Shown here: in pieces, positions 1 through 49,094 of the stretch | Layout of the letters: the number at the start of each line of letters is the position of its first letter | Position numbering within the stretch: position 1 is the stretch's first letter | DNA from: an uncultured Oscillospiraceae bacterium | Lineage (GTDB): Bacteria; Bacillota; Clostridia; Oscillospirales; Oscillospiraceae | Direction of reading: 5' to 3' | NCBI GenBank assembly: GCA_947626905.1 | Contig: CANQUE010000012.1 | Location: 1 to 49,094, forward strand | DNA length: 49,094 bases | The notes under the pieces: model-generated | Database searches by the model: none | What the model was told of the DNA's origin: nothing | Seen by the model: only the letters and a program-made list of their open reading frames with translations | Made by a program: the position numbers and the translations under genes

Positions 1-1749
1 CGGGCCGACGGCAGCGAGGTGCAGTATCCCCGCCAGCCCCTGCCCAGCGAGCAGAGCTGGGGCGAGCACATGTGGACGGTGGATTACCGGGACAAAAACC
101 GCATCAACACCCACGAGACCGGCACCTCCCCCTGCAAGACCGCCTGCCCGGCCCACATCGCCGTGCAGGGCTATCTGAAGCTGGCCGCCCAGGGCAAATA
201 CACCGAGGCGCTGCAGCTCATCAAGCGGGAGAACCCCTTCCCCGCCGTCTGCGGCCGGGTGTGCAACCGCCGGTGCGAGGACGCCTGCACCCGGGGCACT
301 GTGGACCAGGCCGTGGCCATCGACGAGGTCAAGCGCTTCATCGCCCAGCAGGACCTGGACGCGGAAAAGCGCTTCATCCCCGAGAAGGTCATCCCCAAGG
401 TCCGGGGCGAGTTCGACGAGAAGATCGCCATCATCGGCGGCGGCCCGGCGGGCCTGAGCTGCGCGTACTATCTGGCGGAAAAGGGCTACCGGCCCACCGT
501 GTTTGAAAAAGAGGCCCGGGTGGGCGGCATGCTGATGAACGGCATCCCCTCCTTCCGGCTGGAGAAGGACGTGGTCCAGGCGGAGATCGACATCATCCAG
601 GCCCTGGGCGCGGAATTCAAGACCGGCGTGGAAGTGGGCAAGGACGTGACCATCCAGCAGCTCCGCGACCAGGGCTATAAGGGCTTCTATGTGGCCGTGG
701 GCCTGCAGACCGGCGGCAAGCTGGGCGTGCCCGGCGACGACGCCCAGGGCGTCCAGTCCGGCATCGACTTCATGCGGGCCGTGAATCTGGGCGGCGGCGT
801 AAAGCTGTCCGGCCAGGTGGTGGTCATCGGCGGCGGCAACATCGCCGCGGACGTAGCCCGCACCGCCGTGCGCTGCGGCGCCGAGAGCGTGAGCATGTAC
901 TGCCTGGAGGGCTACGATGACATGCCCATGGGCGAGGAGGACCGCTCCGAATGCGAGCGGGACGGCATCGCCATCCACGCCGGCTGGGGCCAGACCGAGA
1001 TCGTGGCCGAGGGCGGCAAGTGCGCCGGCGTCAAGTTCCGCAAGTGCCTGTCCGTCAAGAACGCCGAAGGCCGCTTCGCCCCCACCTTTGACGACGCCCA
1101 GACCGAGCTGGCGCCGTGCCAGACCGTGCTGTACTGCATCGGCCAGAAGGTGGATTGGAAGGAGCTGCTCAAGGGCACGAAGGTGGAGTTCAACCCCAAC
1201 GGCACCGCCAAGGCCGACCCGGTGACCTATCAGACCGCCGAGCCCGACATCTTTGTGGGCGGCGACGCCTATACCGGCCAGAAGTTCGCCATCGACGCCA
1301 TCGCCGCGGGCCACCAGGGCGCCGTGAGCCTGCACCGGTTCGTGCAGCCCCACTCCAGCCTGACCATCGGCCGCAACCCCAACCACTTCGTGGAGCTGGA
1401 CAAGACCGACATCAAGATCAACGAGGAGACCTTCGACAACACGCCCCGCCAGCGCATCGGCTACAACGAGGCCCTGCGCAGGACCTTCAAGGACGAGCGG
1501 GTGCCCTTCACCGAGGAGCAGGTGAAGAAGGAGACGGCCCGGTGCCTTTCCTGCGGCGCGTCCATCGTGGACCCCAACAAGTGCATCGGCTGCGGCGTGT
1601 GCACCACCAAGTGCGCCTTCGGCGCCATCACCCTGCACCGCGACCGGCCCGAGTGCACCCACATGATCCCGGCGGAGGATAAGCTGAAGGCGATCCTCCC
1701 CTACGCCGCCAAGCAGGCCATCCACATCAAGTTCGGCAAAAAGAGCTGA
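1..1749 (+). CDS. GltD-like FAD/NAD(P) oxidoreductase with 4Fe-4S domains (5' partial)
   Basis: The reading frame is open from base 1. A GTG at 19 is in frame but has no clear ribosome site, so the gene probably begins upstream. Visible order: a Cys-rich helical module (TSPCKTACPAHI near residue 36, then VCGRVCNRRCEDAC near 78) like the Fe-S domain of glutamate synthase beta chains; an FAD Rossmann motif GGGPAGLSCAYYL near 140; a second dinucleotide motif VVIGGGNIAADVART near 271; and a C-terminal ferredoxin-like part with CLSCGAS and CIGCGVCTTKCAFG. The family moves electrons between NAD(P)H, flavin and ferredoxin-type clusters in the cytoplasm. The physiological partner cannot be told from sequence. 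The stop lies one base before hypA, so co-transcription with hypAB is very likely and suggests a link to hydrogenase or another nickel enzyme. Glutamate synthase beta is a less likely alternative because of the extra C-terminal ferredoxin domain. Confidence 0.85.
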   Translation, partial: RADGSEVQYPRQPLPSEQSWGEHMWTVDYRDKNRINTHETGTSPCKTACPAHIAVQGYLKLAAQGKYTEALQLIKRENPFPAVCGRVCNRRCEDACTRGTVDQAVAIDEVKRFIAQQDLDAEKRFIPEKVIPKVRGEFDEKIAIIGGGPAGLSCAYYLAEKGYRPTVFEKEARVGGMLMNGIPSFRLEKDVVQAEIDIIQALGAEFKTGVEVGKDVTIQQLRDQGYKGFYVAVGLQTGGKLGVPGDDAQGVQSGIDFMRAVNLGGGVKLSGQVVVIGGGNIAADVARTAVRCGAESVSMYCLEGYDDMPMGEEDRSECERDGIAIHAGWGQTEIVAEGGKCAGVKFRKCLSVKNAEGRFAPTFDDAQTELAPCQTVLYCIGQKVDWKELLKGTKVEFNPNGTAKADPVTYQTAEPDIFVGGDAYTGQKFAIDAIAAGHQGAVSLHRFVQPHSSLTIGRNPNHFVELDKTDIKINEETFDNTPRQRIGYNEALRRTFKDERVPFTEEQVKKETARCLSCGASIVDPNKCIGCGVCTTKCAFGAITLHRDRPECTHMIPAEDKLKAILPYAAKQAIHIKFGKKS

Positions 1750-1750
1750 T

Positions 1751-2113
1751 ATGCACGAGCTGGGCGTTGTGTTTCACATCATCCGGGACCTGGAAGCGGT
1801 GGCGGCGGAAAACGCCGTCCACCGCATCAGCCGGGTGACCATCCAGCTGGGGGAGGTTTCCACCGTGATCCCCCACTACCTCACCGACTGCTGGAAATGG
1901 GCCGCGGCCAAAAACGACCTGGTGGCCGGGGCGGAGATGGTGGTGGAGACCCTGCCCGCCGTCACCTATTGCGAAGACTGCGGCCGCGAGTACCCCACCG
2001 TGGCCTATGGCCGCGTCTGCCCCCACTGCGGCAGCGAGAGGACCTATCTGCTGCGGGGCAACGAGTTTCTCATCAAGGAGATCGAAGTACCGGAGGAGGA
2101 GCCCCATGGATAA
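1751..2113 (+). CDS. hypA: HypA, nickel metallochaperone for hydrogenase maturation
   Basis: The 120-aa product has the normal length for HypA. It starts MHE, where the conserved His2 and Glu3 belong to the nickel site, and it has the structural zinc site as two CxxC pairs (CEDC near 76 and CPHC near 95). HypA hands Ni to the active site of [NiFe] hydrogenase precursors together with the GTPase HypB. It starts one base after the flavoprotein stop, and its 3' end overlaps hypB by 8 bases, which indicates translational coupling. hypC, hypD, hypE and hypF and the hydrogenase subunits are not in this window. Confidence 0.93.
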   Translation: MHELGVVFHIIRDLEAVAAENAVHRISRVTIQLGEVSTVIPHYLTDCWKWAAAKNDLVAGAEMVVETLPAVTYCEDCGREYPTVAYGRVCPHCGSERTYLLRGNEFLIKEIEVPEEEPHG

Positions 2114-2780
2114 AGTACGGGTCATCGAGGTGAAGCAGAGCGTCTTCGCCGACAACAATGCCGAGGCGGAGCGCATCCGCCGCCGGCTCAAAGAGCAAAA
2201 GACTTTCCTCATCAATCTGATGAGCTCCCCCGGCGCGGGCAAGACCACCACCCTTTGCCGCACCATCGCGGACCTGCGAGAGGAACTGCGCATCGGGATC
2301 ATGGAGGCGGACATCGACTCCACCGTGGACGCGGAGACCATCTCCGCCGCCGGGGCGAAGGCCATCCAGATCCATACCGGCGGCATGTGCCACCTGGACG
2401 CGGGCATGACAGACCAGGGCCTTCAGGAGCTGGGCGCGGAAAACTTCGACCTGGTGGTGCTGGAAAACGTGGGCAACCTGGTCTGCCCGGCGGAATTCGA
2501 CACCGGCGCGGCGAAAAACGTGGCCATCCTGTCCGTGCCCGAGGGGCATGACAAGCCCCTGAAATATCCCCTCATGTTCCAGGTCTGCCACGCGCTTCTC
2601 ATCAACAAGACCGACGTGCTGCCCTACTTCGACTTCGACATGGACAAGGTGCTGGAATACGCCCACATGCGCAATCCCGATCTGGCCGTCTTCCCGGTAT
2701 CGGCCAAGACCGGCGAGGGCTTCCCCGCCTGGGAGAATTGGCTGCGGGAGCAGACCGCCGCCTGGAACGGCGGCAAATGA
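2106..2780 (+). CDS. hypB: HypB, GTPase for nickel insertion
   Basis: The ATG at 2106 overlaps the end of hypA and gives a 224-aa protein. A longer reading in this frame from 2007 is hypA-internal and was not used. P-loop SSPGAGKTT lies near residue 40, followed by a metal-binding GGMCHLD motif (Cys-His of the G-domain metal site) and the guanine-specificity motif NKTD. SIMIBI-class GTPase HypB uses GTP hydrolysis to release nickel to hydrogenase. The N-terminal CxxCGC high-affinity nickel site of the E. coli protein and the His-rich stretch of other HypBs are absent, so this is the minimal form. It is the last gene before a strong terminator. Confidence 0.95.
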   Translation: MDKVRVIEVKQSVFADNNAEAERIRRRLKEQKTFLINLMSSPGAGKTTTLCRTIADLREELRIGIMEADIDSTVDAETISAAGAKAIQIHTGGMCHLDAGMTDQGLQELGAENFDLVVLENVGNLVCPAEFDTGAAKNVAILSVPEGHDKPLKYPLMFQVCHALLINKTDVLPYFDFDMDKVLEYAHMRNPDLAVFPVSAKTGEGFPAWENWLREQTAAWNGGK

Positions 2781-2797
2781 CCGGCAGATACAGCGCG

Positions 2798-2839
2798 GAC
2801 CGGCGCCTGCGATCGCAGGCGCCGGTCTTTTCGTTTTTT
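2798..2839 (+). terminator. Rho-independent terminator after hypB
   Basis: A perfect 13-bp stem (2798-2810 with 2815-2827) around a GATC loop is followed by TTTCGTTTTTT. It lies 18 bases after the hypB stop. Confidence 0.9.
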
Positions 2840-2846
2840 GTACACC

Positions 2847-2873
2847 GCGCCCGCCCCCTGACGGGGCGGGCGC
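2847..2873. terminator. GC-rich hairpin between convergent genes
   Basis: GCGCCCGCCCC (2847-2857) pairs with the matching arm ending at 2873. It lies 11 bases beyond the minus-strand oxidoreductase stop. No U tract follows on the minus strand and only a short TTT on the plus strand, so termination is possible but not of classic form. Confidence 0.45.
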
Positions 2874-2884
2874 TTTCGTATAGT

Positions 2885-4945
2885 TCAGATCTTCATGCAC
2901 ACGTCCCAGGCGTTCCACACCACGTTCCTCAGGTTGCCCCAGGCCACGCATGTGCCCACCCGGTGGATGTGTTTGTCCTTCTTCTCTCCCAGCGGCGCCG
3001 GGTCGAAGCCCACGGCGTTGACCACGCAGTCGCAGGCCAGATCAAAGCTCTTGCCGTCCTTTCCCTTCACGGTGACGGCCCCGTCCCGGATGTCCGTGAT
3101 GGTGGACTGCAGATATACGGGGACCTGCTTGAAGGCCAGCATATCCCGCAGGAAGGAGCTGTTGGCAAGGCATGTGCCCGGCGCGGTGATCAGGTCGTTG
3201 GCCATCTCCACGATCACCGGGTGCTTGCCCTGCAGGACCAGCTCATAGGCCGCCTCACAGGCGGACTGGCCGCCGCCCAGGAACACCACCCGGTCGCCGG
3301 GGTCATCCCCCAGCAGCAGCTGGGTGAAGGTCTTTGTCCGCTCAAAGCCGGGGATGGGCAGGGTCTTGGGCTTGGAGCCGGTGCAGACGATCACCTCGTC
3401 AAACTCGCCCACCAGCGCGGCCGGGTCCTCCACGGGGGTATCAAGGCGCACCTCCACGCCTGCCTTGGAAAGCTCCCGCTCGTACCAGGCCAGAAGCCGC
3501 TTGTCCGCGTCCTTGAAGGACATGGCCGCGGCGGTGATGTATAACCCGCCCAGTTTTCCGTCCTTTTCAAAGATCACCGGCTTATGGCCCCGCTTCTGGA
3601 GCACCAGGGCGCACTCCATGCCGCCGATGCCGCCGCCCACCACGGCCACCTTTTTGGGGCTGGAGGTGGAAACGATCTTATATTTCTTGTGCTGCATGGT
3701 GGGCGGATTCAAGGCGCACCGGGCCAGATGCAGGGCGTCCGGCAGGCTCTGGGTATTGGCCGTGCCCTCGCTCTTGGCGAAGTTGAAGCAGGCGTTATGG
3801 CAGTTGATGCAGGGCTTGATGTCCTCCTCCCGGCCCTCCATGAGCTTGGTGACCCACTGGGGGTCCACCAGGTTCTGCCGGGCGGTGCCCATGGCGTCCA
3901 GTCGGCCGGCGGCGATCTCCTCCGCGGCGGTGGCCGGGTCCATCTTTCCGGCGCAGACCACCGGCATGTTGGTGAACTGCTTGATATGCTCCACCTCGGG
4001 CAGGTTGCAGTTGTGGGGCATATACACCGGCGGATGGGGCCAGTACCAGGCGTCGTAGGTGCCGTTGTCGCAGTTGAACATGGCGTAGCCCGCGTCCTCC
4101 AGGTACTTGACGGCCCGCTCGGACTCGGCCATATCCCGGCCGAACTCGGTGAATTCCTCCCCGGGCACGGCCCCCTGGCCGAAGCCCTTCGTCTTGGACA
4201 CCACAGAGTAGCGCAGCGACACGGGGAAATCGTCCCCGCAGTAGCGGTGGATGCACTGGACGATCTCCACCGGGAAGCGATAGCGGTTTTCAAAGCTGCC
4301 GCCAAACCGGTCCGTGCGGTGGTTCATATTGGCGATGGTGAATTGGTCCAGCAAATATCCCTCGTGGACCGCGTGGATCTCCACGCCGTCCACGCCCGCC
4401 TGCTGCAGGAGCATGGCGGTCTTGCCGAAGGCCTCCACCATCTCCTCGATCTCCTCCACCGACAGCGGACGGCTTTTCAGCTCCGGATACCAGCGGTTGG
4501 GCGTTTCCGAGGCGGAGGCGCAGGCATATTCCACGTCCAAAAACGGCTTGGCCACCGTGCCCAGGGCCTTGTGCTGGAGCATCTTCACCATCAGGTCGTT
4601 GATGGCCATAGACCGGCCGAAACCCGCCGCCAGCTGGACGAACAGCTTCGCCCCGGTCTTGTGGAACTCCGGCATCCACTCCGCCAGGTCCCGGAACATC
4701 TTCTTGTTCTTATACAGCCACCGGCGGCCCATGGTGTCCCGGACGCACTGCATCCCCGGCAGGACCAGGCCCACGTTCTCCTTTGCCCGCTCCAGGATGT
4801 GATGGGCGGCCTCCTTGTCGAAATGGCAGGGCTCCAGCCAGCCGAACAGGCTGGTGCCGCCCATGGAACACTGGACGATGCGGTTTTTGATCTCCACATT
4901 GCCGATCTTCCAGGGGGTAAAAAGCGGCTCGTATCGTTTATCCAT
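2885..4945 (-). CDS. Old Yellow Enzyme-family NADH:flavin oxidoreductase (BaiH/FadH-like, FMN + 4Fe-4S + FAD)
   Basis: The 686-aa product has the full three-part layout of the 2,4-dienoyl-CoA reductase / BaiH / trimethylamine dehydrogenase group. An N-terminal TIM barrel for FMN (start ...FTPWKIGNVEIKNRIV) carries HAVHEGYLL and RTDRFGGSFENRYRF. A 4Fe-4S motif CINCHNAC with a fourth Cys in RCALNP lies near 350-385. A C-terminal FAD/NAD(P) region has VVGGGIGGMECALVL near 420. Such enzymes reduce activated C=C bonds (enoates, enoyl-CoA, steroid enones) in anaerobes; the substrate here is unknown. The ATG at 4945 has AGGGAGAAA just upstream. The gene follows the aconitase X small subunit by 12 bases in the same operon, which suggests it reduces a double bond that aconitase X makes or leads to. 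Confidence 0.88.
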   Translation of the reverse strand: MDKRYEPLFTPWKIGNVEIKNRIVQCSMGGTSLFGWLEPCHFDKEAAHHILERAKENVGLVLPGMQCVRDTMGRRWLYKNKKMFRDLAEWMPEFHKTGAKLFVQLAAGFGRSMAINDLMVKMLQHKALGTVAKPFLDVEYACASASETPNRWYPELKSRPLSVEEIEEMVEAFGKTAMLLQQAGVDGVEIHAVHEGYLLDQFTIANMNHRTDRFGGSFENRYRFPVEIVQCIHRYCGDDFPVSLRYSVVSKTKGFGQGAVPGEEFTEFGRDMAESERAVKYLEDAGYAMFNCDNGTYDAWYWPHPPVYMPHNCNLPEVEHIKQFTNMPVVCAGKMDPATAAEEIAAGRLDAMGTARQNLVDPQWVTKLMEGREEDIKPCINCHNACFNFAKSEGTANTQSLPDALHLARCALNPPTMQHKKYKIVSTSSPKKVAVVGGGIGGMECALVLQKRGHKPVIFEKDGKLGGLYITAAAMSFKDADKRLLAWYERELSKAGVEVRLDTPVEDPAALVGEFDEVIVCTGSKPKTLPIPGFERTKTFTQLLLGDDPGDRVVFLGGGQSACEAAYELVLQGKHPVIVEMANDLITAPGTCLANSSFLRDMLAFKQVPVYLQSTITDIRDGAVTVKGKDGKSFDLACDCVVNAVGFDPAPLGEKKDKHIHRVGTCVAWGNLRNVVWNAWDVCMKI

Positions 4946-4957
4946 TTTCTCTCCCTC

Positions 4958-5398
4958 TCATTCCACCGTCACGGTCCCGTCCGGGGCCACGGTGATCCGC
5001 GTCCCGGTCTGGACATACTGCAAAAACTCGTCCCCCAGCTGGTCGACCACCGGCATGCTGGCCTGGGTCCACACGCCCCCCAGGATGGCCCCGGAGGCCG
5101 CCAGGGAGTCGATGTGTTTGGAGAAAAGCATACAGGCCGGCTGGCGGCCCATGGAGCAGGCGGCAAACAGCACCATGCCCCCGGTGGTGGAGCCGATGGT
5201 CATGGGCAGGCACAGGGCCTTGCCCGCCATAGGCTTTTTATACAGGTCCGGATTGTTCTGGTCTCCGCACTTGACCTTCTTGTCGCCGAACATAAGGGCC
5301 ATCTGGTAGCTGGCCAGGGTATTGAATCCCTCCCGGCTCACCAGCGCCTCCGCCGTGCAGGACCCGGGCACCACGGCCCGACCTTGGAACGTTCTCAT
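4958..5398 (-). CDS. Aconitase X small subunit (swivel domain, DUF126 type)
   Basis: The 146-aa product matches the swivelling small domain of aconitase X: PGSCTAEALVSREGFN near the start, then GKALCLPMTIGSTTGG and a C-terminal DQLGDEFLQYVQTG. In two-subunit aconitase X this domain closes over the Fe-S active site of the large subunit. Known members dehydrate cis-3-hydroxy-L-proline (bacteria) or mevalonate 5-phosphate (archaea). The start codon overlaps the large-subunit stop by 4 bases (ATGA), as expected for a 1:1 complex. Confidence 0.88.
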   Translation of the reverse strand: MRTFQGRAVVPGSCTAEALVSREGFNTLASYQMALMFGDKKVKCGDQNNPDLYKKPMAGKALCLPMTIGSTTGGMVLFAACSMGRQPACMLFSKHIDSLAASGAILGGVWTQASMPVVDQLGDEFLQYVQTGTRITVAPDGTVTVE

Positions 5399-6675
5399 TT
5401 CGCCGCCCCCTTTCCGGTAATGATGGCAAGGATGTCCGCCTCGGTGTAGTACCGGGCGCTGGTATATGTGCGCAGCTTGTTGGAGGAGGTGATCACCGCC
5501 TTGCTCTTGCAGAGGGGGTTGTTCATGTACATCAGCGGGCAGATGTAGCTGACCACCACGCCGGTCTTGGCGAGCCGGGCGGCATAGGGGGTTTTTTCAA
5601 ACTCCCGTATCACCGGCACCGGCGCGGTGAATACCGTGGGCACCGCCACCTGGGCCAGGCCCGATCCCTTCAGCCCCGCCTCCACCGCGTCGGTCCAGTC
5701 CTCCAGCTGCTTCAGGGACATGTGGGGGCAGCCCACGAAGCACAGCTTGGGCGCGGCGTCCGGGTCCTTCCAGATGACCGGGTAATTCCTGCGGGTCTGC
5801 TCCAGGACTTCATCGTCCACCACAAAGGTCCTGGCGTTTTCGGCGATCAGGCTCTCGCCGAAGTCCTTCGCCTCCGGGGTCAGGTTCTCGATGTGATAGA
5901 GCCCCACCGCGCCGTTGGAGGCCGTGGCCGCGCCGAAGTCCTTCAGGTAATCCTTCGCCCCCTCGTCCAGCTCTGTGCCCAGCCACTTGTCCAGCCCCTT
6001 CACATAGGGCACGTCCTCCATGACCTTCATGCCGATGGCCGAGCCCAGAAGCTGGGGCTCCGGGCGGTTTTTGCACCGCACATCGATGACCCAGGTGGCT
6101 TTGCGCCCGGCGTCGGTCAAAAGGCCGAACTCGGGCACGAACCCGGCGATGGAGCCCATCAGCTCGATGATGCCGGAATTGCGGTTGCACCGGGCGCCAA
6201 GAACGGAGTTGGCGTACACCACCGCCGAGGACTCGGCCCAGGACAGCACCTCCCCCCGCTTGGGGGTATTGCCCACCTGGTCCATATAGCAGGCGCAGGT
6301 ATATCCGTCGTCCCCGGTCACCCCCAGCTTCCTCAGCTGGGCCTCATAGCGCTCCTGCTGGGAGTACATGAATTTTTTGAACACCAGGTTCTCCAGGAAC
6401 GAGGCCGGGACCTTCTCGTCCAGGGGTCTGGGATCGGCGGTAAATTTCTGTCCCTGGGGCAGCTTCCCGCCCAGCAGCGTGTCGTACAGATCGTATACCG
6501 GCTTCATCACCCCCAGGCCAAAGCTGATGACCGTGTGGCCATAGGCGCTGGTGACCGGCACCATCCGCTCCGCTCCGAAGGTCTCGCCGTACATGACCAG
6601 GGTCCTGACGACCTTGGCCATCACCTCGCCCTCCCGTCCGTCCAGAAGGGCCTGCTGCTCTTTCGTCAAAAGCAT
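5395..6675 (-). CDS. Aconitase X catalytic (large) subunit
   Basis: The ATG at 6675 (MLLTKEQQALLDG) has AAGGGGTG 5-6 bases upstream; an in-frame extension to 6714 lacks a ribosome site. The 426-aa protein carries landmarks of the aconitase X large domain: EVMAKVVRTLVMYGE, SAYGHTVISFG, the Cys-containing GARCNRNSG near 170, FVGCPHMS near 320 and a C-terminal SSNKLRTYTSARYY. Three Cys ligate an Fe-S cluster that activates the substrate hydroxyl for dehydration. It heads the operon large - small - flavin reductase. Hydroxyproline dehydration is the best-known bacterial role, but the neighbouring flavoenzyme is not a typical partner, so the substrate is open. Confidence 0.88.
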   Translation of the reverse strand: MLLTKEQQALLDGREGEVMAKVVRTLVMYGETFGAERMVPVTSAYGHTVISFGLGVMKPVYDLYDTLLGGKLPQGQKFTADPRPLDEKVPASFLENLVFKKFMYSQQERYEAQLRKLGVTGDDGYTCACYMDQVGNTPKRGEVLSWAESSAVVYANSVLGARCNRNSGIIELMGSIAGFVPEFGLLTDAGRKATWVIDVRCKNRPEPQLLGSAIGMKVMEDVPYVKGLDKWLGTELDEGAKDYLKDFGAATASNGAVGLYHIENLTPEAKDFGESLIAENARTFVVDDEVLEQTRRNYPVIWKDPDAAPKLCFVGCPHMSLKQLEDWTDAVEAGLKGSGLAQVAVPTVFTAPVPVIREFEKTPYAARLAKTGVVVSYICPLMYMNNPLCKSKAVITSSNKLRTYTSARYYTEADILAIITGKGAAK

Positions 6676-6705
6676 TCTATCACCCCTTTTTATCATATTA
6701 TTAAA

Positions 6706-6734
6706 ATTATACAATACATTCCCGTGAAAGTCCA
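6706..6734 (-). promoter_or_regulatory. Promoter of the aconitase X operon
   Basis: On the minus strand -35 TGGACT (6729-6734), a 17-base spacer and a perfect -10 TATAAT (6706-6711) lie 31 bases before the ATG, in a locally AT-rich patch. Confidence 0.75.
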
Positions 6735-6808
6735 GCTATATTCGTACAAACCCGCAAATAGATTTCCTTTTTCTGGTTTTTCCCCGAATCCCGTAGCTCA
6801 CGGCATTA

Positions 6809-6849
6809 CAAAAAACAGCGGTCCGCAAAATGCGGATCGCTGTTTTTTG
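6809..6849 (-). terminator. Terminator after the secreted pullulanase
   Basis: A 12-bp stem with one G-T pair (6816-6827 with 6831-6842) is flanked by A and T runs. Read on the minus strand it is followed by TTTTTTG, downstream of the pullulanase stop at 6870. The T run on the other side makes it symmetrical. Confidence 0.88.
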
Positions 6850-6869
6850 TTTGGCGTAAAGCTTCGCCG

Positions 6870-9491
6870 TCATCCCACGGCCGGGCCGCCGGCTTTCACC
6901 AGCGCCATGGCGGAGATGGGCGCCACCGTCACGGACCCGTCGGTGATCGTATCCAGCGTTTCCGTGCCGGCGTGCTCGCCGTCCACGCACACGTTCCAGG
7001 TCCCCTCAGGGAGGGTGATCTGCTGGGCGTCGCCGCTGGCGTTGAACACGATGAACAGCCCGTCGGACACTTCCCCGTTCACGCCGCCGTTGATCTGCAT
7101 GGTGACCACGCCCGCCGGCAGATCCTCCACCGCCGTCACGTTCTCCTGCACCTGTTCGGCGCTGGTGAGCCGCAGAGCGCCATGGGCCTTGCGGAAGGCG
7201 ATGAGGCCCTTATAGTACTCATAGACGGCGCTGTATTCCTCTTCCTCCAGCGTGGCCCACTTCAGGCAGTTGACGCTGTCGGAGGCGTTGTAGCTGTTCT
7301 CATTGAAGGACCCGTCGTCGTTGGTCTTCGTGCGGAGCATCTCCTCGCCCGCCTGCATGAAGGGGATGCCCTCCGCCGTCATGTAGATGGCCGCCGCCAG
7401 GTTGTTCATGCGGATCATATCCTCCCGGGAGGCGTCCGGCACCGCCAGGGCGATGCGGTCGATCAGGGTGTTGTTGTCGTGGCAGGAGGCATAGTTGACC
7501 GTCTGGCTCGGGGTCTTGCACCAGCTGGTCAGGCCCGTGAAGCATTCCTGGATCGTCCTCTCCTTCCCCGGCGCGCCGGACACGAAGCCGGGATCATGGT
7601 TGAACACGCTGCCCTTGATGGCGTCGCGGATGGTATCGCTGAAGTAGGCGAAGCCGGGCGTTTCGGTGGAGTTGACCTGAGTGGCCAGCGTCACGCCGGT
7701 CTTGGTCACCTTGGTGTCCATGGTCCAGCCCTCGCCGTAGAAGATCACGTTGGGATGGTCCTTGTGCACCTCTTCCACGATCTGGTTCACCGTTTCCGTA
7801 TCCAGGATGCCCACCAGGTCAAAGCGGAAGCCGTCGATGTGGTACTCGTCCGCCCAGTATTTGACGGAGTCCACGATGTATTTGCGCACCATGCTCCGCT
7901 CGGACGCGGTGTCGTTGCCGCAGCCGGAGGCGTTGGAATAGCTGCCGTTTTCGTCGATGCGGGAGAAATATCCCGGCACGATCTGGTTGAAGCAGAACGA
8001 CTCCGCGCTCTGCACGTGGTTGTACACCACATCCATCACCACGCTGATGCCGTTCTCATGCAGCGCCTGCACCATCTGCTTCATCTCGCTGACGCGGACG
8101 GCGCCGTCGTAGGGATCGGTGGAATAGGAGCCCTCCGGCACGTTGTAGTTCACCGGATCATAGCCCCAGTTGAACTGGTCCTCGTCCAGGCGGGTCTCAT
8201 CCACGGAGCCGAAGTCATAGACCGGCAGCAGATGCACATGGGTGACGCCCAAGTCCTTGATATGATCCAGGCCGGTGGGAACGCCGCCGGGGGTCTTGGT
8301 GCCGGTCTCCGTCAGGCCGAGGAATTTGCCGGCGTTCTGGATGCCGGAGTCCTCATCGACGGACAGATCCCGCACATGCAGCTCATAGATGATCGCGTCG
8401 TTGTAGGTCAGCCCCGCGTTGGGGTCGGCGTCCTCCTCCCAGCCCTCCGGGTCGGTGGACCCCAGGTCGATGACCATGGCGCGCTGGCCGTTGACGCCGG
8501 TGGTCCGGGCATAGGGGTCGCAGGCCTCGTTCACCTGGCCCGCCACCTCCACCGAATAGGTGTAGTAGGTCCCGTTCAGGTCGCCCTCTTTTTCCGCCAC
8601 CCAGGTGCCGTTGGCGTCCGCCTGCATGGGCAGCTGTTCGATGAGGTCGTCCTCCCCGGCGGCGCCGCCGGTATAGAGGTTGACCGACACAGACTGGGCC
8701 GTGGGGGCCCAGACCCGGAAGGTGGTCTTCTCTTCCGTCCAGACAGCGCCCAGATCGTCGCCGGTATAGGTGTATTCCTGCTCAAAGCTCTCGGTAGAAA
8801 ATACGCTGGGCATGGTGATCCGATACTCCGTTCCGTCATATACGAGCTGGTACGTCTGTACGTCGTCCAGCTCCTCCCCCAGGGTCAGGATATACTCCGT
8901 GTCCCCGGCCTGTTCCGCCGACGCGACGGACACGGCCGTCCCGTCCGCGGCGCACACCTGGAACACATCCGCCGGCTCGCCATCCACGGCTCCCGTCGTC
9001 GTGACGGTGACCGTGCCGGCGTCCGCGTCGTACTGAGCGCCGGACACCAGCACGCCGGTGACGACGTCATCCCCGTCCTCCCGGGTGTATCCTTCCACGC
9101 CGGACTTCACATAGATGTGTACGGTCCCGGCCGTCACGTCCGGCAGCTCGATGAACTGGTCGGCGTTCACATCCTTCGCCGCCCAGCCGCTGCCGCCCTG
9201 GCGGACGATGAATCCCAGCTTGGTGACGCCCGCCGGCAGCGGTATGGTGGCCACCATCTGGCCGTCCTCCTCGGCGAAGGGATAGCCGGCCCCGTCCTTT
9301 CCGTCGGCCCAGGCCCAGACATCCCAGTCGTCATATTCCCCGTCGGGCCGGTCGTAGTGCAGCTTGACCACTACGCCGTCCCCATCCGCCAGCGCGGGCA
9401 CCATCCCTCCGGCCGCCACCGCCACCAGCAGGATCAGCGCCAGGATCGCGCTGCCGGCGCGTCTGAACATATGTTTGCAGTTAGATCTCAT
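6870..9491 (-). CDS. pulA: Secreted type I pullulanase (CBM41 - CBM48 - GH13_14)
   Basis: The ATG at 9491 follows GGAGGGG and opens a signal peptide (hydrophobic stretch near residues 12-33, likely cut after ALA near 35). The upstream 46-codon extension is Arg-rich with no ribosome site and was rejected. The 873-aa protein has a CBM41 starch-binding domain (KLHYDRPDGEYDDWDVWAW), an Ig-like segment, a CBM48 segment (FRVWAPTAQSVSVNLY), then GH13: the pullulanase signature FNWGYDP, DVVYNH, GFRFDLVGIL (nucleophile Asp), FYGEGW (acid/base Glu) and SCHDNNT. It cuts alpha-1,6 branches of pullulan and amylopectin outside the cell. No LPXTG anchor or C-terminal TM is seen, so it is probably released or held by sugar binding. 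It lies downstream of the maltodextrin importer on the same strand, with a hairpin between, and may have its own promoter. Confidence 0.93.
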   Translation of the reverse strand: MRSNCKHMFRRAGSAILALILLVAVAAGGMVPALADGDGVVVKLHYDRPDGEYDDWDVWAWADGKDGAGYPFAEEDGQMVATIPLPAGVTKLGFIVRQGGSGWAAKDVNADQFIELPDVTAGTVHIYVKSGVEGYTREDGDDVVTGVLVSGAQYDADAGTVTVTTTGAVDGEPADVFQVCAADGTAVSVASAEQAGDTEYILTLGEELDDVQTYQLVYDGTEYRITMPSVFSTESFEQEYTYTGDDLGAVWTEEKTTFRVWAPTAQSVSVNLYTGGAAGEDDLIEQLPMQADANGTWVAEKEGDLNGTYYTYSVEVAGQVNEACDPYARTTGVNGQRAMVIDLGSTDPEGWEEDADPNAGLTYNDAIIYELHVRDLSVDEDSGIQNAGKFLGLTETGTKTPGGVPTGLDHIKDLGVTHVHLLPVYDFGSVDETRLDEDQFNWGYDPVNYNVPEGSYSTDPYDGAVRVSEMKQMVQALHENGISVVMDVVYNHVQSAESFCFNQIVPGYFSRIDENGSYSNASGCGNDTASERSMVRKYIVDSVKYWADEYHIDGFRFDLVGILDTETVNQIVEEVHKDHPNVIFYGEGWTMDTKVTKTGVTLATQVNSTETPGFAYFSDTIRDAIKGSVFNHDPGFVSGAPGKERTIQECFTGLTSWCKTPSQTVNYASCHDNNTLIDRIALAVPDASREDMIRMNNLAAAIYMTAEGIPFMQAGEEMLRTKTNDDGSFNENSYNASDSVNCLKWATLEEEEYSAVYEYYKGLIAFRKAHGALRLTSAEQVQENVTAVEDLPAGVVTMQINGGVNGEVSDGLFIVFNASGDAQQITLPEGTWNVCVDGEHAGTETLDTITDGSVTVAPISAMALVKAGGPAVG

Positions 9492-9627
9492 TGCCCCTCC
9501 TTTGGCTTTCCTTGAAAGTCTTCTCTTCCCCCGGCCGCGGCTGCCGTTTCGGCCCGCCCGCGGCCGGGCCAGGTTTTTGCCGTTCGCGCCTTCACGGCGG
9601 AGGCGCGGACGGCGGGTCCATACCGAC

Positions 9628-9663
9628 AATGGGGCTGTGACCGGTCACGGCCACAGCCCCATT
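9628..9663 (-). terminator. Hairpin after malK
   Basis: A perfect 12-bp stem (AATGGGGCTGTG, 9628-9639, with 9652-9663) stands about 70 bases past the malK stop. No U run follows, so it may be a terminator aided by Rho or an mRNA end. The rest of 9492-9730 is GC-rich with no gene that I can support. Confidence 0.45.
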
Positions 9664-9730
9664 TCCCTGCGGCGCTTCGCCGCCGTGTTCCAGCGCAGCG
9701 CCGCTATTGCTTTTCCGACAGCCTGCCGTC

Positions 9731-10852
<1,122 letters not shown>

Positions 10853-10873
10853 TATCCTTATGCTCCTTTCAAA

Positions 10874-11737
10874 TCAGCCTTTGACGGCGCCGCCGGTGAC
10901 GCCTTCAACGTAGTACTTCTGCAGGCACAGGAACAGGACCGTTACCGGAACGGCCACGATCACGCCGCCGGCGCAGAAGGTGGTGTACATCCTGGCGATC
11001 TGGTCATTGGTCAGCCAGCTGTACATACCGACAGCCACGTTGTAGCCGGAGGATGTGCCGAACGCCACATACCGGGCGAAGACGAAGTCGCCCCAGGGGC
11101 CCATGAAAGCGGTCAGGATGGTGTAGATGACGATGGGCTTTGCCAGAGGCAGGATGATCTTATACAGCACCTGGAACCGGGTCGCCCCGTCCACACGGGC
11201 CGCTTCGTCCAGCGACTTGGGGATGGTATCGAAAAAGCCCTTGGACACATAGTACCCCATGCCGGAGGAGGCCACGCCCACCAGGATCAGGCCGGGCACG
11301 GCGTTGGCCTGGGTCAGACCCAGGTCGCTGAGCACACGGTACAGGATGATCATGGTCAGCATCCCGGGGAACATGCCCAGGATCAGCATGAAGCGCATCA
11401 TCGGGCCGCGCAGCTTGAAGCGGAAACGGGAGAGGGTGTAGCTCATGCACAGCTGGATGACCGTGATGAGCACCGCGGAGGCCAGCGCGATGATGAAGGT
11501 GTTCAGATACCACCGCTTGAAGTCGGAGTTCCAGAGGTTTATGTAGTTCTGCAGGCCCCACTCATGGGGGATGACGTAGCCCACCTGGTAAGTGGACTCC
11601 ACCCGGAAGGACTGCAAAACGATGAAGATGAAGGGGAGCAGCCAGATAACGCTGATGATAATGAGGAGAATATAGATGGTGGTGTTGCTGATCCGGTTCA
11701 GGGTCCGCAGACCCATATGACGTTTTTCATTCATCAC
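10874..11737 (-). CDS. malG: Maltodextrin ABC permease, MalG type
   Basis: The 287-aa integral membrane protein has about six TM segments and the EAA loop EAARVDGATRFQVLYKIILPLAKP-like motif near 190 that docks the ATPase. It has two consecutive ATGs (11735-11737 and 11732-11734) and overlaps the malF stop by 4 bases. It forms the heterodimeric channel with MalF. The family assignment is firm; maltodextrin as substrate is inferred from the surrounding starch enzymes and the binding protein. Confidence 0.9.
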   Translation of the reverse strand: MMNEKRHMGLRTLNRISNTTIYILLIIISVIWLLPFIFIVLQSFRVESTYQVGYVIPHEWGLQNYINLWNSDFKRWYLNTFIIALASAVLITVIQLCMSYTLSRFRFKLRGPMMRFMLILGMFPGMLTMIILYRVLSDLGLTQANAVPGLILVGVASSGMGYYVSKGFFDTIPKSLDEAARVDGATRFQVLYKIILPLAKPIVIYTILTAFMGPWGDFVFARYVAFGTSSGYNVAVGMYSWLTNDQIARMYTTFCAGGVIVAVPVTVLFLCLQKYYVEGVTGGAVKG

Positions 11738-13272
11738 TGGTAATCCTCCTCGTTCTTAATGGACGGCAGCACATTGTAGACCACCAGGGAGATGAACGCC
11801 ACTACCACGAACACCATGATGCCGACCACAGACGCCAGATAGTACTGGGACTCCGCGCCGGTGGTGATCTTGAACAGCCACGTGATCAGCAAGTCCGTGT
11901 AGCCCACGGAGCCCGCCGCGCCCGAAGCCGCCGGGTTCGTCGGCGCGCCTCCGGTCAGCAGGTAGATGACGTTGAAGTTGTTCATGTTGCCGGTGAAGCT
12001 GGTGAGCAGATAGGGGCCGGTGATGAACAGCATATAGGGCAGCGTGATCTTCCGGTACTGCTGCCAGGCGTTGGCGCCGTCGATGCGGGCGGACTCGTAA
12101 AGGTCCGCGGGGATGTTCATCAGGATACCGGTGGTGATCAGCATCAGGTAGGGGATGCCGACCCAGATATTGATCACGATGACCGATATACGGGCCCATG
12201 TGGGGTTCTCCCAGAACGGCAGCGGTTCTTTGATCCACCCCAGATTCAGCAGCGACAGGTTGATCAGACCGTTGCGGGCGAACATCTTGCCCACATACAG
12301 CAGGGAGATGAACTGGGGGATGGCCACGGTCATGACCAGGATGGTCCGCCACATCTTCTTCAGGCGGATGCCCTTCTTGTTGATCATCATGGCCACGCCC
12401 ATGCCCAGGAAATAGTTGGTGAAGGTGGCCAGGAAGGCCCAGATCAGCGTCCAGACCAGGATCTCGCCGAAGGTGGCGGAATAGGACTGGCCGCCGCCGG
12501 AGCCGGCCGACCAGGACAGCAGCGTGTTGAAGTTGTCCAGGCCCACCCAGGTGAACAGGTTGTTGGAGAAGCCGTTGTGGGCGCCGTCGTAGTTGGTGAA
12601 GGCCACCAGCACCATGAACACGATGGGCATGACGGTGAACACCATGATGCCGGTCATGGGCAGGGCAAGCAGCGTGGCGTGGAAGTTTTCGTCCACCATG
12701 GAGCGCAGATCGTCCTTGCTCCCCTTCAGCTTCTTGCCGGAGCGCAGGATCTGCTCGGAGATCTTGTTCTGCTTCACGTTCACCCGCCAGGTGTAGATGA
12801 AGGCGATGATGAAGAAGATGGTGAGCACGCCGTACAGCAGGATCTTGAAGGAGTTGTCGTGATAGACGGTGGTATAGGTGTCCAGGACCAGGTTGTACTC
12901 GCTGGTGGGGCCCAACTTGCCCAGGGAGGGCAGCAGGCTCAGCCAGTGCCCGCCGGCCACCACCATGTAGCCGATGAATACGACCTCAAAAAGCAAAAAC
13001 AGCAGTCCGCGCAGGGCCTGACCCCGGGCCAGGCTGCCGAACCCCATGATGACAAAGGAAATTTTTGTCTTCCAGTCGCCTTTTACGAAGGTGGCGCAGA
13101 TGTCCTGGATCTCCCGAACGACCGTCAGGCCGGCTGCCTTAAGCAGATTCCACAGCTTGATGAACAGGCCGGCGATGGCACGGGGGATGCCATAGAAGAA
13201 GGAGCCGATTTTGTAGCCAATTCTCTGCCCCTTGGATAAACGCAGGAATTCCAGGTCGCTATAGTGTTTCAT
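11734..13272 (-). CDS. malF: Maltodextrin ABC permease, MalF type with long N-terminal part
   Basis: The ATG at 13272 sits after AGGGGTGAT; a TTG at 13287 would lie on top of that site and was rejected. The 512-aa protein is longer than the ~300 aa of simple sugar permeases. The first ~200 residues hold additional TM segments and a loop (LSLLPSLGKLGPTSEY), as in MalF of enterics, then the transport core with YESARIDGANAWQQYRKITLPYM as EAA loop near 400. It forms the channel with MalG. A terminator-like hairpin separates it from malE, probably lowering permease level relative to binding protein. Confidence 0.9.
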   Translation of the reverse strand: MKHYSDLEFLRLSKGQRIGYKIGSFFYGIPRAIAGLFIKLWNLLKAAGLTVVREIQDICATFVKGDWKTKISFVIMGFGSLARGQALRGLLFLLFEVVFIGYMVVAGGHWLSLLPSLGKLGPTSEYNLVLDTYTTVYHDNSFKILLYGVLTIFFIIAFIYTWRVNVKQNKISEQILRSGKKLKGSKDDLRSMVDENFHATLLALPMTGIMVFTVMPIVFMVLVAFTNYDGAHNGFSNNLFTWVGLDNFNTLLSWSAGSGGGQSYSATFGEILVWTLIWAFLATFTNYFLGMGVAMMINKKGIRLKKMWRTILVMTVAIPQFISLLYVGKMFARNGLINLSLLNLGWIKEPLPFWENPTWARISVIVINIWVGIPYLMLITTGILMNIPADLYESARIDGANAWQQYRKITLPYMLFITGPYLLTSFTGNMNNFNVIYLLTGGAPTNPAASGAAGSVGYTDLLITWLFKITTGAESQYYLASVVGIMVFVVVAFISLVVYNVLPSIKNEEDYQ

Positions 13273-13295
13273 CAGATCACCCCTCAATAAGAAAA

Positions 13296-13325
13296 TTGGT
13301 CGGAGCCATTGCTGGCTCCGACCAA
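13296..13325 (-). terminator. Attenuating terminator between malE and malF
   Basis: A perfect 13-bp stem (TTGGTCGGAGCCA, 13296-13308, with 13313-13325) and TTGC loop is followed on the minus strand by TTTTCTTATT, just before malF. Partial read-through would give much binding protein and less permease, a common arrangement in maltose operons. Confidence 0.8.
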
Positions 13326-13382
13326 CTGCCGAAATTTCAGGTCAGGCCAAAGTTTTCATTCAGACTGCCTTTACGGGCCAAC

Positions 13383-14981
13383 TCAGCCCGCGGGGACCAG
13401 GGTCACTTCGCCGGAGGCGGCGTCCAGCTGCACGTAGTAGGTGCCAGCCTCTTCCACAACGAAGTTGTCGGCGGGGAAGGCCACGTCCCAGGCCTTGCCC
13501 TGACGGCACTTGAACTCGGTGCCGGCCTCCATCTCGAAGGCGTCGTTGGAGGTCCAGATGTCGCCGTCGGCGGTCATGGGCAGGTCGGCATCCCAGTTGG
13601 TGCCGGCCACGGTGCCGATAACGGTGAAAGCGTTGCGCACCTCGTCGGTCATCTCGAACACGGCGGCGATGCTGTCCTCATACTTCTGCAGGGCGGCCTT
13701 CAGAGCGTCGTCAGAGCCGTCGCTGGCCTTGATGTCGGTGGTGATGACCTTGGCGATATCCCACCAGGAGCCGTGGATGTTGGGCTGCATGACAGAGTAT
13801 TCATTCTGAGCGTCAAGAGCAGCAAGCGCGGGGTTCTCCTGGGTCAAGGGGTCGTCATGTGCTTCCTTGTTGGAGGGGCCCCAGCCAAATTCCTCAACAC
13901 GCTGGAGCTGGCAGTCCTTGCCGGTCAGGTACTGGGCCAGCTGGTTCAGGGCAGCGCCCTTCACAGGATCCTCCTGGGGCTTGACGGCCAGGAGCTTGCA
14001 GCCACGGTAGGAGCCGATGTGATACTCGGCGCCGTCTACCTCGAAGGAGGGCAGGTCGGCCACGCCAAAGTTGTCGCCCAGCTGGTCAAGGATGGTGGCA
14101 TAGTTCCAAGTGCCGGTCACGACGACGGCGGAGCCGCTGGCGAAGTCGGCGTTGCCGGAGTTCACATAGATGGGGCTGGAGACCAGCTTGTAGATGCCCT
14201 TGGCGGCGATCAGGCCCGCGTCGGAGTTGAAGTCATCGTCGATGGCGATGAAGTTGCCCTGGTCGTCGGTGATCCAGTCGGAGTGGCAGCCGGTGCCGAA
14301 GAAGAAGCCGGCGTTGTACCAGGCGTTCTCCAGCTCATAGGAGATGTTCTTGCCCGCGGCCTCGCAGTCGGCGATGATGGCCTCCAGGCTGTCCACGTCC
14401 TCCTCGGGGACGACGGACTTGTCGTAGTACATGAAGTAGCCGTTATCGGCGGTCAGAGGATAGGCGTAGTAATCCTCGCCGGCCTGAGCGGCCAGAACGG
14501 AACCGGCGGTGTTGTTGTCCTTGACGAAGGTGGCAGCGGCCTGGCCCAGCTTGGTCAGCGCGTTGGCCTGGATCAGACGGGACAGCTGGTCCTGGGCGAA
14601 GAAGTACAGGTCAGCGCCCGCGGACACGTCCAGGATCATGTTGCTGGCCGCGTCGGCCTCGGAAACGGGCTCCACGGTGGCGTTGATGGTGATGCCCAGC
14701 TCGTTGGAGCTGTTGAAGGCGTCGACCTGGCTCTTGGTCAGGTCCACAGCGGCGTCGGGCGCCCAGATGGTCACATCATAGGTGCCGGCCAGCTCGCTGC
14801 CAGCGCCGGCAGCCTCAGCGGGAGCGGCTTCTCCGCCCTCGGCAGGAGCGGCTTCCCCACCCTCGGCGGGAGCGGCCGCGCCGCCGCCGTCAGCGGGAGT
14901 GCTGGCATTGTCACCGCCGCCGCAGGCGGCCAGCGACAGCACCATCAGCGCCGCCAGCAGGATCGCAAGAATCTTTTTCAT
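13383..14981 (-). CDS. malE: Maltodextrin-binding lipoprotein with C-terminal SusE-like starch-binding module
   Basis: The 532-aa protein starts with a lipoprotein signal (LSLAAC, Cys20), then an Ala/Pro/Glu/Gly linker with short repeats (about 36-56), then a family 1 solute-binding core (YDVTIWAPDAAVDLTKSQVDAF onward, in pieces). The last ~90 residues (from about 445, VIGTVAGTNWDADLPMT ... EFKCRQGKAWDVAF) resemble the small beta-sandwich starch-binding modules of SusE/SusF. That would let the receptor grip polysaccharide as well as present oligosaccharides to MalFG. AGGAGGT precedes the ATG. It is the first gene of the importer operon and has its own strong promoter. Family assignment is firm; the SusE-like call is from recognised motif pattern only. 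Confidence 0.9.
   Translation of the reverse strand: MKKILAILLAALMVLSLAACGGGDNASTPADGGGAAAPAEGGEAAPAEGGEAAPAEAAGAGSELAGTYDVTIWAPDAAVDLTKSQVDAFNSSNELGITINATVEPVSEADAASNMILDVSAGADLYFFAQDQLSRLIQANALTKLGQAAATFVKDNNTAGSVLAAQAGEDYYAYPLTADNGYFMYYDKSVVPEEDVDSLEAIIADCEAAGKNISYELENAWYNAGFFFGTGCHSDWITDDQGNFIAIDDDFNSDAGLIAAKGIYKLVSSPIYVNSGNADFASGSAVVVTGTWNYATILDQLGDNFGVADLPSFEVDGAEYHIGSYRGCKLLAVKPQEDPVKGAALNQLAQYLTGKDCQLQRVEEFGWGPSNKEAHDDPLTQENPALAALDAQNEYSVMQPNIHGSWWDIAKVITTDIKASDGSDDALKAALQKYEDSIAAVFEMTDEVRNAFTVIGTVAGTNWDADLPMTADGDIWTSNDAFEMEAGTEFKCRQGKAWDVAFPADNFVVEEAGTYYVQLDAASGEVTLVPAG
14814..14876 (-). repeat. Short tandem repeat coding the malE linker
   Basis: 24-base units encoding APAEGGEA occur two and a half times in the lipoprotein linker of malE, directly after the lipid-anchored N-terminus. 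Likely a flexible tether whose copy number could vary between strains. Confidence 0.7.
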
Positions 14982-15029
14982 GTTTTTACCTCCTAAGAAT
15001 TTTGTGATTTCTGCGTTTAATAGGTCATT

Positions 15030-15070
15030 ATCCCCGCAAGGCGGGGATACGAAAGGGGGGCCCCCCTTTC
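15030..15070 (-). promoter_or_regulatory. Paired GC hairpins in the malE leader
   Basis: Two adjacent inverted repeats, GAAAGGGGGG/CCCCCCTTTC (15051-15070) and ATCCCCGC/GCGGGGAT (15030-15048), lie in the transcript leader between promoter and ribosome site. They may protect the 5' end of a highly expressed mRNA or act as an attenuator; there is no U run after either. Confidence 0.5.
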
Positions 15071-15088
15071 AACCTGTCAACTTCCACA

Positions 15089-15117
15089 ATTATATCAATT
15101 TATTTTGTCATTGTCTA
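15089..15117 (-). promoter_or_regulatory. Promoter of the malEFGK operon
   Basis: On the minus strand -35 TAGACA (15112-15117), a 17-base spacer and a perfect -10 TATAAT (15089-15094) stand about 108 bases before the malE ATG, in an AT-rich island of the intergenic region 14982-15228. Confidence 0.8.
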
Positions 15118-15190
15118 CAAAACAGCCCGCATTTTTTCACCACTGATTTGCACAAAAAATATGAAAGAAATTTATGCAGTTTTTTTGCGC

Positions 15191-15222
15191 CTCCGGCCGG
15201 CGCCTCGAAGCGCCGGCCGGAG
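15191..15222 (-). terminator. Strong hairpin after the galactanase gene
   Basis: A perfect 13-bp GC stem (CTCCGGCCGGCGC, 15191-15203, with 15210-15222) begins 7 bases after the stop at 15229. On the minus strand it is followed by GCGCAAAAAA rather than U, so it is not a classic intrinsic terminator. Confidence 0.5.
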
Positions 15223-15228
15223 AGTGTT

Positions 15229-17334
15229 TCAGGATACGAAATTGAGCGTGGCGTCGTCGATCTTGCCCCAGGCGCCGCCGCCGGACCCGGCGCACCGGAC
15301 ATAGACGCCCACGACCAGGGTCTGCCCCTGGGCCAGGGCGATGTCCTCGATCCGGGCGGTGTCCCATTCCCCATAGGTGGTGATGGCCATGGGGGCGGTG
15401 GCGGTGATCTCGCCGTCCACCTTCACATAGGCGTAGATCTCGCTGTCCCCGGCATCGCCGCCCATGATGGACACGGCGAATTTATAGGTGCCCGCCGCCA
15501 GATCCTCCACGGTCTGCTCCACGGTGAATTCCACGCTGTTGGCCGCCGCGCTCCAGAAGTGCATGTGCTTCGTCCCGGTGAGCGAGTCGGAGGCCTTGTC
15601 CTCCACATAGATCTCATCCGCCCCGGCCAGGTCGGTCACGGTCCAGCCCGCGTCCCCGTCCTCAAAGCTGTAATTCTGCAGGAGGTTGCGCTCGATCACG
15701 TTCACGGTGCAGTACGCGTCGCCCCCCGCCGCCGTGCCGTGGATCTCATAGGTGTTCTCCCCTCCCTGGCTCATCCGGGCCAGGTCCTCTTCGGAGGCCT
15801 CCCATTCCACCGGGGTCTGCTGCCGGGAGTTGTCGCTCATCCAGGTGTCCACCGTTTCCGGCAGCTGGACCGGCTGGCCGGCGTCCACGGTGATGAAGAC
15901 CGGGTCGATCTGCTGGGGCACGATCTCCGCCTCGTTGCCGTAGCGCACCAGGTTGAATATCTGCAGGGACGGCAGGGGATGGCCCTCGGCGTCGAACAGC
16001 GCCTGGTTGTCCACCGCGCAGCCGCCGTAATACTTGCCCGCGTCGTCGGGATCGTAGCCGGCGGCGAACCGGCTGGCCCAGCCGGAGCCGTTGGCCTCCC
16101 ACAGGGCGGCGTTCTCCTCCCAGGTCTCGCCGCCTACCGTGATCCACACGCCCTCCCAGTAGACCACGCCGATGCCGTTTTCAATGTGGGCCACCGTGTC
16201 GATCACGTCCCGGACCTCGTTGGCCTGGCCCTGGACGGTGTAGGGATAATCCTTGGCCACGTCGCTCTCCCCGCTGATGGTGTTACCGGAAAAGTCCGTG
16301 TCCTCCGGGGTGTAGGCATAGGAGGTCTCCATGACCATCACCTTTTTGCCGTAATCGGCGGCCACCTGGCCCAGCACCGCGGACAGGTTGTCCAGCGTGC
16401 CGTGCCAATAGGGGTAATAGGAGCTGGCGAACACGTCGTAATCCAGGCCGAACTGGTCCAGGGTCCTGGCATAGCCGGCATAGGCGCCGCTCCACTCCGG
16501 ATTGGCGAAATGCACCGCCACCAGCGCGTCGGGGCACTTCTCCCGCACGGCCCGGCTGCCGGACTGCATCAGAGTCAGCACGCCGTCCCACTCCGTTTCA
16601 CCGCACATGGCGCCGTTGGTCTCGTTGCCCAGCTGCACCATGCCCACCGCCACGCCGGCGGCGTTGAGCTTCTCCAGGCTCTCCGCGGTGAAGGCATACA
16701 GGGCCTCGCTCTTCTCCTCCAGGGTCATGTCCGCCCACGCCAGGGGCACCATCTGCTTGCCGGGGTCGGCCCAGAAATCGGAATAGTGGAAGTCCACGAT
16801 CAGCTTCATGCCGTACTGGGTGGCCCGGCGGCCGATCTCCACCGCCTTGTCGATGTCGTTGTTGCCGCCGCCGTAGCCCCGGCCCTCCCCGTCATAGGGA
16901 TCGTTCCACACCCGCACCCGGATGTGGGTGACGCCGCTGGACGCCAGGGTGGCGAACACGTCCTGCTCCTCCCCGTCGAAGCCGTAATACTTCACGCCGC
17001 TGGCTTCCTCCGCGATGACGGAGGAGGCGTCCACGCCCAGGATGAAATCCTCGGGCAGATCCTCCACCTTCTTCACCCAGAGGGGATTGCCCTCGATCTT
17101 CTCGGTGGGGATGAGATCGGTGACGGCGATGGTTTCCGGCACGGCGGTCTCCGCCGGCGCGGCCGTTTCGTCCGTTTCCGCGGTCTCGGCCGGTTCGGCG
17201 GTTTCCTGCTCCCCGGCCGGCTCCGCGATCTCGCTTTCGGCGCTGTCCCCGGCGCCGCTCCCGCCGCCGGCACAGCCCGCCAGCAGGCCCAGCGGCAGCA
17301 GCAGCGCCGCGATCCAGATCAGATGTTTTCTCAT
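15229..17334 (-). CDS. GH53 endo-beta-1,4-galactanase lipoprotein with C-terminal CBM
   Basis: The 701-aa protein carries a lipoprotein signal (LLAGC, Cys21) and an acidic, Pro/Thr-rich linker to about 75. The GH53 catalytic domain (about 95-460) shows LGVDASSV, RVRVWNDPY, DFHYSDFWADPGKQ, QLGNETNGA (acid/base Glu238) and VMETSYAYT (nucleophile Glu336). The tail has an Ig-like segment and a beta-sandwich starting NLLQNYSFEDGDAGW near 560, like carbohydrate-binding family 61. It would cut beta-1,4-galactan side chains of pectin at the cell surface. It lies downstream of two small membrane-protein genes on the same strand, amid starch genes, and a GH2 beta-galactosidase-like enzyme is nearby. 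The GH53 call is secure; the CBM61 call is tentative. Confidence 0.92.
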   Translation of the reverse strand: MRKHLIWIAALLLPLGLLAGCAGGGSGAGDSAESEIAEPAGEQETAEPAETAETDETAAPAETAVPETIAVTDLIPTEKIEGNPLWVKKVEDLPEDFILGVDASSVIAEEASGVKYYGFDGEEQDVFATLASSGVTHIRVRVWNDPYDGEGRGYGGGNNDIDKAVEIGRRATQYGMKLIVDFHYSDFWADPGKQMVPLAWADMTLEEKSEALYAFTAESLEKLNAAGVAVGMVQLGNETNGAMCGETEWDGVLTLMQSGSRAVREKCPDALVAVHFANPEWSGAYAGYARTLDQFGLDYDVFASSYYPYWHGTLDNLSAVLGQVAADYGKKVMVMETSYAYTPEDTDFSGNTISGESDVAKDYPYTVQGQANEVRDVIDTVAHIENGIGVVYWEGVWITVGGETWEENAALWEANGSGWASRFAAGYDPDDAGKYYGGCAVDNQALFDAEGHPLPSLQIFNLVRYGNEAEIVPQQIDPVFITVDAGQPVQLPETVDTWMSDNSRQQTPVEWEASEEDLARMSQGGENTYEIHGTAAGGDAYCTVNVIERNLLQNYSFEDGDAGWTVTDLAGADEIYVEDKASDSLTGTKHMHFWSAAANSVEFTVEQTVEDLAAGTYKFAVSIMGGDAGDSEIYAYVKVDGEITATAPMAITTYGEWDTARIEDIALAQGQTLVVGVYVRCAGSGGGAWGKIDDATLNFVS

Positions 17335-17389
17335 GGTGTCCTCTCCTCCCGATATAAATACGGCTGAATGTATACGCCCGCCGCCGGCG

Positions 17390-17881
17390 TTATTTCATAG
17401 CCAAAAGCTCCCGCGCCACCGCCAGGGCCGCCCCGTCGTCCAGATGCACCGACCCGGAGCCCAGGTATATATAATAGTCCTCGTCGCCGTACTGGATATA
17501 GTCCGTGGCGATCCCCTGGCCGGTGGCGGCGTCATACGCCTTGACCCGCTCCCCGTCCACCGGCAGCAGGTCCTTGACGAACTCCGGGTCCTCGGAGGCG
17601 GGGACGATGAAGATGTCCCCCCGCTGGAACGCGTCTGTGCCGAACATCACATAGTCGAAGGTGTGGACCTGCACCATGCGCAGGCCCTCCGGCATGTCCT
17701 GTTCCAGCGCCGCGGCCAGGGCCGTGTCCTCCACCGCCGGCACGCGGCAGTATACCGTCACCTTCTTCGCGGGGACGGTGTCGGTGACGAAGGTGAAGAT
17801 CCAGCCCCAAAACAGGGCGGACGCCAGCAGCCACAGCACGAAGGTGTGCAGCTGGGAAAAGATGTTTTTCAGCACTCTCAT
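17390..17881 (-). CDS. Unknown single-TM membrane-anchored protein
   Basis: The 163-aa product has one N-terminal TM (about 12-32, FVLWLLASALFWGWIFTFV) and an extracytoplasmic domain of about 125 residues rich in acidic and aromatic residues (FIVPASEDPEFVKDLLPV, YGDEDYYIYLGSGSVH). I do not recognise a family. The start overlaps the upstream membrane-protein gene by 4 bases (ATGA), so the two are surely co-translated and probably interact. The 55-base gap to the galactanase gene suggests the same transcript. Confidence 0.75.
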   Translation of the reverse strand: MRVLKNIFSQLHTFVLWLLASALFWGWIFTFVTDTVPAKKVTVYCRVPAVEDTALAAALEQDMPEGLRMVQVHTFDYVMFGTDAFQRGDIFIVPASEDPEFVKDLLPVDGERVKAYDAATGQGIATDYIQYGDEDYYIYLGSGSVHLDDGAALAVARELLAMK

Positions 17882-18366
17882 GGGCTCACCTCATAGGCGG
17901 CCACATAGCCATGGCAGACATACAGCGCCGAGGCCCCCGCCAGAGCGCCGGCGCGGCTGGCGCACACCAGAAGGCGGACCGGCTCCTCCCCCTCCCGGCG
18001 CACTTCCACCCGCCGGACGGCGACGCTCTTGCGGATGGTGAACCGCTCGTCGGTGACGGCCGCCTCGCCCTCCACCCGCTGCCGCTCCTCTGTGCGCAGC
18101 ATGGCGGCGTGGGCCAGCTCCCGCCGGAGGGGCGTCACCACGAAAAGAACGCCGTATATCACGATCCAGCCCGCCACGGTGCTCACCGCGACGGCGGCCA
18201 GTTCCATGCGCAGGGCGTTCTCGGTGCCCGCCAGGAGGGCCAGGCTCACGCACACCGCCAATGCCGCCCCGGCCAGGGCGCACAGCGCCCGCCGCCAGAT
18301 CTTTCCTTTTTGCCGCATCCGCTCCATGTCGGCGTCGGTATACAGCTCTGTGACCGTTTCGCTCAT
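17878..18366 (-). CDS. Unknown two-TM membrane protein
   Basis: The ATG at 18366 (MSETVTELYTDADMERM) has AGGTGG 8 bases upstream; the in-frame start at 18393 lacks a ribosome site. The 162-aa product has a charged N-terminus, two TM helices (about 28-45 and 58-78) and a C-terminal soluble domain with alternating charged strands (VRRVEVRREGEEPVRLLVC). Function not recognised. Partner gene overlaps its stop. Divergent from the lipoprotein amylase gene across a 144-base promoter region. Confidence 0.75.
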   Translation of the reverse strand: MSETVTELYTDADMERMRQKGKIWRRALCALAGAALAVCVSLALLAGTENALRMELAAVAVSTVAGWIVIYGVLFVVTPLRRELAHAAMLRTEERQRVEGEAAVTDERFTIRKSVAVRRVEVRREGEEPVRLLVCASRAGALAGASALYVCHGYVAAYEVSP

Positions 18367-18428
18367 CCTCTTTCCCACCTTTTTCCTCACCATACCATAA
18401 AATGGCGGCGGTTACAAGCAGACTACAC

Positions 18429-18477
18429 AGAATATTCTCTATTCCCACTTGACTTTTTATTGACATTTTTATAGCAT
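18429..18477 (+). promoter_or_regulatory. Divergent promoter region before the lipoprotein amylase
   Basis: Plus-strand -35 TTGACT (18449-18454), 17-base spacer and a weak -10 TAGCAT (18472-18477) lie 33 bases before the amylase ATG. A 10-bp palindrome AGAATATTCT (18429-18438) sits just upstream and could be an operator shared with the minus-strand genes. The minus-strand promoter could not be fixed. Confidence 0.45.
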
Positions 18478-18510
18478 ATGGTGTGCAAGACTGGAACGGA
18501 GGGATGACCC

Positions 18511-20208
18511 ATGAAACGTATATTCGCCATGCTCCTGGCCGCCATGCTGCTGCTCTCCGGCTGCGCCGGCGGGGCCGCGGCCCAGCAGCCCTCTCCCACG
18601 CCGGAGGAGGCGGGCTCTCCCGCGCCGGAAACGCCGGCCCGGGACGCCACCGGCGCCTACCTGCTGGACGACCGGGGCGAGGCCGTCGTGGACGACGCCT
18701 CTTCGCTCCCCGCCGTGGCCACGGAGGACAATTACCGGGTCTTCTATGAGATCTTCGTCGGCTCCTTCTCCGACTCGGACGGGGACGGCACCGGCGATCT
18801 GCGGGGCGTCATCGACCGGATGGACTATCTCAACGACGGCGACGACGATTCCGGCGTCAGCCTGGGCGTGGAGGGGCTGTGGCTGTCCCCCATCTTCCCC
18901 TCGGACAGCTACCACAAATACGACGTGAACGATTACTACTCCATCGACCCCGCCTTCGGCACGGAGGAGGATCTGAAGGAGCTGGTGGAGCTGTGCCACC
19001 AGCGGAACGTGAAGGTGATCCTGGACCTGGTCATCAACCACACCGGCACCGGCAACCCCTGGTTCCAGAGCTTTGCCCAGGCCCACCGCAGCGGCGACAC
19101 CCAGGACCCCTATTATGACTTCTACTGCTACTACACCCAGGGCGACAGCGCCCCCGCCGGCCGGACCTTCACCAAGCTGTCCGGTACGGACGATTATTAT
19201 GAATGCAACTTCTCCGAGAGCATGCCGGAGCTGAACTATGACAACGAGGCCGTGCGCCAGGCGGTGCTGGACGTGGCCACCTACTATCTGGACCTGGGCG
19301 TGGACGGCTTCCGTTTCGACGCGGCCAAATACATCTATTACGGGGACGACCCCAGCAGCGCCGCGTTCTGGCAGTGGTACATCGGCCAGCTGAAGGCCGT
19401 GAAGCCGGACGTGTACACCGTGGCGGAGGTATGGGACTCTGACGGCATCACGGACCTGTACTATCCCGCCCTCAACTGCTTCGACTTCACCACCTCCCAG
19501 GACAGCGGCCTCATCGCCCAGTCCGCCCGGGCCGGCAACGTGAACCGCTATACCGCCTATGTGCAGGGCTATCTGGACCGGGTGCATGCCCTGAACCCCG
19601 ACGCCATGATCGTGCCCTTCATCTCCAACCACGACATGGACCGGGCGGCGGGCTATCTGCCGGCGTCCAATGGCCAGATGATGATGTCCGCCAACCTGTA
19701 CCTGCTCTCCTCCGGTTCCCCCTTTATCTATTACGGCGAGGAGCTGGGCATGCGGGGGTCCCGGGGCGGCGCCAGCACCGACGCCAACCGGCGGCTGAAA
19801 ATGGAGTGGGGCGACGGGGACACGATCTCCGACCCGGAGGGCTCCAGCTATGACCATGCCCGGGTGGACGCCACCGCCGTGCAGCAGATGGCCGACGGGG
19901 ACAGCCTGTATTCCTATTACAAAAAGCTCATTATGATCCGCAAGGCCAACCCCGCCATCTGCCGGGGCGAATACGCCGCCCTCGCCCTGGAGGACACCCG
20001 GGCGGGCGGCTTCACCGCCACCTGGGAGGGCGTCACCGTGATGGTGCTGCACAACACCACTCTCAGCCCCGTCACCATAGAACTGGCCGACGTCACGGGC
20101 CTGGAGATCACCGGAATCAACGCCGCCATCGGCCTGGGCGGCGCCACACTGGAGGGCACCACCCTCACCCTGGACGGGCAGACCAGCGTAGTGCTGGGAT
20201 GCGCCTGA
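18511..20208 (+). CDS. Lipid-anchored alpha-amylase (GH13)
   Basis: The 565-aa product has lipobox LLSGC (Cys18) and a Pro/Ala-rich linker. The GH13 barrel starts near YRVFYEIFVGSFSDSDGDG with catalytic Asp270 (GFRFDAAKY), Glu306 (VAEVWD) and Asp375 (SNHDMDR); the classical DLVINHT region I is present. A calcium-type DSDGDGTGD loop follows strand 1, as in oligosaccharide-acting GH13 enzymes. It would cut alpha-1,4 bonds of starch or maltodextrin at the outer face of the membrane, feeding the MalE importer. GGAGGG precedes the ATG. It heads a plus-strand run of six enzyme genes ending at 28864. The exact product profile cannot be told from sequence. Confidence 0.9.
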   Translation: MKRIFAMLLAAMLLLSGCAGGAAAQQPSPTPEEAGSPAPETPARDATGAYLLDDRGEAVVDDASSLPAVATEDNYRVFYEIFVGSFSDSDGDGTGDLRGVIDRMDYLNDGDDDSGVSLGVEGLWLSPIFPSDSYHKYDVNDYYSIDPAFGTEEDLKELVELCHQRNVKVILDLVINHTGTGNPWFQSFAQAHRSGDTQDPYYDFYCYYTQGDSAPAGRTFTKLSGTDDYYECNFSESMPELNYDNEAVRQAVLDVATYYLDLGVDGFRFDAAKYIYYGDDPSSAAFWQWYIGQLKAVKPDVYTVAEVWDSDGITDLYYPALNCFDFTTSQDSGLIAQSARAGNVNRYTAYVQGYLDRVHALNPDAMIVPFISNHDMDRAAGYLPASNGQMMMSANLYLLSSGSPFIYYGEELGMRGSRGGASTDANRRLKMEWGDGDTISDPEGSSYDHARVDATAVQQMADGDSLYSYYKKLIMIRKANPAICRGEYAALALEDTRAGGFTATWEGVTVMVLHNTTLSPVTIELADVTGLEITGINAAIGLGGATLEGTTLTLDGQTSVVLGCA

Positions 20209-20245
20209 GAGCAAAAAACGCACATAACGATCGGGAGGGATCTGT

Positions 20246-22567
20246 ATGATCAAACTGAACAACGACTGGGAATTTGTCTTTCACTGGAGCGACGGTTTTG
20301 GCCGGGGCGAGGGGCAGGCGCAGCCTGTCCGCCTGCCTCACACGGTGAAGCAGATGCCCCTGCACTGCTCGGACAGCACCGCCTATGAAACGGTGTGCGG
20401 CTACCGAAAAAAGCTGAACATCCCTTCGGACTGGGAGGGAAAGCGGCTGTTCCTCCAGTTCGACGGGGCCGGCCACATCGCCACCGTCTATCTCAACGGC
20501 CGCCAGCTGGCCGTGCACCGCTGCGGCTATACCGCCTTTCGGGTGGAGATCACCGACGCGGTCCGGTACGGCGGGGAGGATCTGCTGGCGGTGAAGCTGG
20601 ACTGCACGGAAAACCCCTCCGTCCCTCCCTTTGGGTTTTTGATCGACTATCTGACTTACGGCGGGCTGTACCGGGACGTATGGCTGGACCTGCGGCCCCG
20701 GCAGATGATCGGCGAGCTGTTCGTCTGCACCCCGGACCTCACCACCGCGCAGATCCGCTGCCAGGCGGACCCGGGAACGGTCCGCTATGAGATATTCGAC
20801 GGGGACCGGCTGCTGGCCGCCGCGGACAGCGACAGCGGAGAGATCCTTCTGTCCGTGCCGGAGGCGGAGCCCTGGAGCCTCGGCAGCCCCCGCCTCTACC
20901 GCTGCCGGGCCACCCTTTTGGCCAGCGGCGACAGTGTGGAAACCGCCTTCGGCTTTCGGACCATCCGCTTTGCGGCGGACGGGTTTTATCTCAACGGGGA
21001 AAAGGTCTTCCTGCGGGGCCTGAACCGGCACCAGTGCTATCCCTACATCGGCTACGCCGCGCCGGAGTCCCTCCAGCGGGAGGACGCCCGGATCCTGAAG
21101 CACGAGCTGGCCTGCAACTACGTCCGGACCAGCCATTACCCCCAGAGCCAGTACTTCATCGACCAGTGCGACCGGGAGGGTATCCTGGTATTCACCGAGA
21201 TCCCCGGCTGGCAGCACATCGGGGACCTGGCCTGGCAGGACCAGGCCGTGGAGAACGTCCGGGAGATGGTGAGCCAGTACCGCAACCACCCCAGCATCAT
21301 CCTCTGGGGCGTGCGCATCAACGAGAGCCTGGACAACGACCCGTTCTATACCCGCACCAACGCCGTCGCCCACGCCCTGGACCCCAGCCGCCCCACCTCC
21401 GGCGTGCGGTATCTGGAAAAGAGCAGCCTTCTGGAGGACGTATATGCCTACAACGACTTCTCCCATATCGGCACCAACCCCGGCGTCAAGCCCAAGAAGG
21501 ACGTCTGCCCCGACGGGAGCAAGCCGCTGTTGATCTCCGAGTGCAACGGCCATATGTTCCCCACCAAGGCCTTTGACCCCTGGCAGAAGCGGCAGGAGCA
21601 CGCCCTGCGCCACGCCCGGGTGATCGACGACGCCATGGCCGACGGCGAGCATCTGGGCGTCACCGCCTGGTGCATGTTCGATTACGCCACCCACAAGGAC
21701 TTCGGCTCCGGCGACCGGATCTGCTATCACGGCGTGATGGACCCCTTCCGCAACCCCAAGCTGGCCGCGGCCGTATATGCCTCCCAGGGCGAGGAGTTCC
21801 CCGTGCTGGAGGTGGGCTCCCCCATGGACATCGGCGATTATTCCACCGGCAAGATCGACCGGGTGTTTGCCTTCACCAACGCGGAGGAAGTGGCGCTGTA
21901 CAAAAACGGGGTCTTTGTGGCCCGTTTCCGCCCCCAGGGCTGGAAGAGCCTGCCCCACGGCCCCGTCTGGATCGACGACACCATCGGCGAGCAGCTCCAG
22001 ACACGGGAGGGCTTCGACGAGGAAAAAGCCGCCGACCTGCGGGCGTGCCTGCTCAGCGCCGGACGGTACGGCTTCGAGAGCATGCCCGCCGGCGACCGGG
22101 AGGCCATGGACCGGTGCATGGACCGCTACGGCATGACCTTTGACGACGTATATGCCCTGTACGGCAAATACGTGGGCAACTGGGGGGACAGCGCCCCCAC
22201 ATGGCGTTTCGACGCTTTGTGCGGCGGCCGCGTGACGGCCTCCGTCACCAGAGGCCCCTCCACCAAGCTGCATCTGAGCGTGAAGGTGAGCCACACCGCC
22301 CTGGTGGAGGACGGCGGGTATGATATGGCGGCCGTGCGGATCCGGGTGCTGGACGAATTCGGCAACCTGGAGCCCTATGCCCAGCTGCCCGTCTGTCTGA
22401 CGCTCACCGGCCAGGCGGAGCTGGCCGGCCCCGCGGCCGTCGCCCTGGAGGGCGGGAGCAGCGGCACATATGTGCGCACCGCCGGGAAGGCCGGCGCAGC
22501 CCGGCTGACCATCTCCACGCCTCAGACCGAGCCGGTCCACGTGGACTTTTCCATCGAAGTGAAGTGA
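20246..22567 (+). CDS. Cytoplasmic GH2 glycosidase, beta-galactosidase-like
   Basis: The 773-aa protein has no signal peptide. Layout is that of GH2: sugar-binding jelly roll (LPHTVKQMP ... YRKKLNIP, TVYLNGRQLAVHRCGY), Ig-like domain, then TIM barrel with LRGLNRHQCYPYIGYA, RTSHYPQS, acid/base Glu360 in GVRINES and nucleophile Glu432 in ISECNGHM. A C-terminal beta region of about 190 residues follows. The best fit is beta-galactosidase acting on imported galacto-oligosaccharides, which agrees with the GH53 galactanase nearby. Beta-glucuronidase or mannosidase specificity is less likely but not excluded. GGGAGGG lies before the ATG, 37 bases after the amylase stop. Confidence 0.88.
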   Translation: MIKLNNDWEFVFHWSDGFGRGEGQAQPVRLPHTVKQMPLHCSDSTAYETVCGYRKKLNIPSDWEGKRLFLQFDGAGHIATVYLNGRQLAVHRCGYTAFRVEITDAVRYGGEDLLAVKLDCTENPSVPPFGFLIDYLTYGGLYRDVWLDLRPRQMIGELFVCTPDLTTAQIRCQADPGTVRYEIFDGDRLLAAADSDSGEILLSVPEAEPWSLGSPRLYRCRATLLASGDSVETAFGFRTIRFAADGFYLNGEKVFLRGLNRHQCYPYIGYAAPESLQREDARILKHELACNYVRTSHYPQSQYFIDQCDREGILVFTEIPGWQHIGDLAWQDQAVENVREMVSQYRNHPSIILWGVRINESLDNDPFYTRTNAVAHALDPSRPTSGVRYLEKSSLLEDVYAYNDFSHIGTNPGVKPKKDVCPDGSKPLLISECNGHMFPTKAFDPWQKRQEHALRHARVIDDAMADGEHLGVTAWCMFDYATHKDFGSGDRICYHGVMDPFRNPKLAAAVYASQGEEFPVLEVGSPMDIGDYSTGKIDRVFAFTNAEEVALYKNGVFVARFRPQGWKSLPHGPVWIDDTIGEQLQTREGFDEEKAADLRACLLSAGRYGFESMPAGDREAMDRCMDRYGMTFDDVYALYGKYVGNWGDSAPTWRFDALCGGRVTASVTRGPSTKLHLSVKVSHTALVEDGGYDMAAVRIRVLDEFGNLEPYAQLPVCLTLTGQAELAGPAAVALEGGSSGTYVRTAGKAGAARLTISTPQTEPVHVDFSIEVK

Positions 22568-22596
22568 TCCTCCCCCCACGCTCAAACGGTAATGTC

Positions 22597-24531
22597 ATGA
22601 CTGATAAAGAATATTTCGACTCCCCTCAGTTCCAGGAAAAATACCACTGCACCGTTCCCCTGGGCTCATTCTGCTCCCCTCGGGGGACGGAGTTCCGCCT
22701 GTGGGCGCCCACCGCCCGGGAAGTGGCGCTGCGGCTGTATTCCACCGGCTCCTCCGACGTGTGCCTGCGGGAGATCTTCCTCACCCCGGAGGTCCGGGGG
22801 CTGTGGCGCTACGCCACGGGAGAGATCTGGGACGGCCTCTATTACGACTATCTCGTCACGGTGGACGGGGTGACCCGGGCCACGGCGGACCCCTATGCCC
22901 GGGCGTGCGGCGTCAACGGCGGCCGGAGCATGGTGCTGGATATGGGCCGCACCGATCCGGAAGGCTGGGCCGAGGACAAGGCCCCGCCCCTCCCGCCGGA
23001 AACGGTGATCTATGAGATGCACGTCAAGGACTTCTCCTGGGACCCCGCCTCCGGGGTGCCGGAGGGATACCGTGGAAAATTCCCGGCCCTCTGCCTGGAG
23101 GACACCACGCTCCAAAACGACGGGACCCATCCCACCTGCCTGGCCTATCTGCGGGACCTGGGCGTGACCCACGTGCAGCTGATGCCGGTGTACGACTACG
23201 GCTCGGTGGACGAATCCGGCGACCCGGCCCAGTTCAACTGGGGTTACGACCCGGTCAATTACAACGTCCCGGAGGGATCTTACTCCACCGATCCCCGCCG
23301 GGGCGAGGTCCGCATCCGGGAGATGAAGCAGGCCGTCCAGTCCCTGCACAAAAACGGCCTGCGGGTGATCATGGATGTGGTATACAACCACACCTACCGC
23401 CCGGACTCCTGGCTGTGGCGCACCGTGCCCGGATATTATTACCGGCAGAACGGGGACGGCTCGCCCTCCAACGGCTCCGGCTGCGGCAACGATCTGGCCA
23501 CCGAACGGAGCATGTGCGCCCAATATATCCTCGATTCCGTCCTCTACTGGGCGGAGGAATACCACATCGACGGCTTCCGCTTCGACCTGATGGGCCTGCT
23601 GGACGTGCCGCTGATGAACCGCATCCGGCAGGAGCTGGACCGGCGCTGGGGCCCGGGCGAAAAGCTGATGCTGGGCGAGCCCTGGGCCGCCGGCGGCACC
23701 GCGGCCCGGCCGGGAACGGTCCTGGCCGGCAAGGACAACCTGTCCCAGCTGGACGGGCGGATCGGCACTTTCAACGACGCCGCCCGTGACGCCATCAAGG
23801 GCGGACTGTGGAGCGCGGAGGCCAGGGGCTTCGTCAACGGCGGCGGGCTGGACGGCCGCCGCCTGGCCTGCTGCCTCCGGGGCTGGACGGCCGCCGCCGG
23901 CGGGACCATGAAGACCCCCGCCCAGACGGTCAATTATCTCTCCTGCCACGACGACTGGACGCTGTGGGATAAGCTGGCCTGCGCCGCCGGCCTGCCGGCG
24001 GGGCCCGGCTGTCCCCCGGCGCTGCTGCGGCAAAACCGGCTGGCGGCGGCCATCAACTTCACCTGCCAGGGCATGCTCTTTTTCCTCTCGGGAGAGGAAT
24101 TCGCCCGCACAAAGCAGGGCGAGAAGAACACCTACCGCTCCCCTCTTTCCATCAACCGGATGGATTGGGCCCGCGCCTGGGCCAACCGGGAGCTGGTGGA
24201 TTATTACCGGGGCCTGATCGCGCTGCGGATGCGCCTGCCCGGGCTGCAGGACAAATCGGACCGGGCGGCGGAGCGCATCCAGCCCGCCGGCCCGTCCGGG
24301 GAGAACTTCGCGGCCTTCCTGGTGGACAACGCCGGGCCCGGCAGCGCCTGGAAGCAGATCCTTCTGGCCTACAGCGCCCGAAACGACGCCGTTTCTCTGC
24401 CGCTGCCCCCGGGGCAGTGGGAGGTCCTGGCGGACGGCGAGTCCAGCTTTCTCTGGCAGGCCCCCCGGACCGTGACAGGGAGCGCGCCGCTGGCCCCCGT
24501 ATCCGCCCTGATCCTGGGCCGGCGGGGATAA
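22597..24531 (+). CDS. Cytoplasmic type I pullulanase / debranching enzyme (CBM48-GH13_14)
   Basis: No signal peptide. I chose the ATG at 22597 (MTDKEYFDSPQFQEKY); a GTG at 22564 within the end of the GH2 gene is possible, and neither has a good ribosome site. The 644-aa product has a CBM48 segment (FRLWAPTAREVALRLY) and GH13 motifs FNWGYDP, DVVYNHT, GFRFDLMGLL, LGEPW and SCHDDWT. It would split alpha-1,6 links in imported branched maltodextrins. The catalytic core closely parallels the secreted pullulanase at 6870-9491, but the CBM41 domain is absent, so the pair divides labour between outside and inside. Confidence 0.9.
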   Translation: MTDKEYFDSPQFQEKYHCTVPLGSFCSPRGTEFRLWAPTAREVALRLYSTGSSDVCLREIFLTPEVRGLWRYATGEIWDGLYYDYLVTVDGVTRATADPYARACGVNGGRSMVLDMGRTDPEGWAEDKAPPLPPETVIYEMHVKDFSWDPASGVPEGYRGKFPALCLEDTTLQNDGTHPTCLAYLRDLGVTHVQLMPVYDYGSVDESGDPAQFNWGYDPVNYNVPEGSYSTDPRRGEVRIREMKQAVQSLHKNGLRVIMDVVYNHTYRPDSWLWRTVPGYYYRQNGDGSPSNGSGCGNDLATERSMCAQYILDSVLYWAEEYHIDGFRFDLMGLLDVPLMNRIRQELDRRWGPGEKLMLGEPWAAGGTAARPGTVLAGKDNLSQLDGRIGTFNDAARDAIKGGLWSAEARGFVNGGGLDGRRLACCLRGWTAAAGGTMKTPAQTVNYLSCHDDWTLWDKLACAAGLPAGPGCPPALLRQNRLAAAINFTCQGMLFFLSGEEFARTKQGEKNTYRSPLSINRMDWARAWANRELVDYYRGLIALRMRLPGLQDKSDRAAERIQPAGPSGENFAAFLVDNAGPGSAWKQILLAYSARNDAVSLPLPPGQWEVLADGESSFLWQAPRTVTGSAPLAPVSALILGRRG

Positions 24532-24541
24532 GGAGGCCGGG

Positions 24542-26506
24542 ATGGGATTTGTCTATGACAGGCAGGATCTTGCCACCCAGCCCCGGGCGGAGGCGGTCTG
24601 CTGGCTGCTGGCCAACGGGCTGGGCGGTTTCGCCTCCACCTCGGCGGCCTTTTCCGTCACCCGCTGCGACCAGGGGCTGCTGCTGGCGGCACAGAGCCCC
24701 AGCCGGCGCTTCGATCTGGTCCACCGGCTGTCGGAAACGCTGGACACGGCGGAGGGGCCCGGGTTCCTCTCCACCCAGAGTTTCGCAGACGGCGCGCCGG
24801 CCGAGGACGGGTACCGCCGCCTGCGGTCCTTCACCTGGGACGGGCTGCCCCGGTGGCTGTATGCGTCCGGCGGCGTCCAGGTCACCCGCCAGTGCGCCAT
24901 GGAGCAGGGGGCCAACACCGCGGCGGTGGTCTATACCGTGGTCAACCGCTCGGCGGGGCCCTGCACCCTGCGGGTGACGCCGGTGTTCCAGTTCGCCCCC
25001 AAGGGGGCCCCTCCCCAGCGGCCCCGGCCGCTCCGGTTCGACGGCGGCGCCGTCCGATGCGGGGATCTGGCCGTACATATCGCCGCCTCCGGCGAGCTGA
25101 CGGCCACGAGACCGACCTATGAAACACTCTATTACGCCGATGACGAGAAGGACGGCCGGACGGCCAGCGGCATCGGCGCGAGCTGCTGTGCCGCCGCGCT
25201 GACCGTTCCCGCCGGAGAAACGGACCGGCTGGAGCTGGTCTTCTCCGCCGGCCCCACCGACCGGACCGGCGGCCAGATCCTCCGCCGCGCCCGGCAGCGG
25301 CAGCGGGAGCTGATGGAGCGCTCCGGCTTTCGCGACCCGGTCGCCCGGCAGCTGGCCTGCAGCGCCGACGCCTTCATCGCGGACCGGCCCGGCTCCGGCG
25401 GAAAGACCATCCTGGCCGGCTTCCCCTTTTTCGGCGACTGGGGCCGGGACACCATGATCGCCCTGCCCGGCTGTGTGCTGGCCCGGGGACAGTATGACAC
25501 CGCCAAGAGCATCCTTCGCACCTTCCTGGCCTATGAGAAGGACGGCCTTGTGCCCAACCTCTTTCCCGAGGGCGAGACCCAGCCCATGTACAACTCCGCG
25601 GACGCGCCGCTGCTGCTCATCAACTGCGTCTGGCTGTATCACCAGCGGACCGGGGACGAAGATTTCGTGCGCGAGGCCTGGCCGGTGATGGTCCGGATCG
25701 CCCGGGCCTATCAGACCGGGACCCGCTTTGCCATCTCCATGGACAGCGACGGGCTGATCCGGGCCGGCCAGGGCCTGGACCAGGTGACGTGGATGGACGT
25801 GCGGGTGGACGACATCCTCCCCACCCCCCGCCACGGCAAGCCGGTGGAGATCAACGCCTATTGGTACAGCGCCCTGCGCATCCTCGCCCGGCTGGCGCCC
25901 CTGGCGGGGGAGGACGGCGGGGCCTATGAGGCGCTGGCGGAAAAGGTCCGCCGGTCCTTCACGGAGAAATTCTGGATGGAGGACCGGGGATATCTGCGGG
26001 ACGTGCTCTCCGGCACCCCGGCGGACGAGCAGATCCGCTGCAACCAGATCTGGGCGGTGACCATGCCCTTCACCATGCTGTCCCCGGAGCAGGAGCGCCG
26101 GGTGACGGATACGGTCCAACGCCACCTTTACACCCCCTTCGGCCTGCGGACCCTGTCCCCGGAGGACCCCCAGTTCCACCCCTTCTACGGCGGACCCCAG
26201 CGCCAGCGGGACATGGCCTATCACCAGGGGACCGTCTGGCCCTATCCGCTGGGCGCCTGGTATCTGGCCTACCTGAAGGTCCACGGCGGCACGGCCCGGG
26301 CGGCGGCCCAGGTGCGGCGGATGCTGGGGAACATGGACGCCCTGCTCCGGGAGGGCTGCGTCGGCCAGATCCCGGAGATATACGACGGCGGCGAGCCGGG
26401 CCCCTCCAAGGGCTGCTTCGCCCAGGCCTGGAGCGTGGGCGAACTGCTGCGGGTATACGAGAGATTGGAACAGATCGAACAGGAGGCGACCGGCCATGCT
26501 GGATAA
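24542..26506 (+). CDS. Amylo-alpha-1,6-glucosidase-type debranching enzyme (GH133)
   Basis: The 654-aa product has the two-part layout of bacterial glycogen debranching enzymes: an N-terminal beta domain (CWLLANGLGGFASTS) and a C-terminal alpha/alpha toroid from about 280 (FFGDWGRDTMIALPG, NLFPEGETQPMYNSADAPLL, DQVTWMDVR, YHQGTVWPYPLGAW). It removes alpha-1,6-linked glucose from limit dextrins or glycogen in the cytoplasm. AAGGAGG stands before the ATG, ten bases after the preceding stop, and its own 3' end overlaps the next gene by 11 bases. Could serve both imported dextrins and stored glycogen. Confidence 0.9.
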   Translation: MGFVYDRQDLATQPRAEAVCWLLANGLGGFASTSAAFSVTRCDQGLLLAAQSPSRRFDLVHRLSETLDTAEGPGFLSTQSFADGAPAEDGYRRLRSFTWDGLPRWLYASGGVQVTRQCAMEQGANTAAVVYTVVNRSAGPCTLRVTPVFQFAPKGAPPQRPRPLRFDGGAVRCGDLAVHIAASGELTATRPTYETLYYADDEKDGRTASGIGASCCAAALTVPAGETDRLELVFSAGPTDRTGGQILRRARQRQRELMERSGFRDPVARQLACSADAFIADRPGSGGKTILAGFPFFGDWGRDTMIALPGCVLARGQYDTAKSILRTFLAYEKDGLVPNLFPEGETQPMYNSADAPLLLINCVWLYHQRTGDEDFVREAWPVMVRIARAYQTGTRFAISMDSDGLIRAGQGLDQVTWMDVRVDDILPTPRHGKPVEINAYWYSALRILARLAPLAGEDGGAYEALAEKVRRSFTEKFWMEDRGYLRDVLSGTPADEQIRCNQIWAVTMPFTMLSPEQERRVTDTVQRHLYTPFGLRTLSPEDPQFHPFYGGPQRQRDMAYHQGTVWPYPLGAWYLAYLKVHGGTARAAAQVRRMLGNMDALLREGCVGQIPEIYDGGEPGPSKGCFAQAWSVGELLRVYERLEQIEQEATGHAG

Positions 26507-28127
26507 GACGAAGCGGGGCTGGTGGCGGTCCGCCGTTTTCTACCAGATCTATCCCAAGAGCTTTCAGGACTCCAACGGCGACGGCATCGGCGACATCCCC
26601 GGCATCCTGTCCCGGCTGGATCATTTGCAAAAGCTGGGCGTGGACGGGGTATGGCTGTCGCCTGTGTACGCCTCGCCCCAGGCGGACAACGGCTATGACA
26701 TCTCGGATTACCGGGCGATCTGGCCCCCCATGGGGACCATGGAGGACATGGAAACGCTCATCGCCGAGGCGAAAAAGCGGGGCATCAGCATCATCATGGA
26801 CCTGGTACTGAACCACACCTCCGACCAGCACGCCTGGTTCCGGCAGGCGCTGAAGAGCCGGGACGATCCCTATCACGACTATTACATCTGGCGGGACGGC
26901 GGCCCCGATCAGCCCCCCAACGACATGCGGGCGGTATTCGGCGGGCCCATGTGGACCTATGTGCCCCACCTGGGCCAGTACTATTTCCACCAGTACGCCG
27001 TCCAGCAGCCGGACCTGAACTGGGCCAACCCCGCCGTCCGCCGGGAGCTGTACGATATGATCCGCTTCTGGGTGGACAAGGGGGTGGAGGGCTTCCGGCT
27101 GGACGTGATCGACTCCATCGCCAAGGACCCGGACCGGAAGATCACCGGCAACGGCCCCCGGCTGCACGAATTTTTGCGGGAGCTGTCCAGGGAGGCCTTT
27201 TGCGAAGAGGGCCTGGTCACCGTGGGCGAGGCGTGGGGAGCCGACGTGGAGCGGGCGAAGCGGTACAGCACCCCGGACGGCAGCGAGTTGAGCATGGTGT
27301 TCCAGTTTGAGCACATGTGTCTTGACCAGCGGCCCGGCGGCGAGAAATGGGACCCGATCCCCCTGCCCCTGCCGGCGCTGAAGCGGTGCGTGGAGCGCTG
27401 GCAGCGGGGGCTGCACGGCCAGGGCTGGAACAGCCTGTTTTTGGACAACCACGACCTGCCCCGCATCGTCTCCCGCTGGGGCGACGAGGGAAAATACCGG
27501 GTGGAGTCGGCCAAGATGCTGGCCACCATGCTCCACGGCCTGGAGGGCACGCCCTATATCTACCAGGGCGAGGAACTGGGCATGACCAACATCCGCCTGC
27601 CCATCGGGGCATACCAGGACATCGAAACGAAAAACCTCTACGCCGAGCGCCTGGCCCGGGGGGACGACCCCCAGGCGGTGATGGCCTCCATCTATGCCCG
27701 GAGCCGGGACAACGCCCGCACGCCCATGCAGTGGTCGGCGGAGAAAAACGCCGGCTTTTCCCAGGCGGACCCCTGGCTGCCGGTGAACCCCAACTATAAG
27801 ACGATCAACGCCCAGGCGGCGCTGGCCGATCCCGGCTCCGTGTTTTACTACTACCGGGATCTGATCGCCCTGCGCAAGCGGTATCCGGTGTTCCGGGACG
27901 GCGCGTTCACCCTTCTGGAGCCCGAGAGCGAGGAGCTGTTCGTCTATACCCGCGAAACGGAGGGGGAGCAGCTTCTGGTGGTCTGCAACTTCACCGGCCG
28001 GACCATCCCCTACCAGCGCCCGGCGGCCTTTGCCCGGGCGGCCCTGCTGCTGGGCAACTACGGCCGGGGGGACGGCGCGCTGGGACCCTACGAGGCCCGG
28101 ATGCTCTATCAGCGGAGGTGGCCCTGA
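26496..28127 (+). CDS. Oligo-1,6-glucosidase (GH13_31)
   Basis: The 543-aa product has the usual length and motifs of the oligo-1,6-glucosidase / alpha-glucosidase group: VFYQIYPKSFQDSNGDGIGD, MDLVLNHTS, GFRLDVIDSIAKD with nucleophile Asp203, VGEAW with Glu245 and DNHDLPR with Asp320. Val after the catalytic Asp points to alpha-1,6 preference (isomaltose, panose) rather than alpha-1,4. No signal peptide, so it acts inside the cell on import products. AGGAGG is 10 bases before the ATG, inside the end of the GH133 gene. Trehalose-6-phosphate hydrolase is an alternative in the same family but no trehalose transporter is near. Confidence 0.9.
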   Translation: MLDKTKRGWWRSAVFYQIYPKSFQDSNGDGIGDIPGILSRLDHLQKLGVDGVWLSPVYASPQADNGYDISDYRAIWPPMGTMEDMETLIAEAKKRGISIIMDLVLNHTSDQHAWFRQALKSRDDPYHDYYIWRDGGPDQPPNDMRAVFGGPMWTYVPHLGQYYFHQYAVQQPDLNWANPAVRRELYDMIRFWVDKGVEGFRLDVIDSIAKDPDRKITGNGPRLHEFLRELSREAFCEEGLVTVGEAWGADVERAKRYSTPDGSELSMVFQFEHMCLDQRPGGEKWDPIPLPLPALKRCVERWQRGLHGQGWNSLFLDNHDLPRIVSRWGDEGKYRVESAKMLATMLHGLEGTPYIYQGEELGMTNIRLPIGAYQDIETKNLYAERLARGDDPQAVMASIYARSRDNARTPMQWSAEKNAGFSQADPWLPVNPNYKTINAQAALADPGSVFYYYRDLIALRKRYPVFRDGAFTLLEPESEELFVYTRETEGEQLLVVCNFTGRTIPYQRPAAFARAALLLGNYGRGDGALGPYEARMLYQRRWP

Positions 28128-28864
28128 TGCGCTGGCGGGACTGCATTTTCGACCTGTACGGCACGCTGGCGGACATCCGCACCGACGAGCGCTCGCCCCG
28201 GCTGTGGCAGGCCATGGCCGACTGGTACCGAGAATACGGGGCGGACTATACGCCCCAGGCGCTGCAGGACGGTTATTTCAGCGCCGTCCGCCAGCTGGAG
28301 CTGGCCGCCCTGCCCCCGGACGGCGGGGACGGCGGCGTATACCCGGAGATCCGGATCGAGGAGGTCTTTCTGCGGCTGTTCCGGGACAGGGCTGTCCCCG
28401 CCGGGCCGGAGCTGGTCCGGCGCACGGGGACATATTTCCGGGCCCGCTCGCTGGGATACATCCGCCTGTATGACGGGGCGGAGGCCCTGCTGCAGGCCCT
28501 TCGCGCCAACGGCCAGCGGGTATGGCTCCTCTCCAACGCCCAGCGCCTCTTCACCGCCCCCGAGCTGGAAAAGCTGGACCTGGTCCGGTATTTCGACGGC
28601 GTGTATCTGTCCTCCGACTGGGGCTTCAAAAAGCCGGACCGGCGGTTTTTCCAGCTGCTCCTGGCCCAGCAAAACATCTGCCCCGAGAGCGCCGTCATGA
28701 TCGGCAACGACGGCGCCTGCGACGTCCGGGGCGCCCAGGCCGTGGGCCTGTCCACGGTGTATATCCGCTCCGACATCTCCCCCCGGGAGCCTCTGCCGCA
28801 AGCGGATCACGTTCTGGAGCAGATGGACCTGGCCCGGGTGCGGCAGATCCTGACACAGCCATAA
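28127..28864 (+). CDS. HAD-family phosphatase
   Basis: The ATG at 28127 shares a base with the upstream stop (TGATG), with GGAGGTGG 7 bases ahead; an in-frame GTG at 28118 lies on the ribosome site. The 245-aa protein has HAD motif I FDLYGTL (Asp9), motif II LLSNAQ, motif III Lys in GFKKPDRRFF and motif IV MIGNDGACD, with a helical cap between motif I and II. It is last in the sugar operon, so it may act on a sugar phosphate, but HAD sequence does not fix substrate. Beta-phosphoglucomutase is unlikely, since motif I has Tyr where the mutase has the second catalytic Asp. Confidence 0.85.
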   Translation: MRWRDCIFDLYGTLADIRTDERSPRLWQAMADWYREYGADYTPQALQDGYFSAVRQLELAALPPDGGDGGVYPEIRIEEVFLRLFRDRAVPAGPELVRRTGTYFRARSLGYIRLYDGAEALLQALRANGQRVWLLSNAQRLFTAPELEKLDLVRYFDGVYLSSDWGFKKPDRRFFQLLLAQQNICPESAVMIGNDGACDVRGAQAVGLSTVYIRSDISPREPLPQADHVLEQMDLARVRQILTQP

Positions 28865-28879
28865 AAGCGACCACGAAAA

Positions 28880-28917
28880 GCCCCGTGACCTTTTTGGTCA
28901 CGGGGCATATCGTTTTT
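28880..28917. terminator. Bidirectional terminator between convergent operons
   Basis: An 11-bp stem GCCCCGTGACC (28880-28890) with 28896-28906 is followed by ATATCGTTTTTT on the plus strand and by TTTTCG on the minus strand, so it can stop both the sugar operon and the ABC operon. Confidence 0.9.
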
Positions 28918-28929
28918 TCTCCACCGGTC

Positions 28930-30015
28930 TCACCGGGCCAGAGCGCCCGTTCCGGCGCATACGCACAGCACCGCCGCCAGCCAGGGCACAGGCAAAGTCA
29001 GGGCAAAGACGGAGCCGGCGTCCCCCAGCGCCACCAGCGCCGCGGCCAGATAGTGGGCCGCCCCGCCCAGAGCCGCCCCGGCCAGGGACAGATACACGCC
29101 CCGGACTAAGGCTATGCCGCGGATGGCGGCTTCGCCCATGCCGGCCCAGCGGAGCGCGTCATCGCGGCGGCGGCGCTCCTCCCGGCCCAGGGCCGCCCCG
29201 GCCCGGCGGGTCAGCCCGGCGCACACAAAGCCCGCCCCGGCCAGGATGGCCAGATACGCCGCCTCCCGGGCCCGGGCGTCCCATCTCTCCTGCCGGGCGG
29301 CGTCCCGGTTGGTCACCTGGTAGCCCAGATCGGCGATGGCCTTGGAAACGGCCTCGGCCACGCCGGAATCCGCCGCCCGCACCCGGGCCCCGGTATAGCC
29401 GGCGGCGAGGCCATGGCTCTGCAGCAGGGACCGGGCGATGTCCGCTCCCATATAGGCGGCGGGCTCCTCCCCTTCAAACAGCCCGCTCACCCTGGCGGCC
29501 ACCGGGCCGCCGCCCAGGTCCAGGGCAAGGTCCCCTTCCAGCCAGTCTATGTCCGGCATATAGTCCGGGCCGTGGTTCGTCTTGTCCTCCGGGTCTGTAA
29601 AGGTCCGGGCCGCCCCCTGGCTGAGGATGAGCCAGGGCATGGCGCCGCCGGAGGGGAAGGGCCCGCCCAGGGTATAGGCCAGCCCCGTCAAATACTCCCC
29701 ATCGATCCCCACCAGGGTGAGGCTGGCGGTGAATTTTCCGCTCCGGACCTCGGCGGGGACCTCCACCGTGCCCGCCGCGGCCACCACTCCGGGTATGGCC
29801 CGCAGGTCCTGGACGGACTGTTCCGTGATAGCCATATACCCGGGGGCGGTCACGGCCAGCTCGCAGGGCTCCGCCTTTTCCGCCCGGTCCGCCGCCAGGA
29901 TGGCCCCGGAAAAACACAGCGCCGTCACCGCCGCCGCCGTGAACAGCACGGCCGCCGCCTCATAGCCCCGGCGCAGCCCCTGGCCGGCCAGGGCCAGTAG
30001 ATCCCCGGCCCTCAT
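28930..30015 (-). CDS. FtsX-like ABC permease
   Basis: The ATG at 30015 overlaps the upstream stop (ATGA); a longer in-frame reading to 30117 is Arg/Ala-rich and internal to the preceding gene. The 361-aa protein has an N-terminal TM (about 20-42), a large extracytoplasmic domain (about 50-240) and three C-terminal TM helices, the layout of FtsX/MacB-type permeases. Such proteins do not usually transport through a pore but pass mechanical force across the membrane. It lies last in a six-gene ABC operon and after a CARDB-type surface protein that may be its partner. Confidence 0.75.
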   Translation of the reverse strand: MRAGDLLALAGQGLRRGYEAAAVLFTAAAVTALCFSGAILAADRAEKAEPCELAVTAPGYMAITEQSVQDLRAIPGVVAAAGTVEVPAEVRSGKFTASLTLVGIDGEYLTGLAYTLGGPFPSGGAMPWLILSQGAARTFTDPEDKTNHGPDYMPDIDWLEGDLALDLGGGPVAARVSGLFEGEEPAAYMGADIARSLLQSHGLAAGYTGARVRAADSGVAEAVSKAIADLGYQVTNRDAARQERWDARAREAAYLAILAGAGFVCAGLTRRAGAALGREERRRRDDALRWAGMGEAAIRGIALVRGVYLSLAGAALGGAAHYLAAALVALGDAGSVFALTLPVPWLAAVLCVCAGTGALAR

Positions 30016-31622
30016 TTTTGCACATGCTGGGGCGCGGACGCCCGCCGCCGGCGCAGCGCCAGCGTCACGGCCAGCGCGGCGACGACCGCGCCGCCGGCCG
30101 CCACGAACACCCACCACTGGAGGGCCTGCTTCTGCTCTTTTTCCTCTTCGGCCTGCTCCTCCGCCGTGTCCTTCGCCGCGATCACCAGCTCCTTGATGTT
30201 GGTGTTGGCGTTGACCTCCTGGGTGTATTCCCGGCCGCTGGCGTCCTCATAGACCAGCCGGGCCACGCCGGAGGTCCAGCCATAGCGCTCGTCCCCCTCC
30301 TTCATCCCGGCGAACACGTTCAGGGTCTGGGAGGCGGCGGTGCCCGCCTCCATGTTGCCGATGAAGGCGTTGCCGTTGGGCGACAGGCCCGGCACGTCCA
30401 GCTCCACCCGCACGTTGTAGATCTCCGTCCGGCCCAGGTTCATCACCTGGAAGGACAGCTGCACCGTTTCCCCGGCGCTGATCTCCCCGGGCATGGTGAA
30501 GGGGGCCAGCTCCACCTCCACCGGCTGGGCCACCTCCACGGTGACGGACCCGGAGGAGGACATGCTCATGGCGTCCTCGTCGTCGAACTCCATGGCCAGG
30601 TGGATGGCGTACCGCTGGGCGGGAGTCTCCCGGTCCGTGCCGTATTTCAGCTCCAGCTGGGTGGTCCCGCCCGCCTTCAGGTCCCCCAGGAAGATGGTGC
30701 TGGTGTCGTTTTTCAGCACCAGATTTTGGCTCTCCTCCGTCACCGTCACCAGCATGTTCTGCACGGCGGACTCCTCGCTGGTGTTCTTCAGGGTGACCGT
30801 CACGGTGAAATCCTCCCCGGCCATCACCGGGGCCGCGCTGACCTCATACTTGCTCACCAGCACCCGGGGGTCGGACACAGGCGTTTCCGTGGGCGCGACG
30901 CCCCCGCCGCCGTATACAGGCGTCGACGTGCTCTCCTTCTTCCCGTCGGTGATGGTGACGTAGCAGGTGAAGCTCTGGAGGATCTGGCCGCCGCTGTCGT
31001 CCGTCGCCTGAACGTCCAGCACGATGGGGTAGGTGCCGTTTTTCCGGTCCGACCGAAGGGGAAGGTCAAAGCGCACCAGGTAGGAGGGCACCGTCTGGAC
31101 CGTTTCTCCCTCCTCCCCGGTGACGTTCACGGGATTGTCCGCCAGGGTGAAGGTCTTCTGGTAGTTTTTGACCTGCACAGGGGAGCCGGAGGCGTCCCCC
31201 AGCGCCGGGGTGACGGTGATCCGGTCCGCCCAGATGGCCCCGTTCGCCACCAGGGGCAGCACCAGCGTCACCTTTCCGTCCGCCACCTGGGGCACATAGC
31301 CGTCCTTCCAGGCCCGGTCCATGCCCTCGTAGACGTTGGCGTCGTCGATCCGCAGCTGCACGGCCTGACCGGCGGGGGCGGTGGGCTCCGGCGTCTGGGT
31401 GGGTCCCGGCGTCTGGGTGGGCTCTGGCGTCTGTGTGGGCTCCAGATCGTCCGGCGTGTTTTCCGGAGGCGCGGCAGAGGGCTCCGCCGCCTGGTCCCCG
31501 TTTTCCGCCGGGCTGGCCTGGTCCGGCGTGTCCGCCGGCTCCGCCGCCGCCACAGCCGCCGTCAGCGGCAGGCATGCCGCCAGAAGCAGCAGCGCCAGCA
31601 CCATCGTGATCGGTCTTTTCAT
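30012..31622 (-). CDS. Exported CARDB-type surface protein with C-terminal TM anchor
   Basis: The 536-aa product has an N-terminal signal (hydrophobic 6-28; LAAC at 14-17 could be a lipobox, otherwise cleavage after AVAAA), a Pro/Thr/Glu linker with TPEPTQ repeats (61-82), and several Ig-like beta-sandwich segments like COG1361/CARDB (VTVTLKNTSEESAVQNMLVTV and VQLSFQVMNLGRTEIYNVRV are typical strand pairs). A Glu/Lys-rich coiled part precedes a C-terminal TM (about 508-528) and Arg tail. It is likely the extracellular sensing or binding subunit of the ABC system. Sixteen bases separate it from the upstream ATPase gene. Confidence 0.8.
   Translation of the reverse strand: MKRPITMVLALLLLAACLPLTAAVAAAEPADTPDQASPAENGDQAAEPSAAPPENTPDDLEPTQTPEPTQTPGPTQTPEPTAPAGQAVQLRIDDANVYEGMDRAWKDGYVPQVADGKVTLVLPLVANGAIWADRITVTPALGDASGSPVQVKNYQKTFTLADNPVNVTGEEGETVQTVPSYLVRFDLPLRSDRKNGTYPIVLDVQATDDSGGQILQSFTCYVTITDGKKESTSTPVYGGGGVAPTETPVSDPRVLVSKYEVSAAPVMAGEDFTVTVTLKNTSEESAVQNMLVTVTEESQNLVLKNDTSTIFLGDLKAGGTTQLELKYGTDRETPAQRYAIHLAMEFDDEDAMSMSSSGSVTVEVAQPVEVELAPFTMPGEISAGETVQLSFQVMNLGRTEIYNVRVELDVPGLSPNGNAFIGNMEAGTAASQTLNVFAGMKEGDERYGWTSGVARLVYEDASGREYTQEVNANTNIKELVIAAKDTAEEQAEEEKEQKQALQWWVFVAAGGAVVAALAVTLALRRRRASAPQHVQK
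31377..31442 (-). repeat. Tandem repeat coding a Pro-Thr linker
   Basis: Three to four 18-base units encode PTQTPE-like hexapeptides in the surface protein. This is a probable cell-wall spanning linker. Confidence 0.75.
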
Positions 31623-31638
31623 CGCGCTTTCTCTCCCC

Positions 31639-32259
31639 TTATATGTGGATGGTCTTGTCTGCGGGCAGGATCTCCCCGCCGCTGTACACCGCCGCGAAGC
31701 CCGCCGCCTCCCGCCGCCCGGCCAGGGCGGCGGCGAACCGGGCCGTTTCCTTCTCGTCCAGCATGGACGCCGGCTGCGCCAGCAGCACCAGCGCCGGGCC
31801 TCTCACCAGCGCCCGGGCCAGGGCCGCCAGCCGCCGCTCGCCCAGGGACAGGCTCTTGGGATACGTGTGGGCGGCGTAGCCCAGGCCCACACGCTCCAGC
31901 GCCTCCAGCGCGGCGTCCCGGCGCTCCCGCTTGGCCACGCCCACGGCCATAAGCGGCAGGGCGGTGTTGTCCGCCACGGTCATGCCCTCCCAAAAGCCCG
32001 GCTCGGCGGGCGCGTAGCCCACCTGCCCCGCCCGCTCCGGAGGGGCCCATTCCCCCACGGGCCGGCCCAGCAGCGCCGCCTCGCCGCCGTCCGGCTCCAG
32101 AAGGCCGCCGACGATACGCGCCAGGGCCTCGAACCGGGGCGGCTCCGTGATCACCCGGACCCGCTCACCGGGAAATATAGTCAGGTCCATGGGCGGCAGA
32201 AGCGCCCGGCCCGTCCCGTCATAGGCAGATATGTTTTGCAGGGTCAATATCGGCTCCAT
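31639..32259 (-). CDS. Degenerate ABC ATPase-like protein (catalytic motifs lost)
   Basis: The ATG at 32259 shares a base with the upstream stop (TGATG). The 206-aa product keeps the ABC ATPase length and fold order (LTLQNISAYDG ... LLPPMDLTIFPGERV ... LEPDGGEAALLGRPV) but the catalytic sites are gone. Where GxxGxGKST should be (about 37-46) it reads TEPPRFEALA without Lys; Walker B is VLLAQPAS instead of LLLDEP; the signature is LSLGE; no switch His is seen. It probably pairs with the intact ATPase just upstream to form a half-active heterodimer, or is a regulatory subunit. Intact frame and tight coupling argue against simple decay. Confidence 0.75.
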   Translation of the reverse strand: MEPILTLQNISAYDGTGRALLPPMDLTIFPGERVRVITEPPRFEALARIVGGLLEPDGGEAALLGRPVGEWAPPERAGQVGYAPAEPGFWEGMTVADNTALPLMAVGVAKRERRDAALEALERVGLGYAAHTYPKSLSLGERRLAALARALVRGPALVLLAQPASMLDEKETARFAAALAGRREAAGFAAVYSGGEILPADKTIHI

Positions 32260-32906
32260 CACTTCACCATGGTCATGACGCCCGCATCCATCTCGCATAC
32301 GGTGTCGCACAGCTCGTCGATGTCCATCTGGTTGTGGCTGGCCAGGATGATGGTCTTGCCCTGCTCCCGCAGGCCCTTGATCACCTGGCGCATATCCGCC
32401 ACGCCGTTTTTATCCAGGCCGTTGAAGGGCTCGTCCAGGATGAGCAGGGAGGGATTCTCCATGATGGCCTGGGCGATGCCCAGCCGCTGGCGCATGCCCA
32501 GGGAGTATTTGCCCACCGGCTTTTTGCTGTCCGGGTCCAGACCCACCCGGCGGATGGTTTCCCGGATGCCCTCCCGGTCCACCCGCCGCCGCAGGGAGGC
32601 CAGCAGCTCCAGGTTCTTCACCCCGGTGAGGCCTGGCAAAAACCCCGGCGTTTCGATGATGATGCCAGTGTCGTCGGGAAAGTCCATGTCCCGGCCCACC
32701 TGCTTGCCCCGGACCAGGATGCGTCCGCTGGTGGGCGGCAGAAAGCCGCAGATGCACTTCATCAGCACCGTCTTGCCGCTGCCGTTGTTGCCCACGATGC
32801 CGTGGACCCGGCCCGCCTCGAACTCCCGGCTCACGTCCTGCAATACCGTGGCGTCCCCGAAGGTCTTGGATACGTTCTGCACGCTGATGGCGCTGCTGCC
32901 GGCCAT
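32259..32906 (-). CDS. ABC transporter ATPase (intact)
   Basis: The ATG at 32906 has GGAGGG with 6-base spacing; the ATG at 32912 directly abuts that site but would give a classic ATGA overlap, so it stays possible. The 215-aa product has Walker A GNNGSGKT (40-46 region), signature YSLGMRQRLGIAQA, Walker B LLILDEPFNGLD and switch His in ILASHN. The Y/SLGMRQR signature is common in antibiotic- and lantibiotic-type exporters. It would power the two ABC-2 permeases upstream, together with the degenerate ATPase. Confidence 0.9.
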   Translation of the reverse strand: MAGSSAISVQNVSKTFGDATVLQDVSREFEAGRVHGIVGNNGSGKTVLMKCICGFLPPTSGRILVRGKQVGRDMDFPDDTGIIIETPGFLPGLTGVKNLELLASLRRRVDREGIRETIRRVGLDPDSKKPVGKYSLGMRQRLGIAQAIMENPSLLILDEPFNGLDKNGVADMRQVIKGLREQGKTIILASHNQMDIDELCDTVCEMDAGVMTMVK

Positions 32907-32908
32907 GG

Positions 32909-33805
32909 TCATCCCTCCGTTCCTGTGAACACAAAGTTGTATTTGCGAATGGCGACAAGGGCCAGGATATACCCCAGCAGCATGAGCCCGCCGAAGATGG
33001 CGAAGGACTGCCACAGCCGGGGCAGCAGGTCGTAGCCGAAGTTGTGCATGTGGTACGTCGCCTGGTTGAGGGGCGACAGCCACCCCACCGCTACGTTGGC
33101 CTTATAAAACAGCTCGTCCGGCAGCTGCAGCACCGCCTGGATGGTGTCCGGCTTCAGCAAAAGGCCGTACACGCTGAAGGCAAAGCCGCTGACGATGCCC
33201 GCCGCGCCGCCCCGGGCCAGGTTGAACACCAGCATGATGAACACCATCACCACCGAGTAGCACAGCATCAGGCCGAAGATGGTCCCCATGCACCGGTAGG
33301 GAAAGCTCATCTCCAGCGTCTTGACCAGCGCCGGCAGGGCGATCTCCTCCCCCGCCCCGGAGTAGCCCAATATGGCCGCCGTTTCGCTCCACACGTCGCC
33401 GATGTAGGACTGGCGGACGCTGACCGCCACGGTGGAGGCCAGCACGAACAGGAGAAACAGCGCCGTGGCCAGCGCCGTATAGACCAGCTGCCCCGTGATC
33501 CACTTGGCCCGGTCGATCCGCATGAGGAAAAAGGGCGTGCCGGAGGACAGAAAGGGCATGTCGGAGAAAAGCAGGATCAGCAGCAGGGAAATCAGCAATA
33601 TGGAGCTGCTGTCCCCGAAGGTCCAGATGAAGGGCTCGGCCAGCTGCATGGTGGTGTCATGCTCTACGGCGAAGTTCACCGCCTTGTCGCTGAGCAGAAA
33701 GCTCAATATGAACGCCAGGGCGAAGGTGACGGCGATGCGGGGATTGCGCCGCCACTGGCGGAAGTTGTAGGCCACCACGGCCAGGATCTGTCTGAGCGTG
33801 TTCAC
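32909..33805 (-). CDS. ABC-2 type permease subunit
   Basis: The gene starts with GTG at 33805, overlapping the upstream stop as GTGA; the longer frame to 34528 is a shadow of the other permease. The 298-aa product has about six TM helices (FALAFILSFLLS near 30, LLISLLLILLFSD near 80, LVYTALATALFLLFVLAS near 115, IFGLMLCYSVVMVFIMLVF near 190, then two more). No sequence-specific family beyond ABC-2 permease is recognised. It probably pairs with the next permease. Confidence 0.82.
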   Translation of the reverse strand: MNTLRQILAVVAYNFRQWRRNPRIAVTFALAFILSFLLSDKAVNFAVEHDTTMQLAEPFIWTFGDSSSILLISLLLILLFSDMPFLSSGTPFFLMRIDRAKWITGQLVYTALATALFLLFVLASTVAVSVRQSYIGDVWSETAAILGYSGAGEEIALPALVKTLEMSFPYRCMGTIFGLMLCYSVVMVFIMLVFNLARGGAAGIVSGFAFSVYGLLLKPDTIQAVLQLPDELFYKANVAVGWLSPLNQATYHMHNFGYDLLPRLWQSFAIFGGLMLLGYILALVAIRKYNFVFTGTEG

Positions 33806-34566
33806 AGCCCCTGCACCCTCTTTCTCACCGCGGCCCCGAAGCTGAGGACCGCCAACCCGATCAGCTCCGCGATCACCAGCGCCGGGCCCCACCGGCCCAT
33901 GGCCCATTCCGCGCCCGGTGACAGCCACGCCTTGGGATAGACCACATAGAGCGAGGTGAAATACCGCTCGCAAAGGATGATGAGCACATAGTAGAAGATG
34001 AACGGCGCGGCATAGGCGATGTACCGGCTGGCCATGAAGGCGCTCATGGCCAGGCCGAACAGGGACCAGAACCCCCCGGACAGGAAGATGAGCCCGCAGT
34101 TGCGCAAAAGGGTCATGGCGTGCTCCGGCGCCGGCGTGTCCGGGGCCAGGGGCCCCTCCAGAGGCCCGAACAGCGCCGCCGCCAGGCCATAGGCCAGCCA
34201 CAGCCCCAGCACGATCACCGCCCCGCCGGACACCAGGCACCCCGCCGCCTTGCCCAGGATATACCCCCGCTGGCTGGTGCGGTGGATGTACAGCTTCAAA
34301 AAGCCCGTTTTCACGTCGTCCACGAAGCTGGCCGCGTAGGGCAGCGCGCACACGATGGGCAGGCACACGGTGAGCCCGTCCCCCTCCAGGGCCTTCAGGA
34401 TGAAGTCCCCGTGATAGCCGTACGCCAGCGGCTCCTCCGACCGGAATGCCTCCGTCACCCCGTCCATGGAGGTGAGGAACACCACCGCGGCGATGAACGC
34501 CGCGCCCAGCCAGAAGCGGGCGGAGCATACGCTCTGCCGGATGCCGGTCCTGATGGCGTGTTTCAT
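33802..34566 (-). CDS. ABC-2 type permease subunit, first gene of operon
   Basis: The 254-aa membrane protein has about six TM helices; start MKHAIRTGIRQSVCSARFW with an amphipathic N-terminus typical of ABC-2 permeases and the motif FVDDVKTGFLKLYIHRTSQRGYILGK (given in parts: DDVKTGFLKLY, RGYILGK) at the cytoplasmic loop. GGAGGG lies before the ATG. It leads the six-gene run 34566-28930 in which every junction is overlapping or under 20 bases. Confidence 0.82.
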   Translation of the reverse strand: MKHAIRTGIRQSVCSARFWLGAAFIAAVVFLTSMDGVTEAFRSEEPLAYGYHGDFILKALEGDGLTVCLPIVCALPYAASFVDDVKTGFLKLYIHRTSQRGYILGKAAGCLVSGGAVIVLGLWLAYGLAAALFGPLEGPLAPDTPAPEHAMTLLRNCGLIFLSGGFWSLFGLAMSAFMASRYIAYAAPFIFYYVLIILCERYFTSLYVVYPKAWLSPGAEWAMGRWGPALVIAELIGLAVLSFGAAVRKRVQGL

Positions 34567-34591
34567 GCCGCCCTCCTAAATGTAGCGATGC

Positions 34592-34616
34592 CCCTGCCCT
34601 GAAAGCCAGGGCAGGG
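34592..34616 (-). promoter_or_regulatory. Leader hairpin before the six-gene ABC operon
   Basis: CCCTGCCCTG (34592-34601) pairs perfectly with 34607-34616, about 25 bases before the first ATG. It has no U run. The rest of 34567-34723 is AT-rich; I could not fix a promoter with confidence. Confidence 0.4.
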
Positions 34617-34723
34617 ATAACTATTGAGGTCCACGGTTTCGATAACTTATGATGCTTTGTTAACCTTAATAATAGCGTTTATGCTTTTTCCTGATTTAGC
34701 TTAGGTTCCGGCTTAACAGGGGT

Positions 34724-35740
34724 TCAGGCATTCTCTGCCAACTCTTGAGAATCAGTAAGCAAATCATCGTTATATCTCAGATGCTTCAAGTAGAGTAAAC
34801 AAAGCTCTATAGATATACGAATTGCGAATTCTGAAAAGACCTCATTCTTCATGTTGTATCGCAAGTTGTTGACAACATCTTTCTTAGTTGTAAATGGTTT
34901 TGAATACGAGGCAAGTGTAACAATATACCGAATGTACGTTTTATCCTCTTTTTTGATAGTTCCCTTATAGCATGCGATTGATCCCAAAAGATGTCCTTTT
35001 GAATCTCTTTCATCGAAATCATCAGGGATGTAGTGTCCTTCTGCCATGGCCCGTTCTTTGCTGTTAAAAAAAGCAATCGTGCTTCGATTTCTCAACAAGT
35101 ACTGGAAAGTTGATATATTTTGCTTTCTTTTGCTTTTCGCAAGTAGTTCATCAAAACATAGACCATGTTCCTCTGTGGCCCAGTGCCAATCATCGCTTTC
35201 CAGAGGAAACTGATAGGCAATACTTATGTATAAATCCCGATTATTCCAACGAGTAGTATCATCCTGTAGGAGATAATACAGGCATTGTACCATTTCTTTG
35301 GCGATGCCTTCTAACTGCTTTTGGGGATTACTGATGATATTAGGGGGAGATTCGGTTCGCTCTGTTTTTACACTATGAATTTTGTCTACCAGGGTGTTGT
35401 ATTTGCTTATACATACGCTATCGATTGATGTTTTTATAGTGTTAAGTAGGGCATAGCCAGCGACTTCTGGTGGGTTAACGCGACGCAGATCTTCGTATCG
35501 TTTTGAAACCTCGCTCACAAATGCTAGTACCGTAAGTAGTGCAGTGATTAACCAACCCCATACCGTCAGACTTCTATTTGACTGATCCAAAGAAACGAGA
35601 CCCAGTTTTTCTCCTAGATAGGAAAGAATCAAAGAATACCATAGGACAGATAAGCGCACTACAATGAGAGAAATGACCCAATGTTTTGACTGTTGCTCCT
35701 CAAACCACTTGAAAAATCTGTTATTTTTTATTTGTGGCAT
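34724..35740 (-). CDS. AT-rich two-TM protein with GAF-like C-terminal domain, function unknown
   Basis: The ATG at 35740 has GGAG 8 bases upstream; a GTG at 35755 is in frame. The 338-aa product has two TM helices (about 23-42 and 60-77), a helical stretch and a C-terminal alpha/beta domain (about 160-330; LGSIACYKGTI, YIRYIVTLASYSKPF, FAIRISIELCLLYL) that looks like a GAF-type ligand-sensing fold. I do not recognise a named family. Base composition is far lower in GC than genes on either side, which suggests recent acquisition. It sits alone between two ABC operons and overlaps a small upstream ORF. Membrane-anchored sensors or effectors of defence systems have this layout, but nothing in the sequence proves it. 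Confidence 0.7.
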   Translation of the reverse strand: MPQIKNNRFFKWFEEQQSKHWVISLIVVRLSVLWYSLILSYLGEKLGLVSLDQSNRSLTVWGWLITALLTVLAFVSEVSKRYEDLRRVNPPEVAGYALLNTIKTSIDSVCISKYNTLVDKIHSVKTERTESPPNIISNPQKQLEGIAKEMVQCLYYLLQDDTTRWNNRDLYISIAYQFPLESDDWHWATEEHGLCFDELLAKSKRKQNISTFQYLLRNRSTIAFFNSKERAMAEGHYIPDDFDERDSKGHLLGSIACYKGTIKKEDKTYIRYIVTLASYSKPFTTKKDVVNNLRYNMKNEVFSEFAIRISIELCLLYLKHLRYNDDLLTDSQELAENA

Positions 35741-35894
35741 ATTGCCTACTCCCACGAATTTGGTTATATTTTGTAACGCTTAGAATTGGACATGTTGATG
35801 CTTGGTTTGCTTTTTTACAGATAACCATTCTGTATTTGTGTTGCCCTAGTAAAGATGTTCGGGCTTTTTGGAATTCTATCTCTTTTGTGTTCAA
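35721..35894 (-). CDS. Small 57-codon ORF with TTG start, coupled to the two-TM gene
   Basis: A perfect AGGAGG stands 7 bases before a TTG at 35892-35894. The frame reads LNTKEIEFQKARTSLLGQ at its start, runs 57 codons and ends with TAA at 35721-35723, overlapping the next gene's ATG by 20 bases. A stop codon lies just upstream in frame. Product is Lys/Gln/Thr-rich and soluble, and resembles nothing I know. The strong ribosome site and coupling support it as a real gene or leader peptide; the non-ATG start is the weak point. Confidence 0.45.
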   Translation of the reverse strand: MNTKEIEFQKARTSLLGQHKYRMVICKKANQASTCPILSVTKYNQIRGSRQYATNKK

Positions 35895-35938
35895 TATTTA
35901 GCCTCCTAATCAATAATTATTTAGATTGGTTTGGGCGC

Positions 35939-38131
35939 TTATCTGCTTTTCTCGGTGACCTTGTCCGGCTGGCGGACCGTCTGCCAGTACCGGGCCATTG
36001 CCGCCGACGCGGCGCCGGCGATGGCGGCTGCGATAAACGGACTGGGCCGGGAGAACACCGGTACGCTTTCCAGCGGCAGCAGAAAGCAGAGTCGTGCCAG
36101 CGCGTCGGAACCGATACCCGCCAGCGCCGCAGGGACAACGATCAGGCCCACACAGGCCAGCATCGCGTCCCGGCTGCGACGGGACAGACCGGAGATGAAC
36201 AGGCACAGCTGCCCCACTGCCAGTACTACCATCAACCGCAGGCCATAGTGCCGCGCCAGCGTCGCCCATATCGGCACAGCGGACCGGGAGCCCTGGAAGG
36301 TGTCCATGTTGCAGCTCAGCCCCAGACTGCTAGTGGGCGCTGAAAGGCATGTAAGCGGGCCGTTGGCCCGGACGATGAGCAGCATCTCCGCTCCGTAGAC
36401 CATAGCCCACACCAGCGCGGCCAAAAGTGTTGCCAGCGCCGCCTTTCGCTGCCACAGCTTTTTCCGCCCGCCGGGCGCGGCGAAAAGAAGCGGCCTCACC
36501 TGGGCTTCATTTTCCTGGGCGGCGATAGGAGACACCAGCAGCGTCAGCACCAGCAGCACCAGCAGGGCGTTTGTCCCATGGCGGCCCGCATCGTCCTGGC
36601 TCCACACGGCGTCATAAGGCCCCGAAGGGATGAGCCACGCGCCCTCCGGCGCTTGGGAGAGCTTGCCTATGAGGCGGGTCAGGGAGCCAGCGCGGTCACC
36701 CCCCGTGCAGGCTGTCAGTTCTGCTTCCAAGGAAGTAAGGGTGTCATCCGTGATGGGCCCGGCATATAGCTGCTCGTAGTACTGGTCATACATATCCAGT
36801 GGGTCATACCGGCGCTCCGGCGCTTCTGCCCGGGTCAGCACCAGGACCAGAAGCGCAAGCACCAGTATGCCTCTGCGGCGGATCAGGAGCTTCTCGGCTT
36901 CCAGAGCCAGGAGCCTGCCCCGGGTCATGTACGGATCGATCCTGCGCCGCAGCCGGTCGGCGAAGCGGAGCAGCCGGTTCACCGGCGATACGGGGTGTTT
37001 GAAACGGGCAGCGGCCAGGCACACGCCGGACGCGGCGGCGCACATTGCCGGTAGAAGCGCCAGCACCAGGTCGCGGCCGCTGATGAGCGTGCCAAAAATG
37101 TTCAGATTCAAATACTGCTGAAACACCTGGATATAATCTACATAACTGAACAGGTTGCAGTACCGCAGTATGGCGAAAGCGGAAGCGGGGGGGATGGCGG
37201 TGCAGGCATACTCTACGGCCAGCAGCAGTCCCGCCCCACAGAGCGCCAGGCCCAGATCGGCCACCATGCTCATCACCGCCCAGAGCGCCAGCCCGATGAA
37301 GAATGTGCCCGCCGCCTTGACCGCCAGGTAGAGCATCCAAAACTGTCCTATGGTCAGGGGGAGGGGGACATTTTGGAACATGGGAATGGATTGCAGGAGC
37401 CGTCCCCACTCGTCCAGCCCGCCGTAGAGCCATGCCGACAGCAGGATCTTCGGCCCTAGCACGGCGGCAGTGCCGATGACCGAGCCAGCCAGCAGGATCC
37501 CGATCCGCCGGACAGCCAACCGGACCCGGCCGCAGGGAGCGGCGTAGATCACCGGCCATAGCCCCGCCCGGCGCTCCGCCATGAACGCGGCGCAGATGAC
37601 GACTGCCAGCAGCAGGATGCTGTAATCTGCCCATCGGTCTGCGAATACGTCTGTCACCGCCATATCATGGCCGAAGGTGACGGCGGCACCGCGCATGGAC
37701 GCAAAGTCCTTCGCTGTCTTGACGGCGTTTTTATAGCCGAAGCTGTCCGGATCGGCGAACAGGCTCACGCCCTGGAGCTTCTCTGCGTCCGCCTCGATGC
37801 GGCCCAGATACGGCCCGTAGGAGATGAGGTACAAAAACTGTGGTTCGATGGACCGAATGACGTTGGATCTATATATATCGCCGCCGCTGTCCCAGGTGCC
37901 ATCGCGGATGGACTGGGAAACGCTCTCCAAATAATCCTCGCAGGCAGCGGCGCCCGCCTCCCAGCTGAGGCCGCTAAGCTCGTCCACATTCCGGACATAG
38001 CTGGCTGCCTCTACGCCGAATTGACCGTAGGAACCCCCATGCTGGTAATAGAAGAAAAAGGCGTTCAGTATGACGAGAAGGGTCAGCGCGGACAAAAACG
38101 CCTTGCCCAGCAACACGCGTTTCCACTCCAT
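35939..38131 (-). CDS. Large ABC-2-type permease, two repeated halves
   Basis: The 730-aa membrane protein has an N-terminal TM (about 12-30), an extracytoplasmic loop of about 140 residues, and a block of six TM helices (about 170-390). A second half (from about 410, GILVLALLVLVL) repeats the pattern TM - external loop (SLEAELTACTGGDRAGSLTR) - TM block. This two-half design resembles permeases of bacteriocin or antimicrobial-peptide export and self-immunity systems. It starts right after the ATPase stop, with one base between. GC is somewhat below the sugar locus. Substrate is unknown. Confidence 0.8.
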   Translation of the reverse strand: MEWKRVLLGKAFLSALTLLVILNAFFFYYQHGGSYGQFGVEAASYVRNVDELSGLSWEAGAAACEDYLESVSQSIRDGTWDSGGDIYRSNVIRSIEPQFLYLISYGPYLGRIEADAEKLQGVSLFADPDSFGYKNAVKTAKDFASMRGAAVTFGHDMAVTDVFADRWADYSILLLAVVICAAFMAERRAGLWPVIYAAPCGRVRLAVRRIGILLAGSVIGTAAVLGPKILLSAWLYGGLDEWGRLLQSIPMFQNVPLPLTIGQFWMLYLAVKAAGTFFIGLALWAVMSMVADLGLALCGAGLLLAVEYACTAIPPASAFAILRYCNLFSYVDYIQVFQQYLNLNIFGTLISGRDLVLALLPAMCAAASGVCLAAARFKHPVSPVNRLLRFADRLRRRIDPYMTRGRLLALEAEKLLIRRRGILVLALLVLVLTRAEAPERRYDPLDMYDQYYEQLYAGPITDDTLTSLEAELTACTGGDRAGSLTRLIGKLSQAPEGAWLIPSGPYDAVWSQDDAGRHGTNALLVLLVLTLLVSPIAAQENEAQVRPLLFAAPGGRKKLWQRKAALATLLAALVWAMVYGAEMLLIVRANGPLTCLSAPTSSLGLSCNMDTFQGSRSAVPIWATLARHYGLRLMVVLAVGQLCLFISGLSRRSRDAMLACVGLIVVPAALAGIGSDALARLCFLLPLESVPVFSRPSPFIAAAIAGAASAAMARYWQTVRQPDKVTEKSR

Positions 38132-38132
38132 A

Positions 38133-38849
38133 TCAGTCCGCTCCCAGGTAGTACATGTATACGTCTTCCAGATCCTTTCCCGATGCCCGGGCGATCAGCT
38201 CCTCAGGCCTGCCGTGGGTCACCAGCGTTCCCTCCTTCATCAGCAGCACATCTTTGGCGATGGACTCGATGTCGGAAACGATGTGTGTGGTGAGGAAGAC
38301 GATCCTATCCTTTGCCAGATCGGAGATGTATTGCCGCAGCCGCAACCGCTCCTTAGGGTCCAGGCCCGCCGTGGGCTCGTCAAGGATTAGTACCTTCGGC
38401 TCTCCCAGCAGAGCTTGGGCCAGCATCACCCGCTGGCGCATGCCGCCAGAGAAGCCGCCCACTTTCCGATGGGCCGCTTCAGATAGATTCACCAGCTCCA
38501 GCAGATCTTCGATCTGCCTTCTGGCCTCTCTGGCGGGCAAGCCTTTGATCTGGGCCATGTACCGCAGGAACGCCCGAGCGGAAAAATCGGCGTACATCCC
38601 CTGCTCTTGAGGCATGTATCCCACCAGGGCCCGAAAGAAGGCACCCAGCGTCAGAATGTCCGTGCCGTTCCAAAGAATGTCCCCCTCATCCCGCTTCACA
38701 TTGTCGGTGATGAGGTTCATCAGGGTGCTCTTCCCCGCGCCGTTAGCCCCCAGTATGCCGTAGATGCCAGGCGTAAACGTATAAGAAAAACCATTCAGCG
38801 CGAGTTTGGCACCATATCGTTTGGTAAGGTTTTTTATCGTAAGCTCCAT
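38133..38849 (-). CDS. ABC exporter ATPase
   Basis: The 238-aa product has Walker A GANGAGKST near 35-42, signature SGGMRQRVMLAQALL near 130, Walker B VLILDEPTAGLD and switch His in LTTHIVSD. The LSGGM signature fits peptide and antibiotic exporters of the ABC-2 group. It is coupled to the 730-aa permease downstream and follows the lipoprotein gene by 12 bases. Confidence 0.9.
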   Translation of the reverse strand: MELTIKNLTKRYGAKLALNGFSYTFTPGIYGILGANGAGKSTLMNLITDNVKRDEGDILWNGTDILTLGAFFRALVGYMPQEQGMYADFSARAFLRYMAQIKGLPAREARRQIEDLLELVNLSEAAHRKVGGFSGGMRQRVMLAQALLGEPKVLILDEPTAGLDPKERLRLRQYISDLAKDRIVFLTTHIVSDIESIAKDVLLMKEGTLVTHGRPEELIARASGKDLEDVYMYYLGAD

Positions 38850-38861
38850 AGAAAGAACCTC

Positions 38862-40109
38862 TCACGCGCCCACGTCGATCTCTGTCCAGTCCACATCGGG
38901 CATATTGAACTCGCGGATCTCTATGTGCCCTGTGCCGAAATCAGCCTTGTCCACATAGTAGCGAGGGACGGAAGGGCTGCGGGGGCTGGCGCAGCAAAAG
39001 ATGAGCCGCTCCGGCGTTTCCCCGATGATGTAGTTGTCGTCGCCGCCAAAGGTCACCTCGCCCAGCGCTTCAAAGGCCCAGTTATAGAAATAATAGGTAA
39101 CGCACACTTCGCCGGTATCGGCGGCCAAACGCTCGTATCGCACTGCCAGATGATCTGGAAAACAGGTCAGCTTTATGCGTTCGCCCTCTGTCGGACGCAG
39201 ACCGGTATCCAGTACCGGTGTTTCCATCCCCGAGGCATACGTCAGGCGATAGACCACCCCGTCTTTTATGCTCCATGCCTCTTCCGCGCCGAAATAGCCA
39301 AAACTGCTGCCGTCTACATTGGCCAGATGTTCTGTTTCGTTGGTGTCTGGGTCCCATCGGTCAACCGAGCCGTCATATGTCAGCAAATAGGTATCCCCAT
39401 CCTGGAGAATTCCGCCGTCGTGGGGCAGGCGGATGAGGCGGTCTGCAGGGTCATTCAATTTCCGATAAAAGTTCATGTATACGTCGTCCCCGCTTGCGTC
39501 CAGTTTTTTTGCAGACACTGAGAGCACATCACCGTACAAAATGGGAGTGCCGGTGAATTGCAGGCCAGTTTCATCGGATTCTTGCTCTGCCAGGTCCAGT
39601 GCTACTGTCTGATTGCTACCGTCCAAATCCATCCGGGTCACCTTTGGCTTAAAAAACTCTGGTGTCCACGTCACGTAGAGATGAGCGTCGTTGTACCGAA
39701 TGCTCTGTCCGGCATGGAATACGGCGTTGCAGTCTTCATTATCATGGGAACAGTCTGGCCGGCCGCACAGCATGATGAGGGTATCTGAACCATGGTCGCC
39801 ATAGAAGACGATGCTGTCGGTACCCGACAAACTGCCGCTGCCCGACCAGACGCCGCTCAGGATATAGTAGCCGCTGTCCGTGCAATCGAACCCTCCGGCT
39901 ATCCCCCAAAGTCCTTGCCTAGCCAGGCCCATGCGACGATCCGGGATAGGGCCGTTTCCGGCAAGCCATGGATAATCAGGCGTTTTCTGCTCCGAGGACA
40001 GCGCTGCCGAGGTTTCGTCGGGTGCTTTCTCACCGTCGGCACAGGCGGAGAGAAGGACCGACAGCGCCAAGATCAATACCAGAAGATGCAGTATTCTTCT
40101 TCTTTTCAT
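38862..40109 (-). CDS. Lipoprotein of unknown function, probable beta-propeller
   Basis: The 415-aa product has lipobox LLSAC (Cys23). The rest shows repeated short strand pairs with Asp-Gly turns (YYILSGVWSGSG, LYVTWTPEFF, TYLLTYDGSVDRWDPDTNE, EAWSIKDGVVYRLTY) and a Cys-rich stretch LCGRPDCSHDNEDC near 113-126, as in lipoproteins of the DUF5050-like propeller type in Clostridia. GAGGAG precedes the ATG. It is first in the tight ABC gene group, so it probably serves the ATPase and permease as external subunit. Confidence 0.78.
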   Translation of the reverse strand: MKRRRILHLLVLILALSVLLSACADGEKAPDETSAALSSEQKTPDYPWLAGNGPIPDRRMGLARQGLWGIAGGFDCTDSGYYILSGVWSGSGSLSGTDSIVFYGDHGSDTLIMLCGRPDCSHDNEDCNAVFHAGQSIRYNDAHLYVTWTPEFFKPKVTRMDLDGSNQTVALDLAEQESDETGLQFTGTPILYGDVLSVSAKKLDASGDDVYMNFYRKLNDPADRLIRLPHDGGILQDGDTYLLTYDGSVDRWDPDTNETEHLANVDGSSFGYFGAEEAWSIKDGVVYRLTYASGMETPVLDTGLRPTEGERIKLTCFPDHLAVRYERLAADTGEVCVTYYFYNWAFEALGEVTFGGDDNYIIGETPERLIFCCASPRSPSVPRYYVDKADFGTGHIEIREFNMPDVDWTEIDVGA

Positions 40110-40144
40110 GGGAGGCTCCTCGCAAGAAATACCATACTATTAGG

Positions 40145-40172
40145 TGTGCGCCACCTAAGGTGGTGGCGCACA
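40145..40172 (-). terminator. Hairpin between the secreted-protein and lipoprotein genes
   Basis: A perfect 11-bp stem TGTGCGCCACC (40145-40155) with 40162-40172 and a TAAGGT loop. On the minus strand it is followed by CCTAATAG, without a U run, so it is either a weak terminator or an mRNA processing/stability element that would set different levels of the flanking genes. Confidence 0.5.
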
Positions 40173-40195
40173 AAGGACAGGAACTTTTATTAAGG

Positions 40196-40609
40196 TCAAG
40201 GCCGCGCTTCCAATGGACGGGTCGCTATACCCTGTACACTGCAGTTTGCGGTGGCGTAGGTAATCGTACCGTATGCATGTTCTTCAGATACGTAATTGTT
40301 CGCATGAACTGATAGGCCTGTCCCCGTGAGAAGATTTGACCCCGTGTTATAGTATATACCGGTATCAGTTTTAACAGTTGCTGTAACACTTGCATACAAG
40401 GTGGCATTGTGGGCGGTCGATAGAGCAGCAGAAGCGATAGTAGTGCTGACAAAAAGACTAGCGCTCCAGTTGATGGTCAGCCCCTCGTGAGTGATGGTGC
40501 CGCTGGTTGAGTCAGATCCCATTGTCAAAGCCGAGGCGGGAACGGACAATAGGGAAAAGGAAAAGACTAAAACCAAAACCAGTGTTAAAAATCGAAAGCT
40601 CCGTTTCAT
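40196..40609 (-). CDS. Small secreted Ser/Thr/Ala-rich protein
   Basis: The 137-aa product has a clear signal peptide (charged MKRSFR, hydrophobic core, cleavage after ASA near 28) and a mature part of about 109 residues rich in Ser, Thr, Ala and short beta strands (INWSASLFVSTTIASAAL, YASVTATVKTDTGIYY). One Cys only. AAGGAGG lies before the ATG. I do not recognise the family. Its place between an agr cassette and an ABC exporter suggests a quorum-controlled secreted factor, but Sec export alone would suffice. Confidence 0.75.
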   Translation of the reverse strand: MKRSFRFLTLVLVLVFSFSLLSVPASALTMGSDSTSGTITHEGLTINWSASLFVSTTIASAALSTAHNATLYASVTATVKTDTGIYYNTGSNLLTGTGLSVHANNYVSEEHAYGTITYATANCSVQGIATRPLEARP

Positions 40610-40725
40610 ATATAACCTCCTTATCTTATGTGTTTATACATTTTAGCTGTTTTTACTGCTGATGGGTAAAGTTACAGCGTGTGCAGTTGCTTGTTACCAG
40701 TTTTTTAAGAATATCTTGCATGTCC

Positions 40726-42072
40726 TCAATAGCCTAGATTCATGTCAATGATGGTGCCGTCTACGGCGTTGATGGTCACCAGGGGGATCGCCGGCGATGC
40801 CGACGTCATGCCGGCCGGTGTCCAGGAGAACGCGTAGGAGGGGACCAGATAAAACTCGCTGCTGTTGTCCCTGACGCGGATGCGGCTGTACCCCAGCTCT
40901 ACCCGATCCACAGTGACCTCTGCGTGCTCCTCCGCGGAGAAGCCCTTGGCGTCTAAAAGCCGCAGATAGGAGCATAGTTTTTCAAAAACCGTTTCAAACG
41001 GAAGAAGAACTGCTGTTTCCCCGTCAGGATCCACGTCCAGTGGCGCAGAGAACTCAAAAGCTGTCCAACTCTGGCCGCTCATTCTTATCCTGATGGAGGT
41101 GCCGTCATAGTTGATGGCATATGCGTTCTCTGGGTCAGAGGCCAGGAGTTCTGCGTTCAGAAGGGGGAGGCCATGAAAGACTGGTCGTGCATAAGCGTTC
41201 GCCGTATAGAGGCCCTGCTCTGACTGCCTGATCTCTAGCGAGGAAACCTCCCACTCCCCAAAGCCCAGGCTGTCCAGGATGGAACGGGCGCGGGCCATGC
41301 AATCGTCCGCCTCGAGCGGATGGGAGGAATAGAGCTCCTCGTCCGACTGGGAGATATCGTCCGCGTAGGCGTGGATGATGCTCTTCAGATAATCGCCCGT
41401 GCGGACGTATACATTGTATTTGTATTGGATGCCGTCGGATGCGGCCTTCGCCATGATGTTGTCCCACCCGTCGTCTTTCGCCGTTTCGTCATAATAGGAC
41501 GTGGGGTGGAAGATCCAGTCACAGGGCGTGTCTTGGACTGTGTCCGGCGCGTCGGGATACAGCTGCTCGTAGGTTTCGATCTGCTGCTCGTATATCTGTG
41601 TCACATAGGCGATGGCTTCTTCGTTTCCGTCATAGTATGTTTCCAGTGCCTCCCGATCGCCGAGAAGCGCCTTTAGCCTCAGGATCTCCTGTTCTATCTC
41701 CAGCTTGCTCATCTGGCGGGTGTTTTCATAGAAGGCGGTGCCGGGCAGCAGGGCCTGTGCGATCCGCTTGCCCTCCGTGGCAGTGAACAGATGTGGCGTG
41801 GCATGGAGGACGGGCAACTCTTCAGGCGTGGCGGCCGGCTCCAGCGAAACCGTGAACACCACGTCGCCTCCCGCGCTCGTCACCGTGTCGGACCAGACCC
41901 GGGCGGAACTCTCCGTCTGGGGCGCGTCCTTGTTTTCCGCGGCGGCGGCCGCCGGCGCTGTCTGGGCGTCCTCCCCCGTCTTGCTCGTGACATACGCCTT
42001 CTGGGGCGTGGCCTGACAGGCGCACGATAGGCAGAGGATCGTGACGGCTGCAGCGATGATCCGTCTATACAC
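40726..42072 (-). CDS. Lipoprotein, DUF6034-like
   Basis: GTG start at 42072 with AGAGGT 7 bases upstream. The 448-aa product has a hydrophobic leader with a Cys cluster (LCLSCAC, 13-19) fitting a lipoprotein, an Ala-rich linker, a coiled Glu-rich part (about 115-160, KLEIEQEILRLKALLGD) and a C-terminal domain ending IPLVTINAVDGTIIDMNLGY-like strands, the signature closing strand of DUF6034/YycI-type folds. I am not certain of the DUF number. Function unknown; probably an envelope-attached regulatory or sensory protein. Lies between the secreted protein and the broken peptidoglycan-binding gene. Confidence 0.72.
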   Translation of the reverse strand: MYRRIIAAAVTILCLSCACQATPQKAYVTSKTGEDAQTAPAAAAAENKDAPQTESSARVWSDTVTSAGGDVVFTVSLEPAATPEELPVLHATPHLFTATEGKRIAQALLPGTAFYENTRQMSKLEIEQEILRLKALLGDREALETYYDGNEEAIAYVTQIYEQQIETYEQLYPDAPDTVQDTPCDWIFHPTSYYDETAKDDGWDNIMAKAASDGIQYKYNVYVRTGDYLKSIIHAYADDISQSDEELYSSHPLEADDCMARARSILDSLGFGEWEVSSLEIRQSEQGLYTANAYARPVFHGLPLLNAELLASDPENAYAINYDGTSIRIRMSGQSWTAFEFSAPLDVDPDGETAVLLPFETVFEKLCSYLRLLDAKGFSAEEHAEVTVDRVELGYSRIRVRDNSSEFYLVPSYAFSWTPAGMTSASPAIPLVTINAVDGTIIDMNLGY

Positions 42073-42161
42073 GGGTCGTACCTCTTTTCGCTTCGCTCAC
42101 TAGTATGCGGATGCTAAAACGGCATTCCATCAGATAAGTGCTTTAAACTACCAGATAACCG

Positions 42162-42692
42162 TCAAGAAATGTTTCTATATCCATTACCTGCCGTAGCATT
42201 CGTGTTACTCCTGGAACAATACGGATAGTACTTGAATAACCCCCAAAAGAAGCCCATAACCACATATCCCTTAATAGAATATAGAGAATTTCCATTGGTG
42301 GTTGTATCAGAGTAGTTGCCAAGAGCGTTTGCAAGGGCTTTCCACGTGTTCGATCCGACAACTCCACCGGGCGTAAGGCCATTATGTTTTTGGAATACCA
42401 TCACTGCTTCGGCGGTCTTCTCGCCAAATATAGCATCAACGGTAATTGCATTTTCACCAAGACCTCTCATGATCCAATCCCGCGTTTCTTCGCTGTACGC
42501 ACACATTGCACGCTGGATAAATCCGACATATCCATCGGCGTAACCTGTCATCCGCAACGGATATGCAGAAACAGCTTATCTTGCTGCATCAAGGGGCTGG
42601 ATAGAACGAGGGGAATCAGGGGCTGCATATGCTTGCAGGGGCATGCATACACACAAGCAGATAACCAACACTAATGAAAGAATACGTTTCAT
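42162..42692 (-). pseudogene. Secreted peptidoglycan-binding protein interrupted by an in-frame TAA
   Basis: From the ATG at 42692 (GGGAGGGG ahead) a signal peptide is read (MKRILSLVLVICL, likely cut after AYA), then APDSPRSIQPLDAAR and a TAA at 42576-42578. The same frame goes on without shift as AVSAYPLRMTGYADG into a peptidoglycan-binding type 1 domain (VDAIFGEKTAEAVMVFQ, GVVGSNTWKAL). Both halves are otherwise well formed, so a single nonsense change is the simplest reading. A restart at the TTG of 42555-42557 would give a protein without export signal. The C-terminal ~40 residues are unusual and a second frame also stays open there, so a further lesion cannot be excluded. Confidence 0.72.
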
Positions 42693-42767
42693 GATTAGGC
42701 CCCTCCCATAACAACTTATTTTAAAGTCAATTGTTATACTCCGGTGTTTTTGCACCGTTAGATTTTA

Positions 42768-42977
42768 TCAGAGAAGAACAGTTCTATGAAATCTAAGCTC
42801 TTGAATTGGAAACATCTTTTGCGCTTCGTCTTCTGGATAATATGCTGGCATTATAAACGGCAGAGTCTTTCTGATGCAACAAAAAGTGCACATAACAGTA
42901 TTATTACTGCATGAAGTTACATCAGACCATGTTTGTTCCGTATAGTAGTCAATAAATAAATCAGGGTTTTTGGGCAT
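42768..42977 (-). CDS. Candidate 69-aa Cys-rich small protein starting inside agrD
   Basis: Its ATG lies within the last codons of agrD (17-base overlap). Product MPKNPDLFIDYYTEQTWSDV continues with a Cys cluster (CSNNTVMC, FCC). There is no independent ribosome site, so it would rely on coupling to agrD. In an AT-rich region a 69-codon frame is not strong evidence on its own. No family recognised. Confidence 0.35.
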   Translation of the reverse strand: MPKNPDLFIDYYTEQTWSDVTSCSNNTVMCTFCCIRKTLPFIMPAYYPEDEAQKMFPIQELRFHRTVLL

Positions 42978-43122
42978 CTGTTGTCCGACTTGTTTTTGGC
43001 CTCTTTGGCTGATAAAAAAAGATTCCGCAAACAGGCGGCCACTCTTCTTTTTCCTTCTGAATCATACCATTTGCTACTTTCCGCAGGAGGCTGTTGAAAT
43101 CTTTCTTTGCTGCGCTATGCAT
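42961..43122 (-). CDS. agrD: AgrD-type cyclic peptide autoinducer precursor
   Basis: The ATG at 43122 lies 6-7 bases after AGGGAGA and inside the end of agrB (8-base overlap). The 53-aa product has the three AgrD parts: an amphipathic N-terminal helix (HSAAKKDFNSLLRKVANGM), a signal core around Cys32 (VCGIFF) and a C-terminal tail YQPKRPKT with the Pro-x-x-Pro spacing typical of clostridial AgrD. By analogy the autoinducer would be a thiolactone closed between Cys32 and Phe36, a five-residue ring CGIFF, with AgrB cutting before Tyr37. The tail after the ring is longer and more basic (ends DAQKP) than the acidic tails of staphylococci. Confidence 0.88.
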   Translation of the reverse strand: MHSAAKKDFNSLLRKVANGMIQKEKEEWPPVCGIFFYQPKRPKTSRTTDAQKP

Positions 43123-43687
43123 TTTTATCTCTCCCTTCAATGATATATGCAAGACCTAGCATTCCGGAAGCTAGGATAATGCCAAAACAAATTCCGTTTT
43201 CAATTCGGTGTTCGGCGAGAATAGAAGAAACAACTAATATCAGTAGTAAGATAGTTAAATGCAGTCTGGAGTGATATTTACATGAAACGTATTCTACATC
43301 CGACAAGCCCATATTTGAATGGTTGAAAGGGGAAAGAAACCAAACAATCAATGAACTTGGTAAAACCAGAAACACAATCATTAATAATGGATATTCCCTT
43401 TTTGCAATACTTAATAATACTGCTTCTGCAAAAACAGATAAAATAAAACACCCAACAAGAGTTTTTGCATGGAAACCATTCATATATTTTCTCAAATAGT
43501 AAAATGTTCCAAGAAATGAAACTGTTGTCAAGGCGTCTGAAATAATCATCCCAATCACAAAGAGAGGAATCAGGAATAAGTTGTTAACTATACTTTTGCG
43601 AAGATGATATTCAAGTATAGGAATGTCAGCTTTTGAGATAATGTCATGATTAATACAATAAGACATGGCAAGTTTTAACATTTTCAT
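43115..43687 (-). CDS. agrB: AgrB-type autoinducer-processing membrane protease
   Basis: The 190-aa integral membrane protein has about six TM segments and the AgrB catalytic pair His73 and Cys80 in GFHAKTLVGC, with the same seven-residue spacing as staphylococcal AgrB. It cuts the C-terminal tail of AgrD and closes the thiolactone. Two in-frame ATGs (43687, 43681) are possible; AAGGA is better placed for the second. About 120 bases separate it from agrC, and it overlaps agrD. The gene is clearly AT-richer than the sugar locus. Confidence 0.92.
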   Translation of the reverse strand: MKMLKLAMSYCINHDIISKADIPILEYHLRKSIVNNLFLIPLFVIGMIISDALTTVSFLGTFYYLRKYMNGFHAKTLVGCFILSVFAEAVLLSIAKREYPLLMIVFLVLPSSLIVWFLSPFNHSNMGLSDVEYVSCKYHSRLHLTILLLILVVSSILAEHRIENGICFGIILASGMLGLAYIIEGRDKNA

Positions 43688-43810
43688 TTCCTTGTATTAT
43701 CCATTAATTATAGATAATGATACACGATTATGCCGCGATTCGCCTTATTATTTGCACAAACTGCAATTTTCTGAACATGAAACGACATGCTTCTGCCCGG
43801 GAGGAGGTGT

Positions 43811-45112
43811 TTACCGACCAGCGCTGTCAAATAGATGCATTGGCGTTTCAGAAACAAAACTAAACCATCCGTCCTGGTAATTGAAAGCATACTCTGAGCC
43901 CAATCCATCAAGCATGTGTGTCACATTGAGAAGACCGTAGCCGTGCTTGTCCTTGTTTGCTTTTGTGGTCGTTGGTCTGCCGCCGACGAAGGATACCGGA
44001 TCAGAGGTGTTTCTTATGCTTAGTAGGAGTTTTTCCTGAAGGACCAGCGAAACTTTGATCATCCGCTCGCCTTTGAACTGCGCACAGGCCTCAATGGCGT
44101 TGTCCAGAAGGTTTGATAACACGACTACGAGCTTTTCTGTGGGCAGGTCCAATGTGGAGAGATCATTTACCGTGATTTGCATATCGATCCCCGCTTCCTG
44201 GGCGAGCTGGTATTTCTGATTCAGGATCGCGTCGACAACAGGGTGATGGGAGTTGACGGCAAATACTCTGACGGTATGTTGACTTTTCAATTCCTGAATA
44301 TATTGAGCGGCGGTGCCGTATTGCTCTTTTTCCAGCAGTGCGCCGATAGCGTTTAGATGGTGGAGATAATCATGGGAAGCAGCGCGCTGAGCGCGGTAAC
44401 TCTTTTCCAGGCTGAGAAAGCTCTGCATTTGGATGTCGATTTGCTGATCCAACAGCGCGGCGCGCTGTGCTATTTTTTCGCTTTTTTCGATCTGATTGAT
44501 TAAACACATCATTCCGAGGTTTAAGAAAGCGATCGATAAAGTGATACCGATCGCTCTGAAGGACATGTCACTCTCATATCGATAATTGAGGAATAATATG
44601 ACCAGTAGAACATAGCTTATCGCGGGAAAAACAAGAATCATGGCGAGCCACCGTATCTGTAGATGTTTATCAGTGGTCTTTGAAAAAACACGATAAACCA
44701 TCCAGGACAGTAGCATAGAAGACGATTTGCTTACTGTCCCGGCGGAGATATAGGTGTTTTTTCGTTGCAAAAGTGCAGCTGCGTTAATATGAAGAAGCCC
44801 GCTGCAGGAATACATGATGCCGGCGTCCAAAACGGCGAGAAGTACACCGCACATGATGACAGCCATGACGCGTCGTTGCCATAGTCCGTCATAACAGGCC
44901 AGAGAAACGATATAATAAACAACGGGCGTGAGTAACATGGGGGGGATCATACCAATTGGATGCGATGAATATAGGTAGATCACGACCAATGCCAGCAACA
45001 TGATCATATAGGAAAACTTTGTCCAATGTTTTCTTTGCAAAAAGCACTCGCAAAAGAAATAGGCACAGATCAACTCCATCGCGATCCAGCAGAAGCTTAC
45101 AATCTCAGCCAT
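43811..45112 (-). CDS. agrC: AgrC-type sensor histidine kinase
   Basis: The 433-aa product has a six-helix membrane sensor (about 1-205), a coiled linker (209-240), a kinase H-box with His247 in AASHDYLHHL of the SpoOB/AgrC class, and a GHKL ATPase domain with N-box LSNLLDNAIEAC and G-box HGYGLLNV. It would sense the AgrD-derived peptide and phosphorylate AgrA. GGGAG is ahead of the ATG, which overlaps the agrA end by 8 bases. All key residues are present, so it should be active. Confidence 0.92.
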   Translation of the reverse strand: MAEIVSFCWIAMELICAYFFCECFLQRKHWTKFSYMIMLLALVVIYLYSSHPIGMIPPMLLTPVVYYIVSLACYDGLWQRRVMAVIMCGVLLAVLDAGIMYSCSGLLHINAAALLQRKNTYISAGTVSKSSSMLLSWMVYRVFSKTTDKHLQIRWLAMILVFPAISYVLLVILFLNYRYESDMSFRAIGITLSIAFLNLGMMCLINQIEKSEKIAQRAALLDQQIDIQMQSFLSLEKSYRAQRAASHDYLHHLNAIGALLEKEQYGTAAQYIQELKSQHTVRVFAVNSHHPVVDAILNQKYQLAQEAGIDMQITVNDLSTLDLPTEKLVVVLSNLLDNAIEACAQFKGERMIKVSLVLQEKLLLSIRNTSDPVSFVGGRPTTTKANKDKHGYGLLNVTHMLDGLGSEYAFNYQDGWFSFVSETPMHLFDSAGR

Positions 45113-45842
45113 TGATCACTGCTCCCTTCCAGAGGAGGTACCTCGTTTTTTGCTCTGCATATTTGGCGGCGCTAGCTCGAAGGGTCATTCCGTTATCCAG
45201 CTGTGCCTGATGGCACGTATATTTTTGGATGTGCGCCATGTTCACAAGGTAGCTTTTATGGATGCGGAGAAAGCCTTTGCCTGAGAGCTCTGTTTCCATC
45301 TCGCCTATGGAGGAATTGAATGTGTATACGCCGATCTTTTTGCTGTTAGGCAACTGCGTAAAGACCTTTATCTTATGCAACTGCGATTCTATGTAGAGGA
45401 TGTTCTTTACAAATATATTGATGATTTCGCCGTTGATTTGAAATCGAATGGTTTCGCTCTCGGATTGAAAGATGCTGACGGCTTGGCCCAGATACAACGC
45501 CAGCTTCCGGTCTAGGCTGCTTTTCAGCAGGTATCGGAACGCACGCACTTCATAGCCTTCCGGAGCATACTCGACATAGTTTGTCAGGAAGATGATGACA
45601 GCGTCATCCCTGAATGCCCGGAGCCGCCTGGCGATGCCTATGCCGTTATACTGCTTGTCGGCAAAGTCTATATCCAATATGGCGATGTCGGTCTGGGACA
45701 GGATGGCGTCGCCGATCTCCTCCATCCCAGAAAAGGAATGGAGCCTGACCCGTAGATCGTTTTTTGAGAGGATCTCGCTGACTCGCGATCGGAGTTGTTC
45801 TAGGAAGATGGCATCATCGTCGCACAACAGTACCGTGTACAT
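45105..45842 (-). CDS. agrA: AgrA-type LytTR response regulator
   Basis: The ATG at 45842 (MYTVLLCDDD) has AAAGGTG upstream; an extension to 45911 lacks one. The 245-aa product has a receiver domain (acidic pair DDD at 8-10, phospho-Asp near 57 in AILDIDF, Lys in LLKSS near 106) and a LytTR DNA-binding domain from about 135 (ILYIESQLHKIKVFT, FLRIHKSYLVNM). It would bind promoter repeats to control target genes and usually the agr operon itself. It is first in the minus-strand run agrA-agrC-agrB-agrD. Confidence 0.92.
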   Translation of the reverse strand: MYTVLLCDDDAIFLEQLRSRVSEILSKNDLRVRLHSFSGMEEIGDAILSQTDIAILDIDFADKQYNGIGIARRLRAFRDDAVIIFLTNYVEYAPEGYEVRAFRYLLKSSLDRKLALYLGQAVSIFQSESETIRFQINGEIINIFVKNILYIESQLHKIKVFTQLPNSKKIGVYTFNSSIGEMETELSGKGFLRIHKSYLVNMAHIQKYTCHQAQLDNGMTLRASAAKYAEQKTRYLLWKGAVING

Positions 45843-45956
45843 ACCTGTCAACACCTTTGCTTTCTGGAAGGATTGTATCTCTTGGGTTATATTTGGGTTG
45901 TTTTCATACATGGTACATTATATACCTTGCAATTCAATTAAAATTTATAAACACCA

Positions 45957-45989
45957 GTATAATTATACCATATAACGAAGAAAAAACAA
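45957..45989 (-). promoter_or_regulatory. Promoter of the agr operon with overlapping palindrome
   Basis: On the minus strand -35 TTGTTT (45984-45989), a 16-base spacer and -10 TATAAT (45962-45967). The -10 lies inside a perfect 12-bp palindrome GTATAATTATAC (45957-45968), a plausible operator for the divergent XRE regulator. The rest of 45843-46046 is AT-rich, with a second near-palindrome around 45911-45926 (GGTACATTATATACC) but no gene. Confidence 0.6.
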
Positions 45990-46046
45990 CTATATTGCGA
46001 TATGACGTGATAGAATATCCATATATAACATTTTGGAGTCTTTCAT

Positions 46047-46406
46047 ATGCATGACATTGGCGCTCGCCTCAGGGAACTGAGAAGGAGAAAATGCTGGACT
46101 CAAAAACAACTTGCCGTGTATTTGCACAAAAGCACATCTGCAGTAGGTAGTTATGAGCAGAATGTTCAAACACCACCGACTGATGTGCTTATATCCTTAG
46201 CAGAACTCTATCATATCTCTGTTGATGAATTACTGGGACTAGAGAACAATGAAGCATTTACCGTAAAGGACTTAAATGACAATCAAAAGGCTGCCCTTGA
46301 ATTAATCCTCGACGAGTTTCACAACCCAACCACCAAGAACAATGAGCTGACTCCAGCACACATGAACATTTTGAACGCATTGATAAGAGCTTTAATTGAT
46401 AGGTGA
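46047..46406 (+). CDS. XRE-family transcriptional regulator
   Basis: The 119-aa product has an N-terminal XRE helix-turn-helix (about 5-62: LRELRRRKCWTQKQLAVYLHKS ... VGSYEQNVQTPP, in parts) and a helical C-terminal half (65-119) that may dimerise. GGAG stands 8 bases before the ATG. It is divergent from agrA across about 200 bases and is the only regulator of this type here, so control of the agr promoter or of the adjacent conjugative element is likely. Ligand unknown. Confidence 0.88.
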   Translation: MHDIGARLRELRRRKCWTQKQLAVYLHKSTSAVGSYEQNVQTPPTDVLISLAELYHISVDELLGLENNEAFTVKDLNDNQKAALELILDEFHNPTTKNNELTPAHMNILNALIRALIDR

Positions 46407-46438
46407 CCCATATTGATGTCTTGCCAGGAGTAATATGT

Positions 46439-46468
46439 ACCCAGCCGCTCATAGCGGCTGGGTGTTTT
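46439..46468 (+). terminator. Terminator after the XRE regulator
   Basis: An 11-bp stem ACCCAGCCGCT (46439-46449) with 46453-46463 and CAT loop, followed by GTTTTAATAA. Confidence 0.85.
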
Positions 46469-48425
46469 AATAAGCGGGGACGCCGTAGCCGCAGATTTCG
46501 TAGTATCCCACGGTGTACTGCCGCTGCTTACAGGAGTTGGTCATGTTGCCCTCCACGGTGTAGACGACGCCGCCCTCGCACCGTTCCACGATGCCCACAT
46601 GGTCGGCAAGGCCGTCTATTCCGTCGCTGGCCCAATCCAGAAAGATGATGTCGCCGGGGTTCGGGAGGTAGTTCCGGTCGGCCCACTGGCCCCGGTCCTT
46701 GAACCACTGTTCCCCGGTGGGACACCCGGCGAACTTGGGAATGATGCCGGCCTCGATATAGCCGCACTGCTCGGCGCACCAACTGACGAAGCAGGCGCAC
46801 CATTCCACCCGGCTGGGGAAGCCGTACCATGACCAATAGGGCTGGCCGCCCACGTTGCCCACCTGGGACAGCGCCACGGCCACAATATCATCATCGCCTA
46901 TGCCGATGCCGAACAGGACGGTGTTCCAGAGAGTGCGGTACTCATCGGACAGCAGCTCCTCCATCTTCTCCCGCTGGTCCGCGTCAAAATGGAACTGATC
47001 GGCCATTTCCTCCGGCGTCTTATGGGTGACGGTGATATAGAGCGTGACCGTCTCGACGGTGGTCTGGATTTCGATAGGGTTGCCGTTCTCATCCGTGCCG
47101 GAGGTCGTTTCCACATGGGAGGCTGTGGCGGTGTTGTATGAAATGACGTTCATCTCCCAGAAAATATTCTCCAAGATGTCCCGCTTTCGCTCGGTCATGG
47201 AGGCGACCTCCTGGCCGTCCGTGGGGTCGGTGTTGGTCTTGACGGCGTAGACGGCCAGCACCTCCGGCCAAGTGGCGCGGGAGCCGGACATCTCCAGTTC
47301 ATCGTGTGCGACGGTGTTCTGGATGCCGTCGATCTGATCCTGGTAGTCCTGATTGATCTCCCGGATGGCGCTTCGCATGGTGAGGCCGGAGCCGGTATCC
47401 TCCCCGGAGAAGAAAATGCCAAAGACGGAGCCGACGAGCAGACCAATCAGGCAAATCACGACGACAATGAGAAATGCCACGCTGCCTCCTGCGGCCAAAG
47501 TCGTTATCAGAGCCTTGGTTGCGGCGAGAATGGCCCGGATGGAGGAGATCACGGCTTTGGCCGCCGCTTTTGCGGTCACGGCTGCCTTTTGTGCCGCGAC
47601 GCGGGCGGCGTGGGCTGTGACCTGGGCAGTCCTGGCGGCGGCCTGGGCCGATCTCTGCGTTATCTTTGCCGTCTGCTCGGCGGTCTTGATACCGGCTTTA
47701 ACGGAGCGATCCGCAGTCTTGACCGCATACCGCTCCGTCTTGGTTTTCACAGCCCGCCCGGAGGCGGTGACAGTCCGGGTCGCGGCTCTTTCGGTCTGCC
47801 CCGCTGTCCGGGCGGCGGAGCGGCGGGAGATGGGGCGGCCCTGGATGTTGCTGCTCCCCCGGATGGGACTGGCTGAAGGAGCCACCTGTCCGGGGGAGCT
47901 TGCGGGTGCTGGTGCTGATATAGGAGAACCGGGAGGCACCGCCTCGCTGGACGGGGTGGGCTTCGGGATGGTTTGCCCCGGTGCTTTTCCCGCCTGGGTC
48001 TGCCGCCGAAGCTGCTCCACCTGCCGCCTGTGCCGGAAGCTCTCCTGCGCTGCCTCTGGGGACTGCACGGACGGGCTGGAATACTCCGCCTGAACGCTGG
48101 AACGGGTCTTGGGCGCGTTGGCCTCCTGCTGGGCCTCCCGCTGCCGCCGTTCCTGGCGACGTTCTTTCACAGCGGCGACGGCCCTGTGACCGGCGTTGTC
48201 AAGCTGGTGTACGCCCTCATGGGAGGCAACTTCCACGCTGCCCGTGATACGGTCGGAGGCGTATTCCTCCGGGGACGCCTGGGCAGGCTGGGCGGTATCT
48301 GCGGCCCGTTCCTTGGTGCGGATGTAGGCTTGCTTCATCCGCTGGCCTGCCAGCGCGGACCGGTCCAGGGTCTTTATCGACCCTCTGACCACATCCCGCG
48401 TTTTGATGTCGGGCACGGTCCACAC
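46467..48425 (-). CDS. CD1108-family conjugative element protein, CHAP peptidoglycan hydrolase
   Basis: The 652-aa product has a long charged N-terminal part (start MWTVPDIKTRDVVRGSIKTL) and an Ala/Lys/Thr-rich helical stretch (about 215-300, TAKITQRSAQAAARTAQVTA). A TM follows (about 315-340, FLIVVVICLIGLLVGSVFG), then an extracytoplasmic part ending in a CHAP domain (from about 510: VGNVGGQPYWSWYG, catalytic Cys in EWCACFVSWCAEQCG, His in DHVGIVE). It digests peptidoglycan so the mating channel can pass the cell wall. It lies 6 bases after the VirB4 gene. Length and domain order are normal for the family. Confidence 0.92.
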   Translation of the reverse strand: MWTVPDIKTRDVVRGSIKTLDRSALAGQRMKQAYIRTKERAADTAQPAQASPEEYASDRITGSVEVASHEGVHQLDNAGHRAVAAVKERRQERRQREAQQEANAPKTRSSVQAEYSSPSVQSPEAAQESFRHRRQVEQLRRQTQAGKAPGQTIPKPTPSSEAVPPGSPISAPAPASSPGQVAPSASPIRGSSNIQGRPISRRSAARTAGQTERAATRTVTASGRAVKTKTERYAVKTADRSVKAGIKTAEQTAKITQRSAQAAARTAQVTAHAARVAAQKAAVTAKAAAKAVISSIRAILAATKALITTLAAGGSVAFLIVVVICLIGLLVGSVFGIFFSGEDTGSGLTMRSAIREINQDYQDQIDGIQNTVAHDELEMSGSRATWPEVLAVYAVKTNTDPTDGQEVASMTERKRDILENIFWEMNVISYNTATASHVETTSGTDENGNPIEIQTTVETVTLYITVTHKTPEEMADQFHFDADQREKMEELLSDEYRTLWNTVLFGIGIGDDDIVAVALSQVGNVGGQPYWSWYGFPSRVEWCACFVSWCAEQCGYIEAGIIPKFAGCPTGEQWFKDRGQWADRNYLPNPGDIIFLDWASDGIDGLADHVGIVERCEGGVVYTVEGNMTNSCKQRQYTVGYYEICGYGVPAY

Positions 48426-48431
48426 CTCCCA

Positions 48432-49094
48432 TCAGTTGAACGGGTCATAGTCGTCAAAGGCGAAATAGACCTTGCCGGCGTCCTTTTTGGCCGGAGCCAG
48501 CTTCTCACCGCCGAACACGCCCTCGCCGGGTTTCGTGGTCATGAGCTTATAGAGGCGGGTGTCCTTGGGGAAGCGGTTCACAAAGGGCACCAGCGCGCCG
48601 CCGTACTTGATGAGGCCGCACCCGGCCTCGGCGTTGGTCACATAGCTCATCTGCTCATTGGAGATGTTCAGCAGACGGGCCAGCTTTTCGCGGTCGGAGG
48701 CCGCCTGGTTGAGCATGATAACGCACTCGGAGTTGGACAGCATGGTACTGGCCTGCACGGAGTCCAGCAGATATTCCACGTTCTGCGTGATGGCGGTGGG
48801 GTAGGCGTTCCTCTTTCGGAACTGCCGCCACGCGGAGTTGAAAAACGATCCGCTGTACTCGTTCTCAAAGACCTTGTGGAACTCGTCGATATAGACATGG
48901 GTGCGCTTGCCCTTGTGCCAGTTGAGGGTGACGCGGTTGAGGATGGTGTCGGTGATGACCAGCAGACCAGCAGGCTTCAACTGTTCCCCCAGGTCGTGGA
49001 TGTCGAACACCAAAATGCGCTTGTTGAGGTCAACGGTGCTTTCGTGGCCGAACACATCCAGCGAACCGGTGGTGTAAAGCTCCAGGGCCAGGGC
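48432..49094 (-). CDS. VirB4/TrsE-type conjugal transfer ATPase (C-terminal part, cut by window edge)
   Basis: The frame is open to the window edge; only the last ~220 residues are present. Seen are the Walker B-like THVYIDEFHKVFENE, the arginine-finger region NAYPTAITQNVEYLLDS, and SNSECVIMLNQAASDREKL, all typical of VirB4-family proteins of Tn916/Tn1549 elements. It powers assembly of the type IV secretion channel at the membrane. Walker A must lie beyond the edge. The GTG at 49055 is an internal codon, not the start. Confidence 0.9.
   Translation of the reverse strand, partial: ALALELYTTGSLDVFGHESTVDLNKRILVFDIHDLGEQLKPAGLLVITDTILNRVTLNWHKGKRTHVYIDEFHKVFENEYSGSFFNSAWRQFRKRNAYPTAITQNVEYLLDSVQASTMLSNSECVIMLNQAASDREKLARLLNISNEQMSYVTNAEAGCGLIKYGGALVPFVNRFPKDTRLYKLMTTKPGEGVFGGEKLAPAKKDAGKVYFAFDDYDPFN

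Follow-up and report, generated by a model that had tools for sequence, protein, structure and literature searches.

How does an agr-type quorum-sensing cassette govern itself when the genes for its regulator and kinase lie ahead of those that make its signal, and what would it control? The question is raised by a locus in a 49,094-nucleotide stretch of DNA from an uncultured Oscillospiraceae bacterium, the whole of which is referred to here as the window. The answer that we consider probable, drawn entirely from the sequences of draft genomes, is that the locus encodes an autoinducing agr-type quorum-sensing circuit, probably carried as cargo by a conjugative element, that would govern the operon adjacent to it.

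The signalling genes and their order

The minus strand between 42961 and 45842 carries an intact agr-type set consisting of a LytTR regulator, a GHKL kinase, AgrB and a 53-aa AgrD (Table 1). The proposal of the earlier note that a complete cassette of this type is present in an Oscillospiraceae-like genome is borne out by four open, intact genes with family matches, and the key residues that it named in AgrC, AgrB and AgrD are all in place, as is the LytTR domain of AgrA. The regulator has the DDD residues and Asp57 by sequence check, finds weak matches to ComE and other regulators in a PDB search, and would be 268 aa long if an in-frame ATG upstream at 45911 were used. In the kinase, His247 lies within ASHDYLHH, and about 6–7 hydrophobic segments are evident (7 in the hydropathy list, two of them overlapping). 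The AgrB His and Cys are invariant across all 10 sequences of the alignment (A2), which returned no match at E 0.1 when used to search PDB. By profile alone AgrD is weak (TIGR04223, 16 bits against a cut-off of 19); its gene begins within the end of agrB, however, and behind AgrB the motif WPPxCxxxxYQPxRP is also found in L033, L034, L035, L036, L037, L038, L039, L040 and L136. The predicted signal ring is Cys-Gly-Ile-Phe-Phe. The set is not a chance assembly, since four other genomes have the same regulator-kinase-AgrB-AgrD block, with regulators 60–73% identical to that of the window; over five relatives, regulator identity ranges from 60 to 91%.

Table 1. Genes and predicted control sites of the cassette and its surroundings in the window
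Feature	Position	Strand	Evidence and remarks
VirB4-type conjugation ATPase, C-terminal part	48432..49055	-	cut by contig end; TraG P-loop 2e-8
CHAP-domain protein, taken as part of a conjugation module	46467..48425	-	CHAP 7e-14
XRE-family (Cro/C1-type) regulator, divergent	46047..46406	+	HTH_3 4e-10
P1, predicted agrA-agrC promoter	45962..45989	-	TTGTTT-16-TATAAT; region conserved, aligned with three relatives
AgrA-type LytTR response regulator	45105..45842	-	245 aa; Pfam LytTR 8e-15, Response_reg 8e-8
AgrC-type sensor kinase	43811..45112	-	433 aa; GHKL HATPase_c_5 1.2e-16
P2, predicted LytTR operator before agrBD	43753..43784	-	19.8 bits; -10 TATCAT at 43717-43722
AgrB peptidase/transporter	43115..43687	-	190 aa; PF04647 1.7e-20; His73/Cys80
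AgrD pro-peptide	42961..43122	-	53 aa; WPPVC-GIFF-YQPKRP; Cys32; TIGR04223 16 bits
P3, predicted LytTR operator before downstream operon, behind agrD	42887..42918	-	14.3 bits; -10 TATAAT at 42850-42855
First output gene, signal peptide and peptidoglycan-binding domain	42162..42692	-	PG_binding_1 1e-12 on 3' piece
DUF6034 lipoprotein-like protein	40726..42072	-	PF19499 7e-24
Predicted lipoprotein, no family	38862..40109	-	no Pfam match; 79% in G358
ABC transporter ATPase	38133..38849	-	ABC_tran 2e-31
Large membrane protein, presumed to partner the ATPase as permease	35939..38131	-	no Pfam match; 94% in G358

The agr locus of Staphylococcus aureus is laid out as agrBDCA with RNAIII. The window resembles it in having homologues of AgrB, AgrD, AgrC and AgrA with their key residues and a presumed positive loop. 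It differs in its A-C-B-D order, as the earlier note had observed, and in the separate predicted promoters of the regulator and kinase genes on the one hand and the signal genes on the other. An Rfam search of window positions 40000-49094 gave no match at E 0.1, and thus no known effector RNA there, and the AgrD leader is charged, with no predicted hydrophobic segment and with WPP before the Cys. The same note had called the order unusual, a description that does not survive comparison with the family: across 400 family genomes the regulator-kinase-AgrB order is the commonest layout (18/37 AgrB loci), and the staphylococcal order occurs in none of the 28 loci with a readable layout, the other nine being incomplete (orders were read by eye and tallied by hand). 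In five of the 18 loci (L041, L096, L099, L109 and L111) AgrD went unrecognised by the search patterns, and the distribution of AgrB is patchy, with 5 of 35 congeners having it.

Partial counterparts exist in Clostridioides difficile. The agr2 locus of strain 027 is likewise a complete four-gene set, whose order is known through locus tags only; in the accessible portion of its description, operator analysis and a conjugative context are absent. The agr3 locus, known from phage phiCDHM1 and from a possible mobile locus, has syntenic agrC, agrB and agrD (PMC5225093). It resembles the window in having kinase, AgrB and AgrD in that order and in lying on mobile DNA, as the window's cassette probably does (PMC3901668, PMC5225093); it differs in having no AgrA.

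Predicted operators at the signal genes and at the adjacent operon

The sites predicted to bind the regulator consist of direct repeats 21 bp apart, followed 29–31 nt on by a -10 box, and so have the two direct repeats at 21 bp that characterise the VirR/RgaR-type LytTR operators of clostridia. According to PMC10602386, the RgaR operator has a 21-bp repeat distance, depends critically on G-51 and G-72, lies upstream of the promoter, and allows RgaR to activate agrB1D1 among others. The same paper presents RgaR as an orphan regulator in a system that is not autoregulatory, unlike the window, where a predicted operator lies inside the agr locus itself.

A matrix derived from three other genomes was used to scan the window, and P2 was the top match: it scored 19.8 bits, and the best of 60 shuffles reached 19.4. 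P3 was the second match, within the shuffle range and barely above the third (14.2 bits); it is supported by the occupation of the equivalent place in G216, G423, G409 and L136, and by its own -10 box. The third match, at 42564-42595, was rejected as an operator for want of a fitting -10 (3/6). Both P2 and P3 are present in the four related cassettes, and in L136, which was left out of the matrix, a looser pattern matches twice and no more, once where P2 would lie and once where P3 would. A -10 box with at least 5/6 agreement stands at 29–31 nt in 12 of 13 predicted operators from six genomes (eight of the 13 had initially been chosen by eye from an alignment), as compared with a mean of 0.51 and at most 4 in 2000 shuffles. 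Throughout the window's genome, a pattern with at most one mismatch allowed gave 10 matches (P2 and P3 included, four others on contig C26) against 3 for the reversed control, and two further predicted operators of 28.2 and 21.9 bits precede lipoprotein/ABC operons in the G216 element.

A search for repeats independent of the motif covered 37 loci (34 census loci plus L036, L037 and L136, without L093, L102 and L115). Of 21 regulator-kinase-AgrB loci, 13 have direct repeats of period 20–22 (at least 10/12 agreement) ahead of agrB, whereas only 4 of 147 tests with control periods were positive. Neither the window's own P2 (8/12, p=0.65) nor G409 (p=0.17) passes. A predicted operator at the signal operon, which autoinduction would call for, is conserved in place and spacing.

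Under the circuit that we propose, the regulator and kinase would be made from P1, in whose region the palindrome GTATAATTATAC lies at 45957-45968, perhaps under the control of the divergent XRE regulator. AgrB would cut and export AgrD as a thiolactone with the predicted ring CGIFF, the kinase would sense this peptide and phosphorylate the regulator, and the regulator would bind the 21-bp direct repeats to activate P2, yielding more AgrB and AgrD in a positive loop. Activation of P3 would extend the response to a peptidoglycan-binding remnant, the DUF6034 protein, the lipoprotein and the ABC transporter. The first output gene is broken by an in-frame stop at 42576-42578; this stop, the P3 score and the repeat-test result for P2 were weighed against the main reading.

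A probable mobile setting

The conjugation genes found in the window are the CHAP gene and the 3′ part of a VirB4 gene. The latter matches the NCBIfam CD1110-family VirB4 (9e-83) with 279 bits; it falls short of the cut-off for the full-length protein, 325 bits, because only positions 577-752 are present. Another contig of the window's genome (C3) encodes an integrase that shares 44% identity with the G216 integrase. A DNA search of the window's genome with a 12.6-kb query from the G216 backbone found nothing further, so the element here may be truncated or divergent, or may have dropped out during binning. In G216 the setting is fuller: contig C16 places agr between an integrase (1e-16) on one side and, on the other, CHAP, a VirB4-type ATPase, VirD4 (T4SS coupling protein, 6e-58) and a MobA/VirD2-type relaxase (5e-39); there is also a weak Xis-like match. 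It thereby combines the integrase, relaxase and transfer apparatus of an integrative conjugative element, with agr between them; two copies of the element in G216 diverge immediately past CHAP. Conjugative elements with a CD1110-family VirB4 are among the closest comparisons, from which the present case differs in the agr cargo behind the CHAP gene.

Recent transfer of the cassette between the window and G358 was considered and rejected on DNA identity, which shows no clear excess for the cassette (86%, against 91% for the element, 85% for the ABC block and 83% for the flank), and the case for mobility consequently rests on context, not identity. Searches with the window's AgrB found no close relatives among viral contigs, plasmids and phages, and the regulator found none among viral contigs; the AgrB queries of L108 and L033 gave distant matches only, to two unannotated phage records (27–31%) and three plasmids (24–25%), respectively. 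The assembly branches at position 34577, where 77 bp are shared with contig C41, so linkage to the left of this point is unsure and a chimeric contig was considered. G409 has a single contig on which CHAP, XRE, agr, DUF6034 and the ABC block follow one another as they do here; this supports the window's order in general, though not the join itself. Overall, the cassette is probably cargo of a conjugative element.

Relatives, a sender-less locus and rival explanations

Cassettes of XRE, regulator, kinase, AgrB and AgrD genes were found in the window, G216, G423, G409 and L136, and in the last four, too, the XRE regulator is divergent from the response regulator. Searching genome contigs with the regulator alignment yielded seven loci, five of them at 61–91%, all seven being named Oscillospiraceae; a search of genome contigs with AgrB alone gave no confirmed match. 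In G358 the regulator, kinase, predicted operator and output genes are kept, the XRE gene is missing beside the regulator, and agrB and agrD are gone, leaving a receiver without a sender in which the predicted P2 operator now stands directly before the DUF6034-ABC output genes. Lesions of AgrB or AgrC in related strains, which the earlier note had named as evidence against its proposal, are found in part: agrB is lost here and the kinase retained. We interpret the absence of agrB and agrD as secondary, given that both genes occupy this place in more distant relatives.

Could the signal simply follow transcription of agrA and agrC as one operon, as the earlier note supposed? The genes are colinear and close, the P1 region is conserved upstream and some read-through is likely, but a conserved predicted operator with its own -10 lies in the gap between kinase and agrB in the window and its four relatives, and the repeats before agrB in the wider family speak against it as well; that signal production is mere read-through is probably not the case, and the single-operon explanation appears improbable. 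Another explanation, unlikely but with a published precedent, is that the kinase senses some other cue, such as the substrate of the ABC exporter, and that agrBD is merely one target: according to PMC10602386, RgaR of C. difficile activates agrB1D1, yet AgrD1 is not what RgaS senses. That G358 lacks agrBD while its regulator, kinase, predicted operator and exporter remain, the kinase with a dN/dS of about 0.10 relative to the window, would fit such a cue. Against it, AgrB directly follows the kinase in five cassettes and 18 of 37 family loci, and the sensor half of the kinase diverges more than the catalytic half in 7/7 comparisons, as it should if the receptor keeps pace with a peptide that varies.

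There is a slim chance that the locus is a decaying mobile-element remnant without present function, to which the stop that interrupts the first output gene, the lack of other element backbone in the DNA search of the genome and the patchy occurrence of AgrB among congeners would point; yet the four signalling genes are open, P1–P3 are conserved, and dN/dS for regulator and kinase is low relative to G358. Equally doubtful is the idea that the circuit governs the conjugative element's own transfer. Its location within the element in G216, beside CHAP and VirB4 in the window and beside CHAP in G409, together with the divergent XRE regulator, would suit quorum-controlled conjugation, but the four strong predicted operators on contig C16 of G216 all precede agrBD or cargo operons, and elsewhere the best of the matches listed (best five per piece) reaches 14.3 bits, bar a 14.9-bit match that overlaps P3.

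The proposed autoinducing circuit also has parallels within the genus. Three further agr loci (3/3) have private predicted operator letters before agrB, with a second copy before an adjacent ABC-exporter operon; in a scan of 10 loci with repeats (L039 and L042 among those left out), no clear second private operator was seen in 5/8 loci of other types within the DNA scanned. With each agr type having its own peptide and operator letters, co-resident circuits could stay insulated from one another. It is possible, though we put it forward only tentatively, that agr in this gut lineage takes the form of mobile, mutually insulated circuits, each with its own peptide, receptor, operator code, signal amplification and adjacent surface or exporter module, and that sender-less ones remain as receivers of the peptide made by their neighbours.

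The circuit in the window thus appears to ride a mobile element, amplify its own signal and switch on neighbouring surface and export genes. Predicted operators before agrBD in five cassettes, and repeats in 13/21 loci, make autoregulation directly testable at exact sites, the three agr loci with different operator letters in one genome are candidate natural orthogonal circuits, and, with the sender-less G358, eavesdropping could be tested between gut genomes that are already sequenced.

Cassette genes, their order and their distribution

The window is the complete contig C12 (49,094 bases) of a host draft genome of 2.15 Mb in 87 contigs, and its minus strand carries a LytTR response regulator, a GHKL kinase, AgrB and a 53-residue AgrD, all in open reading frames; the key residues are present when checked in the sequence, which bears out an earlier note's description of a complete agr-type cassette with these residues intact. 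The kinase start overlaps the 3′ end of the regulator gene and the agrD start lies within the 3′ end of agrB, so that the cassette falls into two overlapping pairs with a 123-nt gap between them. The window AgrD scores under its family cut-off in a profile search; across the relatives WPPxC and YQPxRP are kept and the ring letters differ. By analogy with Listeria, the window ring is predicted to be Cys-Gly-Ile-Phe-Phe.

The same note had called the gene order unusual. A search of 400 family genomes with PF04647 (E up to 1e-6), followed by inspection of neighbourhoods, yielded 37 AgrB loci in 33 genomes. Regulator-kinase-AgrB was the order at 18 of the 37, regulator-kinase-AgrD-AgrB at two, and kinase-regulator-AgrB and AgrD-AgrB-regulator-kinase at one each; AgrB was divergent from regulator-kinase at six, and nine loci were incomplete. 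The B-D-C-A order occurred in 0 of the 28 complete AgrB loci from these genomes. Thus, the window order is ordinary for the family, and the claim does not stand.

AgrB is present in five of the 35 genomes of the genus, and a DNA search with the regulator-kinase region matched six of the 35, the sixth through a 40-bp match only. Four genomes (contig C16 of G216, G423, G409 and locus L136) share this cassette together with a divergent XRE gene, their regulators being 60–73% identical to that of the window. The regulator on contig C35 of another relative, G358, is nearer (91%), and neither the two signal genes (agrB and agrD) nor the genes for the XRE and peptidoglycan-binding proteins are found at its locus. 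The five close named records all carry the label Lapin, which we take to mean rabbit samples, and are bins of uncultured Oscillospiraceae.

Coordinates of features in the window and in related DNA
Feature	Sequence	Positions
Gap between the two gene pairs	window	43688-43810
P2, predicted operator 5′ of agrBD	window	43753-43784
P3, predicted operator behind agrD	window	42887-42918
In-frame stop, peptidoglycan-binding gene	window	42576-42578
Palindrome across the −10 of P1, the predicted agrA-agrC promoter	window	45957-45968
Cluster of operator-pattern matches	contig C26, host genome	3832-7105
Assembly branch point	window	34501-34577
DNA shared by two agr locus types	L034	11711-14174
DNA shared by two agr locus types	L136	1-2464

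Predicted operators of the signal and output operons

Alignment of the non-coding gaps of the window, G216, G423 and G409 revealed imperfect direct repeats 21 bp apart 5′ of agrB (P2), and a second set with this spacing behind agrD (P3). With a matrix built from six sites in the three relatives, the window sites being left out, P2 has the top score in the 49-kb window (19.8 bits) and P3 the second (14.3 bits), the third-ranked match reaching 14.2 bits. The maximum score in 60 dinucleotide shuffles of the window averaged 10.9 bits and was 19.4 bits at its highest; P2 lies above this value and P3 below it, so P2 holds unaided and P3 draws on its position and its −10 element. In L136, which was outside the matrix, a looser pattern matches at just two places, the P2 and P3 positions, and a scan of the G216 contig found two further operators (28.2 and 21.9 bits) 5′ of two lipoprotein/permease/ABC operons.

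A hexamer with at least five of the six letters of TATAAT lies 29–31 nt downstream of 12 of 13 operator sites, eight of which were chosen by eye; in 2000 shuffles of the downstream DNA the count averaged 0.51 and never exceeded 4. The later-found operators (two in L136, two in G216, one in G358) have the −10 in five of five cases. If +1 is set at seven bases past the −10 end, our own arithmetic places the third bases of the half-sites near −51 and −72, the positions of the critical G residues reported for C. difficile RgaR (PMC10602386). Separately, the peptidoglycan-binding gene, the first that P3 would drive, contains an in-frame stop; four operator-pattern matches (at most one mismatch) lie inside 3.3 kb on contig C26; and a perfect palindrome, GTATAATTATAC, spans the −10 of P1 and may be where the divergent XRE regulator binds.

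A motif-free test scored direct repeats of period 20–22 in about 260 nt around the signal-operon start, with a threshold of 10 matching letters in 12. This was reached in 13 of 21 regulator-kinase-AgrB loci versus 4 of 147 when other periods were tested, with p ≤ 0.05 in 11 of the 21; the window itself fails (8/12, p = 0.65). Divergent loci reached it in two of six cases, AgrB loci lacking regulator and kinase in 0 of four, and the remaining types in three of six.

Additional agr loci in the genus, two in G216 (contigs C1 and C2) and one in G358 (C37), have regulators 29–35% identical to the window type and repeats (GCACTTTGCAC, ACACTTTGCAT and CCGTTATTCAGTG, respectively) that differ from it; the window-type matrix gives at most 12.6 bits there. 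Their best second sites score 24–26 of 30 (at most 21 in eight shuffles each) and in three of three loci lie upstream of the adjacent divergent operon, which holds peptidoglycan-binding, DUF6034 and ABC genes at C1 and C2 (with two more genes between at C2) and permease and ABC genes at C37. Within the locus DNA examined, a clear second private site was absent from five other agr loci. As controls, the known second site of L136 was recovered (25, shuffles at most 21), and the known sites of locus L033 scored 22 on this cruder measure, inside the shuffle range (at most 23).

Mobile context and loss of the sender

The window cassette adjoins a CHAP protein and a VirB4 C-terminus of the CD1110 family, and G409 has the same CHAP end (29/29 residues). 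G216 carries an integrase and a weakly matched Xis about 6 kb past agrD, with CHAP, VirB4, VirD4 and relaxase on the opposite side of the cassette; a second copy of its element is 95–97% identical up to the CHAP end and divergent thereafter. The L136 cassette is flanked by serine recombinases at a distance of about 4 kb and, on the opposite side, by a Mutator-type transposase. A search of the host genome with 12.6 kb of G216 backbone DNA matched the window alone. DNA encoding the serine recombinases of L136 is 83% identical to DNA of L034, the two stretches adjoining different agr locus types. Elsewhere in the window, 77 bp recur unchanged at the beginning of host contig C41; past this branch point in the assembly C41 runs, as in congeners, into several DUF6034 genes; four congener loci (L081, L085, L087, L088) hold tandem arrays of six to seven such genes (one partial, in L087) 5′ of a conserved ABC block.

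The G358 element is 91% identical to the window over CHAP-VirB4, where agr was not seen. At its sender-less locus, the match to the window ends 29 bp 5′ of agrB and restarts just 5′ of the DUF6034 gene, such that G358 retains P2 with its −10, placed now 5′ of DUF6034-lipoprotein-ABC-permease. In G358, AgrB was found solely at the C37 locus, whose ring differs from the window's. Between window and G358, dN and dS are 0.073 and 0.714 for the kinase and 0.050 and 0.323 for the regulator; some of this divergence may be older than the loss of the sender.

A proposed autoinducing circuit as probable element cargo

In C. difficile, membrane and ABC genes lie downstream of agr2 (PMC2768977) and agr3 is carried on a phage (PMC3901668), and a 2023 paper suggests that clostridial Agr systems are generally not autoregulatory (PMC10602386). 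An agr system within an Oscillospiraceae conjugative element was not found among the literature matches listed, nor the word DUF6034 in the papers searched. Judged by its parts, the window locus is an agr system, its function being inferred from sequence alone. It appears reasonably likely that it forms an autoinducing agr-type circuit, probably carried as cargo of a conjugative element, that would govern the adjacent operon; our confidence is slightly lower because the P3 score hardly exceeds the next match in the window. What is new is the predicted wiring, in which receiver, signal and output each have their own putative promoter and the operators are private, together with the mobile setting and the natural occurrence of a form that lacks the sender.
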